A stretch of 64,000 nt of DNA from Enterobacteriaceae endosymbiont of Donacia bicoloricornis (GTDB lineage Bacteria > Pseudomonadota > Gammaproteobacteria > Enterobacterales > Enterobacteriaceae). A program made the position numbers and the translations under genes. Position 1 is the first letter of the stretch; each line of letters opens with the position of its first letter. A model generated the notes under the pieces. The model was not told the origin of the DNA, did no database searches, and was given only the letters and a program-made list of their open reading frames with translations. Below, one piece after another: positions 1 through 64,000 of this stretch. Where the stretch lies: assembly GCF_012567955.1 (NCBI RefSeq), contig NZ_CP046186.1, positions 119,327 to 183,326 on the forward strand, written 5' to 3'.

Positions 1-30
1 CTTTATGGGAAAATAAAAATAAATAAAAAA

Positions 31-59
31 TTGACAATTTAAAATATTAAATATACCAT
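31..59 (+). promoter_or_regulatory. sigma-70-type promoter for tRNA-Asp
   Basis: A perfect TTGACA (31-36) is followed after 17 bases by TACCAT (54-59), about 12 bases before the tRNA 5' end. The -35 is consensus. The -10 keeps only the TAnnnT pattern, and an alternative CATAAT at 57-62 has a 20-base spacer. The same layout precedes the three other tRNA genes of the window, which strengthens the call. Confidence 0.55.
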
Positions 60-70
60 AATAGTCTGAT

Positions 71-144
71 GGTGCGATAGTTCAGTTGGTTAGAATACCG
101 GCTTGTCACGCCGGGGGTCACGGGTTCAAATCCCGTTCGCACCG
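71..144 (+). tRNA. tRNA-Asp (anticodon GTC)
   Basis: A complete cloverleaf of 74 nt. The acceptor GGTGCGA pairs with TCGCACC and the discriminator is G. The anticodon stem CCGGC/GCCGG is perfect around loop TTGTCAC, giving anticodon GTC. The T-arm is ACGGG-TTCAAAT-CCCGT. The sequence closely matches enterobacterial tRNA-Asp. No CCA is encoded; the next bases are TAT, so CCA must be added after transcription. It stands alone between its own promoter and the convergent mscS. Confidence 0.97.
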
Positions 145-170
145 TATAATTTATTTTAAAAAAAATTATA

Positions 171-1004
171 TTAATCATTATTAATCCATAATACGCATGA
201 TTTTTCATATAATTCTAAATTATTTTTTAAAATATTAATTAAATCTGAACAAATTTCTTTTTTATTTATAAAATCATTAATCCAAAAAAAAACAGTAAAA
301 TTAATAGAATTATTAGTAATTTCATCAACAATAATATTAACAATCGAATTTTTTATTATTTTATCATTTACTGAAACAGTATCTAATAAAATTTTTTTAA
401 TTATATTAATGTCTTTTTGTATTAAATTTCGCGCAATACCTAAAGTAATTTTATTTCGATATTCATTAGATTTAGAAAAGTTTATTATATTCTCTGTAAG
501 TATTTTACCATTAGGAACAGAGATAATAGTTCCATCAAATGTTTTAAAAAGAGTACAAAAAATTTCAACATTAGTAATTTTTCCAGTTACATTACCTATA
601 TTAATATAATCTCCAACTTTAAAAATACGGAATGTAATAATTAATAATCCTGATGCTAAATTTGATAAAGCACTTTGCCATGCTAAACCTATTACTAAAC
701 CAATAGTTCCAAAAGCAGCAAAAATTGATGATGTTTTTAATCCTATACTACTTAATGCACTAACTATGACAAATATAGTTAAACTATATTTAAAAATATT
801 TGTAAGAAATCCAGTGGTAATTGGATCTATATTTCTAATAGTAAAAACATTTCTTGTAGTTTTAGTAACAATTTTTACTCCCCATAATCCAAAAAATAAA
901 ATCATACCTGCCAAAACAAAATGTTCACATTGATATAAAATAAAAACTCTATTTTGAAAAATCCACAATTTTATAAAATCTAATACACTAGTAAATTTAT
1001 TCAT
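171..1004 (-). CDS. mscS: Small-conductance mechanosensitive channel MscS
   Basis: An inner-membrane channel that opens under membrane tension to release solutes during hypo-osmotic shock. The protein has 277 residues against 286 in E. coli. Hydrophobic segments near residues 25-45, 65-85 and 90-125 fit TM1 to TM3. The pore-lining stretch around GLAWQSALSNLASGLL matches the Gly/Ala-rich TM3 of MscS, and the following cytoplasmic beta domain contains VPNGKI..NIINFS, a family hallmark. It lies just downstream of fbaA as in E. coli (tktA-epd-pgk-fbaA-mscS), so synteny supports the call. It is convergent with tRNA-Asp. Retention suggests that osmotic release still matters in this host-restricted cell. 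Confidence 0.93.
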   Translation of the reverse strand: MNKFTSVLDFIKLWIFQNRVFILYQCEHFVLAGMILFFGLWGVKIVTKTTRNVFTIRNIDPITTGFLTNIFKYSLTIFVIVSALSSIGLKTSSIFAAFGTIGLVIGLAWQSALSNLASGLLIITFRIFKVGDYINIGNVTGKITNVEIFCTLFKTFDGTIISVPNGKILTENIINFSKSNEYRNKITLGIARNLIQKDINIIKKILLDTVSVNDKIIKNSIVNIIVDEITNNSINFTVFFWINDFINKKEICSDLINILKNNLELYEKSCVLWINND

Positions 1005-1066
1005 ATTTTATAATCCATTCTATGAAATAATTTATACTGATTTTTATAATTAAAATAATTTATTTT

Positions 1067-2146
1067 TTATAATATATTAATTGCATTTAATTCTTTAAAT
1101 GTTTTTTCTAATCTTTTTTTCATAGAAATTTGAGATGCTCTAATCCATGATCTAGGATCATAATATTTTTTATTTGGTTTATTAAATCCTTCTGGATTCC
1201 CAAGTTGTGTTTGTAAATATTTTTCATATTTTTTATAAAAATTTAATACACCTTCCCAGGTAGCCCATTGAGTATCTGTATCAATATTCATTTTAACAAC
1301 ACCATAATTAATAGATTCTTTAATTTCTAATAATGAAGACCCTGAACCTCCATGAAATACAAAATTTATAGCATTATTGGGGATATTATGTTTTTTACTG
1401 ATAAACTTTTGAGCATCTTTTAAAATTTTTGGTAATAATTTTACATGACCTGTTTGATATACTCCATGTACGTTTCCAAAAGATGCAGCAATTATAAATT
1501 GAGAACTAATTGGTTTTAGTTTTTCATAGGCATAATTAATGTCATAAGAATCAGTATATAATGATTTTTTAGTCATATTACTATTATCAATACCATCTTC
1601 TTCTCCACCTGTACATCCTAATTCTATTTCTAATGTCATTTGCATTTTTGACATTCTTTTTAAATAATGACTACAAATTTCAATATTATTTTTAATTGAT
1701 TCTCTAGAAAGATCTATCATATGAGATGAGAATAAAGATTTTTTATGTATTAAATAATATTTTTCATTTTCATCTAATAAATTATCAATCCAAGATAATT
1801 TATTTTTTGGACAATGATCAGTATGTAAAATAACTGGAATACCATAATATTTAGCAATTTTATGAACATGTTTAGCCCCAGAAATAGCGCCAATAACAGG
1901 AGCTAGTCTAGGATTTATCATTTGTAATCCTTTACCTGCAATAAAAGAAGCTCCTGAATTAGAAAATTGAATAATAACTGAAGATCTTACCTTTGCTGCA
2001 GTTTCTAAAACTATATTAATAGAATCAGTACCAATACAATTAACAGCTGGTAAAGCAAATTTATTTTCTTTTGCTATTTTAAATATGGTTTGTAAATCAT
2101 GACCAACAACAACACCAGGTTTTATATAATTTAAAATTTTAGACAT
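1067..2146 (-). CDS. fbaA: Fructose-bisphosphate aldolase, class II
   Basis: Cytoplasmic zinc enzyme that cleaves fructose-1,6-bisphosphate to dihydroxyacetone phosphate and glyceraldehyde-3-phosphate. At 359 residues it equals the E. coli length. The zinc-binding HTDHCP motif (around residue 110), the ELGCTGGEEDG segment and the late HGGSGS phosphate loop are all visible and intact. The downstream part NMDTDTQWA-like (here MNIDTDTQWATWEG) is typical of class IIA enzymes. The gene sits between pgk and mscS in the enterobacterial order, with a 64-base gap to pgk. All sites that I can recognise are kept, so the enzyme is probably active. Confidence 0.97.
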   Translation of the reverse strand: MSKILNYIKPGVVVGHDLQTIFKIAKENKFALPAVNCIGTDSINIVLETAAKVRSSVIIQFSNSGASFIAGKGLQMINPRLAPVIGAISGAKHVHKIAKYYGIPVILHTDHCPKNKLSWIDNLLDENEKYYLIHKKSLFSSHMIDLSRESIKNNIEICSHYLKRMSKMQMTLEIELGCTGGEEDGIDNSNMTKKSLYTDSYDINYAYEKLKPISSQFIIAASFGNVHGVYQTGHVKLLPKILKDAQKFISKKHNIPNNAINFVFHGGSGSSLLEIKESINYGVVKMNIDTDTQWATWEGVLNFYKKYEKYLQTQLGNPEGFNKPNKKYYDPRSWIRASQISMKKRLEKTFKELNAINIL

Positions 2147-2210
2147 AATATATATTTTAATCCTATTAAAATTTTAATTTTTAACAATTTTATTTTTTTT
2201 AAATAAAACG

Positions 2211-3365
2211 TTATGAAATATTTTCTAATATAGATATAACAGGTAATTTATTTCCTTCTATATATTTTAAAAAAGATCCTCCACCTGTAGAAATATAAGA
2301 AATTCTATCAAAAGAACTAAATAATTCTATTGCAGCTAAAGTATCTCCACCACCTACAATAGAAAAAGCATTACTATTTATAATAGTTTTAATAATAATT
2401 TCAGTTCCTTTTCTAAATTTTTTAAATTCAAAAACTCCAATAGGCCCATTCCATAATATGGTTCCAGCTTTTTTTAATTCGTATTTAATACTATTTATAG
2501 TTTTATTACCTATATCAAGAATTTTTTCATTTTTTAATATATTATTAATATTTGTATTTCTTATTAAAGATTCATCATTAATAGATGTACTAACCACACA
2601 ATCAATAGGAATAATTATATTTTTGTATTTTTTACTTATTTTCTGAGCCAATAAAACTGCATTAGGTTCATATAATGAACTTCCAATATCATTATTTAAT
2701 GATAATAACGTATTTGCTATTCCTCCTCCTACAATAACTTTTTCTGATAATTCACATAATTTTTTTAAAATATTAAATTTTGTAGATATTTTAGATCCAC
2801 CTATAATAGAAATTATAGGTTTTATAGGATTATTTAAAAATTTATTTAAGTTTTTTATTTCATTTAATAATAAAAATCCTGCACAAGATTTTTTAGCAAA
2901 ATTTATTACCCCATAAGTAGATGAATGCATACGATGTGCAGTAGCAAATGCATCCATTACGAATATATCACATAAAGATGCGTATTTTTTAGATAATTTT
3001 TTATTATTATTTTTCTCTCCGAGATTAAATCGTACATTTTCTAAAAGAATAATTTCATTATTTTTAAAATTACATCCGTTTAAATAATTTTTTTTTAAAA
3101 CAACTTTATGATTTAAAATTTTTTCCAAAAATATAGCAATTTTTTTTAAAGAAAAAAAAGGGTTATATTTTCCTTCAATAGGTCTCCCTAAATGAGAAGC
3201 TAAAATAATTCTAGATTTTTTTTCTAAAGCATATTTTATAGTTGGTAATGACAATCTAATTCTAGTATCAGAAGTAATATTACCATTTTTATCTAAAGGT
3301 ACATTAAAATCTGATCTTATTAACAAAATTTTATTTTTAATATTTAAATTTGCAATACTTAACAT
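2211..3365 (-). CDS. pgk: Phosphoglycerate kinase
   Basis: Transfers the acyl phosphate of 1,3-bisphosphoglycerate to ADP, the first ATP-yielding step of lower glycolysis. There are 384 residues against 387 in E. coli. The N-terminal signature RSDFNVPLD (around residues 17-25), the substrate-site segment SHLGRP, the hinge-region GGSKISTK and the C-terminal nucleotide-site GGGDTLAA are intact. The upstream neighbour tktA ends 42 bases away. In E. coli the epd gene lies in that gap, so epd has been removed here while the flanking order was kept. Confidence 0.97.
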   Translation of the reverse strand: MLSIANLNIKNKILLIRSDFNVPLDKNGNITSDTRIRLSLPTIKYALEKKSRIILASHLGRPIEGKYNPFFSLKKIAIFLEKILNHKVVLKKNYLNGCNFKNNEIILLENVRFNLGEKNNNKKLSKKYASLCDIFVMDAFATAHRMHSSTYGVINFAKKSCAGFLLLNEIKNLNKFLNNPIKPIISIIGGSKISTKFNILKKLCELSEKVIVGGGIANTLLSLNNDIGSSLYEPNAVLLAQKISKKYKNIIIPIDCVVSTSINDESLIRNTNINNILKNEKILDIGNKTINSIKYELKKAGTILWNGPIGVFEFKKFRKGTEIIIKTIINSNAFSIVGGGDTLAAIELFSSFDRISYISTGGGSFLKYIEGNKLPVISILENIS

Positions 3366-3407
3366 AAATAATTAATCCTATACCATAAAAAATTTAAAAA
3401 TAATTAA

Positions 3408-5414
3408 TTATATAATTTTAAAGGTTTTTTTTATTTTTAAAATAATATTTTCAACTGTAAAACCAAATTTTTGAAATAATTTTTCCGAAGATCCAGAACA
3501 TCCAAATTTATTTATACCTATTACAATACCCTTTAAACCTACATATTTATACCAAAAATCTTTAGAACCAGCTTCAATAGCTATTCTATTTTTAATATGT
3601 TTAGGTAAAATATAATTTTGATATTCTTTTTTTTGTTTATCAAAAGTATCAGTAGATGGCATTGATATTACTCTGACTTTATATTTTAAGAAAGATAATT
3701 TTTTATATACTTTAATAGCTAATTCTACTTCTGAACCAGTAGCTATTAATATGATTTGTGGGTTTTTATCTAAACAATCTTTTAAAATATATGCTCCATA
3801 TGAAATAAATGATATTTGTTTTTTATTTCTTTTTTGCGTAGGTAAGTTCTGTCTTGATAAAATCAAGATAGTTGGTTTATATACATTTTCAATACTAATT
3901 TTCCATGATATGGCTGTTTCAATTTTATCACATGGGCGCCAAATACTTATATTAGGAATGAGTCTTAAACTAGATAATTGTTCTATTGGTTGATGTGTTG
4001 GGCCATCTTCACCTAAACCAATAGAATCATGAGTATAAATCATTATATTTCTAATTTTCATTAAAGCAGCCATTCTTATAGCATTACGACAATAATCTGA
4101 AAAAACTAAAAAAGTAGCTGTATAAGGAATAAAACCCTTATATAAAGAGATTCCATTTGCAATTGCCATCATACCAAATTCTCTTACTCCGTAATAAATA
4201 TAATTTCCATTTTTAAATTTATTAATTGGTTTAGAATTTTTTAAAATAGTTAAATTACTACTAGATAAGTCTGCAGAACCTCCTATTAATTCTGGTAATA
4301 ATTTAGAATATTTTTGTAAAATATATTTAGATGATTCTCTTGTTGAGAAATTAGTATTAACATTATTTAATTTATAAATAAATTTATTTATTTCAGTATT
4401 CCAATTTTGGGGAAGAAGATTATTAATCCTTCTTTTAAATTCTTTAGCTAAAATAGGAAATTTATGACAATATTTTTTAAACATATTTTCCCATCTAGAT
4501 TCTTTTATATTACCTATTTTTTTCGCATCCCATTTTTTATAAATGTCTAAAGGAATTTCAAAAGGTTTATAATTCCAATTTAAATTTTTTCTTGTTAAAA
4601 TAACTTCCTCTTTACCTAAAGGAGCACCATGTGAAATATTTTTTCCTGATTTATTAGGTGAACCAAAAGCAATAATTGTATTACAAATTAATAAAGAAGG
4701 TTTTTCTTCTTTTAAAGATTTTGCTTGATTAATAGCTTTTTCTATTTTTTTAAAATTATGTCCATCTATATTTGATATAACATTCCAACCATAAGCTTCA
4801 AATCTTTTTTTAGTATTATCACTAAACCATCCTTTAACATTTCCATCTATAGAAATACCATTATTATCGTAAAAAACTATTAATTTTTTTAATTTTAATG
4901 TTCCAGCTAAAGAACATACTTCATGAGAAATACCTTCCATTAAACAACCATCACCTAAAAAAACATAGGTATAATGATTAATAATATTATAATTGGATCT
5001 GTTAAATTGTGAAGATAATGTTTTTTCAGCTATAGCCATACCAACAGCATTAGCTAATCCCTGACCTAATGGGCCAGTGCTAGTTTCAATATTAGGAGTA
5101 CATCTAAATTCAGGATGCCCGGGAGTTTTTGAATTTAATTTTCTAAACTTTTTTAAATCAGAAATTGTTAAATTATATCCAGTTAAATGTAATAAACTAT
5201 AAATTAACATAACACAATGACCATTGGATAATATAAATCTATCACGATTAATCCAGGTTGGATTATTAGGATTATGATTTAAATAATTGCGCCAAAGTAC
5301 TTCTGCTATATCGGCCATTCCCATTGGGGCTCCAGGATGACCTGATTTAGAATTTTCTATAGCATCTATACTTAAAAATCTAATAGCATTAGCAAGATCT
5401 CTTCTAGAAGGCAT
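3408..5414 (-). CDS. tktA: Transketolase
   Basis: Thiamine-diphosphate enzyme of the non-oxidative pentose phosphate pathway. It supplies erythrose-4-phosphate for the shikimate route, of which aroC is present in this window. Length is 668 residues (E. coli TktA 663). The N-terminal [12 protein letters not shown] segment, the TPP-binding GDGCLMEG, the [10 protein letters not shown] loop of the pyrimidine domain and the C-terminal domain around the [10 protein letters not shown] segment are all present. Synteny with pgk and fbaA favours tktA over tktB. The gene is the first of a leftward block and faces away from metK across a 219-base AT-rich gap in which I see no gene. Confidence 0.97.
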
Positions 5415-5633
5415 AATATAAATTACTCCTAAAACTTAAATAAAACATTTTTTTAAAAAAATTATTTATATAAAGAAATATATACGTAAAATATTTTAAA
5501 ATCTATTTTTATAATTTTAAAATTTTAAAAAAATAAAATTTATTAAAATTTTAATTTTTATATTTATTTTATTTTATTTGAATATATACTAATATAATTA
5601 GTTTATTTTTATTAAAAATAAAAGGTTATATTA

Positions 5634-6791
5634 ATGACAGAGTATTTATTTACTTCAGAATCTGTATCAGAAGGACATCCTGATAAAATAGCAGATCAAA
5701 TTTCTGATGCTATTTTAGATAAAATAATTGAACAAGATATTGATGCACGTGTCGCATGTGAAACATATATTAAAAATAATATAGTATTAATTGGAGGTGA
5801 AATAACAACAAAAGCTAAAATTAATATAGAAAAAATAACTAGAAAAACAATCAAAGAAATTGGATACACTAATCCTAATAAAGGATTTGATGCAGATACG
5901 TGTACAATACTAAATATTATTAGTAAACAATCGAAAGATATTAATAAAGGTATAACATCTAATTCTGATAAAGCTAATCAAAAAGCAGGAGATCAAGGAT
6001 TTGTATTTGGTTATGCAAATAATGAAACAGATGTGTTTATGCCTGCTCCTATTATATATGCACATAAATTAATGTATCAACAAGCATCAGTTAGAAAGAA
6101 AAAAATTTTATCATGGTTAGAACCAGATGCAAAAAGTCAAATTACTTTTAAATATAAAAATAATCAAATTATTGATATAGATTCTGTAGTTTTATCAACA
6201 CAAATTTCTAAGCAAATTTCATTTAAAAAATTAGAAGAAGCTATTATGGAAGAAATTATTAAACCTATTTTACCTAAAAAATGGATAAATAAAAAAACAA
6301 AATTTTTTATTAATCCTTCTGGGAGTTTTATTACTGGCGGCCCTGTTGGAGATTGCGGCCTAACTGGAAGAAAAATTATTGTAGATACTTATGGGGGTAT
6401 GGCTAGACACGGAGGAGGAGCATTTTCTGGTAAAGATCCATCAAAAGTAGATAGATCAGCTGCTTATGCTGCTCGTTATATAGCTAAAAATATAGTAGCA
6501 TCATCTTTAGCTTCACGATGTGAAATCCAAATCTCATATATTATTGGTATTGCTAAACCAATCTCAATAATGATAAATACATTTGGTACTGGAAAAGTAT
6601 CTGATAAAAAAATAACTGCATTTATTAAAACAATTTTTGATTTAAGACCTTTTCATTTAATAAAAATGTTAGATTTATTAAAACCGATATATAAAAAAAC
6701 TGCATCTTATGGTCATTTTGGTAGAAATATTTTTTCATGGGAAAAAACAGATAAAATTTTAAAATTTAAAGATTTTTTTAAAATTACTTAA
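5634..6791 (+). CDS. metK: S-adenosylmethionine synthetase
   Basis: Makes S-adenosylmethionine from methionine and ATP, the methyl donor for the methyltransferases in this window (RsmH, PrmB, RsmC, RsmA, RlmB). It has 385 residues (E. coli 384). The N-terminal [15 protein letters not shown] motif carries the ATP-site His and Asp. The [19 protein letters not shown] segment (around residues 260-280) and the central GDQG..FGYA loop are also intact. An upstream AAGG precedes the ATG by about nine bases. It is transcribed on its own and converges with gyrA with only 25 bases between the stop codons. Confidence 0.97.
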
Positions 6792-6816
6792 AATAGAAAA
6801 AATTATAAAAAATTTT

Positions 6817-9357
6817 TTAAATTTTTTGTAATCCAATAACTTTTTCATTAAATTTTGTTTTAATTATAATTACACCTTTTGTATTACGCCCAACAATACA
6901 AATTTCGGATATATTAATACGTATTAATGTACCCATATTAGTAATTATAATTACTTGATCATTATTTGTTACTTTTAAAGATCCTACTAATTTTCCATTT
7001 CTTTTATTAATTTTCATAGATATAATTCCTTTTGTAGCTCTAGATTTTATAGGAAATTTTTGATTATTAGTGCATTTTCCATATCCATTCTCTGTTATGG
7101 TAAAAATGTTTTTTTGAAATTTATGATTTAATACTATTAATGAAACTACATAATCTTTTTTTTTATTTGAAAAACTAATACCTTTTACACCTATTGTGTT
7201 CCTTCCTATTGATTTAATTTGTGATTCATTAAATTTAACTACTTTACCTAAAGAAGAAAATAACATAATTACATCATTTTTTTTAATAAGAGAGACACCT
7301 ATTAAAGTATCATTTTTTTTTAATTTTATTGCAATAATTCCATTAGATCTTGGTTTATTAAATTTATTTAAATTTGTTTTTTTTATTTTCCCTTGTGAAG
7401 TTGCCATAATTAAATCAGAATAATTTGTATTATTACTTATTACAATAAAAGTATTAATAATTTCATTATTTTTTAAAGGAATAAAATTTATAATAGGTTT
7501 TCCTTTTGCATATCTATTAGCTTCAGGTATGTCATATACTTTTAACCAATATAAATATCCTTTATTAGAAAAACATAAAATTTGATCATGAGTATATGCT
7601 ATTAATATTTTATATATAAAATCATTTTCTTTCAATTTTACAGCTATTTTGCCTCTTCCCCCTCTATGTTGTAAATTATATTCAGTAATTTTTTGATATT
7701 TAATATATCCTTGATAAGATAAGGTAATAATAACTTTTTCATGATTAATTAAATCTTTTTTTTGAATTATGGAATTATTATGATTATTTAAAATAATTTC
7801 TGTTTTTCTTTGATCTCCAAATTCTTTTTTTACTAAAACTAATTCATCGTATATTACTTTCATTAAGTATTCATAATTTTCAATTATTTTCATTAAATTC
7901 GATATTTTATATATTAAATTTTCATATTCTATACATAATTTTTTATGTTCTAAATTTGTTAATTTATTTAATTTTAATTCTAAAATAGCTATAATTTGTG
8001 TATAACTAAAATGATAATTTTCATTAAATTTTATTAAATTAGAATTAGTCAAATAAATATTTAATGTTTTTTTCTCCTGTAAATTAAATATTTGGAATAT
8101 ATTTGGAATTTTCCAAGCTTGTAAAGCAATTTTATTTCTTATATTTTCTTCTATTTTAGAAGAACGGATAATTTTAATAATTTCTTTTATATTTAATAAA
8201 GCTACTATTAATCCTTCTAAAATATGTGCTTTATTACGTGCTTTATTTATTTCATAATTTGTCCTTCTTATTACTATTTCACGTCTGTGAGAAATAAATG
8301 CTTCAATAATACTTTTTAAAGACATTAATGTAGGTTTTCCTTTATATAAAGAAACCATTTTTATACTAAAAGTAGTTTGTAAAGGTGTTAATTTATATAA
8401 ATTATTTAATAATACATTAATAGATATATCTTTTTTTATTTTAATTAAAATTCTAATTCCGTCTTTATCTGACTCATCTCTTAAAGTTTTAATTCCTTTA
8501 ATTTTTTTTTCTTTTATTAAATAAGCTATTTTTTCTATTAATTTAGATTTATTTACCTGATAAGGAAGTTCATAAATTATGATTTTTTTGTATTTTTGTT
8601 TTTTATCTTTAATAGTTTTAATACGTCCTCTAATAAAAATTTTTCCCTTACCTGTATTATATGCATTTTCAATTTCATCAATACCATAAATAATCCCTGC
8701 AGTAGGAAAATCAGGACCAGGAATATAATTCATTAATTCTTTAATATTAATAGTATTATTTTTAATATAAGCTAAGCAGGCATTAATCACTTCATTAATA
8801 TTATGTGGAGGAATATTAGTTGTCATACCAACTGCTATACCAGATGATCCATTTATTAATAAATTAGGTATTTTTGTAGGCATTATTTCAGGTATTTTCT
8901 CTGTACCATCATAATTAGATAAAAAATTTACTGTATTTTTTTCTAAATCACTAATAATTTCTTGAGAAATTTTAGACATTTTTATTTCAGTATAACGCAT
9001 AGCTGCTGCAGAATCTCCATCAATAGAACCAAAATTACCTTGTCCTTTTATTAATGGATATCTTAATGAAAAATTTTGTGCTAATCTTACAATTGTATCA
9101 TAAACTGCATTATCTCCATGAGGATGATATTTTCCTATTACATCTCCTACTATTCTTGCTGATTTTTTATAAGATTTATTCCATGTATTTCCTAATATAT
9201 ACATAGCGTATAATATACGTCTATGTACTGGTTTTAATCCATCTCTTACATCTGGCAAGGCTCTCCCTATTATAACTGACATTGCATAATCTAAATAAGA
9301 ATTTTTTAATTCTTCTTCAATATTAATTAATTTTATTTCTTTAGCAAAAAAATTCAT
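6817..9357 (-). CDS. gyrA: DNA gyrase subunit A
   Basis: Breakage-and-rejoining subunit of the A2B2 gyrase that introduces negative supercoils. It has 846 residues (E. coli 875); the missing part is mainly the acidic C-terminal tail. The catalytic Tyr122 lies in [10 protein letters not shown] and keeps the E. coli numbering. The quinolone region reads [10 protein letters not shown], so residue 83 is Asn where E. coli has Ser, while Asp87 is kept. The C-terminal beta-pinwheel contains QHRGGRG, a slightly altered GyrA box needed for DNA wrapping. An AAGGA element precedes the start. The gene stands alone between metK and mutS; gyrB is not in the window. Confidence 0.97.
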
Positions 9358-9578
9358 GTAAATAAATATCCTTTTAACTTATGTTTTATAAGTTATAAAT
9401 TTGTTATTTATGTATTCTAATATATAATTCAAATAATTAAATGTATAAAATCATAAAAATATACACTAATTTATAATATAAATTTCTATAATTTATACTT
9501 ACTTATGTAATAGAATTTTTTTTATTAAAAAGTAAATTTTTATACTTTATGTTTTAAAATAATATTTTTAAAAAAAAT

Positions 9579-11969
9579 TTAAATATTATAATTTTCTAAT
9601 TGCTTAATTTTTTTTTTTGCTTGATTAATAACTTCTTTAGGAAGACCAGCTAAAGATGCTACGAATAAACCATAATTTTTATTAATTGATCCATTTTTAA
9701 TTTTATATAAAAAGACAATAGAATTATTGATTTCGACTGCATCAAAATACATATTTTTTATACTTTTATTTTTAGTTTTTAAGTTTGTTAATTCAATATA
9801 ATTAGTTGCAAATAAAGTAAGTGATTTAATTTTTTGAGCAATATTTTCTGCACAAGCCCATGCTATAGCTAAACCATCATGAGTAGATGTTCCTCTACCT
9901 ATTTCATCCATTAATACTAAACTTTTTTTGGTTGCATTTCTTAAAATATTTGCAGTTTCTATCATTTCTACCATAAAAGTAGATAATCCAAACGCAATAT
10001 TATCTGTAGATCCTATTCTTGTAAATATCCTATCTATAGGACCTATAATAGCTTTATCTGCAGGAATGTAACTACCTATATAAGTCATTAATACAATTAA
10101 TGCTATTTGTCTCATATAAGTACTTTTTCCACCCATATTAGGACCTGTTATTAATAACATATTGTATTTATCAGTTAATATAACATTATTAGCTATGAAA
10201 GATGATTTTATAATATGTTCAACAACAGGATGTCTAGAATTAATTAATGATATTCCTATTTTTTTACTAATTATAGGACATGTATAATTTAAAGTTAGAG
10301 ATCTTTCAGCTAAATTACATAATACATCTAATTCAGATAAATATAATGATATTTTTTGTAAATTTTTTAAAAAAGGATTAATATAATTAAATAATTTATT
10401 ATATAAATATTTTTCTAAATTTAAGAGTTTTTCTTTAGATAAAAGAATGTTTTTTTGATATTTTTGTAATTCTGGAATAGTATATCTTTTAAAATTTTTT
10501 AAAGTTTGAATTTGAATATATTTATTAGGTAAGTTATTTTTATAACTTTTGTTAATTTGAATATAATACCCATGAATTGTATTATACCCTATTTTTAATT
10601 TTTCTATTTTTAATAAATTACGTTCTTGATTTTCTATAAATAATAAATATTTATTTGAATCATTAGATAATTCTCTTAATTTATCTAATTCTGAATTATA
10701 GTTAATAGCTATAACATTTCCTTCTTTTAGGGATAAAGCAGGATGTTTCTTTATAGATTTTTCTAATAATTCTTTTAACGGAGATAAAAGTCCTAAATTT
10801 AGGATTTTTAATTTTATTTCACAATTATTAATTTTCTGAAAAATTTTATGAATTTTAGGTAAATAATTTAATGTTTGTCTTAAAGACACTAAATCATTAG
10901 GTTTTGCAGTTTTTAAAGCTAATCTAGCAATAATTCTTTCAATATCACTAATTTTTAATAATATTTTTTGAAAATCTAAAAAATATTTTTGTAAAACAGA
11001 AATATTTTTTTGTCTATTTAAAATGATTTTTATATCACGTGTTGGGTTATTTAACCACCTTTTTAATAAACGGCTTCCCATATTAGTTGTTGTATAGTCT
11101 AATATTTTAATTAAAGTATTATTTTTATCACCTGAAATACTATTAATAATTTCTAAATTTTTACGAGTATTTTCATCCATAATAATTTCATTATTATTAT
11201 TTTTTAAATAAATATTATTGATATGAGGTAAATATACTTTTTGTGTATCTTTAACATATTGGATTAAGCATCCTGCTGCTCTAATAGCTAACAATGATTT
11301 TTCAATACCGAAACTTTTTAAATTTTTAGTTTTAAATTGCATATTTAATTGTTGTATTGCGGTATCTATATCAAATTCCCATAATGGTCTACGTCTAAGA
11401 CAATTTCTTTTTTTTAATAAATCTATACTTTGAAAATTTTCAGAATATAATAATTCTTTTGGATTTGTTCTTTGTAATTCTCCTGCAATTATATTAATAT
11501 CTTTATTTTCCATAATTCTAAAATCCCCAGAACTAATATTTAATGTAGCATAACCAAATCCCAATTTTATATCTTGATATATTGATCCTAATAAATTATC
11601 AATATTATTATTTAATAAAATATCATCACTAACTGTTCCTGGAGTAATAATTCTAACTATTTTTCTATTTAAAATTTTATTTTTAGAAGATATATTTTTT
11701 TTTTCTATTTGCTCACAAATAGCTATAGATTCTCCTAATTTAATTAATCTTGATAAATAATTTTGTATACTATTAACTGGTATCCCTGCCATAGGAATCG
11801 GCTTTCCATTTAATTTACCTCTTTTAGTTAATACAATATTTAATAATTTTGATGCTTTTTTTGCATCCTCAAAAAACATCTCATAAAAATCTCCTAATCT
11901 ATAAAATAATAGAATATTAGGATATTGTTTTTTAAATTTGAAATATTGCTTCATCATAGGTGTAGACAT
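9579..11969 (-). CDS. mutS: DNA mismatch repair protein MutS
   Basis: Recognises mismatches and small loops and then recruits MutL. The N-terminal mismatch-reading motif GDFYEMF (residues about 26-32) keeps the Phe-X-Glu pair. The C-terminal ABC-type ATPase contains the Walker A motif GPNMGGKST, a Walker B segment [12 protein letters not shown] and a helix-turn-helix end. Length is 796 residues against 853 in E. coli; the shortfall is at the C-terminus, where the tetramerisation segment lies, and such loss is usually tolerated. MutL is also present in the window (53.6-55.3 kb), so the repair pair is retained here although highly reduced symbionts often lose it. MutH is not seen in this window. 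Confidence 0.96.
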
Positions 11970-12099
11970 ATTTAACTACTTTTTAATATTTTTTATTTTA
12001 AAAAAAATACTTTACCTAAATAAAATTTTATTTAAAACAAATAAGATAAGAAAAATAATTGATAATTTTAATAGTTTATATAGTAATTATTACTATTAG

Positions 12100-12840
12100 T
12101 TATTTATCATCATTATTTTCATTATTTTCATTATTATTAATAATATTTAATATTATAAAAAATAAATTAATAAAATCTAAATATAACATAAGTGCCCCTA
12201 AAATAGCATATCTTCTTAAATTATCTTTATCGTTTATATTTAAACTAATTTGTTTTGCAATACCTTTTAATTTCTGAGTATCATATGCTATTAATAATGT
12301 AAAAAAAACTACACCAATATAATTTATTATTGATAATAAAAAATTATTTTGTAACCAAAAATTTATAAATGATGCTATAATTACTCCAAATATCCCCATT
12401 AGAATAATATTTCCTAAATAACTTAAATCTTTTTTAGTGAAATATCCCCAAAAACACATAGATAAAAACATTAATGATGTAGTTATAAAAGCTGTAAAAA
12501 TTGTATTGTTATTATATACAGAAAATATTCCTGCTGTTGTTAATCCTGTTAAAGCGGAATAAAACATAAATAATGTAGTTAATGTTTTACCTGATAATCT
12601 ATTTAATAGATTAGACATAATCAAAACTAATCCAAATTGTAAAAAACATAATCCTAATAAAAAAAATCTATTATTTAATAAATAATTTATTATTGGTAAT
12701 GTATTAGTTATATACCAAGCGACAAATGCTGTTAATAATAACCCACAAGACATCCATCCATATACTCTTCTAAAATATGTTTGTATATGATATCTTTTTT
12801 TTTTTAAAGTAGTACTTTTTAAATTTTGACATTCCATCAT
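12100..12840 (-). CDS. ybhL: Bax inhibitor-1/YccA family membrane protein, YbhL-like
   Basis: A multi-pass inner-membrane protein of the BI-1 (UPF0005) family with about seven hydrophobic segments. The blocks VYGWMSCGLLLTAFVAWY near residue 30, SALTGLT and the C-terminal AYDTQKLK..LGALMLYLDFINLF closely match E. coli YbhL rather than YccA. The family forms pH-sensitive leak channels in some bacteria; the role in enterobacteria is not settled. After the last helix the protein ends in a low-complexity tail of Asn, Glu and Asp, encoded by an imperfect tandem repeat of a CATTATTTT-like unit (about 12105-12140). E. coli YbhL ends in Arg residues instead, so the tail is a local novelty or drift. 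Confidence 0.9.
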   Translation of the reverse strand: MMECQNLKSTTLKKKRYHIQTYFRRVYGWMSCGLLLTAFVAWYITNTLPIINYLLNNRFFLLGLCFLQFGLVLIMSNLLNRLSGKTLTTLFMFYSALTGLTTAGIFSVYNNNTIFTAFITTSLMFLSMCFWGYFTKKDLSYLGNIILMGIFGVIIASFINFWLQNNFLLSIINYIGVVFFTLLIAYDTQKLKGIAKQISLNINDKDNLRRYAILGALMLYLDFINLFFIILNIINNNENNENNDDK

Positions 12841-12968
12841 AATTATACCTTTTAAAATTTAATAAAATTTTTTTGAGAAACATTTTAAAAAATATATATA
12901 AATTGTATTTATATTATATAATATAATATATAAATTACATAGAAATTAATTTAATTATATATCATATA

Positions 12969-13895
12969 ATGAGTCATATACCGGTTTTATTAAAAGAATC
13001 TATTAATAGTTTAAAAATTAAAAGTAATGGAATATATATAGATGCTACTTATGGTTGTGGGGGGCATACAAAGTTAATTTTATCTAAATTAGGAAATTAT
13101 GGACGAATTTATGCAGTAGATTGTGACATAAAAACAATTTTAAAACATAAAATTATAGATGATAGAATCATCTATCTTAATGATAATTTTTCAAATTTAA
13201 AATCTATTTTAAATACTAAAATAGGTAAAATAGATGGAATATTATTTGATTTAGGAATTTCTTCATTTCAATTAAATAATTCCCAAAGAGGTTTTTCTTA
13301 TATGTCTAATGGACCATTAGATATGCGTATAAATCAAAGAACAAAAGAAACAGCTTTTAATTTATTAAAAAATATAAATGAAAAAAAATTATCTGAAATA
13401 TTAAAAAAGTATGGTGAAGAAAAATATCATAAAAAAATAGCATATTATATCAAAAAGTATATTATACATAAAAAATTAAATAATACTCAAGATTTATCTA
13501 ATTTAATATGTTCTATTAATAAAAATAATAAATTTAAACATCCAGCAAAAAGATCTTTTCAAGCAATAAGAATTTTTTTAAATAAAGAGACAAAAGAATT
13601 AAAAAAAGCTTTAAAAAACTCATTAAAATTATTAAAAAAAGGAGGTATTTTATCAATTATTAGTTTTCATTCTATAGAAGATAGAATTGTTAAGTATTTT
13701 ATAAAAAAACATAGTATTTTATATAAAAAAAGTATTTATCATAAATTACCTCTAACTGAAATAGAAATAAATAATTTTTATAAAAAAGAGAAAAAACAAT
13801 TAAAAATTATTAATAGAATTTTTCCTAGTAAAAAAGAAATTTTTAAAAATCCCAGATCAAGAAGTGCAACATTACGTATTGCAGAAAAAATCTAA
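12969..13895 (+). CDS. rsmH: 16S rRNA (cytosine-1402-N4)-methyltransferase RsmH
   Basis: Methylates N4 of C1402 in the ribosomal P site, using SAM. It has 308 residues (E. coli 313). The N-terminal SHIPVLLKES, the SAM-binding DATYGCGGHTKLIL (around residue 25-40) and the ILFDLGISSFQL motif are characteristic, and the C-terminal half contains SFHSIEDRIVK. It is the first gene of the dcw cluster, as in E. coli apart from mraZ. The next two E. coli genes, ftsL and ftsI, are absent: only 55 bases separate its stop from murE. Confidence 0.96.
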   Translation: MSHIPVLLKESINSLKIKSNGIYIDATYGCGGHTKLILSKLGNYGRIYAVDCDIKTILKHKIIDDRIIYLNDNFSNLKSILNTKIGKIDGILFDLGISSFQLNNSQRGFSYMSNGPLDMRINQRTKETAFNLLKNINEKKLSEILKKYGEEKYHKKIAYYIKKYIIHKKLNNTQDLSNLICSINKNNKFKHPAKRSFQAIRIFLNKETKELKKALKNSLKLLKKGGILSIISFHSIEDRIVKYFIKKHSILYKKSIYHKLPLTEIEINNFYKKEKKQLKIINRIFPSKKEIFKNPRSRSATLRIAEKI

Positions 13896-13950
13896 AAAAA
13901 TAACTTATTCTTTTATTTTCAAAAATTTTTTAAATTAAGGATTAAAAGCA

Positions 13951-15453
13951 TTGACATCTTCTTTATTAAGTTTACAAAAACTATTAAATAAATATATAAA
14001 AAATAATCTGATTAAAAATATTCTAATAAACAGAATAGTTTTAGATAGTAGAAAAATTAAAGGGAAAAATTGTCTCTTTGTAGCATTGAAAGGACATAAA
14101 AATAACGGTAGAAATTTTATTAAAGATGCTATATTAAATGGTGCTATTGCTATATTAGCATATTCAGATAACAAAATATCTTCTTCTAGAATTATTTTTA
14201 AAAATAAAATACCTATTATTTATTTATTTAATTTAAATAAATATATTTCATATTTTGCAGGATTATTATATGATCATCCAAGTAAAAAAATACCTGTTAT
14301 AGGAATTACTGGAACTAATGGGAAAACAAGCATAACTCATTTTCTAATGCAATGGATTAAATTATTAGGAGGTAATCCAGCTGTTTTAAGTACTATTGGT
14401 AATGGTTTTAGTAATAAATTAACTCAAACTAAAAATACAACAGATTCTGCAATAAAAATACAATCTACATTAAAAAATTTTGTAAAAAAAAAAGCAAATA
14501 TTATAATAATGGAAATTTCTTCTCATGGATTAAAACAATATAGAGTATATGATATATTTTTTACTATTGGGATCTTTACAAATTTAACTAGAGATCACTT
14601 AGATTATCATCATAATATGAATAATTATGAATTATCCAAATGGAGTTTTTTTTCTACTCATAAGGTAAAAAAAAAAATTATAAATATTGATGATAATATT
14701 GGATTTAAATGGTTTAAAAAATTATCTGATGTAATCACAGTTACTACTAAAAAAAAACTATATAAATCTAATATATTTATTTATATAAAAAAAATAACTT
14801 ATTTATCTGATCAAACAATTATCTTATTTAATTCTAGTTGGGGTAATGGCAAAATAAAAATAAATTTAATAGGTAAATTTAATGTTATAAATATTATTTT
14901 AAGTATGGCTGCTTTATTAAGTTTAAATTATCCTTTACAAAAATTGTTAAAAACAGCATCTAAAATAAAACCTGTTAAAGGACGTATGGAAAAAATTTTT
15001 TTTAAAAAAAAATATTCTAATATAATAATTGATTATGCTCATAGTCCTGATTCATTAAAAAATATTTTATTAACTATAAGATTAATTACTTATGGTAAAA
15101 TATGGTGTATTTTTGGTTGTGGAGGTGAAAGAGATATAGGGAAAAGAAAAATAATGGGATATATAGCTACTAAATATGCTGAAAATGTCATTTTAACTAC
15201 TGATAATCCTAGAACAGAAAATATAAATAATATAATTAAAGATATAAAAAAAGGATGTAATATATCAAGTAATATATATATTATTATTGATAGAATTAAA
15301 GCAATTTCTTATGCAATATATAATGCTTCCAAAAAAGATACAATTTTAGTAGCAGGTAAAGGTCATGAAAATTATCAAATTATTGGTAATAAGATTTTAA
15401 ATTATTCAGATTTTCATACTATCCAAAATATACTAAAAAATAAATATGAATAA
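13951..15453 (+). CDS. murE: UDP-MurNAc-L-Ala-D-Glu:meso-DAP ligase MurE (TTG start)
   Basis: Adds meso-diaminopimelate to the peptidoglycan precursor. It has 500 residues (E. coli 495). The ATP-binding GITGTNGKTS, the NTTDSA substrate segment, EISSHGL and the DAP-site segment DNPRTEN (E. coli DNPR) are visible, so DAP specificity is expected. The start is TTG at 13951. It is preceded nine bases upstream by AAGGA (about 13937-13941), there is no in-frame ATG in the next tens of codons, and the N-terminus from here aligns in length with the family. The last eight bases overlap the start of murF, indicating translational coupling. Confidence 0.96.
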   Translation: MTSSLLSLQKLLNKYIKNNLIKNILINRIVLDSRKIKGKNCLFVALKGHKNNGRNFIKDAILNGAIAILAYSDNKISSSRIIFKNKIPIIYLFNLNKYISYFAGLLYDHPSKKIPVIGITGTNGKTSITHFLMQWIKLLGGNPAVLSTIGNGFSNKLTQTKNTTDSAIKIQSTLKNFVKKKANIIIMEISSHGLKQYRVYDIFFTIGIFTNLTRDHLDYHHNMNNYELSKWSFFSTHKVKKKIINIDDNIGFKWFKKLSDVITVTTKKKLYKSNIFIYIKKITYLSDQTIILFNSSWGNGKIKINLIGKFNVINIILSMAALLSLNYPLQKLLKTASKIKPVKGRMEKIFFKKKYSNIIIDYAHSPDSLKNILLTIRLITYGKIWCIFGCGGERDIGKRKIMGYIATKYAENVILTTDNPRTENINNIIKDIKKGCNISSNIYIIIDRIKAISYAIYNASKKDTILVAGKGHENYQIIGNKILNYSDFHTIQNILKNKYE

Positions 15454-16819
15454 ATTAATTAGTTTAAAAAAATTATCAAAAATAGTTAATGGAGTATTAA
15501 TTGGTAATAATATTAAAATATTGAATTTTACTATAAATAGTAAAAAAATTAAAAAAAATTGTATTTTTATTGCTATTCATGGCAAAAAATATGACGGTCA
15601 TTCTTTTATTACAGAAGCTATTCAAAATGGAGCATTAGCTATATTAGTAAATAAATTTTTTGATATTAATATTTCTCAAATTATAGTATCTGATACTATT
15701 TTAGCATTAGGTCAATTAGGTTTATGGAAAAGAACACAATTTAATAATCCTGTAATAGGAATCACAGGATCATCAGGTAAAACTTCAGTAAAAGAAATGA
15801 CAATATCTATTTTAAAGAAAAAATATAAAATTATTTTTACTAAAAAAAATATGAATAATCATATTGGTATTCCTTTAACGTTATTAAATATGACAAATAA
15901 ACATCAGTGTGCAGTAATTGAAATAGGAGGAAATCAAATTAATGATATTTCTTATTCTACAAGTTTAGTTAAACCTAATATTGCAATAATTAATAATATA
16001 TCAGAAGCACATTTAGAAGGATTCAAATCATTAAAAAATATTATTAAATGTAAAATTAGTATTTTTAATTATTTAACAAACAAAGGAACTGCTATTTTTA
16101 ATTATGATGATATTAATCAAAAAAAAATTTTAAAACATTTAACAAATAATTATAATATTTTAACTTTTTCTTTATATAATAAAAAAACTAATTTTTTTAC
16201 AAAAAATATAAAAATTTTCTCTCATAAAATTATATTTACTTTAATTTCTCCTATTGGAGAAATATTAATTAAATTATTTTTAATAGGAGGAGGAATTCAC
16301 AATATTAATAATGCATTAGCATCTGCTGCATTATCTTTTTCTATAGGATGTTCGTTAAAAGAAATTGCTAATGGATTAAAATATTTTAGACCTGTTCCCG
16401 GAAGAATGTTTCCAATTATTATTGATAACAATAAATTAATTATTAATGATACATATAATGCAAATCCTAATTCTGTAATTATAGCAATTAATATTCTTCA
16501 AAATTTTAAAAGTACTAAAATTTTAATTATTGGAGATATGTTAGAACTAGGAATGTATACAATATACTTTCATAAAAAAATTAAAAATTTAATTTTACAA
16601 ACTAATATAGATTATATTTTTAGTTTTGGAAAATATAGTAAATATATTACTGAAAATAATATAAATGCAAAACATTTTATAAATAAAACAAAATTAATAA
16701 ACAAATTATTTTTAATAATAAAAAAATTAAAAAATTATACAATTTTATTTAAAGGATCACGTAATAATAAAATGGAAATATTAATTAATATTTTATTGGA
16801 GAAATTAAAATGTTATTAA
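15446..16819 (+). CDS. murF: UDP-MurNAc-tripeptide:D-Ala-D-Ala ligase MurF
   Basis: Adds the D-Ala-D-Ala dipeptide, made by the Ddl encoded six kb downstream, to finish the cytoplasmic UDP-MurNAc-pentapeptide. It has 457 residues (E. coli 452). The Mur ligase P-loop GITGSSGKTS (around residues 108-117), the N-terminal domain with the AIHGKKYDGHSF segment and the late NDTYNANPNS motif are present. The gene overlaps murE by eight bases and mraY by ten, so the three are one transcription and translation unit. I see no damage. Confidence 0.96.
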   Translation: MNKLISLKKLSKIVNGVLIGNNIKILNFTINSKKIKKNCIFIAIHGKKYDGHSFITEAIQNGALAILVNKFFDINISQIIVSDTILALGQLGLWKRTQFNNPVIGITGSSGKTSVKEMTISILKKKYKIIFTKKNMNNHIGIPLTLLNMTNKHQCAVIEIGGNQINDISYSTSLVKPNIAIINNISEAHLEGFKSLKNIIKCKISIFNYLTNKGTAIFNYDDINQKKILKHLTNNYNILTFSLYNKKTNFFTKNIKIFSHKIIFTLISPIGEILIKLFLIGGGIHNINNALASAALSFSIGCSLKEIANGLKYFRPVPGRMFPIIIDNNKLIINDTYNANPNSVIIAINILQNFKSTKILIIGDMLELGMYTIYFHKKIKNLILQTNIDYIFSFGKYSKYITENNINAKHFINKTKLINKLFLIIKKLKNYTILFKGSRNNKMEILINILLEKLKCY

Positions 16820-17895
16820 TATTATTTAAATATCTACAATTTTTTTTAAAAAATTTAGATTTATTTTCAATAAATTTTAAAATTCGTTTTATAATGGTTT
16901 TTTTTATATCTTTTATAATTACTTTTTTTTTAAGTCCATTTTTTATTAATTATTTTAATAAAAAAAAAATTTCTCAAATTATTCGAAAAAATGGACCTAT
17001 TACACATTTTACTAAAAACAAAACACCTACCATGGGTGGAATAATATTATTATTAGCAATTATATTATCTGTTATTTTTTGTTCAGATTTAACAAATAAA
17101 TATATTTTTTATTCATTACTTATAATGATACTATATTCAGTAGTTGGATTTATAGATGATTTTTACAAAATAATTTTAAATAATTCTATAGGATTATCTA
17201 TTTTTAAAAAATTTTTTTTCCAATCAATATGTACTATTGCAGTAGTATCATTTATTTATCTAAATAATACAGAAAAATTATATATACAATTTAGTATACC
17301 TTTTATAAATAAAGTAATTAAATATAATTTGAATTATATTTTATATTTAATTATTTCTTATTTTATAATTGTAGGAATTAGTAATTCTGTAAATTTAACT
17401 GATGGATTAGACGGTTTAGTAATAATGCCTATTATTTTTATTTCTTTAGGATTAGCTATATTATGTTATTTTTCAGGAGATATATATCTTTCTAAATATT
17501 TTAATTTTATTTATATAAAAAATGCAAAAGAATTAATAATTATATGTTTAGCTATTGTTGGGTCTGGATTAGGATTCTTATGGTATAATACTTATCCTGC
17601 CAAAATTTTTATGGGAGATGTAGGATCTTTATCATTAGGTTGTATTATATCTATAATAGCAATTTTAATAAGACAAGAATTTTTATTTCTTATAATGTGT
17701 GGAGTATTTATACTAGAATCAATTTCTGTAATAATTCAAGTAATTAAATTTAAATACAACAAAAAACGTTTTTTTCTAATGGCTCCTTTACATCATCATT
17801 ATGAGTTAAAAGGGATTACAGAACCTTGTATTATTATTAGATTTTGGATTATTTCATTAATATTAGTGTTATTTTCTTTAATTATAATAATATAA
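16810..17895 (+). CDS. mraY: Phospho-MurNAc-pentapeptide translocase MraY
   Basis: Inner-membrane enzyme that moves phospho-MurNAc-pentapeptide onto undecaprenyl phosphate to give lipid I. It has 361 residues (E. coli 360) with about ten hydrophobic helices. Family motifs are kept: TPTMGG near residue 75, the acidic GFIDDFYK, NLTDGLDGL, the magnesium-site segment FMGDVGSLSLG, and the late APLHHHYE. It overlaps murF by ten bases. The gap to the murD start that I choose is 11 bases. Confidence 0.97.
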   Translation: MLLILFKYLQFFLKNLDLFSINFKIRFIMVFFISFIITFFLSPFFINYFNKKKISQIIRKNGPITHFTKNKTPTMGGIILLLAIILSVIFCSDLTNKYIFYSLLIMILYSVVGFIDDFYKIILNNSIGLSIFKKFFFQSICTIAVVSFIYLNNTEKLYIQFSIPFINKVIKYNLNYILYLIISYFIIVGISNSVNLTDGLDGLVIMPIIFISLGLAILCYFSGDIYLSKYFNFIYIKNAKELIIICLAIVGSGLGFLWYNTYPAKIFMGDVGSLSLGCIISIIAILIRQEFLFLIMCGVFILESISVIIQVIKFKYNKKRFFLMAPLHHHYELKGITEPCIIIRFWIISLILVLFSLIIII

Positions 17896-17906
17896 AAAAT
17901 TTAAAA

Positions 17907-19223
17907 ATGAATAAAAAAATACTTATTATTGGATTAGGATTAACAGGTATATCATGTTTAAATTTTCTTTTAAAGAAAAATATTATACCTTCTGTTATGG
18001 ATACACGTAATTATCCGAAATTTATAAAAAAAATACCATCTTATGTTCCATGTCATTTAGGTTACTTAAAAAAAGACTGGATATTAAATTCACAATTAAT
18101 AATTTTAAGTCCTGGTATATCAATATTTAATAATCTTTTATTAGAAGCAAAAAAAAAAGGTATTGAAATAATAGGAGATATAGAATTATTCGCTCGTTAT
18201 AATAAAACTCCTGTAATAGCCATTACGGGGACAAATGGGAAAAGTACTGTCACTAACATGATAGGAAAAATTATGAAAAAAAATAATTTTAATATCAGTG
18301 TTGGTGGTAATATAGGTTACCCTGTTTTAGATTTATTATCTTTTACAAGAGATTTTTATATTTTAGAAATATCTAGTTTTCAATTAGAAACAATAAAAAA
18401 ATTAAATATTTATATTGCTATAATTTTAAACATTTCACAAGACCATATGGATCGATATCCGTTAGGTATGGAACAATATCGTAATTTTAAATTACGTATT
18501 TATAAATATGCTTCTATTTGCATATATAATGCAGATAATATTTTATGCTATCCTAAATATTTTGACCAAAAAAAAAAATATATTACTTTTGGAGAATTTT
18601 CTGGTAAATATACATTATGTTATTTTAAAAAAAATATTTATTTACAAATCAATAATAAAAAAATTTTAAATTTTAATAAAACAAAATTAATTGGTATCCA
18701 TAATTATTTAAATGCTCTAGCAGTATTAGCAGTAACAGATGTATTAAAAATTCCTAAAAAAATTTCTTTACAAGAAATAAGTAATTATTTAAATATGGAC
18801 CATATATTACAAATAATTCATATAGAAAATGGAGTTACTTGGATCAATGATTCAAAATCTACAAATATTAGTAGTACTAAAGCAGCATTAAAATATTTAT
18901 ATAAAAAAAAAAGAATTTGGTTATTATTAGGGGGATATGATAAAAATTGCGAATTATATTTATTAAAAAAATATTTACAAAAAAGAAATAATATTAATGT
19001 TTATTGTTTTGGAATATCAAGTAAAAAAATATTATCTTTTTATCCTAAAGCAAAAATAGTAAAAACAATATATCAAGGAATAGAACAAATTATTAAATTA
19101 GTTAAAGCTGGAGATGTTGTATTATTATCACCAGCTTGTTCTAGTATTGACCAATTTAAAAATTTTAAACATCGTGGTAAAGAATTTATAAGATTAGTTA
19201 AAAAATTTCATAATTCTAAATAA
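17907..19223 (+). CDS. murD: UDP-MurNAc-L-Ala:D-Glu ligase MurD
   Basis: Adds D-glutamate to UDP-MurNAc-L-Ala. A longer open frame begins at 17844 inside mraY, but the family N-terminus (here KKILIIGLGLTGISCL) begins at the ATG at 17907. That start gives 438 residues, exactly the E. coli length, so I place it there. The P-loop AITGTNGKSTVT, the EISSFQL segment and a C-terminal LLLGGYDKN and LSPACSSIDQF are intact. In E. coli ftsW follows; here only 68 bases separate the stop from murG, so ftsW has been lost. Confidence 0.95.
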   Translation: MNKKILIIGLGLTGISCLNFLLKKNIIPSVMDTRNYPKFIKKIPSYVPCHLGYLKKDWILNSQLIILSPGISIFNNLLLEAKKKGIEIIGDIELFARYNKTPVIAITGTNGKSTVTNMIGKIMKKNNFNISVGGNIGYPVLDLLSFTRDFYILEISSFQLETIKKLNIYIAIILNISQDHMDRYPLGMEQYRNFKLRIYKYASICIYNADNILCYPKYFDQKKKYITFGEFSGKYTLCYFKKNIYLQINNKKILNFNKTKLIGIHNYLNALAVLAVTDVLKIPKKISLQEISNYLNMDHILQIIHIENGVTWINDSKSTNISSTKAALKYLYKKKRIWLLLGGYDKNCELYLLKKYLQKRNNINVYCFGISSKKILSFYPKAKIVKTIYQGIEQIIKLVKAGDVVLLSPACSSIDQFKNFKHRGKEFIRLVKKFHNSK

Positions 19224-19291
19224 TATATTTTTATAAAAAAAATAATATATAATTTTATACATTTTTTATTTATATTAAAAATATTTTAAAC

Positions 19292-20356
19292 ATGAAAAAA
19301 AAAAAAAAAATTATTATAGTAGCTGGAGGTACAGGAGGTCATATTAATCCAGCTTTAAATATAGCATATAAATTAATAAAAAAAGGATGGGAAGTACGTT
19401 GGTTAGGAACTCCATCTAGAATGGAAGCTGAAATTATTCCTAAAAAAAATATACGTATTTATTTAATAAAATTTTCTAGATTTAAAAATAAAAATATTTT
19501 TTCAATAATTATTACTATACTTAAATTAATTATATCAACTTATAAAACAATTTTAATTTATAAAAAATATAAACCACATTTAGTTTTAACAATGGGAAGT
19601 TATATTTCTGGCCCTAGTGGTTTAGCTGCCTGGTTATGTAATATTCCATTAATAATACATGAACAAAACAGTATTTCTGGAATAACAAATAAAATTTTAT
19701 CTAAAATAGCAACAATAAAAATGCAAGCATATCCTAATACATTACATAATGCAGTATTAGTAGGAAATCCTATAAGTAATAAAATTATAAAATTATCTTT
19801 ATATAAAAGATCTTTTATAAAAATTCATAAACCTATCCATTTATTAATTACAGGAGGGAGTCAAGGAGCAGATTTAATAAATAAAATAGGAATAAAATTA
19901 TCAAAAATTCTAAAAAATAAAATATCTATTTTACATCAAGTTGGAAAAGGTAATTTTAAAAAAATATATTATGAATATAAAAAAAACAAAATTTATAATT
20001 TAACTATAAAAGAACATATAGAAAATATAGATAAAGCATATAAATGGGCTGATATTATATTATGTCGATCAGGAGCTATGACTGTAGCTGAAATTACTAC
20101 AATAGGGTTACCTGCTATTTTTATTCCTTTTGAACATAAAGATAAACAACAATATTTTAATGCAATAAAGTTAAAAAAAATAGGAATTGCCAAAATATAT
20201 GAAAAACATAATTTAGATATTAATAAAATTGCTAATATTATATTAACTTTAAATAAAAAAAAAATAGCATATATAGCAAAAAGATCATATAATTTAGTAA
20301 GAAAAAATTCTATAGAATTAATTTATCAAGAATTAAAAAAAATAAAAATTAATTAA
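19292..20356 (+). CDS. murG: Lipid II synthase MurG (GlcNAc transferase)
   Basis: Peripheral inner-membrane glycosyltransferase that adds GlcNAc to lipid I to give lipid II. It has 354 residues (E. coli 355). The glycine-rich AGGTGGHINPAL (around residue 10) that contacts lipid I, the HEQNSISG segment, and the UDP-GlcNAc site GGSQGA and RSGAMTVAE are intact. Immediately after the ATG there is a run of 16 A bases (19295-19310) encoding five Lys plus the first base of Ile. This is a slippery place for polymerase or replication slippage. The frame is correct in this sequence. Confidence 0.96.
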   Translation: MKKKKKIIIVAGGTGGHINPALNIAYKLIKKGWEVRWLGTPSRMEAEIIPKKNIRIYLIKFSRFKNKNIFSIIITILKLIISTYKTILIYKKYKPHLVLTMGSYISGPSGLAAWLCNIPLIIHEQNSISGITNKILSKIATIKMQAYPNTLHNAVLVGNPISNKIIKLSLYKRSFIKIHKPIHLLITGGSQGADLINKIGIKLSKILKNKISILHQVGKGNFKKIYYEYKKNKIYNLTIKEHIENIDKAYKWADIILCRSGAMTVAEITTIGLPAIFIPFEHKDKQQYFNAIKLKKIGIAKIYEKHNLDINKIANIILTLNKKKIAYIAKRSYNLVRKNSIELIYQELKKIKIN

Positions 20357-20382
20357 TTTAAAATAAAATAAAATTTATAAAT

Positions 20383-21855
20383 ATGTTTAATAAAAAAAAT
20401 TTAAATAAAATACCAAAAATGAATAATATTCATTATATATATTTAATTGGTATTGGCGGTTCTGGAATGGGAGGTATTGCAACAATTCTTGTTAAACAAG
20501 GTTATAAAATTAGTGGATCAGATATATCATCTAATTTTATTATAAAAAAATTAAGTTTATTAAATATAAAAATAAACTTACAACATGATGCTAAAAATAT
20601 TACAAATAATATAGATCTTATTATTATATCTAGTGCTATTAAAAATAATAATCCAGAATTAATTGCAGCTAAAAAATTAAATATTGCTATCATTAGTAGA
20701 GGGGAAATGTTAGCAGAATTAATGAGATTTTTTTATGGAATAACTATTACAGGAAGTCATGGTAAAACTACAACTACTGCAATAGTATACAAAATATTTA
20801 AATTATTTATGTTAGATCCAACATTTGTTAATGGTGGTTTTTTAAAATTCTCTAAAGAAAATGCTTATTTAGGTTCAAGTAAATATTTTATTGCAGAAGC
20901 AGATGAAAGTGATAAATCATTTTTATATTTGAATCCAATAATAAATATTATTACAAATATTGAAAGTGAACATTTAGATTATTATCAAAATAATATTGAA
21001 ATTTTAAAAAAAACATTTTTAAAATTTTTAAAAAAAATTCCATTTTATGGATGTATTATTATTTGTATAGATAATATTCATAATTATAATTTAATAAAAC
21101 AAAATAAAAATTTTTTAAAACAAAATATTATTACTTATGGCTTCCATAAGGAAGCTGATTTACAATTATATAATTATCAACAAAATGGATATAAAAGTAG
21201 ATTTTATTTATTAGAAAAAAAAAAAAAAATATCTTTAGAAATAAATTTAAATATTCCTGGATATCATAATGCTTTAAATTCAATTGCCGCATTTGCTACA
21301 GCGTCTTATGTTGGTTTAGACCCTATAATGATTATAGAATTTTTAAAAAAATTTAAAGGTATTGAAAGAAGATTTGATATTTTAGGACATATATTACCTT
21401 ATCAAAAAATAAAATATAAAAAAAATATAATTATTATTGATGATTATGGTCATCATCCTACTGAAATAAATATAACTATAAATATAGCTCGAAAAATATG
21501 GCCAAATAGAAAATTAGTAATGGTTTTTCAGCCTCATCGTTATTCTAGAACTAAAAACTTATTAAACAAATTTGTACAAATATTATCTAAAGTTGATAAA
21601 TTATTTATTTTAAATACTTATTCTGCAGGAGAAAATATTATTAAAAAAGCAAATAGTGAATTCTTAACTAAGAAAATAAGAGAATTAGGTATAATAAATC
21701 CTAAATTTATTAATTTAACAGATTATTATGATATTGCAAATAATATATATTTAAAATTAAAAGGAAATGAAATATTAATTTTTCAAGGAGCGGGTAATAT
21801 AAATAATATATCATCATTATTAATAAGTAATAATTTTAAAAATTTAAAAAATTAA
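20383..21855 (+). CDS. murC: UDP-N-acetylmuramate:L-alanine ligase MurC
   Basis: Adds L-Ala to UDP-MurNAc, the first step of stem-peptide building. It has 490 residues (E. coli 491). The N-terminal UDP-binding GIGGSGMGGIA, the ATP P-loop GSHGKTTTTA, EADESDKSFL, the DDYGHHPTEI segment and FQPHRYSRT are all intact. A run of 15 A bases lies within the gene (about 21215-21229, in the LEKKKK stretch) but the frame is kept. In E. coli it is flanked by murG and ddlB, as here. Confidence 0.96.
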   Translation: MFNKKNLNKIPKMNNIHYIYLIGIGGSGMGGIATILVKQGYKISGSDISSNFIIKKLSLLNIKINLQHDAKNITNNIDLIIISSAIKNNNPELIAAKKLNIAIISRGEMLAELMRFFYGITITGSHGKTTTTAIVYKIFKLFMLDPTFVNGGFLKFSKENAYLGSSKYFIAEADESDKSFLYLNPIINIITNIESEHLDYYQNNIEILKKTFLKFLKKIPFYGCIIICIDNIHNYNLIKQNKNFLKQNIITYGFHKEADLQLYNYQQNGYKSRFYLLEKKKKISLEINLNIPGYHNALNSIAAFATASYVGLDPIMIIEFLKKFKGIERRFDILGHILPYQKIKYKKNIIIIDDYGHHPTEINITINIARKIWPNRKLVMVFQPHRYSRTKNLLNKFVQILSKVDKLFILNTYSAGENIIKKANSEFLTKKIRELGIINPKFINLTDYYDIANNIYLKLKGNEILIFQGAGNINNISSLLISNNFKNLKN

Positions 21856-21894
21856 TTTAATAATAATAATTATAGTAAGTTTTAATTAAAAATT

Positions 21895-22818
21895 ATGTCA
21901 AAAAAAATAGCTGTTTTATTTGGAGGTAATTCTCCAGAAAGAGAAATTTCTTTAAAATCTGGTAAAACAATTTTAAAAGCTTTAATAAAATCGGGAATTA
22001 ATGCTATTGGAATAGATCCAATAAATTTCCCATTATTATATCTAAAAAAATATGGGTTTAAAAAAATTTTTATATCTCTACATGGGAAAGGAGGTGAAGA
22101 TGGAACTATCCAAGGGATATTAGATTATCTTAAAATTCCTTATACTGGAAGTAATTTATTATCTTCAGCAATTACTATGAATAAATATCTTACAAAAATT
22201 ATATGGAATGAGTATGGATTACCAGTTATTTATCCTCATTATTTATTAAATAAAAAAGATTTTATAAAATCAAATTATCTAAAAATAGAAAAAAAAATCT
22301 TAAAATTAAATTTACCTGTTTTTATTAAACCTAATTGTAATGGTTCTAGTTTAGGTAATTCAAAAATTGATCATGTAGATGATCTATTTAATGCGATAGA
22401 AAAATCATTTATATATAGTGATGATATTTTAATTGAAAAATATGTAAAAGGAGAAGAATATACAGTAGGAATTTTAAATAAAAAAATTTTACCTCCTATA
22501 AAAATAGAATATCCTAATGATTTTTATAACTATCAAGCTAAATATTATTTAAATACAACTAAATACTTTTGCCCTAGTGGATTAAAGAAAAATAAAATAA
22601 AAGAATTAGAAAATATTATTTTGCGTGCTTGGAATGCAGTAAAATGTCAAACATGGGGAAGAATAGATGTAATTTTAGATAAAAATAAAGAATTTAAACT
22701 TTTAGAGATAAATACCATTCCTGGAATGACGTCAAATAGTTTATATCCATTAGCAGCAAAAAAAATAGGATTATCTTTTTATGATTTAGTTCTAAAAATT
22801 TTAAATTTAACTAAATAA
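21895..22818 (+). CDS. ddlB: D-alanine-D-alanine ligase
   Basis: ATP-grasp enzyme that makes the D-Ala-D-Ala dipeptide for MurF. It has 307 residues (E. coli DdlB 306). The N-terminal VLFGGNSPEREISLKSG, the SLHGKGGEDG loop, the ATP-grasp KPNCNGSSLG and the C-terminal LEINTIPGMT with the magnesium ligands are intact. Dcw context identifies it as ddlB rather than ddlA. After it, E. coli has ftsQ, ftsA, ftsZ and lpxC. None is here: 37 bases later comes the convergent DciA-like gene. Confidence 0.96.
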   Translation: MSKKIAVLFGGNSPEREISLKSGKTILKALIKSGINAIGIDPINFPLLYLKKYGFKKIFISLHGKGGEDGTIQGILDYLKIPYTGSNLLSSAITMNKYLTKIIWNEYGLPVIYPHYLLNKKDFIKSNYLKIEKKILKLNLPVFIKPNCNGSSLGNSKIDHVDDLFNAIEKSFIYSDDILIEKYVKGEEYTVGILNKKILPPIKIEYPNDFYNYQAKYYLNTTKYFCPSGLKKNKIKELENIILRAWNAVKCQTWGRIDVILDKNKEFKLLEINTIPGMTSNSLYPLAAKKIGLSFYDLVLKILNLTK

Positions 22819-22855
22819 AATGTTTTTTTAAAAATTTTTATTTAAAAAATTATTA

Positions 22856-23332
22856 TTATTTAATTTTGATAAATTTTTTAATTTTATTTTTTAAAGTTTT
22901 AGAACTTTTTTTTGCAACATTTAATAATAATTTAGTACTATATTTACTTAATGAATTTTTTTTCATAATACGTTTATTATGAATATTATAAGACATAAAA
23001 TTTTTTTTAAAAAAAAGAGGATTGATTTTAATCTCTATCTTTCTTAAAGAAGGGATAATATTTTTTTTTAAAAAATATAAAATATTAGATTTTTCTGACA
23101 TAAATCTAATCATGGAACTAGCATTATATGTTTCTATTATTAAAAGATAATTTTTAAAATTTTTTACATTATATAAGTTATGTAACTCTATAGGTAAATT
23201 TTTTTTTATAAACTTATCAATTTTTATCAAAAGATTAGTATGTATATATATATTATATAATATTTTTGTATATGATGAATATTTTTTTTTTTGAAAAATT
23301 TCATTAATTAGTAGTAATTTATTATTACGCAT
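22856..23332 (-). CDS. DUF721/DciA-like protein (putative helicase loader)
   Basis: A 158-residue basic protein that I assign only tentatively. Residues about 30-106 resemble the DUF721 (DciA) fold: an LP..L...Y.V-like turn near residue 46, a strand-rich LLIIETYNASSMIRFM block, and SLRKIEIKINP, which matches the family pattern of a beta-strand ending in R(K)I.V.V.P. In many gammaproteobacteria a DUF721 gene lies divergently just before secA, between lpxC and secA, exactly this position. DciA interacts with the replicative helicase DnaB. It is not SecM: orientation is opposite to secA and no FxxxxWIxxxxGIRAGP arrest motif is present. The C-terminus is Lys-rich and unremarkable. Confidence 0.55.
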   Translation of the reverse strand: MRNNKLLLINEIFQKKKYSSYTKILYNIYIHTNLLIKIDKFIKKNLPIELHNLYNVKNFKNYLLIIETYNASSMIRFMSEKSNILYFLKKNIIPSLRKIEIKINPLFFKKNFMSYNIHNKRIMKKNSLSKYSTKLLLNVAKKSSKTLKNKIKKFIKIK

Positions 23333-23444
23333 AAATTTATCCTTTAAATTTTAAAAAAAATTATATATGTTTTTTTTATTTTGTTAAAATAAACATTAAA
23401 TAATATTTTTAATTATACAAGTATATTTTATTAAGAGTATTGAT

Positions 23445-26186
23445 ATGTTAAAAAAAATTTTTACCAAAATTTTTGGTAGTAATAATGATCGTATTTTACG
23501 AAATATTCAAAAAACTGTAAATATTATTAATAAAATGGAAACAGAATTTGAAAAATTAACTAATTTTGAATTACAAAATAAAACTTTATATTTTAAAGAA
23601 CAATTACAAAATAATTTTTCTTTAGAAAATATTTTACCAGAAGCTTTTGCTACAGTTAGGGAAACTAGTAAAAGAATATTTGGTATGCGTCATTTTGATG
23701 TGCAATTAATAGGAGGTATTGTTTTAAATAATAATTGTGTAGCTGAAATGAAAACAGGAGAAGGTAAAACATTAACTTCTACATTACCAGCTTATCTTAA
23801 TGCTCTTAATGGAAAAGGAGTACATATTGTTACTGTTAATGATTATTTAGCACAACGTGACGCTATAAACAATAAAAAATTATTTGAATTTTTAGGATTA
23901 ACTGTTGGTATTAATATATCATCTATGTCATCAAAAGAAAAAAAAAAGGCTTATAAAGCAGATATTACCTATGGTACTAATAATGAATATGGTTTTGATT
24001 TTCTGAAAGATAATATGGTTTTTAATTATACTGATAAAATGCAACGTGGTTTACAATATGCTATTATTGATGAAGTTGATTCAATACTTATTGATGAATC
24101 TAGAACTCCTTTAATTATTTCAGGAGCAGCTGAAGATAGTTCAAAACTATATACAAAAATAAACAAAATTATACCGAAATTGATTTATCAATCACAAGAA
24201 GATTCTAATTCCTTTCAAGGAAAAGGACATTTTTTTATAGATGAAAAATCTCGTCAAGCATATTTAACTGAAAAAGGTTTAATTTTTTTAGAAAAATTAT
24301 TGATAGAAAAAAAAATAATAAATCAAAACGAATCTTTATACTCTGGTAATAATATTATTATTTTACATCATATTATTTCTGCTTTAAGAGCACATAAACT
24401 TTTTAAAAAAAATGTAGATTATATATTAAAAAATAATAAAATCATAATAGTAGATGAACATACTGGAAGATTAATGGAAGGAAGAAGGTGGTCAGAAGGA
24501 TTACATCAAGCAATAGAAGCAAAAGAAAATGTAAAAATTAACAATGAAAATCAAACCTTAGCATCTATTACTTTTCAAAACTATTTTAGATTATATAATA
24601 AATTATCTGGGATGACAGGAACTGCTATTACTGAATCTTATGAATTTAAAGAAATCTATAAATTAGATACAATAGTTATACCTACTAATAAACCTATGAT
24701 TAGAAAAGATTTACCAGATTTAATCTATTTAACTAAAAAAGAAAAAATAAAAGCCATAATTAAAGATATTAAAAAAAAAAATTTAAAAGGACAACCTATT
24801 TTAGTTGGAACTATTTCGATAAAAAAATCAGAATTAATTTCACAAAAATTAAAAAAAATAGGTATTAAACATAATGTTTTAAATGCAAAATTTCATGCTA
24901 GAGAAGCAGAAATTATATCAAAAGCTGGCATGAAATATGCAGTAACAATTGCGACTAATATGGCAGGAAGAGGAACTGATATTGTTCTGGGTGGAAACTT
25001 TATTTTAAATAAAAAAGATAATTTAGATAAATTAAAAAAATTAAAAGAACAATGGCAAATAAAACATGAAGAAATTATAAAATTAGGTGGTTTATATGTT
25101 ATTGGTACTGAACGTCATGAATCTAGGAGAATTGATAATCAGTTAAGAGGACGTTCTGGTAGACAAGGGGATCCAGGTGTTTCAAGATTTTATTTATCAA
25201 TGGAAGATTCATTAATGCGTATTTTTGCACCTAAAAATATGTTATTTTTAATGCAAAAACTTGGCATGAAAAATAATGATTTTATTGAACATCCCTGGAT
25301 AACAAAAGCTATTTCTAAAGCACAAAAAAAAGTAGAAAATTATAATTTTGCTATACGTAAACAATTACTTGAGTATGATGATGTGATCAATGATCAACGC
25401 TTATCAATATATGCTCAAAGAGATAAATTATTAAAATTATTAAAAACTGAACAAATAATTAAAAATTTTAGAATTGATATATTTACAAAAATAATAAATA
25501 CCTATATTCAATCTGATAATTATATTAAAGAAAAATGGAATTTAAAAAAAATACAAATTTATTTTTCTAATGTTTTTAATTTAAAACTACCAATTAAAAA
25601 TTGGATAAATATATATCTAGAAAAAAACAAAAAAAAAATTAATAAAACTTTTTTTTTAAAAAAAATTATTAATTTTTCAGAAAAAGAATATTTTAAAAAA
25701 ATAAACAATTTAAAAATAAAAAATATAAAAATTTTTGAAAAAAATATTATTTTAAAAATTTTAGATAATTTATGGAAAGAACATCTTGCTGCAATAGAAT
25801 ATTTAAAACAAGGTATTCATTTAAGAGGTTATGCACAACAAGATCCTAAACAAGAATATAAAAAAGAATCTTTTAATATGTTTAATATAATGTTAAATAC
25901 TTTAAAGAAAGAAGTTATTATTATTTTAAGTAAATTAGAAAAAGAAATAATAATAAACTATGATGAATCTTCAGATATTTTAATAGAAAATACTAAAATT
26001 ATTAATAATACAAAAAACAATAATTTTATGATTATAAAAAAAAAATCTGATGTTTCATCTCTAAATGAAAAAGATAAATATTTAAATAATATAAATTTTT
26101 TTAAAAAAAAAATAGGTAGAAATGAAAAATGTCCTTGTCTTTCAGGTAAAAAATATAAATTTTGTCATGGTTTGATAATTAAATAA
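23445..26186 (+). CDS. secA: Preprotein translocase ATPase SecA
   Basis: Motor that drives unfolded preproteins through SecYEG; clients in this window include OmpA, SurA and PotD. It has 913 residues (E. coli 901). Walker A reads MKTGEGKT at residues 102-109, Walker B is in the [17 protein letters not shown] block, and the second nucleotide domain has [14 protein letters not shown] and the [11 protein letters not shown] finger. The C-terminal zinc site is kept: Cys896, Cys898, Cys907 and His908 in the CxC-x8-CH pattern, which binds SecB and phospholipid. The region between about residues 690 and 780 is Lys/Asn/Ile-rich and has drifted. Upstream secM is absent. Confidence 0.97.
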
Positions 26187-26190
26187 ATTT

Positions 26191-26240
26191 AACAATAGAG
26201 AATATAAAAAATAAGTTTATTTTTTATACCCTCTATTGTT
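26191..26240. terminator. Long imperfect palindrome between secA and dnaJ, probable bidirectional terminator
   Basis: AACAATAGAG (26191-26200) pairs with CTCTATTGTT (26231-26240), and inside that a 12-base arm (26203-26214) pairs perfectly with 26217-26228. Only AA/CC at 26201-26202 and 26229-26230 fail to pair, and the central loop is formally two bases. It fills almost the whole gap between the two convergent stop codons, so it is well placed to end both transcripts. The outer 10 bp are its strongest part; there is no long U-tract directly after it in either direction. Confidence 0.7.
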
Positions 26241-26241
26241 G

Positions 26242-27357
26242 TTAACTCTTTATATTATAAAAAAAATCTTTAATATTATTTAAAAATTTTCCTATTTTAG
26301 GATTATTTCTATAAATAGAAATATTTTTAAAACTTTTATCTAACTGATATAAAATATTTTTTTGTTCATTATTTAAATTAATTGGAATTTCAACGATTAT
26401 TTTACATAATAAATCACCAAAATTACTATTTCTTCTAATTGATTTTATACCTTTATTACGTATTCTAAACATTTTACCTGTTTGAGTTCCTTCTGGAATT
26501 TTTAATTTTACATAACCATCAAATGTAGGTATTTTTATATCTCCACCTAATATAGCTGTAATAAAATTAATTGGTAATTCACAGTATAAATTATTCCCTT
26601 CTCTAATAAAAAGAGGGTGTTTTGTAATTTTAATTTCTATATATAAATCTCCAGATTGAGCTCCATTTTCACCTGATTCTCCTTCACCATTTAATCTAAT
26701 TCGATCTCCATTATCAATCCCGCTAGGAATTTTTACTGATAAATTTTTATAAATTTTTAATTTACCTTTACCTTTACAATAAAAACAAGGATTTTTAATA
26801 AAATTACCTTGACCATGACATCTAGGACATGTTTGTTGAACAGTAAAAAAACCCTGACTCATTTGGATTTGTCCATATCCATTACATGTATGACATTTTT
26901 GTAATGCTCCTTGGGCACCTGTCCCATTACAATAATTACAATTTTTTAAAACAGGAATTTTTATTTTTTTAGTTGTTCCTTTAATTGCTTCTTCTAAAGA
27001 AATTTCAATTAAATATTTTACATCAGAACCTTTTCTAGATTTTTTTTTAGATCTAGAATTTCCTCCAAAAATATCTCCAAAAACATCACCAAAAATATCA
27101 CTAAAATCAGTTGTATTATTTATGTTTTCTTGTTCAAAAGCAGAATGTCCATACTGATCATAAGCTGCTCTTTTTTTTTCATTACTTAAAATTTCATAAG
27201 CTTCTTTTATTTCTTTAAACTTATTTTCAGCATTTTTATTTCCGGGATTACGATCTGGGTGAAATTTAATAGCTAACCGTTTATATGCTCTTTTAATTTC
27301 ACGATCTGCAGCATTCCTAGTAATACCTAAAATATCATAATAATCTTTTTTTGCCAT
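26242..27357 (-). CDS. dnaJ: Chaperone DnaJ
   Basis: Hsp40 co-chaperone that delivers substrates to DnaK and stimulates its ATPase. It has 371 residues (E. coli 376). The J-domain contains HPD (around residue 33-35), then comes a short Gly/Phe region rich in [13 protein letters not shown]. Four CxxCxGxG repeats form the two zinc centres (around residues 140-205), and the C-terminal peptide-binding domains follow. The Gly/Phe linker is shorter than in E. coli. It lies 118 bases downstream of dnaK in the same direction, as in E. coli, and is probably co-transcribed from the dnaK heat-shock promoter. Confidence 0.97.
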
Positions 27358-27475
27358 AATAAATTACTGTCCTAATCTAATCCCATAATTTTATTAATAC
27401 AAATTATTTTATTTATAAAATATAAACAGTTTTAATAACATAATTTAATTATTCATTTATATAATTATTAAAAAA

Positions 27476-29389
27476 TTATTTTTTTTTATCTTTAACTTCT
27501 TCAAATTCAGCATCAACAACTTCGTTTTCTTGATTATCATTTTTAATATTATTATCTTTATTTTCTTTATTATTTTGATTATTAGTTAAATTCATTATTT
27601 TACTAGATACTTCAATTAATTTTTGTATTTTTATTCTTATATCATTTTTATCTTCTTTTTTGAGAGTTTCATTTAATTCATTAATAGAATTTTGTATTAA
27701 AACTTTATCTTCTTTATTAACTTGATTATCTACTTCTTTTAGTTTCTTCTCGGTATTATGAATAAGTTGGTCACCTTCATTACGTATTTTTACTAATTCT
27801 TCAAAAAGACGATCAGATTCAGTATTAGCTTCTGCATCTCTTATCATTTTTTCTACTTCATTTTTATCTAAACCAGATGATGCTTGTATTGTTATTTTTT
27901 GTTCTTGACCACTTTTTTTATCTTTTGCAGAAACATGTAAAATTCCATCTGCATCTATATCAAATGTTACCTCAATTTGAGGAATACCTCTTGGAGCAGG
28001 ACTAATTCCATCTAAATTAAATTGACCTAAAGATTTATTATCACTTGCTCTTTTTCGTTCCCCTTGTAAAACATGAATTGTAACCGAAGATTGATTATTT
28101 TCAGCTGTTGAAAAAATTTGACTATGTTTAGTTGGAATAGTTGTATTTTTGTTTATTAATGTAGTCATTACTCCTCCAATAGTTTCAATACCTAAAGATA
28201 AAGGAGTTACATCTAATAATAATACATCTTTAACATCTCCGGCTAATACTCCACCTTGTACTGCAGCTCCTATTGCTACTGCTTCATCAGGATTAATATC
28301 CTTTCTTGGTTTTTTTCCAAAAAATGATGATACTTTATTTTGAACCATAGGCATACGAGTTTGCCCACCTACTAAAATAACATCATTAATATCAGAAGAA
28401 GATAAATTAGCATCTTTTAAAGCCATTTTTAATGGTTTTATTGATTGATCAATTAAATCTTCTACTAGAGATTCTAATTTTGCTCTTGTTAATTTAATAT
28501 TTAAATGTTTAGGACCGGTAGAATTAGCTGTAATATAAGGTAAATTTATATCTGTCTGTTGTGCTGAAGATAATTCAATTTTTGCTTTTTCTGCAGATTC
28601 TTTTAATCTTTGCATTGCTAATGGATCATTTTTTAAATCTATTCCTTGGTCCTTTTTAAATTCTTTTACTAAATAGTTTATGATACGACTATCAAAATCT
28701 TCACCCCCTAAATGGGTATCTCCATTGGTAGATAATACTTCAAAAGTTTTTTCACCATCTACGTCATCAATTTCAATTATAGAAATATCAAAAGTCCCTC
28801 CTCCTAAATCATATACAGCAATTATTCTACTTCCTTTACCTTTATCTAAACCATAAGCTAATGCAGCTGCTGTAGGTTCATTTATAATCCTTTTAACTTC
28901 TAATCCTGCTATTCTACCAGCATCTTTAGTAGCTTGACGTTGAGCATCATTAAAATAAGCAGGTACTGTAATAACGGCTTCATTTATTTGAATACCTAAA
29001 AAATCTTCAGCTGTTTTTTTCATTTTTTTTAAAATTTCAGCTGAAATTTGTGGTGGAGCTATTTTTTTTCCTTTAATATCTATCCATGCATCACCATTAT
29101 CAGATTTTATAATTTTATACGGCATTATTTTTATATCACGCTGTACTTCTTTATCATCAAATCTTCTACCAATTAATCTTTTTATAGCAAAAAGAGTATT
29201 TTTAGGATTTGTAACAGCTTGACGTTTTGCAGGTTGACCTACTAAAATTTCACCATCTTGTGTATATGCAACAACTGAAGGTGTGGTTCTTTCACCTTCA
29301 GAATTTTCTAAAACACGTGGTTTATTACCATCAATAATTGCCACACAAGAATTAGTTGTACCTAAATCAATACCAATTATTTTACCCAT
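27476..29389 (-). CDS. dnaK: Chaperone DnaK (Hsp70)
   Basis: Central ATP-dependent protein-folding chaperone. It has 637 residues (E. coli 638). The N-terminal [12 protein letters not shown], the phosphate loop [11 protein letters not shown], the linker [16 protein letters not shown] and the substrate domain are near-identical to the enterobacterial protein. The C-terminal lid ends in a negatively charged tail with [15 protein letters not shown], which retains the conserved EEV-type segment. Codon choice is visibly less AT-rich than in neighbours, as expected for a strongly constrained, highly expressed gene. It is preceded by a heat-shock-type promoter and a good ribosome site (AAGGGTAAG). 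Confidence 0.98.
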
Positions 29390-29716
29390 ATTAATTACTT
29401 ACCCTTATTTTATATATAAATTAATTAATTTTTAAAATATAAACATTATTAAAATAAATTTTAATAATTTATTTTATATAAAAAAATCCCTAATGAAGGG
29501 GAAATGGGGCCACATATTAATGCATCAAGGGGGAAGTCTATTTTTTTTTTTTAAATATAAAAATTTTTATCTATTTTAATATAAATTATTATTTTTTTTA
29601 AAAAATGTTATATATTAATTGTAACAATTTTTTTATTAAAAAATAAATTATATTTTTTAATATATATAAAATAATTTATATTTATTTTAATTATTTTAAA
29701 TAATAAGGATTATAAA
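29390..29716. other. Gene-free divergent region between dnaK and pepA
   Basis: This 327-base stretch holds the dnaK heat-shock promoter in a locally GC-richer patch (about 29485-29537) and, in its right half, only AT-rich sequence leading to pepA. An AAGGA ribosome site stands directly before the pepA ATG. I see no convincing -35/-10 pair for pepA, no RNA gene and no gene remnant. Confidence 0.6.
29502..29533 (-). promoter_or_regulatory. Heat-shock (sigma-32-type) promoter of dnaK
   Basis: On the minus strand the sequence reads CCCCCTTGATG (29533-29523), 13 bases, then CCCCATTT (29509-29502). From established knowledge this equals the core and spacing of the E. coli dnaK P1 promoter recognised by RpoH (sigma-32). 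Runs of C are rare in this AT-rich DNA, so chance occurrence upstream of dnaK is very unlikely. The start of transcription would fall near 29495, giving a leader of about 105 bases. RpoH itself is not in the window. Confidence 0.9.
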
Positions 29717-31210
29717 ATGCGATATTTTGCAGAAAAAATAGTTTTTCCAAATAAAAATACACTAGATTGCATAGTAATACCTATATTTGAACAATATAAG
29801 TTTTCTAAAATTTTTAAAAAAATAAATGATATATCAAATAATTATATTTTAAATATTTTAGAAAAAAATAACATAAAAGGAAAAATTAATCAAAATATAA
29901 TTTTATACAAAATACCTAATGTTTTATGTAATACAATTATTATTGTGGGTTGTGGAATTAAAAATTCTCTTAATAGAGAAAAAAATAAATTAATTATAAA
30001 TAATATAATTAATATTATAAAAAAATACTCTTTTAAAGAAATTTATTGGTACCTTACAGATCTAAAAATAGATAATTGTAAATTATATTGGAATATTAGA
30101 GATACAATTAATATTATTGAAGATAATATTTATTCATTTGATAAATTTAAAAAACAAAAATTGTTTTTTAAATCAAAAATAAAATTTGTTATTACTGATA
30201 ATAATAAAAATGTTTATTTTTCTGCAATAGAACATGGAAAAGCTATTAATTTAGGTATAAAAAAAGCTAAAAATATAGCTAATTTACCACCAAATATATG
30301 TACTCCTAAATATTTATCTCTTAAAACTGAAAAATTAACAAAACAATATAATAATATTTCTGTAGAAATTATTAATGAAAAAATGATGCAAAAAATAGGT
30401 ATGAATGCTTATTTATCTGTTAGTAAAGGATCCAAAAATAAACCTTATATTTCTATTATAAAATATCAAACTAATAATAAGTTACAACCTATTGTTTTAT
30501 TAGGCAAGGGAGTTACTTTTGATTCTGGAGGAATATCTTTAAAACCTAGTAAAAATATGGAAGATATGAAATATGATATGTGCGGGGCAGCAGCCATATA
30601 TGGCACAATACATGCAATCGCAAAATTAAACTTATCTTTAAATGTTATTGCTATTTTAGCATGTGGAGAAAATATGCCTAGTTCTAATGCATATAGACCT
30701 AGTGATGTGATCAAAACAATGTCTGGTATTACTGTTGAAATTAAAAATACAGATGCTGAAGGACGTTTAATATTATGTGATATATTAACATATATTAAAA
30801 AATATAATCCTAAATATGTCATTGATATTGCTACTCTAACAGGAGCATGTGTTATAGCATTAGGTAATAATATTAGTGGATTAATGTCTAATAATAAACG
30901 ATTATCTAAAAAAATTATAAAAGCTTCATTAGAAGCAGATGATCGTGTTTGGGAATTACCGATTAATGATAAAAAATATTTTGATCAATTGAAATCTAAT
31001 ATTGCTCATTTAGTTAATAGTAATAATGGTGTTGCAGGTGCAATAACTGCCGCTTGTTTTTTATCTAAATTTGCAACAAAATATAAATGGGCTCATATAG
31101 ATATTGCTGGTACTGCTTGGTATTATGTAAATAATCAAGCAATGGCTTCTGGCCGTCCTATTAATATGTTATGTCAATTTTTAATTAATCAAACATTTCA
31201 TAATAAATAA
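29717..31210 (+). CDS. pepA: Leucyl aminopeptidase PepA
   Basis: M17-family manganese/zinc aminopeptidase that trims peptides; in E. coli it also acts as a DNA-binding architectural factor. It has 497 residues (E. coli 503). The catalytic C-terminal domain is well conserved: GKGVTFDSGGISLKP with the metal-binding Asp, MKYDMCGAAA, and the signature NTDAEGRL. The N-terminal domain is much more divergent and Lys/Ile-rich. In E. coli holC and valS follow; here valS follows directly after 51 bases, so holC (DNA polymerase III chi) is lost from this position. Confidence 0.96.
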   Translation: MRYFAEKIVFPNKNTLDCIVIPIFEQYKFSKIFKKINDISNNYILNILEKNNIKGKINQNIILYKIPNVLCNTIIIVGCGIKNSLNREKNKLIINNIINIIKKYSFKEIYWYLTDLKIDNCKLYWNIRDTINIIEDNIYSFDKFKKQKLFFKSKIKFVITDNNKNVYFSAIEHGKAINLGIKKAKNIANLPPNICTPKYLSLKTEKLTKQYNNISVEIINEKMMQKIGMNAYLSVSKGSKNKPYISIIKYQTNNKLQPIVLLGKGVTFDSGGISLKPSKNMEDMKYDMCGAAAIYGTIHAIAKLNLSLNVIAILACGENMPSSNAYRPSDVIKTMSGITVEIKNTDAEGRLILCDILTYIKKYNPKYVIDIATLTGACVIALGNNISGLMSNNKRLSKKIIKASLEADDRVWELPINDKKYFDQLKSNIAHLVNSNNGVAGAITAACFLSKFATKYKWAHIDIAGTAWYYVNNQAMASGRPINMLCQFLINQTFHNK

Positions 31211-31261
31211 TTTTTTATATTTTCATATTAATTTACCTTATATAAAGGATATTTTTTTGTT

Positions 31262-34036
31262 ATGGATAAAATATATAATCCAAAAATTTTTGAAAAAAAA
31301 ATTTATAATTATTGGGAAAAAAATAATTTTTTAAAAAATAAATTAGATAGTATAAAAGAATGTTTTTCTATTATGGTTCCTCCACCTAATATTACAGGTT
31401 ATTTACATATAGGACATGCATTACAATATACTCTTATTGATATTTTAACACGTTATCATCGTATGTTAGGTAAAAATATATTATGTCAAGTTGGGATAGA
31501 TCATGCAGGAATTGCTACACAAAATTTAATAGAACAAAAAATTTTTAATGAAACAGGAAAAACGAAAAATCATTATAGTAAAAATTTTTTTTTAAAACAT
31601 ATTTGGGAATGGAAAGATAAATATTGTAAAATTATTTATAATCAAATGAAAAGTTTAGGTTTATCTACAGAATGGGAAAAAACAAGATTTACAATGGATA
31701 ATAAATTTATAAAATCAGTAAGAGATATTTTTATTATTCTTTATAATCAAGGACTAATTTATAAAAAAAAAAAATTAATACATTGGGATTTTAAACTTAA
31801 AACTGTTATTTCTGATTTAGAAGTTAAATATAAAGAAAAAAAAACAAGTATATGGTATTTAAAATATTTTTTTCAAGATAGTTTAACAACATTAAATAAT
31901 AAAAATTATTTAACTGTAGCAACAACTAGACCAGAAACATTATTAGCAGATAGCGCTATTGCTATTAATCCATCAGATAAAAGATATACTAATTTAGTAG
32001 GTAAATTTGTAATAATACCTATTATTAATCGTCAAATTCCTATTATAGCTGATAACTATGTTAAAATAACGAAAGGAACAGGATGTGTTAAAATTAGTCC
32101 AGCTCATGATTTTAATGATTATCAAGTTGCATTAAAACATAATTTACCTCTAATTAATATTTTTGATTTAAACGGTAATATTTTAAAAAAATGTGAAATT
32201 TTAAATAAAAAACAACAAAAAATAAAATTAAACAATGATATTCCAAAATACTTACAAAAAATAAATTTTTTAACAGCAAGAACCATAATTATAGAAAAAA
32301 TAAAACAAAATAATTTATTAACTAAATATGAAATAAAAATTAGATTAATTCCATTTAGTATTCGTAGTAATACTATTATTATGCCTATGTTAACAAATCA
32401 GTGGTATTTAAATACTAAAATTTTATCTAAAAATGCAATAGATGCTGTAAAAAATAACAAAATTATTTTTTTCCCTAAAAAATATAAAAATATGTTTTAT
32501 TCTTGGATGAATAATATTCAGGATTGGTGTATTTCACGACAACTATGGTGGGGACATAGAATTCCAGTTTGGTATGATAATAAAAATAATATTTATGTAG
32601 GAAAAAATGAAAAAGAAATAAAAAAAAAATATAATTTAAATAAAAATTTAATTTTAAAACAAGATTCTGATGTTTTAGATACATGGTTTTCTTCAAGTTT
32701 ATGGACTTTTGTTACTTTAGATTGGCCCAATAACAAAAATTTTTATTTATTTCATCCTACAAATGTTATTATAAGTGGTTTCGACATTATTTTTTTTTGG
32801 ATATCTAGAATGATAATGATGACAATGCATTTTGTCAAAAACAAAGATAATACACCTCAAATACCTTTTAAAAATATCTTAATGACAGGATTAATTAGAG
32901 ATAATAAGGGAAATAAAATGTCTAAATCAAAAGGTAATGTGATCAATCCTATAGATTTTATTGAAGGTATTTCTGCTATAAATTTTAAAAAAAATAATAA
33001 AATTTATGGAGCAGATGCTTTAAGATTTACATTAGCTGCTTTATCGTCTACAGGACGTGATATATATTGGGATATAACTAGATTAGAAGGTTATCGTAAT
33101 TTTTGTAATAAAATTTGGAATGCAAGTATTTTTATTTTAAAAAATATTAAATATGAATTTATTCATAAAACAAAAAATCTATCTTTAATAGATCAATGGA
33201 TTTGGTCAGAATATTATTTACTTGTAAAATATTATACAAAAGCATTAAATGAATATCGTTTTGATCATGCCGCTAATCTTTTATATAATTTTATATGGAA
33301 TAAATTCTGTGATTGGTATTTAGAATATAGTAAAATAATTTTCAAAGAAAAAAATCAATTAAAATATGTTGGCACATATTATACATTATATAATCTTTTT
33401 GAATCTTTATTAAGACTTTCTCATCCTATAATTCCATTTATTACAGAAATAATATGGCAAAAAATAATTAAAAATAAAAAAAATTTATTTAAAAGTAGTA
33501 TTATGATACAATCCTTTCCTAAAGTTAACACATCAAAAATAAATAAAAAAACAATAAATATTTTTAATACATTTATAAATGTAATTACAATTATTCGTAA
33601 TAATAAAATTGAAATGAACATAAAAAATGATATAAAAATTAATTTATATATAAAAAATATAAGTTATGAATTTCATAATTTTTTAAAAATTAATATAAAT
33701 ATTTTAAAAAAATTTGTAAATTTAAAAAAAATTTTCTTTCTTAAAGAAGAAATTAATTTTCCAGAAAAAATATTGATAAATAAAATTGATAATATTGAAT
33801 TTGGGATTCCATTAAATAATAAAATTATTAATCAAAAAAACTTATTGAATCAAATTAATAAAAAATTAAATAATAATCAAAAAATAATAAATTTTTTAAT
33901 AAAAAATACAAAAAATAAAAATTTTTTATCAAAAGCACCTAAAAATATTATTTTAAAAAATTTAGAAAAATTAAAAAATTGTAAAATTTTAAAAAAAGAA
34001 TTATTACAAAAGTTTTTTTTAATTAAAAACTTATAA
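31262..34036 (+). CDS. valS: Valyl-tRNA synthetase
   Basis: Charges tRNA-Val; class I enzyme with an editing domain. It has 924 residues (E. coli 951). The HIGH motif is at residues 49-52 and directly follows the PPP of MVPPPNITG (residues 40-42). The KMSKS motif is at about residues 552-556. The editing region with TTRPETLLADSAIA is intact. The C-terminal coiled-coil tail is present though strongly enriched in Lys, Asn and Ile. The PPP stretch is the known invariant reason that ValS synthesis depends on elongation factor P, whose gene and modification enzymes are also in this window. Confidence 0.97.
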   Translation: MDKIYNPKIFEKKIYNYWEKNNFLKNKLDSIKECFSIMVPPPNITGYLHIGHALQYTLIDILTRYHRMLGKNILCQVGIDHAGIATQNLIEQKIFNETGKTKNHYSKNFFLKHIWEWKDKYCKIIYNQMKSLGLSTEWEKTRFTMDNKFIKSVRDIFIILYNQGLIYKKKKLIHWDFKLKTVISDLEVKYKEKKTSIWYLKYFFQDSLTTLNNKNYLTVATTRPETLLADSAIAINPSDKRYTNLVGKFVIIPIINRQIPIIADNYVKITKGTGCVKISPAHDFNDYQVALKHNLPLINIFDLNGNILKKCEILNKKQQKIKLNNDIPKYLQKINFLTARTIIIEKIKQNNLLTKYEIKIRLIPFSIRSNTIIMPMLTNQWYLNTKILSKNAIDAVKNNKIIFFPKKYKNMFYSWMNNIQDWCISRQLWWGHRIPVWYDNKNNIYVGKNEKEIKKKYNLNKNLILKQDSDVLDTWFSSSLWTFVTLDWPNNKNFYLFHPTNVIISGFDIIFFWISRMIMMTMHFVKNKDNTPQIPFKNILMTGLIRDNKGNKMSKSKGNVINPIDFIEGISAINFKKNNKIYGADALRFTLAALSSTGRDIYWDITRLEGYRNFCNKIWNASIFILKNIKYEFIHKTKNLSLIDQWIWSEYYLLVKYYTKALNEYRFDHAANLLYNFIWNKFCDWYLEYSKIIFKEKNQLKYVGTYYTLYNLFESLLRLSHPIIPFITEIIWQKIIKNKKNLFKSSIMIQSFPKVNTSKINKKTINIFNTFINVITIIRNNKIEMNIKNDIKINLYIKNISYEFHNFLKININILKKFVNLKKIFFLKEEINFPEKILINKIDNIEFGIPLNNKIINQKNLLNQINKKLNNNQKIINFLIKNTKNKNFLSKAPKNIILKNLEKLKNCKILKKELLQKFFLIKNL

Positions 34037-34090
34037 TATTTATATATTTTATAATTTTACATTATTAATAAATGAATAGAGATTAATATT

Positions 34091-35119
34091 ATGAATCAAT
34101 TTTATAATAAGCATTTTTTAAAATTATCAGATTTTTCAAAAAAAGATCTTTATAAATTAATTAAAATTTCAGAAAAATTAAAATACAATAAAAAAAATTT
34201 TAAAGAAAAAAAAAAACTAATTAATAAAAATATTATTTTAATTTTTGAAAAAAATTCAACAAGAACTAGATGTGCTTTTGAAATAGCTTGTTTTGATCAA
34301 GGAGCAAATATTACTTATTTAAATATAAAAGATAGTCATATTGGAAATAAAGAGTCACTAAAAGATTCAGCTAGAATTTTAAGTAATATGTATCATGGAT
34401 TAGGATATAGAGGAAAATATCAAAAAAATATTGAAAATTTAGCTAAATATTCAACCATTCCTGTATGGAATGGATTAACAAATGAATTTCATCCTACTCA
34501 AATATTAGCAGATTTATTAACTATTAAAGAAAACATAAAAAATAAAAAAATAAATCAAATAAAATTATGTTATATAGGTGATATAAATAATAATATATCT
34601 TATAGTTTAATAAATGCATCTATTATTATAGGTTTTAAATTATGTTTAATTTCTCCACAAAAAATTAAATCAAATAATAATTTTTATATAAATAAAATAA
34701 TAGATAAAATTAAACATTACAATAATATCCATATTACTAATAATATAGATATAGGCATAAAAAATGCAGATTTTATTTATACAGATATTTGGTTATCCAT
34801 GGGAGAAAAAACCTCTTTACAATTATGGGAAAAAAAAATAAAAAAATTACATAATTATCAAGTTAATAAACTTTTATTACAAAAAAGTCAAAATAAAAAT
34901 ATTAAAGTTATGCATTGTTTACCTTCATTACATTTATATAGTCATTATAAAAAATTATTTACTAAAGAAATTATTTCAAAATATAATTTATATAATGGAT
35001 TAGAAATAACAGATGAAATTTTTGAATCTAATAATAATATTATATTTCAGCAAGCAGAAAATAAAATTCATGTTATTAAGGCAATAATAATGACTTCTTT
35101 ATTAAAAGAAAAAATATAA
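34091..35119 (+). CDS. argI: Ornithine carbamoyltransferase
   Basis: Condenses ornithine with carbamoyl phosphate to citrulline in arginine synthesis. It has 342 residues (E. coli ArgI 334). The carbamoyl-phosphate motif STRTR is at residues 56-60, HPTQ follows near residue 135, and the ornithine-side loop reads MHCLPSLH, with the HCLP core intact and Ser instead of the usual Ala after it. It lies beside valS, roughly as in E. coli where argI is close to valS. No operator resembling the 18-base ARG box is visible in the 54 bases upstream. Retention in a reduced genome is consistent with arginine supply to the host. Confidence 0.95.
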   Translation: MNQFYNKHFLKLSDFSKKDLYKLIKISEKLKYNKKNFKEKKKLINKNIILIFEKNSTRTRCAFEIACFDQGANITYLNIKDSHIGNKESLKDSARILSNMYHGLGYRGKYQKNIENLAKYSTIPVWNGLTNEFHPTQILADLLTIKENIKNKKINQIKLCYIGDINNNISYSLINASIIIGFKLCLISPQKIKSNNNFYINKIIDKIKHYNNIHITNNIDIGIKNADFIYTDIWLSMGEKTSLQLWEKKIKKLHNYQVNKLLLQKSQNKNIKVMHCLPSLHLYSHYKKLFTKEIISKYNLYNGLEITDEIFESNNNIIFQQAENKIHVIKAIIMTSLLKEKI

Positions 35120-35302
35120 AAAATATTTATAATAATTTTTACAAAAAATAAAAAATAATAATGAATTATTAATAAACTTTTTTTATTAAAAATTTAAAAG
35201 AAATACTCTCAATATTAAAATATATAAAATATTTTTTATGAAAAATTTATTAATAATGTAAAAAATTAAATAATTTAAATATATTTATAGGATTTAATAA
35301 AA

Positions 35303-36361
35303 ATGTTTTCATTTTTTAGATTAATATTTATTATTTTTATATTATTATTACCAATTACAAACAAATATTTAAATAATACGAAATCATATAAAGATACTAT
35401 TTTTTTCTATAACTGGACTGAATATGTTCCTCAAGAAATTTTAAACCAATTTACAAAAGAAACAGGAATTAGAATTATTTATTCTACATATGAATCTAAT
35501 GAAAGTATGTATGCCAAGTTAAAAACTTATACAAAACAACCATATGATTTAGTCGTACCATCCAATTATTTTGTAGTAAAAATGAAAAATGAAGGTATGA
35601 TACAAAAAATAGAAAAAAAAAAAATACCTAATTTTTCTAATTTAGACCATAAATTTTTAAACAAATCTTTTGATTTAAATAATGAATATTCTATCCCGTA
35701 TATGTGGGGTGCAACGGGTATAGGAATTAATACAAATATAATAAATTCAAAATCTATTCATAGTTGGAAAGACTTATGGAATCCTAAATATTATAAATCT
35801 TTGTCTTTAATAGATGATGCTAAGGAAGTATTTCAAATGTCATTAATTAAATTAGGTTATCCAGCTAATACAAATAATACTTTTTATATAAAAAAATCTT
35901 TTATAGATCTAAAAAAATTAATGCCTAATGTTATTTTATTTAATTCTGATAATCCTGGATATCCTTTTATTGAAGGTTCTGTAAATATAGGTATGATTTG
36001 GAATGGATCTGCTTATCTTGTACAAAAATTAGGAATTCCTTTAAAATTTATTTGGCCTAAAGAAGGAGGGATTTTTTGGATGGATAGTTTTGTTATTCCT
36101 AAAAATGCAAAAAATATCAAAGGTGCATTAAAATTAATTAATTTTTTATTAAGACCTGATATTGCAGCAAAAATAGCTAAAAAAACAGGTTTTTCTACTC
36201 CAAATTTAAAAGCACAAAAATTATTACCTTTAGATATGATTAATAATGATATACTATATCCTAATGATGAGATCATTAATAATGGTATATGGCAAAATTA
36301 TGTTAATAATAATATAAGTAAAGAATATGAAATAGAGTTTCAAAAATTAAAAAATTTATAA
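35303..36361 (+). CDS. potD: Spermidine/putrescine-binding protein PotD
   Basis: Periplasmic binding protein of the PotABCD polyamine ABC importer. It has 352 residues (E. coli 348). The N-terminus starts with a short hydrophobic stretch (about residues 3-20) that can act as a Sec signal, although the usual small-residue cleavage site is not clear. The mature part follows E. coli PotD closely: FYNWTEYVP, STYESNESMYAKL, YDLVVPSNY, SIPYMWGATGIG and WPKEGGIFWMDS, which include the polyamine-binding Trp, Asp and Glu residues. The permease and ATPase genes potA, potB and potC are not adjacent as they are in E. coli. The gene stands alone after argI with a 183-base gap. Confidence 0.95.
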   Translation: MFSFFRLIFIIFILLLPITNKYLNNTKSYKDTIFFYNWTEYVPQEILNQFTKETGIRIIYSTYESNESMYAKLKTYTKQPYDLVVPSNYFVVKMKNEGMIQKIEKKKIPNFSNLDHKFLNKSFDLNNEYSIPYMWGATGIGINTNIINSKSIHSWKDLWNPKYYKSLSLIDDAKEVFQMSLIKLGYPANTNNTFYIKKSFIDLKKLMPNVILFNSDNPGYPFIEGSVNIGMIWNGSAYLVQKLGIPLKFIWPKEGGIFWMDSFVIPKNAKNIKGALKLINFLLRPDIAAKIAKKTGFSTPNLKAQKLLPLDMINNDILYPNDEIINNGIWQNYVNNNISKEYEIEFQKLKNL

Positions 36362-36417
36362 TTTTGAATATAAAATATAAATAAAATTGAATATTTTTAT
36401 TATTAAATATAATTTTC

Positions 36418-36447
36418 TTGACATATATATAATATTTTTACTATTAT
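36418..36447 (+). promoter_or_regulatory. sigma-70-type promoter for tRNA-Asn
   Basis: TTGACA (36418-36423), an 18-base spacer and TATTAT (36442-36447). The tRNA 5' end lies 21 bases after the -10. Both boxes are consensus or one step from it. Confidence 0.75.
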
Positions 36448-36468
36448 ACAAATATAATCATTTATAGA

Positions 36469-36541
36469 TCCTCTGTAGTTCAGTAGGTAGAACGGCGGAC
36501 TGTTAATCCGTATGTCACTGGTTCGAATCCAGTCAGGGGAG
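36469..36541 (+). tRNA. tRNA-Asn (anticodon GTT)
   Basis: A 73-nt cloverleaf. The acceptor TCCTCTG pairs with CAGGGGA with one T-G wobble, and the discriminator is G. The anticodon stem GCGGA/TCCGT surrounds loop CTGTTAA, and the T-arm is ACTGG-TTCGAAT-CCAGT. It is nearly identical to enterobacterial tRNA-Asn. CCA is not encoded. It is a single-gene unit with its own promoter, upstream of prmB. Confidence 0.97.
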
Positions 36542-36631
36542 AAAATTATAAAAATTTTTTATCATAAAATATATTTTTATATTTTTTATATTTAAATTAT
36601 TTAATAAATATTTTATTATAGGATATATTAT

Positions 36632-37543
36632 ATGGTAATAAAATTAGAATTTTTACTTAACAAAAATATTATTACTGAATTATCATCTATCCAAGATATG
36701 ATACGTTGGGTAACAAGCTGTTTTAGTATTTCTAATTTATGGTATGGACATGGTAGTGATAATCCATGGGATGAAGCGATAAATTTAGTTTTACCATTAA
36801 TAGGGTTACCTCCTTATTTATTTAAAGAAATTTTTAATTCTAAATTATCATTTAAAGAACGTGAACTAATTTATCAATTAGTTTATAAACGTATAAAAAA
36901 AAGAATACCAGTAGTATATTTAACAAAAAAAACCTGGTTTTGTGGTCATGAATTATATATAGATAAAAGGGTATTAATACCTAGATCTCCAATTGCTGAA
37001 TTAATTAATAATAAATTTAAATCAGTTATTTTTCCTAATAATAAAGAACCTAAATCTATATTAGATTTATGCACTGGAAGTGGATGTATAGCTATTGCAT
37101 GTTCATATTTATTTCCTAATGCACATATAGATGCAGTAGATATTTCTTTAGAAGCTATTAATGTTGCAGAACATAATATCCAATTACATGGATTAGAAAA
37201 TCGTATTACACCAATATGTAGTGATTTATTTAATAAATTAACTAAATTAACTTATGATTTAATTATTACTAATCCTCCATATGTAGATAAAAAAGAAATA
37301 AAATATTTACCAAAAGAATATTTCTATGAACCTAAAATAGGTTTATTTTGTGAAAATAATGGTATGGAAATTATCGATAAAATCATATTTCAATCAAATT
37401 TTTACTTAAAAAAAGGTGGTATTTTAATTTGTGAAGTAGGAAATAAAATGTTAGATATTATAAAAAAATATCCTGAAATAAATTTTCAATGGCTTAATAT
37501 AAAAAATGGAGGTATAGGGATATTTAAAATAGAGAAAATATAA
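36632..37543 (+). CDS. prmB: Ribosomal protein L3 glutamine methyltransferase PrmB
   Basis: SAM-dependent enzyme that N5-methylates a glutamine of ribosomal protein L3 during assembly. It has 303 residues (E. coli 310). The N-terminal domain with IQDMIRWVTSCFSISNLWYGHG matches PrmB and not the release-factor enzyme PrmC. The SAM motif LDLCTGSGCIAIA and the catalytic NPPY (in IITNPPYVD) are intact. AGGA precedes the ATG. It is followed by aroC after 50 bases, the same pair as in E. coli. Confidence 0.96.
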   Translation: MVIKLEFLLNKNIITELSSIQDMIRWVTSCFSISNLWYGHGSDNPWDEAINLVLPLIGLPPYLFKEIFNSKLSFKERELIYQLVYKRIKKRIPVVYLTKKTWFCGHELYIDKRVLIPRSPIAELINNKFKSVIFPNNKEPKSILDLCTGSGCIAIACSYLFPNAHIDAVDISLEAINVAEHNIQLHGLENRITPICSDLFNKLTKLTYDLIITNPPYVDKKEIKYLPKEYFYEPKIGLFCENNGMEIIDKIIFQSNFYLKKGGILICEVGNKMLDIIKKYPEINFQWLNIKNGGIGIFKIEKI

Positions 37544-37593
37544 TTTAAAATTATATTTAATAAATAATTTTTATAAATTTAGGAGAAATATTT

Positions 37594-38664
37594 ATGGCAG
37601 GCAATAGTATTGGAAAATTATTTAAAGTTACAACTTTTGGAGAATCACATGGAAAATCTTTAGGATGTATTATAGATGGGGTTCCTCCTCAAATTCCCTT
37701 AGAAATAAAAGATATACAAAAAGATTTAAATAGGAGAAGACCAGGACAATCGCAATATACTTCTCCTCGGAGAGAATTAGATCAAATAAAAATTTTATCA
37801 GGAGTATTTAATAATTTTACAACCGGAACAAGTATTGGATTATTAATAAATAATATGGATATAAGATCTAAAGATTATAGTAATATAAAAAATGTTTTTA
37901 GGCCTGGACATGCTGATTATACTTATGAACAAAAGTATGGAATTAGAGATTATAAAGGTGGTGGTCGCTCATCAGCTAGAGAGACAACTATGCGTGTTGC
38001 TGCAGGAGCTATTGCTAAAAAATATTTATCAATAAAATATAATTTAAAAATTAAAGGATATTTATCTCAAATGGGAGATATAATTTGTAATTTTGAAAAT
38101 TGGGCTGAAGTTAATAAAAATCCTTTTTTTTGTCCAAATAAATATCAAATAAAAGATTTACAAAATATGATAAATATTTTAAAAAAATCTGGTAATTCTA
38201 TAGGAGCTAAAATTACTATTATTGCAGAAAATGTACCAATAGGGTTAGGAGAACCAGTATTTGATAAATTAGATGCTGAATTAGCACATGCAATTATGAG
38301 TATAAATGCAGTAAAAGGTATTGAAATAGGAGATGGATTTAATTCAATAAATAAATTAGGAAGTAATTATAGAGATGAAATGGATAAAAATGGATTTAAA
38401 AGTAATAACTCTGGAGGAATTTTAGGGGGAATTAGTACAGGTCAAAATATCATTATAAATTTTGTTGTTAAACCAACATCTAGTATTTCTATTCCAGGGA
38501 AAACAGTTAATACTTCAGGAAAAGAAATATATTGTATTACACAAGGACGTCATGATCCTTGTGTAGGAATTAGAGCTGTTCCAATTGGAGAAGCAATGGT
38601 TGCTATCATTTTAATGGATCATTTATTACGTTATCGCGCACAATGTGCTGATATTATTAAATAA
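37594..38664 (+). CDS. aroC: Chorismate synthase
   Basis: Last step of the shikimate pathway: converts EPSP to chorismate using reduced FMN as cofactor. It has 356 residues (E. coli 361). The signatures [14 protein letters not shown] (residues about 15-28), the [15 protein letters not shown] segment, [22 protein letters not shown] and the late RHDPCVG are intact. TktA, which supplies erythrose-4-phosphate to the same pathway, is also encoded in the window. A good AGGAG ribosome site precedes the start. Retention fits supply of aromatic amino acids or their precursor to the host. Confidence 0.97.
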
Positions 38665-38688
38665 TCTAATATTTATTAAATTTAAATA

Positions 38689-39291
38689 TTATAATTCATC
38701 TATATTTTTAGATAAATAATTGATAATACCTTTAGAAGTAGGAGTTATACTTTTTTTACCTTTTTCCCATTGAGCAGGACATACTTCCCCATATTTTTCA
38801 TTATGTTCTAAAGCATCAATCATACGAATTATTTCATTTATATTTCTTCCAAATTGAAGATCATTAACTAATTGATGTCTTATTATTTTATTTTTATCTA
38901 TTAAGAATAATGCTCTTAATGCAATTCCTAATTGAGGATGTTCAATCCCATAAGATTGTTGTATATTTTTTGTAGTATCAGATATCATTATAAATTTAAT
39001 ATTTCCAATACCTCCTTTATTGATAGGAGTATTACGCCATGCTTGATGAACAAATTGAGAATCACATGATATACCTAATAATTTAACATTTCTTTTATAA
39101 AAACTATTAAAATGTTGATTTAAAGATATAATTTCTGTAGGACAGACAAAAGTAAAATCTAAAGGCCAAAAAAATAATATAGTTATCTTATTTTCTGAAT
39201 ATTTATATAAATTAAAATTATCTAGAATAGTTCCATCAGGAAGAACTGCCGAAGCATTAAAATCTGGAGCTTTTTTAGTTACTAATGTCAT
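38689..39291 (-). CDS. 2-Cys peroxiredoxin (AhpC/TSA family)
   Basis: Thiol peroxidase that removes hydrogen peroxide and organic peroxides. It has 200 residues. The peroxidatic Cys50 lies in FTFVCPTE, and the resolving Cys171 in EVCPAQW, so it is a typical 2-Cys enzyme that works as a head-to-tail dimer. The length and C-terminus (WEKGKKSITPTSKG) fit the AhpC-type proteins of Buchnera-like symbionts. AhpF, the E. coli reductase partner of AhpC, is not adjacent, so the reductant may be thioredoxin; that is inference. It is convergent with aroC, with 24 bases between stop codons. Confidence 0.93.
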   Translation of the reverse strand: MTLVTKKAPDFNASAVLPDGTILDNFNLYKYSENKITILFFWPLDFTFVCPTEIISLNQHFNSFYKRNVKLLGISCDSQFVHQAWRNTPINKGGIGNIKFIMISDTTKNIQQSYGIEHPQLGIALRALFLIDKNKIIRHQLVNDLQFGRNINEIIRMIDALEHNEKYGEVCPAQWEKGKKSITPTSKGIINYLSKNIDEL

Positions 39292-39421
39292 ATTATCTCT
39301 CTTATTTATATTTTTTATAATTTTAGTATATATATATTGTTTATTTTTTTATAAAAAACTTTTTTATATATTTCAAATTTATTTTTTACTCATATTTTTC
39401 ATAAAAATTTTTTATTAAAAT

Positions 39422-40459
39422 TTATGTATTTTTAATTCTATATACAGAAAATTTTTTATTTTTAGATAAAATATCAATTTTTAATGAAAAATTATTAAAA
39501 AATTTTTTATATGATATAAAATTGTTTGTAACAAATAATAGTTCTCCTTTATAATTTATATTTTTTTTAAACTCATTTATCATTTGATAAATAAAATCTA
39601 ATGAAAAAGATAAATTTTTATGAATAGGAGGATTAGATAAAATCAAATCAAATTTTCCTTGAATATTAGAATAAATATTACTAGGAAATACATTAACATT
39701 TTTTATTAAATTTTTATTAAATGTTTTTATAGTTGAGTATATTGCTTTTGCATCTATATCAATAGCATGTATTGAATATTTTGTTTTAAAATTATTCTGG
39801 ATAGCAATAGAAATAACACCAGAACCACAACCTAAATCTAAAATTTTACCTTTTATAAAAATATTACTATCTATAATAGTAGATATTAAAAATTTACTCC
39901 CATTATCAATTTTTTTACCCCCAAAAACCCCAGGTAAACTATATATCTTATAGTTATCATAATAATAATAATTCCAATAATTATTCATATTAAAATAAAT
40001 ATTTTTTGTTAAAACCCCATGAAAAATAATATGTTTTCTTGCATTAATAATTTTTTTTAAATTTAAAATCTCTAATTCTTTTATATTATTAATTTTTTTA
40101 ATACCACAATTATTAGAACCAATAATAAATATCTCCCTATTTAAAGGGAATAAAGATAAAATATTATTTAATATAAATAATGATTCTTGTTTATTTTTTA
40201 ACCAAAAAAATATTAAAATATTAAAATTATAATTTTTATATTTCTTATCCATTAAACCATAACATAAATAATTCTTATTTATATTTTTTTTCAACCAAAT
40301 ATAATAATTATAATTATAAGTATTTATAAAACTTATAAAAGTATTTAAATAAATAGGTATTTTATCTTTAATATTTCCAGCAAAAATAACTTTTTTATTC
40401 AAAAATTTATTTTTAAATAAACGTAAAAAATATTTATTTATTGATGATAATGTATACAT
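39422..40459 (-). CDS. rsmC: 16S rRNA (guanine-1207-N2)-methyltransferase RsmC
   Basis: Methylates G1207 of 16S rRNA in the assembled small subunit. It has 345 residues (E. coli 343). It shows the two-domain layout of the family: an N-terminal degenerate methyltransferase-like half, here very Lys/Asn/Ile-rich, and a C-terminal catalytic half. The latter holds YSLPGVFGGKKIDNGSKFL, the SAM motif ILDLGCGSGVISIA and the NPPIH catalytic tetrad (NPPF in E. coli). It starts four bases after the apaH stop, suggesting one transcript, though in E. coli rsmC is elsewhere. Confidence 0.92.
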   Translation of the reverse strand: MYTLSSINKYFLRLFKNKFLNKKVIFAGNIKDKIPIYLNTFISFINTYNYNYYIWLKKNINKNYLCYGLMDKKYKNYNFNILIFFWLKNKQESLFILNNILSLFPLNREIFIIGSNNCGIKKINNIKELEILNLKKIINARKHIIFHGVLTKNIYFNMNNYWNYYYYDNYKIYSLPGVFGGKKIDNGSKFLISTIIDSNIFIKGKILDLGCGSGVISIAIQNNFKTKYSIHAIDIDAKAIYSTIKTFNKNLIKNVNVFPSNIYSNIQGKFDLILSNPPIHKNLSFSLDFIYQMINEFKKNINYKGELLFVTNNFISYKKFFNNFSLKIDILSKNKKFSVYRIKNT

Positions 40460-40463
40460 TATA

Positions 40464-41300
40464 TTAGATAATACATTTTATGTTATAAAATTGTTTTTTT
40501 TCCCATGAATAAATTGTTAATTTATTTCCCCAACAACATCCAGTATCTAATCCTATTATATTTTTTTGAGTATATTCTCCTCCTTGTAAATCAGACCAAT
40601 GACCAAAAAATATTGTATATTTTTTGTATAAAATATTTGGTATCCAAAACCATGGTTTTAATGTTTTAGAATTAATATCATTAGGTGCTTTTTTAGTAAA
40701 CATTTCTAATGTTCCATCTAAATAACAATATCTCATTTTAGTTAATCCATTAATAATATAATTAAAACGTTTAAAACCTACTAATGTATTTTTTTTCCAA
40801 TCATTTATTTGATATTTTTCATTATTTATATAATCTAAAAAAAAAATATTATTTTTACTTGAAATAATATTTTTTGCTTCATTAGCAGCAGATAATATTA
40901 TCTCAATATTATCCCATTGAGGAGGGATTCCCGCATGTGACATTAAAATTTTTTTTTTTTTATCATATTGTATTAAAGGTTGATACTTTAACCAATTTTT
41001 GACAATAAAGATTATTTTTTTATTTGTTAATAAATCTAAAATCTTTTTATCATTAATATCATTATTTTTAGGATTTAATATAAGAAATATTAAGTATAAA
41101 TCATGATTTCCTAAAACTAATTTTATAGATTTTTTAATAGAATACAAAAAATATAAAACTTTTATGGAATCAGGTCCTCTTGCTATAAGATCTCCTGTAA
41201 TCCATAATTTATCATTTTCATAATCAAAATTAATTTTTTTTAATAAGGAAATAAATTCATTATAATAACCATGAATATCTCCAATAAAGTAAGTAGTCAT
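40464..41300 (-). CDS. apaH: Bis(5'-nucleosyl)-tetraphosphatase (symmetrical) ApaH
   Basis: Hydrolyses diadenosine tetraphosphate (Ap4A) to two ADP and removes Np4 RNA caps in E. coli. It has 278 residues (E. coli 280). The metallophosphatase motifs are visible: GDIHGYYNEF at the N-terminus, GDLIARGPDS, LGNHDLYL, SHAGIPPQW and later FGHWSDLQG, so all metal ligands appear kept. It belongs to the surA-rsmA-apaG-apaH block in the E. coli order, 22 bases after apaG. Confidence 0.96.
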   Translation of the reverse strand: MTTYFIGDIHGYYNEFISLLKKINFDYENDKLWITGDLIARGPDSIKVLYFLYSIKKSIKLVLGNHDLYLIFLILNPKNNDINDKKILDLLTNKKIIFIVKNWLKYQPLIQYDKKKKILMSHAGIPPQWDNIEIILSAANEAKNIISSKNNIFFLDYINNEKYQINDWKKNTLVGFKRFNYIINGLTKMRYCYLDGTLEMFTKKAPNDINSKTLKPWFWIPNILYKKYTIFFGHWSDLQGGEYTQKNIIGLDTGCCWGNKLTIYSWEKKQFYNIKCII

Positions 41301-41322
41301 ATTGTTTTATAAATTAATTATT

Positions 41323-41703
41323 TTAGTGAATATAAGTTTTAATCGCTAAACGAAAAATAGGAATTTCTACATGATAAACATGATTATTTTCATCTATCAT
41401 TAAATAATGTCCTTCTATAATTCCAATAGGAGTATCTAAAATAGTTAGATTAGTATAATGAAATTTATTACTTGGTTTTATATATGGTTTTTTACATGTA
41501 ATTCCTTCACCATATATTTGATTTTTTTTACCATTACCATCAGTTATACTCCAATAACAACTAATTAATTGTAAAATTTTTTTTCCTAAATTATGAATAG
41601 TAATTGTATAGGTAAAAACATAACGATTAACTTTAGGTATGGATTGTGATTTTATATAAACACCATTTGTTTTTATATAAACTTGAGATAATAATGATTT
41701 CAT
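41323..41703 (-). CDS. apaG: ApaG domain protein
   Basis: Small beta-sandwich protein of 126 residues (E. coli 125) whose biochemical role is unknown. The characteristic YVFTYTITIHNLG (around residues 27-40), the GEGITCKKP-like loop, and TPIGIIEGHYLM are kept. It is sandwiched between rsmA (four bases away) and apaH as in E. coli. Conservation of an orphan-function gene in such a reduced genome suggests a housekeeping role, possibly linked to rsmA or apaH; that is inference. Confidence 0.95.
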   Translation of the reverse strand: MKSLLSQVYIKTNGVYIKSQSIPKVNRYVFTYTITIHNLGKKILQLISCYWSITDGNGKKNQIYGEGITCKKPYIKPSNKFHYTNLTILDTPIGIIEGHYLMIDENNHVYHVEIPIFRLAIKTYIH

Positions 41704-41707
41704 TTAA

Positions 41708-42508
41708 TTATAACCTTTTATTATTAAATTCCAACCAATTAGCTAATTGACAATATTCTGATATTGAAACATTTTCAGCACGTATTTTATAATCAATACC
41801 TAAATAATTTAATTCTTCTATAGAAAATAAATTCATTAGACTATTTCGTAAAATTTTTCTTCTCATACTAAAAGCTTGTTTTATAATTTTTTTTAGAAAA
41901 AAAATATTATTTAAATTATAAGGATTATTTATATATGGCCTCATAAATACCATATTAGAAATAATTTTAGGTTTAGGAAAAAAAGAATTTTCTTTAATTT
42001 CTATTAAAGATTTTATTTTACAAAATAATTGAGCTATTATACTTAAACATCCATAATTTTTACCTCCAGGATGTGCAGTTAATCTATCTACTACTTCTTT
42101 TTGCATAATAAAATTCATATCTTTAATATTATTTAAATAATTAAATAAATAAAAAATTATTGTAATAGAAATATTATACGGTAAACTACCAAATATACGT
42201 ATTCTTTTTTTATATTTTTTAGTTAAAATTAAAAAATTAAAATTTAATATATTATTTAATATAATATTAATTTTTGAACTTATTAAAATTTTATTTTTTT
42301 TTAAAATATTAACAAAATTTTTATCTATTTCAATAATAGAAAGATTTTTATTATATTTTATAATTGGAATAGTTAATGCTCCTAAACCTGGTCCTATTTC
42401 CAACATAATTTGATAATATTTTGGATTAATAAAAGATATAATTTGTTTAATAATTTTTGTATTAATTAATAAATGTTGTCCATATTTTTTTTTTAAAATA
42501 ATTTTCAT
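41708..42508 (-). CDS. rsmA: 16S rRNA dimethyladenosine transferase RsmA (KsgA)
   Basis: Dimethylates A1518 and A1519 of 16S rRNA late in small-subunit assembly. It has 266 residues (E. coli 273). The N-terminal KKKYGQHLL, the SAM motif EIGPGLGALT, the catalytic GSLPYNIS (NLPY in E. coli, so the first residue is Ser rather than Asn) and the C-terminal SMRRKILRNSL are visible. In E. coli pdxA lies between surA and rsmA; here only 81 AT-rich bases remain, so pdxA has been lost. Confidence 0.95.
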   Translation of the reverse strand: MKIILKKKYGQHLLINTKIIKQIISFINPKYYQIMLEIGPGLGALTIPIIKYNKNLSIIEIDKNFVNILKKNKILISSKINIILNNILNFNFLILTKKYKKRIRIFGSLPYNISITIIFYLFNYLNNIKDMNFIMQKEVVDRLTAHPGGKNYGCLSIIAQLFCKIKSLIEIKENSFFPKPKIISNMVFMRPYINNPYNLNNIFFLKKIIKQAFSMRRKILRNSLMNLFSIEELNYLGIDYKIRAENVSISEYCQLANWLEFNNKRL

Positions 42509-42589
42509 ATTATTATATAGATAATATTTTTTACAAAAAATTAATTATTATATATAAAATATTAAATTTTAATACAAATTAATATTTTA

Positions 42590-43882
42590 TTATTCACTTA
42601 TATTTTTTATATATATTTTTTTAGCATATGAAAAAATAAAAAGATTGATCTCTCTTTCTATATTTTCTTGTAAAAGAATGTTATATGCTTTTTTTTTTAA
42701 AAATAATTTATTAGTTGTAATATTATTTCTATTTAATAATTGTATTATAAAAACCCCATCTGATTCTTGAATAGGTAAACTAAAATCATTAATTTTTAAT
42801 TTTGTTATAATTTTTTTAAATTTTGAAGAAAAATTATTTAATAATATCCAATTTTCATTATTTTTAAATCTAACTGATAATATATCATCGGAAAATAATT
42901 CAATGGCTTTTTGAAAAGTTATTCTTTTTTTTAAAAGACTAAAATATATATTTTTAATTTTTTTATTAAAATCTTTATTACTTAAATTATTTTTTTTTAT
43001 ATATAAAAATTTTAATAAAACTTTTTCATTATCTGTATTTTTTTTTACAAAAATATTATTTATTCTTAAAATAAATAATTTTGAATTTAAATATATTGGT
43101 CCAATTATATCTTTTTTTTTAACATTATCTAAATAATTAATAATATTTTTTGATAATTGATTTTCTTTTTTGTTTTTTAAAAACATTTGTTTTATATGAA
43201 AATGGGAAATAAATGTTTTTTTATTATAATTTTTAAAGTTATTATTTAATTTCTTATTTTTTAATAAAAATATCAACTGATTTAATAAAAAAATTTTATG
43301 ATTAAATTTATTTTTTAAAAGTTTTTTGTTTATTAAAAAATAAAATAATGTAATATCATATATTTTATGTGTTTTTCCTGTCAAATATAATTTATTACTT
43401 AATGAATCAATTTCTTCATCATAAATATTAAAATTTTTGAATAAAAGTTTATTTTTTAATACATTAATTAATATAATATTTTTAAAAATTTTATAAAATT
43501 TTAAATAATTAATATTTTTAGCTAAAAAATTATTTTTTAGTAAATTTTCATCAATATTATTTGATTGATATATGTTCAAAACAAGATTTTCCAAATCTTC
43601 TTCTAATAAAAATAAACTATTATTTTTTATAATATCTAAAAAAATAAAATATTTTATTACATCCTTAACATTTTTAATATCTAAAAATGAATATAATATT
43701 GGATATTTACTATTATAAATTTTTTTTGTAATAGATAAAATTTCATCTATTTCTTTTTTTAAAATTAAATTATTATTTATAATAACTTTAGTACTATTAA
43801 TATTTTTTATAGACATACAGTAAGAAATATTGAATAAACAAAAATATAATATTATGATATAAAATACTTTTTTAATTATCAT
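42590..43882 (-). CDS. surA: Periplasmic chaperone / peptidyl-prolyl isomerase SurA
   Basis: Escorts outer-membrane proteins across the periplasm to the BAM complex. It has 430 residues (E. coli 428). There is an N-terminal hydrophobic signal (residues about 5-22), an N-terminal SurA domain with a helix-rich Leu/Lys/Asn composition, and two degenerate parvulin-like domains. Sequence drift is strong, and my call rests mainly on length, the signal peptide, the ILLQENIERE-like C-terminus and its position before rsmA-apaG-apaH. Together with OmpA it implies that an outer membrane with beta-barrels still exists. In E. coli lptD precedes it; here djlA lies directly upstream, divergent, 173 bases away. 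Confidence 0.85.
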   Translation of the reverse strand: MIIKKVFYIIILYFCLFNISYCMSIKNINSTKVIINNNLILKKEIDEILSITKKIYNSKYPILYSFLDIKNVKDVIKYFIFLDIIKNNSLFLLEEDLENLVLNIYQSNNIDENLLKNNFLAKNINYLKFYKIFKNIILINVLKNKLLFKNFNIYDEEIDSLSNKLYLTGKTHKIYDITLFYFLINKKLLKNKFNHKIFLLNQLIFLLKNKKLNNNFKNYNKKTFISHFHIKQMFLKNKKENQLSKNIINYLDNVKKKDIIGPIYLNSKLFILRINNIFVKKNTDNEKVLLKFLYIKKNNLSNKDFNKKIKNIYFSLLKKRITFQKAIELFSDDILSVRFKNNENWILLNNFSSKFKKIITKLKINDFSLPIQESDGVFIIQLLNRNNITTNKLFLKKKAYNILLQENIEREINLFIFSYAKKIYIKNISE

Positions 43883-44055
43883 TATTAATCCTATTAATAA
43901 TTAAATTTTACATTATTTATAATAATAAAAGATAATTTAAATTCGTAAATAATTATTATTAATAAATAATCATATTTAATTATTGTAAATTAGTATAATT
44001 AATAATTATTATAGATAATTAAATTATAATTTTAAATCTATTTATTGGAGAATAT

Positions 44056-44946
44056 ATGTTTTCTTATTTACAATTATTATTCTTTTTAATAAATTTAATT
44101 ATTAATTATTATGTAAGTTTTAATTTATTAAATATAATTTTATTAATATTAATAAGTTTTTTAATTAATAAAATAACAAATTTTTATAATAAAAAATATA
44201 ATTATAATAACAAAAATAATATAAAAAAATTATTTCTTAAAACTAATTTTGAGGTGATGGGTTATATAAGTAAATCAAAAGGCTTTATTAATAAAAATGA
44301 CATAAATTTTACTATTAAATTAATTAAAAAAATGAATTTAAATGATGAAGAAACAATTTTTGCAAAAAAATCATTTAATAATGGTAAAAAAAAGAATTAT
44401 CCTTTAGTTTATGAATTAAATAATTTAAATTATTTAATTTATAAAAATAAAAGTTTAATAAATAAATTTTTAGAAATACAAATTGAATTATCTTTTATAA
44501 ATAATTTTTTAAATAACAAAAATAAAAAAATATTAAATATTATTTTTCAAGAATTGAATATATCATTTATTGATTTATTTTTTATAATAAAAAAATTAAA
44601 ATATAATAATAAATTTATTAATGAAAAAGATTTATTTGATAATTATTTTTTTCATCAAAATAAAGAAGAAAAAAAATATAATTATAATAATAATTTTTAT
44701 AAAAACAATAATTTTCAAACTAAAAATAATTCTCAATCAGAATTAGATAAAGCTTATAAATTATTAGGAATTAATTATAATGATAATCTATTAACAATAA
44801 AGAGAGCATATCATAAATTAATTAGTAAATATCATCCAGATAAATTAATATCTAAAGGATATTCATCTAAACAATTAGAAATAGCAAAAATTAAAACACA
44901 AAATATACATAAAGCATATAATATAATTAAAAAAAATATAACATAA
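44056..44946 (+). CDS. djlA: Membrane-anchored DnaJ-like protein DjlA
   Basis: Hsp40-type co-chaperone fixed in the inner membrane. It has 296 residues (E. coli 271). An N-terminal hydrophobic segment (two short helices, residues about 5-40) is followed by a TerB-like middle domain with FEVMGYISKSKGFINKNDI. A Lys/Asn-rich linker follows, and a C-terminal J-domain (residues about 230-296) contains HPDK. In E. coli djlA neighbours lptD, and here it neighbours surA, so lptD has been removed from between them. GGAG precedes the ATG. Confidence 0.92.
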   Translation: MFSYLQLLFFLINLIINYYVSFNLLNIILLILISFLINKITNFYNKKYNYNNKNNIKKLFLKTNFEVMGYISKSKGFINKNDINFTIKLIKKMNLNDEETIFAKKSFNNGKKKNYPLVYELNNLNYLIYKNKSLINKFLEIQIELSFINNFLNNKNKKILNIIFQELNISFIDLFFIIKKLKYNNKFINEKDLFDNYFFHQNKEEKKYNYNNNFYKNNNFQTKNNSQSELDKAYKLLGINYNDNLLTIKRAYHKLISKYHPDKLISKGYSSKQLEIAKIKTQNIHKAYNIIKKNIT

Positions 44947-44955
44947 ATTTATATC

Positions 44956-45342
44956 TTATTTTTTTTCAATTATAACTATTGCACAAGTATATTTTTTTTC
45001 ATCAGATAATGAAATATGAATATCATATTTATAAACTATATTTTTTAAAAATTTTAATGCTTTTTGATAAAGTTTTAATTTTGGTTTACCAGTTAAATAA
45101 TAAGATAATTCTATTTGATTAAAAAATATACCATTAGCAAAACCAGTACTTAATGCTTTTACAGTTGCCTCTTTTACTGAAAAATATTTTGCTAAAATTT
45201 TAATTTTATTATTATTTTTTTTATATACATTTAATTCATTTTTAGTAAGTATTTTATATGCAAAACGTTCTCCAAAACGTGTAAAAATTTTTTTAATTCT
45301 ATTTATTTCTACTATATCAATACCTATGCCAATAATTTTCAT
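44956..45342 (-). CDS. acpS: Holo-[acyl-carrier-protein] synthase AcpS
   Basis: Transfers 4'-phosphopantetheine from CoA to acyl carrier protein. The open frame begins at 45369, but family N-termini start at KIIGIGIDIVEI, so I choose the ATG at 45342, which gives 128 residues (E. coli 126). The metal-binding Asp in GIDIVEINR and the downstream FSVKEATVKALSTG (Glu of the second metal ligand) are intact. Neither candidate start has a strong ribosome site. In E. coli the order is lepA-lepB-rnc-era-recO-pdxJ-acpS; here recO and pdxJ are absent between era and acpS. Confidence 0.93.
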   Translation of the reverse strand: MKIIGIGIDIVEINRIKKIFTRFGERFAYKILTKNELNVYKKNNNKIKILAKYFSVKEATVKALSTGFANGIFFNQIELSYYLTGKPKLKLYQKALKFLKNIVYKYDIHISLSDEKKYTCAIVIIEKK

Positions 45343-45380
45343 TTTATGTTTTAAATTTAAATAAATCATTTATAAATTAA

Positions 45381-46202
45381 TTATTGTATTTTTATCCATA
45401 AGTTTAAACTTATTTTTTTTTTAAAAAAATTTTCTATTTTTTTTTCAGATCTATATTTAATTAATTTTATCATTTTCGAATTTTTACCTATTATTATTTT
45501 TTTCTGATTTATATTTTTTGTTAATAAAAAAACATTTATTTTATCTGGTAATACTTTTAATTTTTTAAAATAATTTACTTTAATATTTATTAAATAAGGT
45601 AATTCTTTATGGAGATATTTTATAATACTTTCTCTTATAATTTCTTTAAAAATAAATTTTTCTGTTTGATTAGTAATATAATTTTTAGGATAATTATGTT
45701 TTTTTTTGGGTAATTTTTTACAAATAACATCATTAATATCATTAGTATATAATTTATATTTTGCTGAAATCATAAATAAATAAATAAATTTAATTTTTTT
45801 TTTAAGAAAATTAATATAAGGTAATAAAATATTTTTATTATTAATTTTATCAATTTTATTAATAATTAAAATTACCGGTATAGTTATTTTATTAAAAATT
45901 TTTACAAATTTTTCTTCTATATAATTCCATCTATTTTGATCTAAAATAAAAAAAATATAATTATATTTGTTATTTTCTAATGAATTTAAAATTTTATTAT
46001 TATAAAATATATTTCCTGGAGTATCAATATATTCTATTTGATAAGAATTTCTATTATATATTCCTATAATGTTATAATTAGTAGTATTAATTTTATGAGA
46101 AATTATAGATATTTTTTTATCTACTAAAGTATTTAGTAAAGTAGATTTTCCTGAATTAGATCTTCCTAAGATTAAAATACTACCATAATATGAAGATATC
46201 AT
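45381..46202 (-). CDS. era: GTPase Era
   Basis: Essential GTPase that binds 16S rRNA near its 3' end and helps 30S maturation. The frame is open from 46247, overlapping rnc by 14 bases, but the family begins at SSYYGSILILGR. I therefore choose the ATG at 46202, giving 273 residues (E. coli 301). G1 reads GRSNSGKST (GRPNVGKST in E. coli), G3 is DTPG and G4 is NKID. The C-terminal KH domain contains IIIGKNSKMIK. The part after the KH domain is shortened by roughly 15 residues. It follows rnc as in E. coli. Confidence 0.92.
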   Translation of the reverse strand: MISSYYGSILILGRSNSGKSTLLNTLVDKKISIISHKINTTNYNIIGIYNRNSYQIEYIDTPGNIFYNNKILNSLENNKYNYIFFILDQNRWNYIEEKFVKIFNKITIPVILIINKIDKINNKNILLPYINFLKKKIKFIYLFMISAKYKLYTNDINDVICKKLPKKKHNYPKNYITNQTEKFIFKEIIRESIIKYLHKELPYLINIKVNYFKKLKVLPDKINVFLLTKNINQKKIIIGKNSKMIKLIKYRSEKKIENFFKKKISLNLWIKIQ

Positions 46203-46233
46203 TTTCACATAAATTACCTTTATAATAAATAAA

Positions 46234-46914
46234 TTATTCAAGACCAAGTTTCCTTAAAGCTTTTTCTGCTGCTGATTGTTCAGCTTTACGACGACTTGAT
46301 CCTATTCCTATTATTATTGCTGATATTCCACTAATTTTACATTGTATTGTAAATTTTTGATTATGTACTTCACCATTTATTTGTATAATAAAATAATAAG
46401 GTAGGGGAAGATGTGATCTTTGTAAATATTCTTGTAATCTTGTTTTTGGATCTTTTTGATTATTCCCAGGTAATATTTTTTTTAATCTAAATTGATACCA
46501 AAGTAAAATAATTTTTTCTACAACTTTTATATTACTATCTAAACAAATACTACCAATTAAAGCTTCCATTGTATCAGCAAGAATAGATTCTCTGTTATAT
46601 CCTCCATTTTTAAATTCTCCTGGACCTAAAAATAAATACTCACCTAAGTTAAATTCTCTTGCAATACTTGCTAATGTATTACCTCTTACTAAAGTTGCAC
46701 GCATGCGACTCATATTTCCTTCATTTACACCAGGAAATTTATTATATAATGCTTTAGCTATTATATAGCTTAATATAGAATCTCCTAAAAATTCTAATCT
46801 TTCATTATGTTTACTACTTGCACTTCTATGTGTTAAAGCTTGATATAATAAATCTTGATGAATAAAAATATAACCTAATCTTTTTTGTAATTGATTAATC
46901 ATAATAAAATTCAC
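46234..46914 (-). CDS. rnc: Ribonuclease III
   Basis: Double-strand-specific endonuclease that separates 16S and 23S rRNA precursors. Its 226 residues equal the E. coli length and the N-terminus aligns from the first Met, which fixes the start. The catalytic signature [14 protein letters not shown] (residues about 37-50), the second acidic site DTMEALIG and the C-terminal double-stranded-RNA-binding domain ending [19 protein letters not shown] are intact. It is one of the least drifted proteins in this part of the window. Confidence 0.97.
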
Positions 46915-46963
46915 ATAATTGAATTATAATCTATTATATAGAATAAGTATTATTTTGAATAAA

Positions 46964-47725
46964 TTAGTTAACTTTATGTATTCGATTAAATTGAACTTTA
47001 AAAAACCATGAATTTGTATTTTTTTTAATATTTAACCAAATAAATATAGCTTTTCCTAATAAATATTTTTTATGTACAAACCCCCAATATCTACTATCAA
47101 AACTATCATCACGATTATCACCCATAACAAAATAATAATTATTTGGAATTATCCAAGTATACAACGGAATATTTTTTTGTTTATATATATTTAATGTTTG
47201 ATTTTCTAATTCAGGTATAAATAAAATTTCATGTGATAATTTATTTATATATTCTGTATATTGGAATAATCTTAATTTACCAAAAATATGTTTTTTATTA
47301 AAATTTTTAAAAATTTTAATAAATTTACTTTTTTTTAATTTTTTATATTGAAAAATATTTTTTTTAAAATCTTTACTTTTTAATAAAGTTATTTGTTTAT
47401 TTTTATAATTATAAACAATAGTATCTCCTGGTAATCCAATAATTCTTTTAATATAATTTATTTTTGTATTTTTAGGATATTTAAAAACTATTACATCTCC
47501 CCTTTTAGGTATTTTATTTTTAATAATAATTTTATTATTTAAAGGATTTTTAATTCCATAAATAAATTTATTTACTAAAATAAAATCACCCTTAAATAGG
47601 GTAGGTACCATTGAATTTGATGGAATATAAAAAGATTCATATATAAATATGCGAATTATAAAAATTAATAATATTATAGGTAGTAAAGAACCAATTTGGT
47701 GTATCCAAAAATTTTTTTTTAACAT
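46964..47725 (-). CDS. lepB: Signal peptidase I (LepB), shortened
   Basis: Cleaves Sec signal peptides at the outer face of the inner membrane. It has 253 residues against 324 in E. coli. The loss is at the N-terminus, where one of the two E. coli transmembrane helices and the cytoplasmic loop are gone; a single helix (residues about 12-29) remains. Catalytic Ser38 is in PSNSMVPTL and the general base Lys93 in IKRIIGLPGD. The late GDNRDDSFDSRYWG motif is intact, so activity is expected. It follows lepA as in E. coli. Confidence 0.95.
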   Translation of the reverse strand: MLKKNFWIHQIGSLLPIILLIFIIRIFIYESFYIPSNSMVPTLFKGDFILVNKFIYGIKNPLNNKIIIKNKIPKRGDVIVFKYPKNTKINYIKRIIGLPGDTIVYNYKNKQITLLKSKDFKKNIFQYKKLKKSKFIKIFKNFNKKHIFGKLRLFQYTEYINKLSHEILFIPELENQTLNIYKQKNIPLYTWIIPNNYYFVMGDNRDDSFDSRYWGFVHKKYLLGKAIFIWLNIKKNTNSWFFKVQFNRIHKVN

Positions 47726-47832
47726 ATATTTTTATATAGTAAAAGTTAAATATATTATTTTTTATATAAATAAAATAATTTAAAATTTTTTATTTAATAA
47801 GTAGTTATGTATATATCTTAATATAATAAAAA

Positions 47833-49623
47833 TTATTTATTTATTTTTAACATGGCTAAAAAAACTGAAGTTGGTAGTTTTATATTACCAATTTTTTTCA
47901 TTTTTTTTTTCCCTTCTTTTTGTTTTTGAATTAATTTTTTTTTTCTACTAATATCTCCTCCATAACATTTTGCAATAACATTTTTACGTAATTGTTTAAT
48001 ATTTGTACTAGAAATAATCTTTTTCCCGATTGCAGCTTGAATTACAATATTAAATTGTTGTCTTGGAATTAATTTTTTAATTTTTTCTATTAGAATACGA
48101 CTGTAAGAATAAATTTTTTTTTTATGAGTAATTGTTGTTAATGCATCTACCTTCTTTTTATTCACAAGAATATTAATACAAATCAAATCTGATTTTTTAA
48201 ATTTTATAAAATTATAATCTAAAGATCCATATCCTTTTGTGATAGATTTTAATTTATCAAAAAAATTTATAATCACTTCAATCATAGGTATCTCATAAAT
48301 TAATATTACTTGATTACCATGATATATTATATTTTTTTGTATGCCATTTTTTACTACACATAATTGAATAATTTTACCTATATATTTAATGGGAGAAATA
48401 ATTTTACATTTTAAAATAGGTTCTCTTATTTCTTTTATTAAAAAAGATGATGGAAATTTAGATGGATTATCTATATATAAAATATCTTTATTAATTGTTT
48501 CTATTTCATATCTTACAGAAGGCATAGTAGTAATAATATTTATATTATATTCCTTTAATAAACGTTGTTGTATAATTTCCATATGTAATAATCCTAAAAA
48601 ACCACATCTATATCCATAACCTAATATTTCTGAATTTTCTGGCTCAAAAAACAAAGCAGAATCATTTAAACTTAATTTTTTTAATGCATTACTAAAAATT
48701 TTATATTCATCTGATATTATTGGGAATAATCCAGCAAAAACTTTAGGAACACTTTTTTTAAACCCAGGTAAAGTTATAGTAGATGGTTTTATATATGATG
48801 TTATAGTTGCACCTACTGGAATTTCATTTATATTTTTTATACCTAAAACTATCCAACCAACATCACCACATTTTAATATATTTAAATTTTTTTTTTTAGG
48901 AGTAAAAATACCTATTTTTTCAACAATATACTTTTTTTTTGTATTTAAAACCATTATTTTCATTCCTTTAAAAATTTGACCATTTTTAATACAAATTAAA
49001 ACTATAACTCCTAAATAATTATTAAACCATGAATCTATAATGAGAGCCTGTAATAAAGTATTAATATCACCTTTTGGTGAAGGAATATTTTTAACTAAAT
49101 TTTCTATTATTTCTAGAATTCCTAATCCAGTTTTAGCTGAACATTTAAAAATTTCTTTTGATTCAAAACCTATTATTTCTTTAATATCTTGCTGAATTTT
49201 TTCAATATTTACAGTTAATAAATCAATTTTATTAATAACTGGTAAGATTTTTAATCCCATTTTAAGAGCAGTATTATAAGTAGATAAAGTTTGTGCTTCA
49301 ATCCCTTGCGAAGCATCTATTAATAATAATGCTCCTTCACATGCAGATAAAGATCTAGAAACTTCATAAGAAAAATCTACATGACCTGGAGTATCAATAA
49401 GATTTAATTTATAAAAATTATTATTTTTTGCCTTATAATTTAAAGAAACACTTTGTGCTTTTATTGTAATTCCCCTTTCCCTTTCTAAATCCATAGTATC
49501 TAATACTTGTGATGTCATTTCTCTATAAGATAAACCACCACAAATTTCAATTAATCTATCTGCAAATGTTGATTTACCATGATCAATATGAGCAATAATT
49601 GAAAAATTTCTTATATTTTTCAT
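47833..49623 (-). CDS. lepA: Elongation factor 4 (LepA)
   Basis: Ribosome-binding translational GTPase implicated in initiation or in 30S assembly. It has 596 residues (E. coli 599). The P-loop [13 protein letters not shown], the switch region [21 protein letters not shown] and NKID are intact, and the family-specific C-terminus with [15 protein letters not shown] is present. It is first in the lepA-lepB-rnc-era group, with 209 bases between its stop and the lepB start region. It is often lost in the smallest genomes, so its retention is mildly notable. Confidence 0.97.
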
Positions 49624-49677
49624 AAAATAATATTTTTAAAACCTATAAATATAAAAAAAATTTAATAGAATATATTG

Positions 49678-51723
49678 TTAATTATAATTAATACCTCTTT
49701 GTATAAGTAAAGAATTAATATTTAATTCTTTACCTCTAAAATTTTTAAATAAAATAATAGGATCTTTAGAACTACCTAAAGATAAAAGATTATTCAAAAA
49801 TTTTTTTCCAATTGTTTGATTAAATAATCCATTTTTTTTAAAATATAAAAAAGAATCTGCTGCTAATTGTTCTGCCCATAAATAACTATAATATCCAGCA
49901 GCATATTCTCCACCAAATATATGGTTAAATATATTAGTATATTTATACCAAATAGGCATAGGTGAGATAGTTACTAAATCTTTTCTTATTTCTTGAATTA
50001 AATCTAATATCTGATTTTTTTTATTTAAATTAAATTCTTTATGTATTCTTATATCAAATAAACTTAATTCTATTTGTCTCATAAGTAATAAAGCAGCATT
50101 ATATTTTTTAGATTTAACTAAGTTATTCATTATATTTTTTGGAATAACATTTTTATTTTTATAATGTTGAGAAATAAGTTTTAAAGATTCTGTTTCCCAA
50201 CCCCAATATTCCATAAATTGACTAGGAAATTCTACAATATCTAAAGGTATTCCATTAATTCCTGAAATATTAGGTATATTTATTTTTGAAGTAATATGAT
50301 GTAAAGCATGTCCAAATTCATGAAATAAAGTTAAAACTTCATTATGATTAAGTAAAAAAATTTTATTAAAAGATGGAGTAAAATTACAATTAATATAAGC
50401 AATCGGATACTGAATTGTTCCATTTTTTTTTAATATTCTTGTTTGACATATATCCATCCAAGCACCACTACGTTTTTCTGGACGCATATATAAATCAAAA
50501 TAAATACTTCCATATAATTGATTTTTTGAATTAAAAATATCGAAAAACATGACATTTTCATGCCAAACTGGTACTTTTCTTTGTTTAAAAAATAAACCAT
50601 ATATTTTATTAATAATATGAAACATGCCTTTAATTACAATATCAATTGGAAAATAATCACGAATAATATTATCATCAATTCCATATAAATAAAATTTAAA
50701 TTTTTCTGAAAAAAATGCTATATCCCATGGATTAATTTTAACTAAATTATATTTTTTTTTAATAAAATGTTTTAAATCAAACACTTCTTTTTCTGCTTGT
50801 TTTTTAGATAATTTTATTAATTTATATAAAAAAGATAAGACTTTATCAACTTTCTTAGCAGATTTCATTACTAATGATTTTTCAGCATAAGAATGATATC
50901 CTAATAATTTAGATAATTTTAAACGTAATGATAGTTCTTTTATTATAATAGGTTCATTATTAAATTGGGATGTATTTTGATCTAAAGAAGAAGCCCTCGT
51001 ATTATACATATAATATACTTTTTTTCTTAAAACATCATTTTTACAAAATGTTATTATAGATGAATAAATAGGAAAATCAAAAGTAATTAAATATCCTTCT
51101 TTATTTTTTAATAAAGCATTTTTATGCATAAAATCTATTATATGTTTAGGAACCCCATTTAATTTTTTTTTATCTAAAATATTTTTTTCTAACTTTTGAG
51201 TACTATCTAAAATATTATTATTAAAAATATTTTGTAATTTTAATAAATCTGTTACATATCCTGTATATGTTTTTTTTTTTTCTTGAGATAATAAAATTCC
51301 TGAAAATTTAAAATCACGTATTATATTATTAAGAGATTCAATTTGTAATTCATTTAAATTTAAATTATCTTGGTTATCTTGTATTTTTATATAAGCATTA
51401 TATAAATGTATGTTTTGTATAATCCATATATTATAGTTTGTTATCATTTTAAGAATAATTTCATAATTTTTTCTAATTTTATTGTTATTACAAACATAAT
51501 ATAAATGATTTATGGGGGAAAAAATACGATACAAATGTTCATTTAATTCCAATATATATTGACAAAAATTTTCCCAATTATAATTATGTTTATATTTATT
51601 TAAAATTTTATTAATTTTAGTTTTAGAATTTTGAATTGTAATTTTTATTGCAGGAATCATACAATCATTAGTTATTTTATCAAAAGGCGGTAATAAGAAA
51701 TTAGATAATAAAGGATTAATCAT
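49678..51723 (-). CDS. prlC: Oligopeptidase A (PrlC), M3 family
   Basis: Cytoplasmic zinc endopeptidase that degrades cleaved signal peptides and other oligopeptides. The frame opens at 51768, but the family N-terminus (NPLL..F.LPPFDKI) begins at the ATG at 51723. That ATG has a GGAA ribosome site seven bases upstream and gives 681 residues against 680 in E. coli. The HEXXH zinc motif is HEFGHALHH, followed by the conserved DIVEFPSQFME block with the third ligand region. YAAGYYSYLWA near the end is also conserved. It is not next to rsmJ as in E. coli. Confidence 0.95.
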   Translation of the reverse strand: MINPLLSNFLLPPFDKITNDCMIPAIKITIQNSKTKINKILNKYKHNYNWENFCQYILELNEHLYRIFSPINHLYYVCNNNKIRKNYEIILKMITNYNIWIIQNIHLYNAYIKIQDNQDNLNLNELQIESLNNIIRDFKFSGILLSQEKKKTYTGYVTDLLKLQNIFNNNILDSTQKLEKNILDKKKLNGVPKHIIDFMHKNALLKNKEGYLITFDFPIYSSIITFCKNDVLRKKVYYMYNTRASSLDQNTSQFNNEPIIIKELSLRLKLSKLLGYHSYAEKSLVMKSAKKVDKVLSFLYKLIKLSKKQAEKEVFDLKHFIKKKYNLVKINPWDIAFFSEKFKFYLYGIDDNIIRDYFPIDIVIKGMFHIINKIYGLFFKQRKVPVWHENVMFFDIFNSKNQLYGSIYFDLYMRPEKRSGAWMDICQTRILKKNGTIQYPIAYINCNFTPSFNKIFLLNHNEVLTLFHEFGHALHHITSKINIPNISGINGIPLDIVEFPSQFMEYWGWETESLKLISQHYKNKNVIPKNIMNNLVKSKKYNAALLLMRQIELSLFDIRIHKEFNLNKKNQILDLIQEIRKDLVTISPMPIWYKYTNIFNHIFGGEYAAGYYSYLWAEQLAADSFLYFKKNGLFNQTIGKKFLNNLLSLGSSKDPIILFKNFRGKELNINSLLIQRGINYN

Positions 51724-51786
51724 AATAAATTTCCAGTTATATATAAAATATATTTGCAAAACATTCATAAAATATATTTTATAAAG

Positions 51787-52542
51787 TTAATTTTTAAGAT
51801 TAAAAATAAAATTTTGTTTCATTATTTCATAAAGACAAATTCCTGTTGCTACAGAAACATTTAAAGAATTTAAATTATTAAGCATAGGTATAGAAATTAA
51901 TAAATCACATTTATTTTTAATAGAAGTTTTAATACCTTTATCTTCTGATCCCATAATTAAACATATAGGAAATAATAATTTATTATTATAAATAATACTA
52001 TTTTTAGTATTATTATCAGTTCCAATAATTTTAATTTTATAAAATTTTAAAAAATTAATAGTATTTTTTAAATTTTTTACATAAATTATAGGTATATATT
52101 CTGATGTTCCACAAGATACTTTTTTTACCATAGCATTTATTTTAACAGAATACTTTTTAGGTAAAATAATCATATTAACATTAAATGCAACAGCATTTCG
52201 GATACATGCTCCTAAATTATGAGTATCTGTAATTCTATCTAAAATAAGAATAAATATTTTTTTTGATGTATTAATAATTTTTAAAATATCTTTTTCAGTT
52301 AAAGGTTTTGATATATTTATTACTGCCATAATTCCTTGATGAACACTGTTATTAGTTTTTTTATCCAACCATTTTTTATTTACCTTATGTATATTAATAT
52401 TATATTTATTTATATAATAAAATAATTCTTTAATTTTATTAGATTTTTTTTTACTATCTAAAATAAATATTTCTTTTAAAGAAATAGGATTATTTTTTAA
52501 CATATTAACAATAGAATGTATTCCAAAAATAATATCTCTCAT
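51787..52542 (-). CDS. rlmB: 23S rRNA (guanosine-2251-2'-O)-methyltransferase RlmB
   Basis: SPOUT-class enzyme that methylates the ribose of G2251 in the peptidyl-transferase P loop. It has 251 residues (E. coli 243). The N-terminal L7Ae-like domain begins FGIHSIVNMLK. The three SpoU motifs are kept: DPHNLGA-like TDTHNLGACIRNA, ILIMGSEDKG-like CLIMGSEDKGI, and LNSLNVSVATGICLYE, which form the knotted SAM site. In E. coli it follows rnr in the mutL-miaA-hfq block; here it follows miaA after 78 bases, so hfq, hflX, hflK, hflC, nsrR and rnr are gone from this position. Confidence 0.95.
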   Translation of the reverse strand: MRDIIFGIHSIVNMLKNNPISLKEIFILDSKKKSNKIKELFYYINKYNINIHKVNKKWLDKKTNNSVHQGIMAVINISKPLTEKDILKIINTSKKIFILILDRITDTHNLGACIRNAVAFNVNMIILPKKYSVKINAMVKKVSCGTSEYIPIIYVKNLKNTINFLKFYKIKIIGTDNNTKNSIIYNNKLLFPICLIMGSEDKGIKTSIKNKCDLLISIPMLNNLNSLNVSVATGICLYEIMKQNFIFNLKN

Positions 52543-52620
52543 ATTATTTAATAAATATTTTTAATAAATTATATATATTAAAGAATAATAATATAAATTT
52601 TAATTATTATTATTAATTAA

Positions 52621-53571
52621 TTAATTTAATTTTTCTTTTACAAATTTTATAATAAAATCATAAGCTTTATAAATTTGATTACTATCAAACCAGTATATAT
52701 TTTCCCAATAACGTAGCCAAGTTAGTTGTTTTTTTGCTAAATGACGTGTACTAATAGTAGTTGATTTTATCATTTCTTCATAAGAAATTTTATTTAAAAT
52801 ATATAGAAACATTTGTTTATATCCAATGCAACGTATTGCAGGAAAATTAATTTCTAAATATTTATTTTTGATAAGATCTCTTACCTCTTTTTCAAAACCT
52901 AATTCTAACATTTTAAAAATTCTATTTTCTATATTTTCATATAAAATTTGTCTATTATAATAAGTTAATCCAAATTGATATATTTTATAAGGAATTTTAT
53001 TACCTATATTTTTTTGTAATTTACTTAAAGGTTTTCCAGTTAAAAAAAATATTTCTAAAGCTCTTAAATTTCTTTGTATATCATTATGATGAATGTTATT
53101 TGCAGATATAACATCAACTGATTTTAACATATGATGATATGATTTATATGATTTATTTTTTATTTGATTAATAATCATTTTACGTATTTTCAAATCAGAT
53201 GCAGGTAATGAAGGAGAAATAGTATTAATTAATTTTTTAAAATAAAACATATTTCCTCCAACTAACAATGGAATTTTACCTCTTTTAATAATTTTATCCA
53301 TAATATTTAAAACATCATGATAAAATTCCATAACAGAGTATAATTGAGAAGGATCTTTAATATCAATTAACCAATGTTTTTCATAAAAAAAATCACTTTT
53401 TTTTGGTTTATCAGTTCCTATATCTAATTTTTTATAAATTAGAGATGAATCTACACTAATTAATTCAATAGGTAAAACTTTTGCTAATCTAGTAGCTAAA
53501 AAGGTCTTTTTAGATGCTGTAGTTCCCATTAAGAAAATAACTATTGGTAATTTTTTATTTTTTTTATTCAT
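52621..53571 (-). CDS. miaA: tRNA dimethylallyltransferase MiaA, non-canonical P-loop
   Basis: Adds a dimethylallyl group to N6 of A37 in tRNAs that read UNN codons, such as the tRNA-Phe of this window. It has 316 residues, equal to E. coli. Overall conservation is good (ISVDSSLIYKKLDIGT, AIRCIGYKQM, LAKKQLTWLRYW). The P-loop, however, reads GTTASKKT at residues 16-23, where the family has GPTASGKT: the Walker A Gly is Lys21 (codon AAA) and the Pro is Thr. The GGTMLY segment reads GGNMFY. The gene is otherwise intact, so it may be a functional variant or the start of decay. MiaB is not in the window. Confidence 0.93.
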   Translation of the reverse strand: MNKKNKKLPIVIFLMGTTASKKTFLATRLAKVLPIELISVDSSLIYKKLDIGTDKPKKSDFFYEKHWLIDIKDPSQLYSVMEFYHDVLNIMDKIIKRGKIPLLVGGNMFYFKKLINTISPSLPASDLKIRKMIINQIKNKSYKSYHHMLKSVDVISANNIHHNDIQRNLRALEIFFLTGKPLSKLQKNIGNKIPYKIYQFGLTYYNRQILYENIENRIFKMLELGFEKEVRDLIKNKYLEINFPAIRCIGYKQMFLYILNKISYEEMIKSTTISTRHLAKKQLTWLRYWENIYWFDSNQIYKAYDFIIKFVKEKLN

Positions 53572-53579
53572 AATAAAAA

Positions 53580-55283
53580 TTATACATTAATTAAACAAAA
53601 TAATTTTTTTATTGAAAAATTATTATTTTCTAATTTTAATAATTCTAATTCCATTAATAAATTTATTATTTTTGAAAAATCCCATAATATGTATATATTA
53701 ATTATATAATTAATTATCCATTTTTTAATTTTAATTAAAGAAATTTTTTTTATATTTATAAAATATTTTAATAAATTTAAAAAAAATTTTTCTATATTAT
53801 AGATAAATAAAAATATAGGTACACATAATATATAAATGATATTTTTATTATTTAATTTTAAATTAAATCCTAATTTAATTAAAAATATTTTTATTTTATA
53901 TAAAATAAGATATTCATCTTTTTTTATTTTTATTTTAATATTTGTTTTTATTTTATTTATTATATTTTTATTTTTTAAATGTAATTTAAATTTTATTTTT
54001 AATAATAAATAAATCATTTTATTTATTACAATAGAGTATAATTTTTTTTTTTTTTCTACAATAATATGAGTATTTTTTAAAATTGCTAAAAATTTACCAA
54101 AATTTTTAAAAAAAAAATTTGGTGAATTATCTAAATATACTATTTTTTTTTTTTTAATTTGATTAAATAATAATTTATTTTTAGTTAATAACTTATTTGT
54201 AATAAATGTATATCCTAAATTTTTTTCTTTTTCTTTATTATTTTTATTAAAAAAAATATTTTTAGTATCATTTATTAAATTATTATTAATTAATAATTTT
54301 TTAATATTTTTAAATATAAAATTATATATTAATTTTATGTTATAAAAACATACTTCTTTTTTTTGAGGATGTATATTAATATCAATTTGATTAGGTTCTA
54401 ATTTTAAAAAAAAGATAAAAGAAAAATTATAATTATTATCTAAATAACCATATATTATTTCTTTTATAATACGATAAATAAAATTAGTCGAGACAATACG
54501 ATCATTAACATAAAAATATTTAAATAAATTATTTTTTAATATATCTTTTTTAAATAAAACTAACCATCCATATAATTCTAATTTCTTATAAATAAAATTT
54601 AATTCTAATGCATTTTTTAAAAAATTACTACCAAAAATAATTTGTATTCTATTTAAATAAGAAAGATTATTAGTTACTTTTTTAAAATTATAAATAATTT
54701 TATTATTATATTTAAATTGTATTCCTATACCAAATTTCATTAAAATAATTTTTTTAATAATATTTTTAATATAAATAAATTCTATTTTTTCATTAGAAAA
54801 ATATGACCTTTTTGCAGGAAAATTATAAAAAAGATCAGACAAAATTATTGTAGTACCAATAGGATGTGAAATTGGTTTTAAATAAATAATTTTTTCATTA
54901 AATCCTTCTGTATACAATTGCCAAGCAATTTTTTGTTTTAATGTTTTAGATGTAATACTCATTCTAGATATAGTTTTTATACTAGTCAAGGCTTCTCCTC
55001 TAAAACCAAAACTTGTAAAAGAATCTAAATCATCTAAATTTTTTATTTTACTTGTAGCATATTTTTTAATACATAAAATTAAATTTTTTTTATTCATACC
55101 TATTCCATTATCATTTATATAAATATATTTTATTCCTCCTTTTTCTATATATAAATTTATTTGTGATGCTTTTGCATCAATACTATTTTCAATTAATTCT
55201 TTAACAACAGTAGCAGGTCTATCTATTATTTCCCCTGCAGCTATACTTCTTATAACATTTTTAGGTAAAATTTTAATAGACAT
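53580..55283 (-). CDS. mutL: DNA mismatch repair protein MutL
   Basis: GHKL ATPase that couples MutS to downstream repair. It has 567 residues (E. coli 615). The N-terminal ATPase is well kept: ELIENSIDAKA, DNGIGMN, TSFGFRGEALTSI and the GTTIILSDLFYNFPAKR loop. From about residue 340 onward the protein becomes an Ile/Lys/Asn-rich sequence with no motif that I can recognise, although the C-terminal dimerisation domain should lie there. The stop of mutL and start of miaA are eight bases apart, as in the E. coli mutL-miaA unit. MutS is present; I see no mutH. Confidence 0.94.
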   Translation of the reverse strand: MSIKILPKNVIRSIAAGEIIDRPATVVKELIENSIDAKASQINLYIEKGGIKYIYINDNGIGMNKKNLILCIKKYATSKIKNLDDLDSFTSFGFRGEALTSIKTISRMSITSKTLKQKIAWQLYTEGFNEKIIYLKPISHPIGTTIILSDLFYNFPAKRSYFSNEKIEFIYIKNIIKKIILMKFGIGIQFKYNNKIIYNFKKVTNNLSYLNRIQIIFGSNFLKNALELNFIYKKLELYGWLVLFKKDILKNNLFKYFYVNDRIVSTNFIYRIIKEIIYGYLDNNYNFSFIFFLKLEPNQIDINIHPQKKEVCFYNIKLIYNFIFKNIKKLLINNNLINDTKNIFFNKNNKEKEKNLGYTFITNKLLTKNKLLFNQIKKKKIVYLDNSPNFFFKNFGKFLAILKNTHIIVEKKKKLYSIVINKMIYLLLKIKFKLHLKNKNIINKIKTNIKIKIKKDEYLILYKIKIFLIKLGFNLKLNNKNIIYILCVPIFLFIYNIEKFFLNLLKYFINIKKISLIKIKKWIINYIINIYILWDFSKIINLLMELELLKLENNNFSIKKLFCLINV

Positions 55284-55348
55284 TAAATAATATTTTTAAT
55301 AAAATTTTTTTAATTTAAACTAAAATTATTTATTAAATTAAGGTATAG

Positions 55349-55422
55349 AGCGGGAAACGAGATTCGAACTCGCGACCACAACCATGGCAAGGTTGTGCTC
55401 TACCAAACTGAGCTATTCCCGC
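55349..55422 (-). tRNA. tRNA-Gly (anticodon GCC)
   Basis: Read on the minus strand it is a 74-nt cloverleaf. The acceptor GCGGGAA pairs with TTCCCGC, the discriminator is T, the anticodon stem CAACC/GGTTG surrounds TTGCCAT, and the T-arm is GCGAG-TTCGAAT-CTCGT. CCA is not encoded. In E. coli the glyVXY tRNA-Gly genes also lie beside orn, so the position is ancestral, with one copy kept out of three. Confidence 0.97.
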
Positions 55423-55447
55423 TAAAAAAAATTTAGATAATTGTTTT

Positions 55448-55477
55448 ATCATATTAAATTTAACTTTTATTTGTCAA
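55448..55477 (-). promoter_or_regulatory. sigma-70-type promoter for tRNA-Gly, overlapping the orn stop
   Basis: On the minus strand TTGACA (55477-55472), an 18-base spacer and TATGAT (55453-55448), with the tRNA 5' end 26 bases later. The -35 box contains the orn stop codon (55476-55474), so the promoter is embedded in the 3' end of the upstream gene. Confidence 0.75.
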
Positions 55478-56043
55478 TCTATTTTAGATAAAAATTTATT
55501 TTTATTAAAAATAAAATCTTTATAAAATTTTAATTCATTTATAGATTCATATATATCATAATATGCATTATGTTGATGTTTTTTTTTTTTTAATTTAGAA
55601 TAAATTTTAGGTTTCCATCTTTTAATGAGTTCTTTAATTGAACTAACATCAATATTTCGGTAATGAAAGTATTTTTCTAGTTTAGGCATATAATTACATA
55701 AAAATATACGATCTTTATAAATACTATTGCCACATAAAGGTGTAGTATTAGGTTTAATATAAGATTTTAAAAAATTTAAAATATATTTTTCTGCTTTTAC
55801 TTCATTAAAATTACTATTTTTAATTCTTTTAATTAAACCAGTTTTTTTATGTGTGTTTTTATTCCATGAGTCCATACTATTTAAAATAGTATCTGATTGA
55901 TATATTGGTAAAACTATTCCTTTATTTATAATATCTAAATTATTATTAGTAATAATTATAGCAATTTCAATTATATAATCCTTATTAGGATTAAGTCCAG
56001 TCATTTCTAGATCTAACCATATTAAATAATTATTAATTTGCAC
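55474..56043 (-). CDS. orn: Oligoribonuclease
   Basis: DEDDh 3'-5' exonuclease that degrades diribonucleotides, the last step of RNA turnover. It has 189 residues (E. coli 181). The first motif WLDLEMTGL (residues about 9-17) with Asp and Glu, the central GNSIYKDR, the Tyr-containing HYRNIDVSSIKEL and the late HNAYYDIYESI motif with the catalytic His and Asp are intact. It is followed by tRNA-Gly as in E. coli and its stop codon is shared with the -35 box of that tRNA promoter. Confidence 0.96.
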   Translation of the reverse strand: MQINNYLIWLDLEMTGLNPNKDYIIEIAIIITNNNLDIINKGIVLPIYQSDTILNSMDSWNKNTHKKTGLIKRIKNSNFNEVKAEKYILNFLKSYIKPNTTPLCGNSIYKDRIFLCNYMPKLEKYFHYRNIDVSSIKELIKRWKPKIYSKLKKKKHQHNAYYDIYESINELKFYKDFIFNKNKFLSKID

Positions 56044-56141
56044 GAAATATCCTTATATTTTTAATTTAAATTTTTCAATACTATTATATATATTTTTTAT
56101 ATATTATATTAAATTATTTCATAATAATAATTAATCATAAA

Positions 56142-57014
56142 ATGAAAAAAAGAATATATATATATATACAAAATTTATTACCAAAACTATTAATTACAAA
56201 ATTTTTTGGATATATTTCAAAAAAAAAATTTAGTATAATAACTACTTTTTTTATATTTTTATTTATTAAAATAAATAAGGTAAATATGAAAGAAACAAAA
56301 TATCCTGATATTTTTTATTATAAAACTTTTAACAAATTTTTTATAAGAAAATTAGATATGAATAATAGACCGATTGACAATAATAAAAATCACATAGTTC
56401 AAAATACAGATGGGATTATTAATGAGTTAGGTATTATAAAAAAAAATAAACTTTTACAATTTAAAGGTTGTAAATATTTTTTATACGACCTCTTAGGTAG
56501 AGATAATAATTTAAATAATATTTTTACTAATGGATATTTTATTAATATATATTTAGCACCTAGAAATTATCATAGAATACATATGTCTTATAATGGTTTT
56601 TTATTAAAAATGATATATATACCTGGAAAATTATTTCCTGTTAATAAAATATTATCTGAAAATTTATGTAATTTATTTATTTTAAATGAAAGAGTAATTT
56701 TTTTATTTAAAACATCTTTTGGTTTCATGGTTAAAATTTTAATTGGTGCACAAATAGTAGGAAGTATTTATAATTCATGGTATGGCCTAGTTCTTCCTTC
56801 TAAAAAGAATAAAATAAAAACTTGGAACTGGCCATATATTAAAAATTGTTATAAAAAAGATTTTATTTTTTTAAAAAAAGGAGAAGAAATGGGGTACTTT
56901 AATTTAGGATCAACTGTTATTACCTTATTTCCACCTAAAACAATTAAATTTAATTCTATTTTAAAAAAAGGATTAAATATTAAAATTGGAGAATTATTAG
57001 CTCATATTATTTAG
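56142..57014 (+). CDS. psd: Phosphatidylserine decarboxylase proenzyme
   Basis: Inner-membrane enzyme that converts phosphatidylserine to phosphatidylethanolamine. It has 290 residues (E. coli 322; the shortfall is the acidic C-terminal tail). The self-cleavage site LGST is at residues 255-258, where cleavage between Gly256 and Ser257 gives the pyruvoyl cofactor. The Asp of NTDGIINELG and the His of YHRIHMSYNG complete the site. A membrane-binding hydrophobic segment lies near residues 30-45. It implies that the cell still makes its own phosphatidylethanolamine, provided pssA is elsewhere. It converges with epmA. Confidence 0.95.
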   Translation: MKKRIYIYIQNLLPKLLITKFFGYISKKKFSIITTFFIFLFIKINKVNMKETKYPDIFYYKTFNKFFIRKLDMNNRPIDNNKNHIVQNTDGIINELGIIKKNKLLQFKGCKYFLYDLLGRDNNLNNIFTNGYFINIYLAPRNYHRIHMSYNGFLLKMIYIPGKLFPVNKILSENLCNLFILNERVIFLFKTSFGFMVKILIGAQIVGSIYNSWYGLVLPSKKNKIKTWNWPYIKNCYKKDFIFLKKGEEMGYFNLGSTVITLFPPKTIKFNSILKKGLNIKIGELLAHII

Positions 57015-57037
57015 TAATAAATTTTTAACATTAAATG

Positions 57038-58006
57038 TTAAGCATTTTTTATAGAAAAACTAATAGATTTATGAATAGATTTCTTTTTTAATAAAAACAT
57101 AATAAATCTGTCTAAACCTATTGCCATACCTGAATAATTTGGAATGCCATATTTTATTGCTTTTAGCAAATAAGTATCAATTTTTTTAATTGGTAAACCA
57201 ATTAATTTACGTTTTTTATTATCTTCATTAAATCTTTTTTTTTGCTCTTTATAATTAGTTAATTCATGAAATCCGTTACCTAACTCAACACCTTTAAAAA
57301 ATATTTCAAATCTATTTGCTATATTTTTATTTTTTATATTTATAGTTTCAGTAGTTTTTTGAGAAGAAGGAAAATTATATATTAATACAGGATATTTTAT
57401 CCCTAATTTAGGGACAATATATAAATCAAATAATATTTGTAAATAATCATCTGTGATTAGAGTATTACTTTTATTTTTTACAAAACCTATTTTTTTTATT
57501 AGAAATAATAATTTTTTTTGATTTATATGAAAAGGATCTATTTTCAAATATTTTAAAAAAATTTTTTTATATGAATATTTTTTAGGTTTATGAAATCCAA
57601 ATTTTATAAAAAAATTATTTGTTTCTTTCATTAATTGTTTTAAATTATAATTTTTGTGATACCATTCTAATATAGTAAATTCAGGGTTATGATATTGACC
57701 TAATTCACTATTACGAAAACTATGACATATTTGATAAATTGAAGCATTTATTTTAGATGCAATTATTCTTTTCATGTGAAATTCAGGACTAGTAATTAAA
57801 AATAATTTTTTTTTATTTTTATTATTAATAAAATTTGTACTAAATTGTTTTAAATAAATACTTGTATTTTCAAATTGAGTTAATATTGGAGTTTCTACTT
57901 CAATAAAATTTTTTTTATCAAAAAATTTTCTGATTTTTTTTATTATAATAGCACGTTTAATTAAAACATTAATATTTGCACTGGTTAAGTAATTTAAATT
58001 TTTCAT
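57038..58006 (-). CDS. epmA: EF-P (R)-beta-lysyl ligase EpmA
   Basis: A class II lysyl-tRNA-synthetase-like enzyme that attaches beta-lysine to Lys34 of elongation factor P. It has 322 residues (E. coli 325) and lacks the N-terminal anticodon-binding domain of a real LysRS, which is why I do not call it lysS. Motif 2 is in YQICHSFRNSELGQYHNPEFTILEW and motif 3 in GMAIGLDRFIMFLL, with the helix FDKKNFIEVETPILT before. It lies 28 bases downstream of efp in the same direction, so efp-epmA probably form one operon. Confidence 0.95.
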   Translation of the reverse strand: MKNLNYLTSANINVLIKRAIIIKKIRKFFDKKNFIEVETPILTQFENTSIYLKQFSTNFINNKNKKKLFLITSPEFHMKRIIASKINASIYQICHSFRNSELGQYHNPEFTILEWYHKNYNLKQLMKETNNFFIKFGFHKPKKYSYKKIFLKYLKIDPFHINQKKLLFLIKKIGFVKNKSNTLITDDYLQILFDLYIVPKLGIKYPVLIYNFPSSQKTTETINIKNKNIANRFEIFFKGVELGNGFHELTNYKEQKKRFNEDNKKRKLIGLPIKKIDTYLLKAIKYGIPNYSGMAIGLDRFIMFLLKKKSIHKSISFSIKNA

Positions 58007-58034
58007 ATTGTTTTTTTAAATTTATATATTTTAT

Positions 58035-58601
58035 TTATTTAAAACGAGAAATATATTTTTTTTTTCTTGTATCAATTTTAATAATATCGCCAGTTTTAAT
58101 AAAAGATGGAACTTTTATTATTTCTCCATTACTAATTATGGCTTGTTTATTATTGTTTACTGAATCTCCTTTTAAATTTATATTTGTATTTATTACTTTT
58201 AAGTTTAAAAAATTAGGTAATGTTAAAAATATTGGTGATTGATTCCAAAATGTTATGACATATTCATACTGAGTAATTAACCATTTTTTTTTATTTTTGA
58301 TAATTTTACTATGAATTATAGTTTGTTCAAAATTATTTTTATCCATAAAATAATAAAAATAATTTTTTTCATTATATAAATATTTTAATTTTTTTTCTAA
58401 AATATCTGCTGTATTCAAATTATCAGTAGATTTAAATGTTTTATCAATTAATTTTTCTGTAATTAGATTTCTCATTTTTATTCTTACAAATGCTTGTCCC
58501 TTTCCTGGTTTCACAAATTCACTAGATTCTATAATATAGGGTTGATTTAAAAAAATAAATTTCATCCCAATTCTAAAATTATTACTATAATAGTTAACCA
58601 T
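58035..58601 (-). CDS. efp: Elongation factor P
   Basis: Enters the ribosome E/P site and rescues ribosomes stalled at polyproline. It has 188 residues, equal to E. coli. Modified Lys34 is present at the tip of EFVKPGKGQAF. The three beta-barrel domains are recognisable; the second is more drifted. The C-terminus DTRKKKYISRFK matches the family. Its target in this window is the PPP of ValS. It is divergent from epmB (68 bases apart), as in E. coli, so the ligase, the aminomutase and the substrate are together. Confidence 0.97.
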   Translation of the reverse strand: MVNYYSNNFRIGMKFIFLNQPYIIESSEFVKPGKGQAFVRIKMRNLITEKLIDKTFKSTDNLNTADILEKKLKYLYNEKNYFYYFMDKNNFEQTIIHSKIIKNKKKWLITQYEYVITFWNQSPIFLTLPNFLNLKVINTNINLKGDSVNNNKQAIISNGEIIKVPSFIKTGDIIKIDTRKKKYISRFK

Positions 58602-58668
58602 TTTTATTCTTTTTAAAAAAAAAATATTAATTTATAATAATATATATTTATAAAAATGAAATTATTTT

Positions 58669-59646
58669 ATGAAAGAATTATGGTTAAAACAATTATCAAA
58701 TAACATTAATAATAATATTGATCTTATCAAAATCACAAAAATAAAACAAAAAGATAATCCTCAATTTTTATATAAAAAAAAAAACATTTTTTTCAATGTG
58801 AAAATACCCATAATTTTTCTGAAAAAAATAGAAAAAAAGAATCCTAAAGATCCTATTTTACTACAGTTTATTTTTAATAAAAAAGAATTAATTCAATATA
58901 AAAAATATAATAAAAATCCATTAAATGAAAAATTTATTATTCCAGGAATGATTCACAAATACAAAAATAGAGTATTAATATTATTAACAGGAATTTGTGC
59001 AGTACATTGCAGATATTGTTTTCGTAAAAACACCAAAAAAATTAACTCAATTACAATATGTAATTGGAAAATAATAATTAAATATATAAAAAAAAATTTT
59101 GAAATTAATGAGATTATTTTTTCTGGGGGAGATCCTTTAGTCTTAAATGATAAAAAAATAAATTTTTTTATTAATGATATAAATAAAATACCTCATATTA
59201 AAATATTAAGAATACATACCAGAATAATATGTATTCTTCCTCAAAGAATTTCTAAAAATTTATTAAAAATATTTAGTAAATGTAAATTTCATATTGTAAT
59301 AGTTACACATATTAATCATTCTAATGAAATTAGTGAAGAATTATTTGAAAAAATTAATTTTTTAAAAAAAAGGAGAATAACTATTTTGAATCAAAGTGTT
59401 TTATTAAAAAATATAAATGATAATTATAAAATTTTAGTTAATTTAAGTAATAACTTATTTAATATTGGAATATTACCTTATTATTTACATCTTTTAGATA
59501 AAATAGAAGGAAGTAAACATTTTTATGTATCTGAAAATAAAGCTAAAAAAATCATGAAAAAAATATTATTATTTTTACCAGGATTTTTAGTACCTAGATT
59601 AACTAAAGATATTTATGGAGGAAAAAATAAAAAATTTATCATTTAA
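58669..59646 (+). CDS. epmB: EF-P lysine 2,3-aminomutase EpmB
   Basis: Radical-SAM, PLP-dependent enzyme that converts L-lysine to beta-lysine for EpmA. It has 325 residues (E. coli 342). The cluster motif is Cys110-X3-Cys114-X2-Cys117 in GICAVHCRYCF. The downstream EIIFSGGDPLVLND and HTRIICILPQRI blocks follow E. coli EpmB, and the late YYLHLLDKIEGSKHF holds the lysine-binding Asp. It needs PLP, although epd, pdxA and pdxJ are missing from their usual positions, so imported B6 would be required. Confidence 0.95.
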   Translation: MKELWLKQLSNNINNNIDLIKITKIKQKDNPQFLYKKKNIFFNVKIPIIFLKKIEKKNPKDPILLQFIFNKKELIQYKKYNKNPLNEKFIIPGMIHKYKNRVLILLTGICAVHCRYCFRKNTKKINSITICNWKIIIKYIKKNFEINEIIFSGGDPLVLNDKKINFFINDINKIPHIKILRIHTRIICILPQRISKNLLKIFSKCKFHIVIVTHINHSNEISEELFEKINFLKKRRITILNQSVLLKNINDNYKILVNLSNNLFNIGILPYYLHLLDKIEGSKHFYVSENKAKKIMKKILLFLPGFLVPRLTKDIYGGKNKKFII

Positions 59647-59664
59647 AAAAATATAAAGGTTTAA

Positions 59665-59699
59665 AATAAAAAAGCTGTGCCGAAAATTAATGCACAGCT
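59665..59699 (-). terminator. Rho-independent terminator of groS-groL
   Basis: On the minus strand AGCTGTGC (59699-59692), an 11-base loop (59691-59681) and GCACAGCT (59680-59673) are followed by a T-rich tract (TTTTTTATTTT, about 59672-59662). The 8-bp stem is GC-rich for this genome and stands 24 bases after the groL stop codon. It could also end the convergent epmB transcript, whose stop is at 59646. Confidence 0.85.
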
Positions 59700-59722
59700 A
59701 ATACTAGTAATTTAATAAAAAA

Positions 59723-61381
<1,659 letters not shown>

Positions 61382-61446
61382 TTAAATTTATTTATATTAA
61401 ATTAATTAAATTTTCTATAATTTTATTTATTTAATGACAAATTTTA

Positions 61447-61737
61447 TTATTTAATAATAGCCAAAATATCACTTTCAGACATTATAAGAACTTCTTCATC
61501 ATCAATTTTTTCTGTTTTTACATTATAACCATCATTAAATATGATTGTATCACCTTTTTTAACATCTAATGGTTTTACAATTCCATTATCTAATATACGT
61601 CCTTTACCTACTGCTAGTACTTCACCTCTTGTAGATTTACCCGCAGCAGAACCTGTTAAAACAATTCCACCTGAAGATTTAGATTCAACTTCTTTTCTTT
61701 TTACAATAACACGATCATGTAATGGGCGAATATTCAT
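61447..61737 (-). CDS. groS: Co-chaperonin GroES
   Basis: 10-kDa lid of the GroEL chamber. It has 96 residues (E. coli 97). The mobile loop [20 protein letters not shown] (residues about 14-33) with the hydrophobic IVL edge that docks to GroEL is intact, as is the roof segment and the C-terminal [15 protein letters not shown]. It is the first gene of the groS-groL operon, with a strong AAGGAG ribosome site (about 61745-61755) before the ATG and a heat-shock-like promoter 75 to 100 bases upstream. Confidence 0.98.
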
Positions 61738-61808
61738 TAATAATTCTCCTTTTAAGAAGTTTAATTATCATAAACAATATTAATTTATTTTAAATAATGT
61801 GAACTGAA

Positions 61809-61837
61809 AGATAAGGACATATATTCTCTGTTTCAAG
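61809..61837 (-). promoter_or_regulatory. Probable heat-shock (sigma-32-type) promoter of groS-groL
   Basis: On the minus strand CTTGAAA (61837-61831) is followed after 14 bases by CCTTATCT (61816-61809). Sigma-32 promoters have CTTGAAA, 13-15 bases, then CCCCATNT; two Cs of the -10 have become T here. The -35 is perfect. The match is weaker than that before dnaK, but position, spacing and gene identity fit. Confidence 0.65.
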
Positions 61838-61968
61838 TCTTATACTAAAAAATTATTTTTTTACTAAAATTATTTTTTAAAAAATTTAATTTATATATAA
61901 CTAAATATATATATAAAATATTATATATTTTCTTTATAAAATTTTATTTATTTTTTTTACAAAAAATA

Positions 61969-61998
61969 TTGACGTTTAATGATAAATATTGTCATAAT
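61969..61998 (+). promoter_or_regulatory. sigma-70-type promoter for tRNA-Phe
   Basis: TTGACG (61969-61974), an 18-base spacer and CATAAT (61993-61998), with the tRNA starting 21 bases after the -10. It is the same arrangement as at tRNA-Asn and tRNA-Gly. The two boxes each differ by one base from consensus. Confidence 0.7.
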
Positions 61999-62018
61999 AT
62001 AAAAATATTTTAATATAT

Positions 62019-62091
62019 GCCCGAATAGCTCAGTTGGTAGAGCAGTGGACTGAAAATCCCCGTGTCGGTGGTTCAATTCCGCCTTCGGGCA
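62019..62091 (+). tRNA. tRNA-Phe (anticodon GAA)
   Basis: A 73-nt cloverleaf. The acceptor GCCCGAA pairs with TTCGGGC, discriminator A, D-stem GCTC/GAGC and T-arm GGTGG-TTCAATT-CCGCC (one wobble). The loop CTGAAAA has the GAA anticodon and keeps A36-A37-A38, the recognition triplet of MiaA. The anticodon stem GTGGA/TCCCC has a T28-C42 mismatch where E. coli has a G-C pair. CCA is not encoded. Confidence 0.96.
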
Positions 62092-62136
62092 TTTTTATTT
62101 TGTTATTAAAATGTTTTTCATACCTTTTTCATAAAT

Positions 62137-62171
62137 AAAAAATGCAGAAAAAAAAATTTTCTGCATTTTTT
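62137..62171. terminator. Perfect 15-bp hairpin, terminator for ompA and probably tRNA-Phe
   Basis: The left arm at 62137-62151, with core AATGCAGAAAA, pairs perfectly with 62157-62171 around a five-base A loop. The ATGCAG/CTGCAT core is the GC-bearing part, flanked by A and T tracts on both sides, so it can work in both directions. It lies two bases after the ompA stop (minus strand) and 45 bases after tRNA-Phe (plus strand). Confidence 0.8.
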
Positions 62172-62173
62172 AT

Positions 62174-63475
62174 TTAAATTTTATATAAAAAATTACTTAT
62201 TGAATATAATTTTTTTTTTAATTGATATATTTTTAATAATTTATTTTTTAAAAGTAAATTATAGATAAAAAATTTATTTTTACAATTATGTAATCCATGT
62301 TTAAGACAATAATTATATTCATAATTACGATTATTATCGTCTATAAAATAATGATTTTTATAAAAGTTATTTCTTTTTTTAGTTTTTTTACAAACTTTTA
62401 AAATTTTTATTTCTACATAACGATCTATTACTAAACATCTTTTTAAAAGTTTACGATTTTTGATTTTTTGACAATTTTTATTAATTAATAAACTACTACC
62501 TAATCCTTTTTTAATAATTATTTTTTTAAATAAATTTTTATTCTTAGATTTTAAATGTTTAATAACTTGTTTAACTCTTTTTTCAGATAAAATATTATCA
62601 TTATCTTTTTCTAAATAATCAGAGTGACCTATAATTACAATTTGATTATCATTATTTTTAGATAAATTTTTATTTTTAATATTAATATCTAATATTTTAT
62701 TTAATTTTTTTTTATTTTGTTTCCCTAAAACAGATTTATTAGAATTAAAATAAACTTTTGTTTTAGATAAAACATGACCATTTCCATAATTATTATAGTG
62801 ATTATTTTTTACTTTTTTAATAAAAGATTTTATTGAAGGAACGTGGTATTTATCAGTAAATTTATATACTAAATTAAGAGTCAACATAGAATTGTTAGTT
62901 CTTTGACCTAAATCATCATCATATTTATTTCCTATATTACTTGAAAATTGATATTCTATTCTAGATGAAAGATTATTATTTATAATATATTCTCCTCCTA
63001 AAACAATTACTGGAGAAATACTATAATATTTATTATTTATATTTCTATTACCATTATTCTTATCAGATTGTTGATTAATTGATTGAGTAAATAAACCACC
63101 TAAACGACTATATAAATATACATTTTTAAATATAGGATATCTAAAATTAGATGTTAATTGGACACCTTTAGATTCAAAAAAATTTGTAGTTCCTTTATCT
63201 TCTATATTTTTTTTAACAATTCCTAGCCAATCAAAACCCATTTCAAAACCAAAAAAATTATTCGATTGATAACCAACAAATAATCCATTACCTATTTTAT
63301 TAAATACGGTATATTTTTTATTATCAATATCTTTTCCTAATAATTTAATATTATCATATTGTGATAATCCAAATTTAGAACCAAAATACCAATATTCTTT
63401 AAAATTAGATCCAGCATTAGCAATATTATAAATATTCATTATAATCATTATAAAAATAATAGTTATTTTTTTCAT
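62174..63475 (-). CDS. ompA: OmpA-like outer-membrane protein with C-terminal extension
   Basis: Eight-strand beta-barrel porin-like anchor with a peptidoglycan-binding domain. It has 433 residues against 346 in E. coli. A Sec signal peptide covers residues 1-22 (cleavage after NIANA). The barrel follows (GSNFKEYWYFGSKFGLSQY onward, with alternating hydrophobic strands), then a Lys/Asn linker. An OmpA domain contains the diaminopimelate-contact motif GHSDYL..LSEKRVKQV and a Cys pair (NCQKIKNRKLLKRCLV) matching the E. coli disulfide. Beyond VEIKIL about 74 residues (360-433) rich in Lys, Asn, Tyr and Cys have no counterpart in E. coli OmpA. It implies that both outer membrane and DAP-type peptidoglycan persist. 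Confidence 0.9.
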   Translation of the reverse strand: MKKITIIFIMIIMNIYNIANAGSNFKEYWYFGSKFGLSQYDNIKLLGKDIDNKKYTVFNKIGNGLFVGYQSNNFFGFEMGFDWLGIVKKNIEDKGTTNFFESKGVQLTSNFRYPIFKNVYLYSRLGGLFTQSINQQSDKNNGNRNINNKYYSISPVIVLGGEYIINNNLSSRIEYQFSSNIGNKYDDDLGQRTNNSMLTLNLVYKFTDKYHVPSIKSFIKKVKNNHYNNYGNGHVLSKTKVYFNSNKSVLGKQNKKKLNKILDINIKNKNLSKNNDNQIVIIGHSDYLEKDNDNILSEKRVKQVIKHLKSKNKNLFKKIIIKKGLGSSLLINKNCQKIKNRKLLKRCLVIDRYVEIKILKVCKKTKKRNNFYKNHYFIDDNNRNYEYNYCLKHGLHNCKNKFFIYNLLLKNKLLKIYQLKKKLYSISNFLYKI

Positions 63476-63540
63476 TTTGATATAAACCCTTTATTATTAT
63501 TAATAATATTTAATATTTACATTTTTAAAATATTTTTCAA

Positions 63541-64000
63541 TTATTTAAAAATCTTAATAATCGAAAAAATACTTTTTTTATCTCTCTTTAATCTAATTAA
63601 AGAATTTTTAAAAATATTATTTTGCAATATAACTTGCATCCAAATTAAATTTGATTTAATTAATAATGATTTTAAGATAACACTACCTCTTATTATTTGC
63701 CATTTTTGATTTTTATTTTCTTTTATTTCTAATAAATCATTAAATAATGGAAAAATGTTTGTTTTACCTTCTAATAAGAATAATTGTTTCTTTTTCTTAT
63801 TTTTAAATTTTAAAGCACTAATTAATTCTTGGCCTAAATAACAACCTTTATTAACATCAATTGCATCAAATTTCTCCATATTACTTTGTTGTGGAAAAAA
63901 CAAATTACAATTTTCTTTATTATCAATGATAGGATAACCTATCTTCATATAAAATTTATTCCAAAAATTATTATTTTTTATAAAAATTATCTTTTTTATA
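63541..64000 (-). CDS. ygfZ: tRNA-modifying protein YgfZ, partial (runs past the window end)
   Basis: Folate-dependent protein of the GcvT/COG0354 family that supports iron-sulfur cluster proteins, such as MiaB, in E. coli. The C-terminal part is visible, with the family signature KGCYLGQE. The Met codon at 63948 is internal: the frame stays open to base 64000, and the residues before and after it (GYPIID...FFPQQSN) align with an internal E. coli stretch (AGIPTID...FIPQATN). I therefore mark the gene as open at its 5' end. About 153 residues are seen of roughly 320. It lies upstream of ompA with a 65-base gap. Confidence 0.9.
   Translation of the reverse strand, partial: IKKIIFIKNNNFWNKFYMKIGYPIIDNKENCNLFFPQQSNMEKFDAIDVNKGCYLGQELISALKFKNKKKKQLFLLEGKTNIFPLFNDLLEIKENKNQKWQIIRGSVILKSLLIKSNLIWMQVILQNNIFKNSLIRLKRDKKSIFSIIKIFK

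Follow-up and report, generated by a model that had tools for sequence, protein, structure and literature searches.

Retention of minC and minD without FtsZ is the unusual feature of the reed-beetle symbionts; their fts-free mur cluster is not unique in itself. The 24 reed-beetle symbiont genomes analyzed, including that of Donacia bicoloricornis, comprised 13 encoding MinCDE, three encoding MinCD only and eight without MinC and MinD, and FtsZ was identified in none of them. The retained min genes are under purifying selection. MinC is best known as an inhibitor of FtsZ, and the best-known job of the Min system is to place the FtsZ ring. That a lineage lacking FtsZ keeps this inhibitor intact, and under purifying selection, therefore suggests that MinC has another target or role. 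We consider it somewhat probable that the divisome was lost before these symbionts diversified, that RodA, PBP2 and MreB build the wall, and that Min has an FtsZ-independent job.

The DNA analyzed (the window, 64,000 nucleotides) comes from the symbiont of the reed beetle D. bicoloricornis (Donaciinae). Its genome of 463,713 bases consists of two contigs, a chromosome (458,627) and a plasmid (5,086), with a completeness figure of 97.2%. The 24 genomes of the genus set have two contigs each and were published as full sequences (PMC7289800); the symbionts of D. versicolorea and D. semicuprea are outside this set. A control set of 14 genomes was used for the FtsZ, FtsA and FtsK searches, and 17 other FtsZ-less relatives in the family were compared, with three further FtsZ-less family members left out.

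The reduced dcw cluster was arranged as rsmH-murE-murF-mraY-murD-murG-murC-ddlB (Table 1), which keeps the enterobacterial order, with secA downstream and the interleaved fts genes missing. A sequence-only reading had described it as the E. coli order minus the fts genes; order, strand and coordinates were rechecked and agreed. Seven of the eight proteins scored above the NCBIfam cut-off of their own best-scoring model, and MurF above that of its second model only. The murD gene most likely starts at the ATG at 17904 rather than at the ORF opening at 17844. Beyond the genes named earlier, mraZ and secM are also missing from the cluster.

Table 1. Features of the reduced dcw cluster and its gaps (window coordinates).
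Feature	Position	Strand	Evidence
rsmH (mraW), 16S rRNA methyltransferase, first gene of cluster	12969..13895	+	TIGR00006 323 bits, cut-off 154
55-base gap; ftsL and ftsI site in E. coli	13896..13950		Sequence; E. coli order; no tblastn trace
murE, DAP-adding ligase, TTG start	13951..15453	+	NF001123 603 bits, cut-off 586
murF	15446..16819	+	TIGR01143 400 bits, above cut-off 289; stricter PRK10773 465 bits, below cut-off 551
mraY	16810..17895	+	TIGR00445 360 bits, cut-off 192; 44% identity to E. coli MraY
murD	17904..19223	+	TIGR01087 381 bits, cut-off 212
68-base gap; ftsW site in E. coli	19224..19291		Sequence; genome's only SEDS gene elsewhere
murG	19292..20356	+	TIGR01133 308 bits, cut-off 250
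murC	20383..21855	+	TIGR01082 479 bits, cut-off 335
ddlB, D-Ala-D-Ala ligase	21895..22818	+	NF002378 357 bits, cut-off 243
37-base gap; E. coli has ftsQ, ftsA, ftsZ and lpxC after ddlB	22819..22855		Sequence
158-aa protein, not a dcw or division gene	22856..23332	-	Homologues against PF05258 DciA; omega 0.38

The gaps at the three fts sites, read directly from the sequence, have the lengths given before, and a search with E. coli proteins bore out that they hold no visible fts remnant. E. coli FtsL, FtsI, FtsW, FtsQ, FtsA, FtsZ, LpxC, MraZ and SecM gave no tblastn match (E<=0.01) when searched against the dcw stretch of each of the 24 genomes; in four of these, from Plateumaris, the stretch stops inside ddlB, so that the search covered the first two sites only. 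By our gene calls, the same sites span 6 to 215 bases across the genus, the 215-base extreme reflecting a murG start that was called late in D. crassipes; the third site, after ddlB, was measured in 20 of the 24 genomes. Six fts genes are gone from three sites as had been claimed, but their losses need not have been separate and may represent perhaps only three deletions. The 158-aa protein encoded after the third gap is probably DciA, of the helicase-loader family. PF05258 was matched by eight of 12 homologues (best E 2.8e-4) and not by the window copy itself. We rejected the idea that this ORF holds a decayed FtsQ or some other relic, since the homologues match DciA, if weakly, and the NCBIfam names were weak and implausible.

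A search detected no FtsZ in either contig of the D. bicoloricornis symbiont, plasmid included, which rules out relocation of ftsZ. None of the 24 reed-beetle symbiont genomes matched, while 13 of the 14 controls did. FtsZ was found in 223 of 246 genomes of the family sample, some of them of only about 400 kb. Against this figure, its absence from 24 two-contig full genomes refutes for practical purposes an assembly or detection artefact in which ftsZ is present but missed. FtsA was likewise absent from all 24 (controls 8/14). FtsK gave no match above the cut-off in any of the 24, with eight of the 14 controls above it. FtsK candidates in six of the 24 genomes were rejected because they reached at most 21.6 bits (cut-off 24) over 20-40 profile positions only; the weak match in the D. 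bicoloricornis symbiont lies within an era-like ORF of the window (era named by eye). This genome encodes one transpeptidase (PBP2) and one SEDS polymerase (RodA), adjoining as a mrdA-rodA pair, and hence neither FtsI nor FtsW, also elsewhere in the genome. Intact ftsZ, ftsI or ftsW genes on the chromosome or a plasmid, on which the sequence-only reading had let its claim hang, were thus looked for and not found, and a cell without FtsZ is borne out at the level of genes. We infer that ftsZ was lost once, in an ancestor predating the diversification of the reed beetles; this ancestor would also have shed FtsA, FtsI, FtsW and the remaining fts genes of the dcw cluster.

MreB, MreC and MreD are present in the D. 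bicoloricornis symbiont, and mrdA, rodA and mreBCD are intact and above the Pfam cut-offs. The genes behind the earlier guess of division with MreB, RodA and PBP2 are therefore all there, and as this is the set detected, the only machinery found is that of elongation. A single SEDS gene was present in each of seven genus members tested. A second MreB-family match (C1:147660) is the DnaK ORF of the window (DnaK named by eye). The mreD gene was looked for behind mreC in three relatives and not found there in those of P. sericea and N. nigricornis, suggesting that the Rod complex is eroding too. Judged from the genes, lipid II synthesis would have been kept, and RodA-PBP2, as the one SEDS-class B pair, would carry out all wall polymerisation under the guidance of MreB, MreC and MreD.

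The fts-free mur cluster is not peculiar to the D. bicoloricornis symbiont, as it was also present in all 10 FtsZ-less mraY-bearing relatives examined (0.2-1 Mb; G005, G006, G015, G021, G030, G077, G132, G157, G166, G198), with no FtsI, FtsW, FtsQ or FtsZ found in the cluster. A general link between the loss of ftsZ and wall loss in endosymbionts has been suggested (PMC4164004). The presence of mraY in 11 of the 17 other FtsZ-less relatives argues against it.

The minCDE genes of the D. bicoloricornis symbiont are located about 11 kb outside the window. MinD scored 349 bits with TIGR01968 (cut-off 213), and the MinC N and C domains and MinE were above the Pfam cut-offs (PF05209, PF03775 and PF03776). 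Across the genus, minC and minD were detected in 16 of 24 genomes. Each of the 16 MinC C domains is accompanied by an intact MinD, and the aligned MinDs all (16/16) display the Walker A motif GKGGVGKT and a similar C-terminal membrane helix; the eight genomes without MinC also lack MinD. Intact minE was found in 13 of the 16; the symbionts of D. proxima and D. piscatrix carry visibly decayed copies, and that of N. nigricornis has lost the MinC N domain. In the genus tree, Plateumaris is sister to all other reed-beetle symbionts. At least three minCD losses (Plateumaris; D. tomentosa; D. clavipes and D. dentata) and two minE losses were mapped on it, indicating that Min is dispensable in some lineages.

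Omega was calculated from six species pairs sharing no branches (five for minE). The values were 0.10 for MinD, 0.12 for the MinC C domain, 0.25 for MinE, 0.33 for the FtsZ-binding MinC N domain (P=8e-8 against 1) and 0.62 for the MinC linker (P=0.06), compared with 0.20-0.34 for the mur genes, rsmH and ddlB in the same pair set; single pairs were less clean: in three of nine, murD had a value no higher than that of MinD, and in one, MinE rose to 0.99. Purifying selection in six non-overlapping pairs does not agree with Min genes that are functionless relics in slow decay, nor does the visible decay of copies that are relaxed, such as the two minE genes. Also against such decay are the 75-100 million years over which reed beetles have been diversifying (PMC7289800) and the differential expression of minC in one of the symbionts (PMC12508126). 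The repeated losses of minCD and minE and the missing MinC N domain would fit decay, a reading that is already disfavoured and that we think improbable.

As the best-known partner of Min is gone, the system, kept in most of the lineage, would be maintained for another task, and we put forward a hypothesis for its target and for the mode of constriction. Most likely, MinD and MinC would form a pattern on the membrane, which MinE would reset in the genomes that have it and which would position or keep out MreB-RodA-PBP2; the pattern might also, or instead, help to separate the chromosomes, so that elongation-type wall synthesis could divide the cell. The strongest constraint lies on MinD and the MinC C domain, which are either both present (16 genomes) or both missing (eight). 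Together they could, tentatively, form a membrane pattern or a MinC-MinD cofilament that positions MreB-RodA-PBP2 or shapes the membrane, as a cue for division by the elongasome only.

Min might instead be kept only for chromosome segregation, patterning of membrane proteins or mRNA localisation through MinD (with MinE), MinC being a passenger and cytokinesis unrelated to Min. This alternative, which overlaps partly with the explanation preferred here, appears rather unlikely. MinD is indeed the most constrained protein, and FtsK, as described above, gave no match above the cut-off. Segregation defects were reported for E. coli Min deletions (PMC3792344; PMC6803595), and MinDE in vitro may act on membrane proteins beyond MinC and FtsZ (PMC6158289). 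However, the constraint on the MinC C domain is near that on MinD, the N domain is on par with the mur genes, and MinE, needed for oscillation, is gone in three of the 16 genomes in which MinD and the MinC C domain stay.

It is unlikely, and a little more so, that the symbiont does not divide actively and that the host fragments or pinches its filaments (filaments in larvae, round cells in adults). Cells are described as elongated or irregular in larvae and round in adults (PMC12508126), and no divisome gene was detected among those searched (FtsZ, FtsA, FtsI, FtsW and FtsK), but this would leave unexplained why the mur cluster, RodA, PBP2, MreBCD and Min are kept under selection.

A beetle-encoded ftsZ of bacterial origin, its product imported so that MinC has its normal target, is very improbable. 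By E. coli biology, MinCD should stop FtsZ from dividing the cell when MinE is missing, and the MinE-less lineages have MinCD unopposed. On the other side, bacterial genes with putative roles in wall metabolism are expressed around the symbiont in aphids (PMC9116674), and Lys9 and Phe42, implicated in the inhibition of FtsZ by E. coli MinC (PMC11938149), are retained by alignment in MinC of the D. bicoloricornis symbiont. E. coli MinC Gly10, likewise implicated in FtsZ inhibition, is replaced by Gln or Lys in reed-beetle symbionts, but one FtsZ-bearing relative also differs there, with Ser, so the position is of little diagnostic value.

The reed-beetle symbionts, all FtsZ-less and with MinCDE, MinCD or neither MinC nor MinD, offer a natural experiment. 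In larvae of Macroplea mutica, symbiont minC was up-regulated, and a recent study saw in this a possible block to cell division (PMC12508126). The M. mutica symbiont (G264) has no FtsZ; since the known route for such a block is missing, the reading of the up-regulation changes. Among open-licence PMC papers, we found none joining Donacia and ftsZ, and on Min in FtsZ-less symbionts only two surfaced, a review on the shape of cyanobacteria and another on division.

The D. bicoloricornis symbiont resembles E. coli in having all three Min proteins with their Pfam or NCBIfam domains, and differs in that the FtsZ target is missing, as are the MinC N domain in one reed-beetle symbiont genome and MinE in three. 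Buchnera aphidicola likewise lives in insects, belongs to the same order and has minCDE. However, the Buchnera groups tabulated in PMC10591338 (Table 2) keep FtsZ and FtsA and have no mreB, the reverse of the reed-beetle symbiont. The Buchnera of Stegophylla is described as missing all division genes, but virtually all wall genes too (PMC9116674). Wolbachia supergroup J is without ftsZ and keeps mreB, murA and murB (PMC10591338), but is an alphaproteobacterium and has no min genes. The other FtsZ-less genomes of the family share the fts-free mur cluster and differ in lacking minD (0/17), in rarely having an unbroken SEDS gene (3/17) and in rarely having ddlB (two of the 10 examined). Chlamydia has RodA and PBP2, as does the reed-beetle symbiont. 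It also lacks FtsZ and keeps mur genes and MreB (PMC10591338). The FtsZ-less mode of Chlamydia is MreB-directed polarized budding. Chlamydia differs in keeping FtsI, FtsW, FtsQ, FtsL and FtsB and is listed without Min genes (PMC10591338 Table 2). It also keeps FtsK (PMC11975371), whereas the reed-beetle symbiont combines MreB, RodA and PBP2 with the absence of FtsI and FtsW, without an FtsK match, and keeps minCDE.

The eight genes rsmH, murE, murF, mraY, murD, murG, murC and ddlB follow one another on the plus strand of the window, and all of their proteins were named by NCBIfam. Seven of the eight scored above the cut-off of the top-scoring model, while MurF was below that of PRK10773 and above that of a second model, TIGR01143 (400 bits vs. 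289). Compared with the E. coli K-12 order, mraZ, ftsL, ftsI, ftsW, ftsQ, ftsA, ftsZ, lpxC and secM were absent, and the three gaps at the emptied sites measured 55, 68 and 37 bases. The sequence-only reading was therefore right on gene content, order, gaps and the missing fts genes and lpxC; mraZ and secM are further absences. The 158-aa protein encoded between ddlB and secA evolves fast, and the matches among its homologues point to DciA as a possible helicase loader of the symbiont.

Location of the features discussed (C1, chromosome of the D. bicoloricornis symbiont; L numbers, fetched loci)
Feature	Location	Strand	Remark
158-aa protein	window 22856-23332	-	between ddlB and secA; 8/12 homologues match DciA PF05258, best E 2.8e-4
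murB	C1:5401-6450		intact
mreB, mreC, mreD	C1:7114-9497		all above Pfam cut-offs
minC, minD, minE	C1:106094-107994		
mrdA-rodA	C1:290298-293313 (L163)		sole transpeptidase and sole SEDS gene
mreC region, P. sericea symbiont	L145:7333-8361		mreD not found behind it
mreC region, N. nigricornis symbiont	L147:7218-8129		mreD not found behind it
FtsA-like stretch, G077	L199:13364-14077		between murC and secA; 20% identical to E. coli FtsA

No FtsZ was found by a tubulin family (PF00091) search in the D. bicoloricornis symbiont genome (97.2% complete, with two contigs totalling 463,713 bases, which Reis et al., 2020, PMC7289800, list in their Table 1 as a chromosome of 458,627 bp and a plasmid of 5,086 bp), nor in any of the 24 reed-beetle symbionts analyzed (24 of the 26 published, those of D. 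versicolorea and D. semicuprea being left out). The same search detected FtsZ in 223 of the 246 genomes of the family sample; among the 23 FtsZ-less genomes, the 20 listed were all small, up to 1 Mb. The FtsA SHS2 domain was likewise found in 0/24 genus members (controls 8/14), and FtsK/SpoIIIE gave only sub-threshold matches, in six of the 24 (controls over the cut-off 8/14). Searches with PF00905 and PF01098 identified one transpeptidase and one SEDS protein in the D. bicoloricornis symbiont, encoded by the adjoining mrdA-rodA pair; therefore, neither FtsI nor FtsW is present. Since class A PBPs also carry the PF00905 domain, none would be expected. All seven genus members tested had exactly one SEDS gene. 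Thus, lipid II synthesis and the elongation complex are what is left among the genes searched. The FtsZ-less life proposed from the sequence, together with the loss of FtsA, FtsI and FtsW, was borne out genome-wide, and the MreB, RodA and PBP2 genes guessed at are present. The mreD gene was detected in the D. bicoloricornis and D. clavipes symbionts; its absence behind mreC in those of P. sericea and N. nigricornis suggests that the Rod complex is also eroding in the genus.

This fts-free mur run was present in all 24 reed-beetle symbionts, although in four Plateumaris the fetched stretch ended inside ddlB. Outside the genus, mraY was found in 11 of the 17 FtsZ-less family genomes tested, and 10 of these 11 regions were compared by tblastn using E. 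coli proteins. Matches to rsmH, murE, mraY, murD, murG and murC were obtained in 10/10, and FtsI, FtsW, FtsQ and FtsZ had no match in any of these cluster regions; murF was unmatched in three and ddlB in eight. In the FtsZ-bearing control Stammera, FtsA and FtsZ were both detected by the same test. Loss of fts genes with retention of mur genes is a repeated outcome, and the cluster of the window, taken alone, is one more case of a recurring pattern. On its own, dcw loss is ordinary among small-genome symbionts. A link between ftsZ loss and wall loss in endosymbionts has been suggested (PMC4164004); however, these recurring clusters go against it.

In two FtsZ-less relatives (G015 and G030; loci L202 and L204), the emptied fts sites were 1.1-2.5 kb long without a tblastn match, so these losses look recent. 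The FtsA-like stretch of the FtsZ-less, ~200-kb G077 is possibly an ftsA remnant, or FtsA kept without FtsZ. Six FtsZ-less relatives (G005, G015, G021, G030, G156 and G166) had mraY and no SEDS match and may therefore make lipid II without RodA or FtsW. The rodA gene was split or stop-bearing in the FtsZ-less, mraY-bearing G157 (L174) and G006 (L175), which belong to one genus; its member G245 has FtsZ.

Unlike dcw loss, a conserved Min system in an FtsZ-less lineage is out of the ordinary. The MinC of the D. bicoloricornis symbiont was above both domain cut-offs (PF05209, 45.9 bits; PF03775, 100.1 bits), as were MinE for PF03776 and MinD for TIGR01968. The MinC C domain was identified in 16 of the 24 reed-beetle symbionts, with an intact minD at all 16 loci and an intact minE in 13. 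Two sister symbionts, those of D. piscatrix and D. proxima (L097, L103), had intact minC and minD, but just after minD their minE was reduced to a remnant interrupted by stops or breaks of the frame. In the symbiont of Neohaemonia nigricornis, minE was not found and the MinC ORF started downstream of the N domain. All eight genomes without minC lacked minD too, and no min remnant was found near the operon-flanking rnt in seven of them, those with rnt inside the fetched stretch. The minD gene was found in 0/17 other FtsZ-less family members and in both FtsZ-bearing controls. This pattern, with MinE and the MinC N domain dispensable and MinD retained or lost jointly with the C domain, is consistent with a MinCD core, the single N domain loss (n=1) being little evidence.

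Seven concatenated proteins were used to build a FastTree phylogeny rooted on E. coli, in which Plateumaris was sister to all other reed-beetle symbionts (support 1.0). Because FtsZ is missing in 24/24, its loss before their common ancestor is the simplest reading, independent later losses being the alternative. Reed-beetle diversification spans 75-100 million years, and genome erosion was placed in the ancestor (Reis et al., PMC7289800). If no regain is assumed, three losses of Min are needed, one in Plateumaris, one in D. tomentosa and one shared by D. clavipes and D. dentata, plus two additional losses of minE. In an FtsZ-dividing cell such as E. coli, loss of MinE with MinC and MinD kept would be harmful; in reed-beetle symbionts it is tolerated.

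Codon comparisons (Nei-Gojobori) were pooled over six species pairs sharing no tree branches (five for minE). Pooled omega, which is rough at 20% GC, was 0.10 for MinD and 0.12 for the MinC C domain, both generally conserved proteins, and 0.25 for MinE. For the N domain of MinC it was 0.325, different from 1 at P=8e-8 in a test assuming independent sites, and for the MinC linker, which serves as internal control, it was 0.62 (P=0.06). With rsmH, the mur genes and ddlB at 0.20-0.34, MinD and the C domain are more constrained than these enzymes on pooled counts, and the N domain, which binds FtsZ in other bacteria (PMC11938149), is constrained like them. Nine partly overlapping single pairs gave 0.05-0.15 for MinD and 0.05-0.33 for the C domain, with noise: murD was as low as MinD in three, the N domain was below the C domain in one, and MinE reached 0.99 in one.

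Given that FtsZ and FtsA are absent, that FtsK has no match above the cut-off and that there is one wall polymerase pair, any new wall at the division site would have to be made by RodA-PBP2. Min may pattern this machinery or, alternatively, the chromosome or membrane. Such patterning is thinkable in view of three published properties: MinDE may act on other membrane proteins in vitro (PMC6158289), MinDE oscillations deformed liposomes and MinD alone did not (PMC6823393), and MinC and MinD, when purified, copolymerise into straight filaments on membranes, polymerisation being reported as unnecessary for the Z-ring block (PMC6771821). Since MinD alone did not deform liposomes, a membrane-shaping role would need MinE.

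No paper pairing Donacia with ftsZ was found in the open-licence PMC literature. Reis et al. (PMC7289800) mention peptidoglycan genes, and ftsZ and minC are both absent from their main text. A 2025 study (PMC12508126), whose main text does not mention FtsZ, attributes minCDE and mreBCD to Donaciinae symbionts and reads larval minC up-regulation in the Macroplea mutica symbiont as possible inhibition of division. That symbiont lacked FtsZ (PF00091). In contrast to the study's statement, minC and minD were both missing in 8/24 Donaciinae symbionts. This natural genome series makes it testable what else MinC does. Among the bacteria tabulated in a review of obligate intracellular bacteria (PMC10591338), Buchnera is the only one with min genes, and it has FtsZ.
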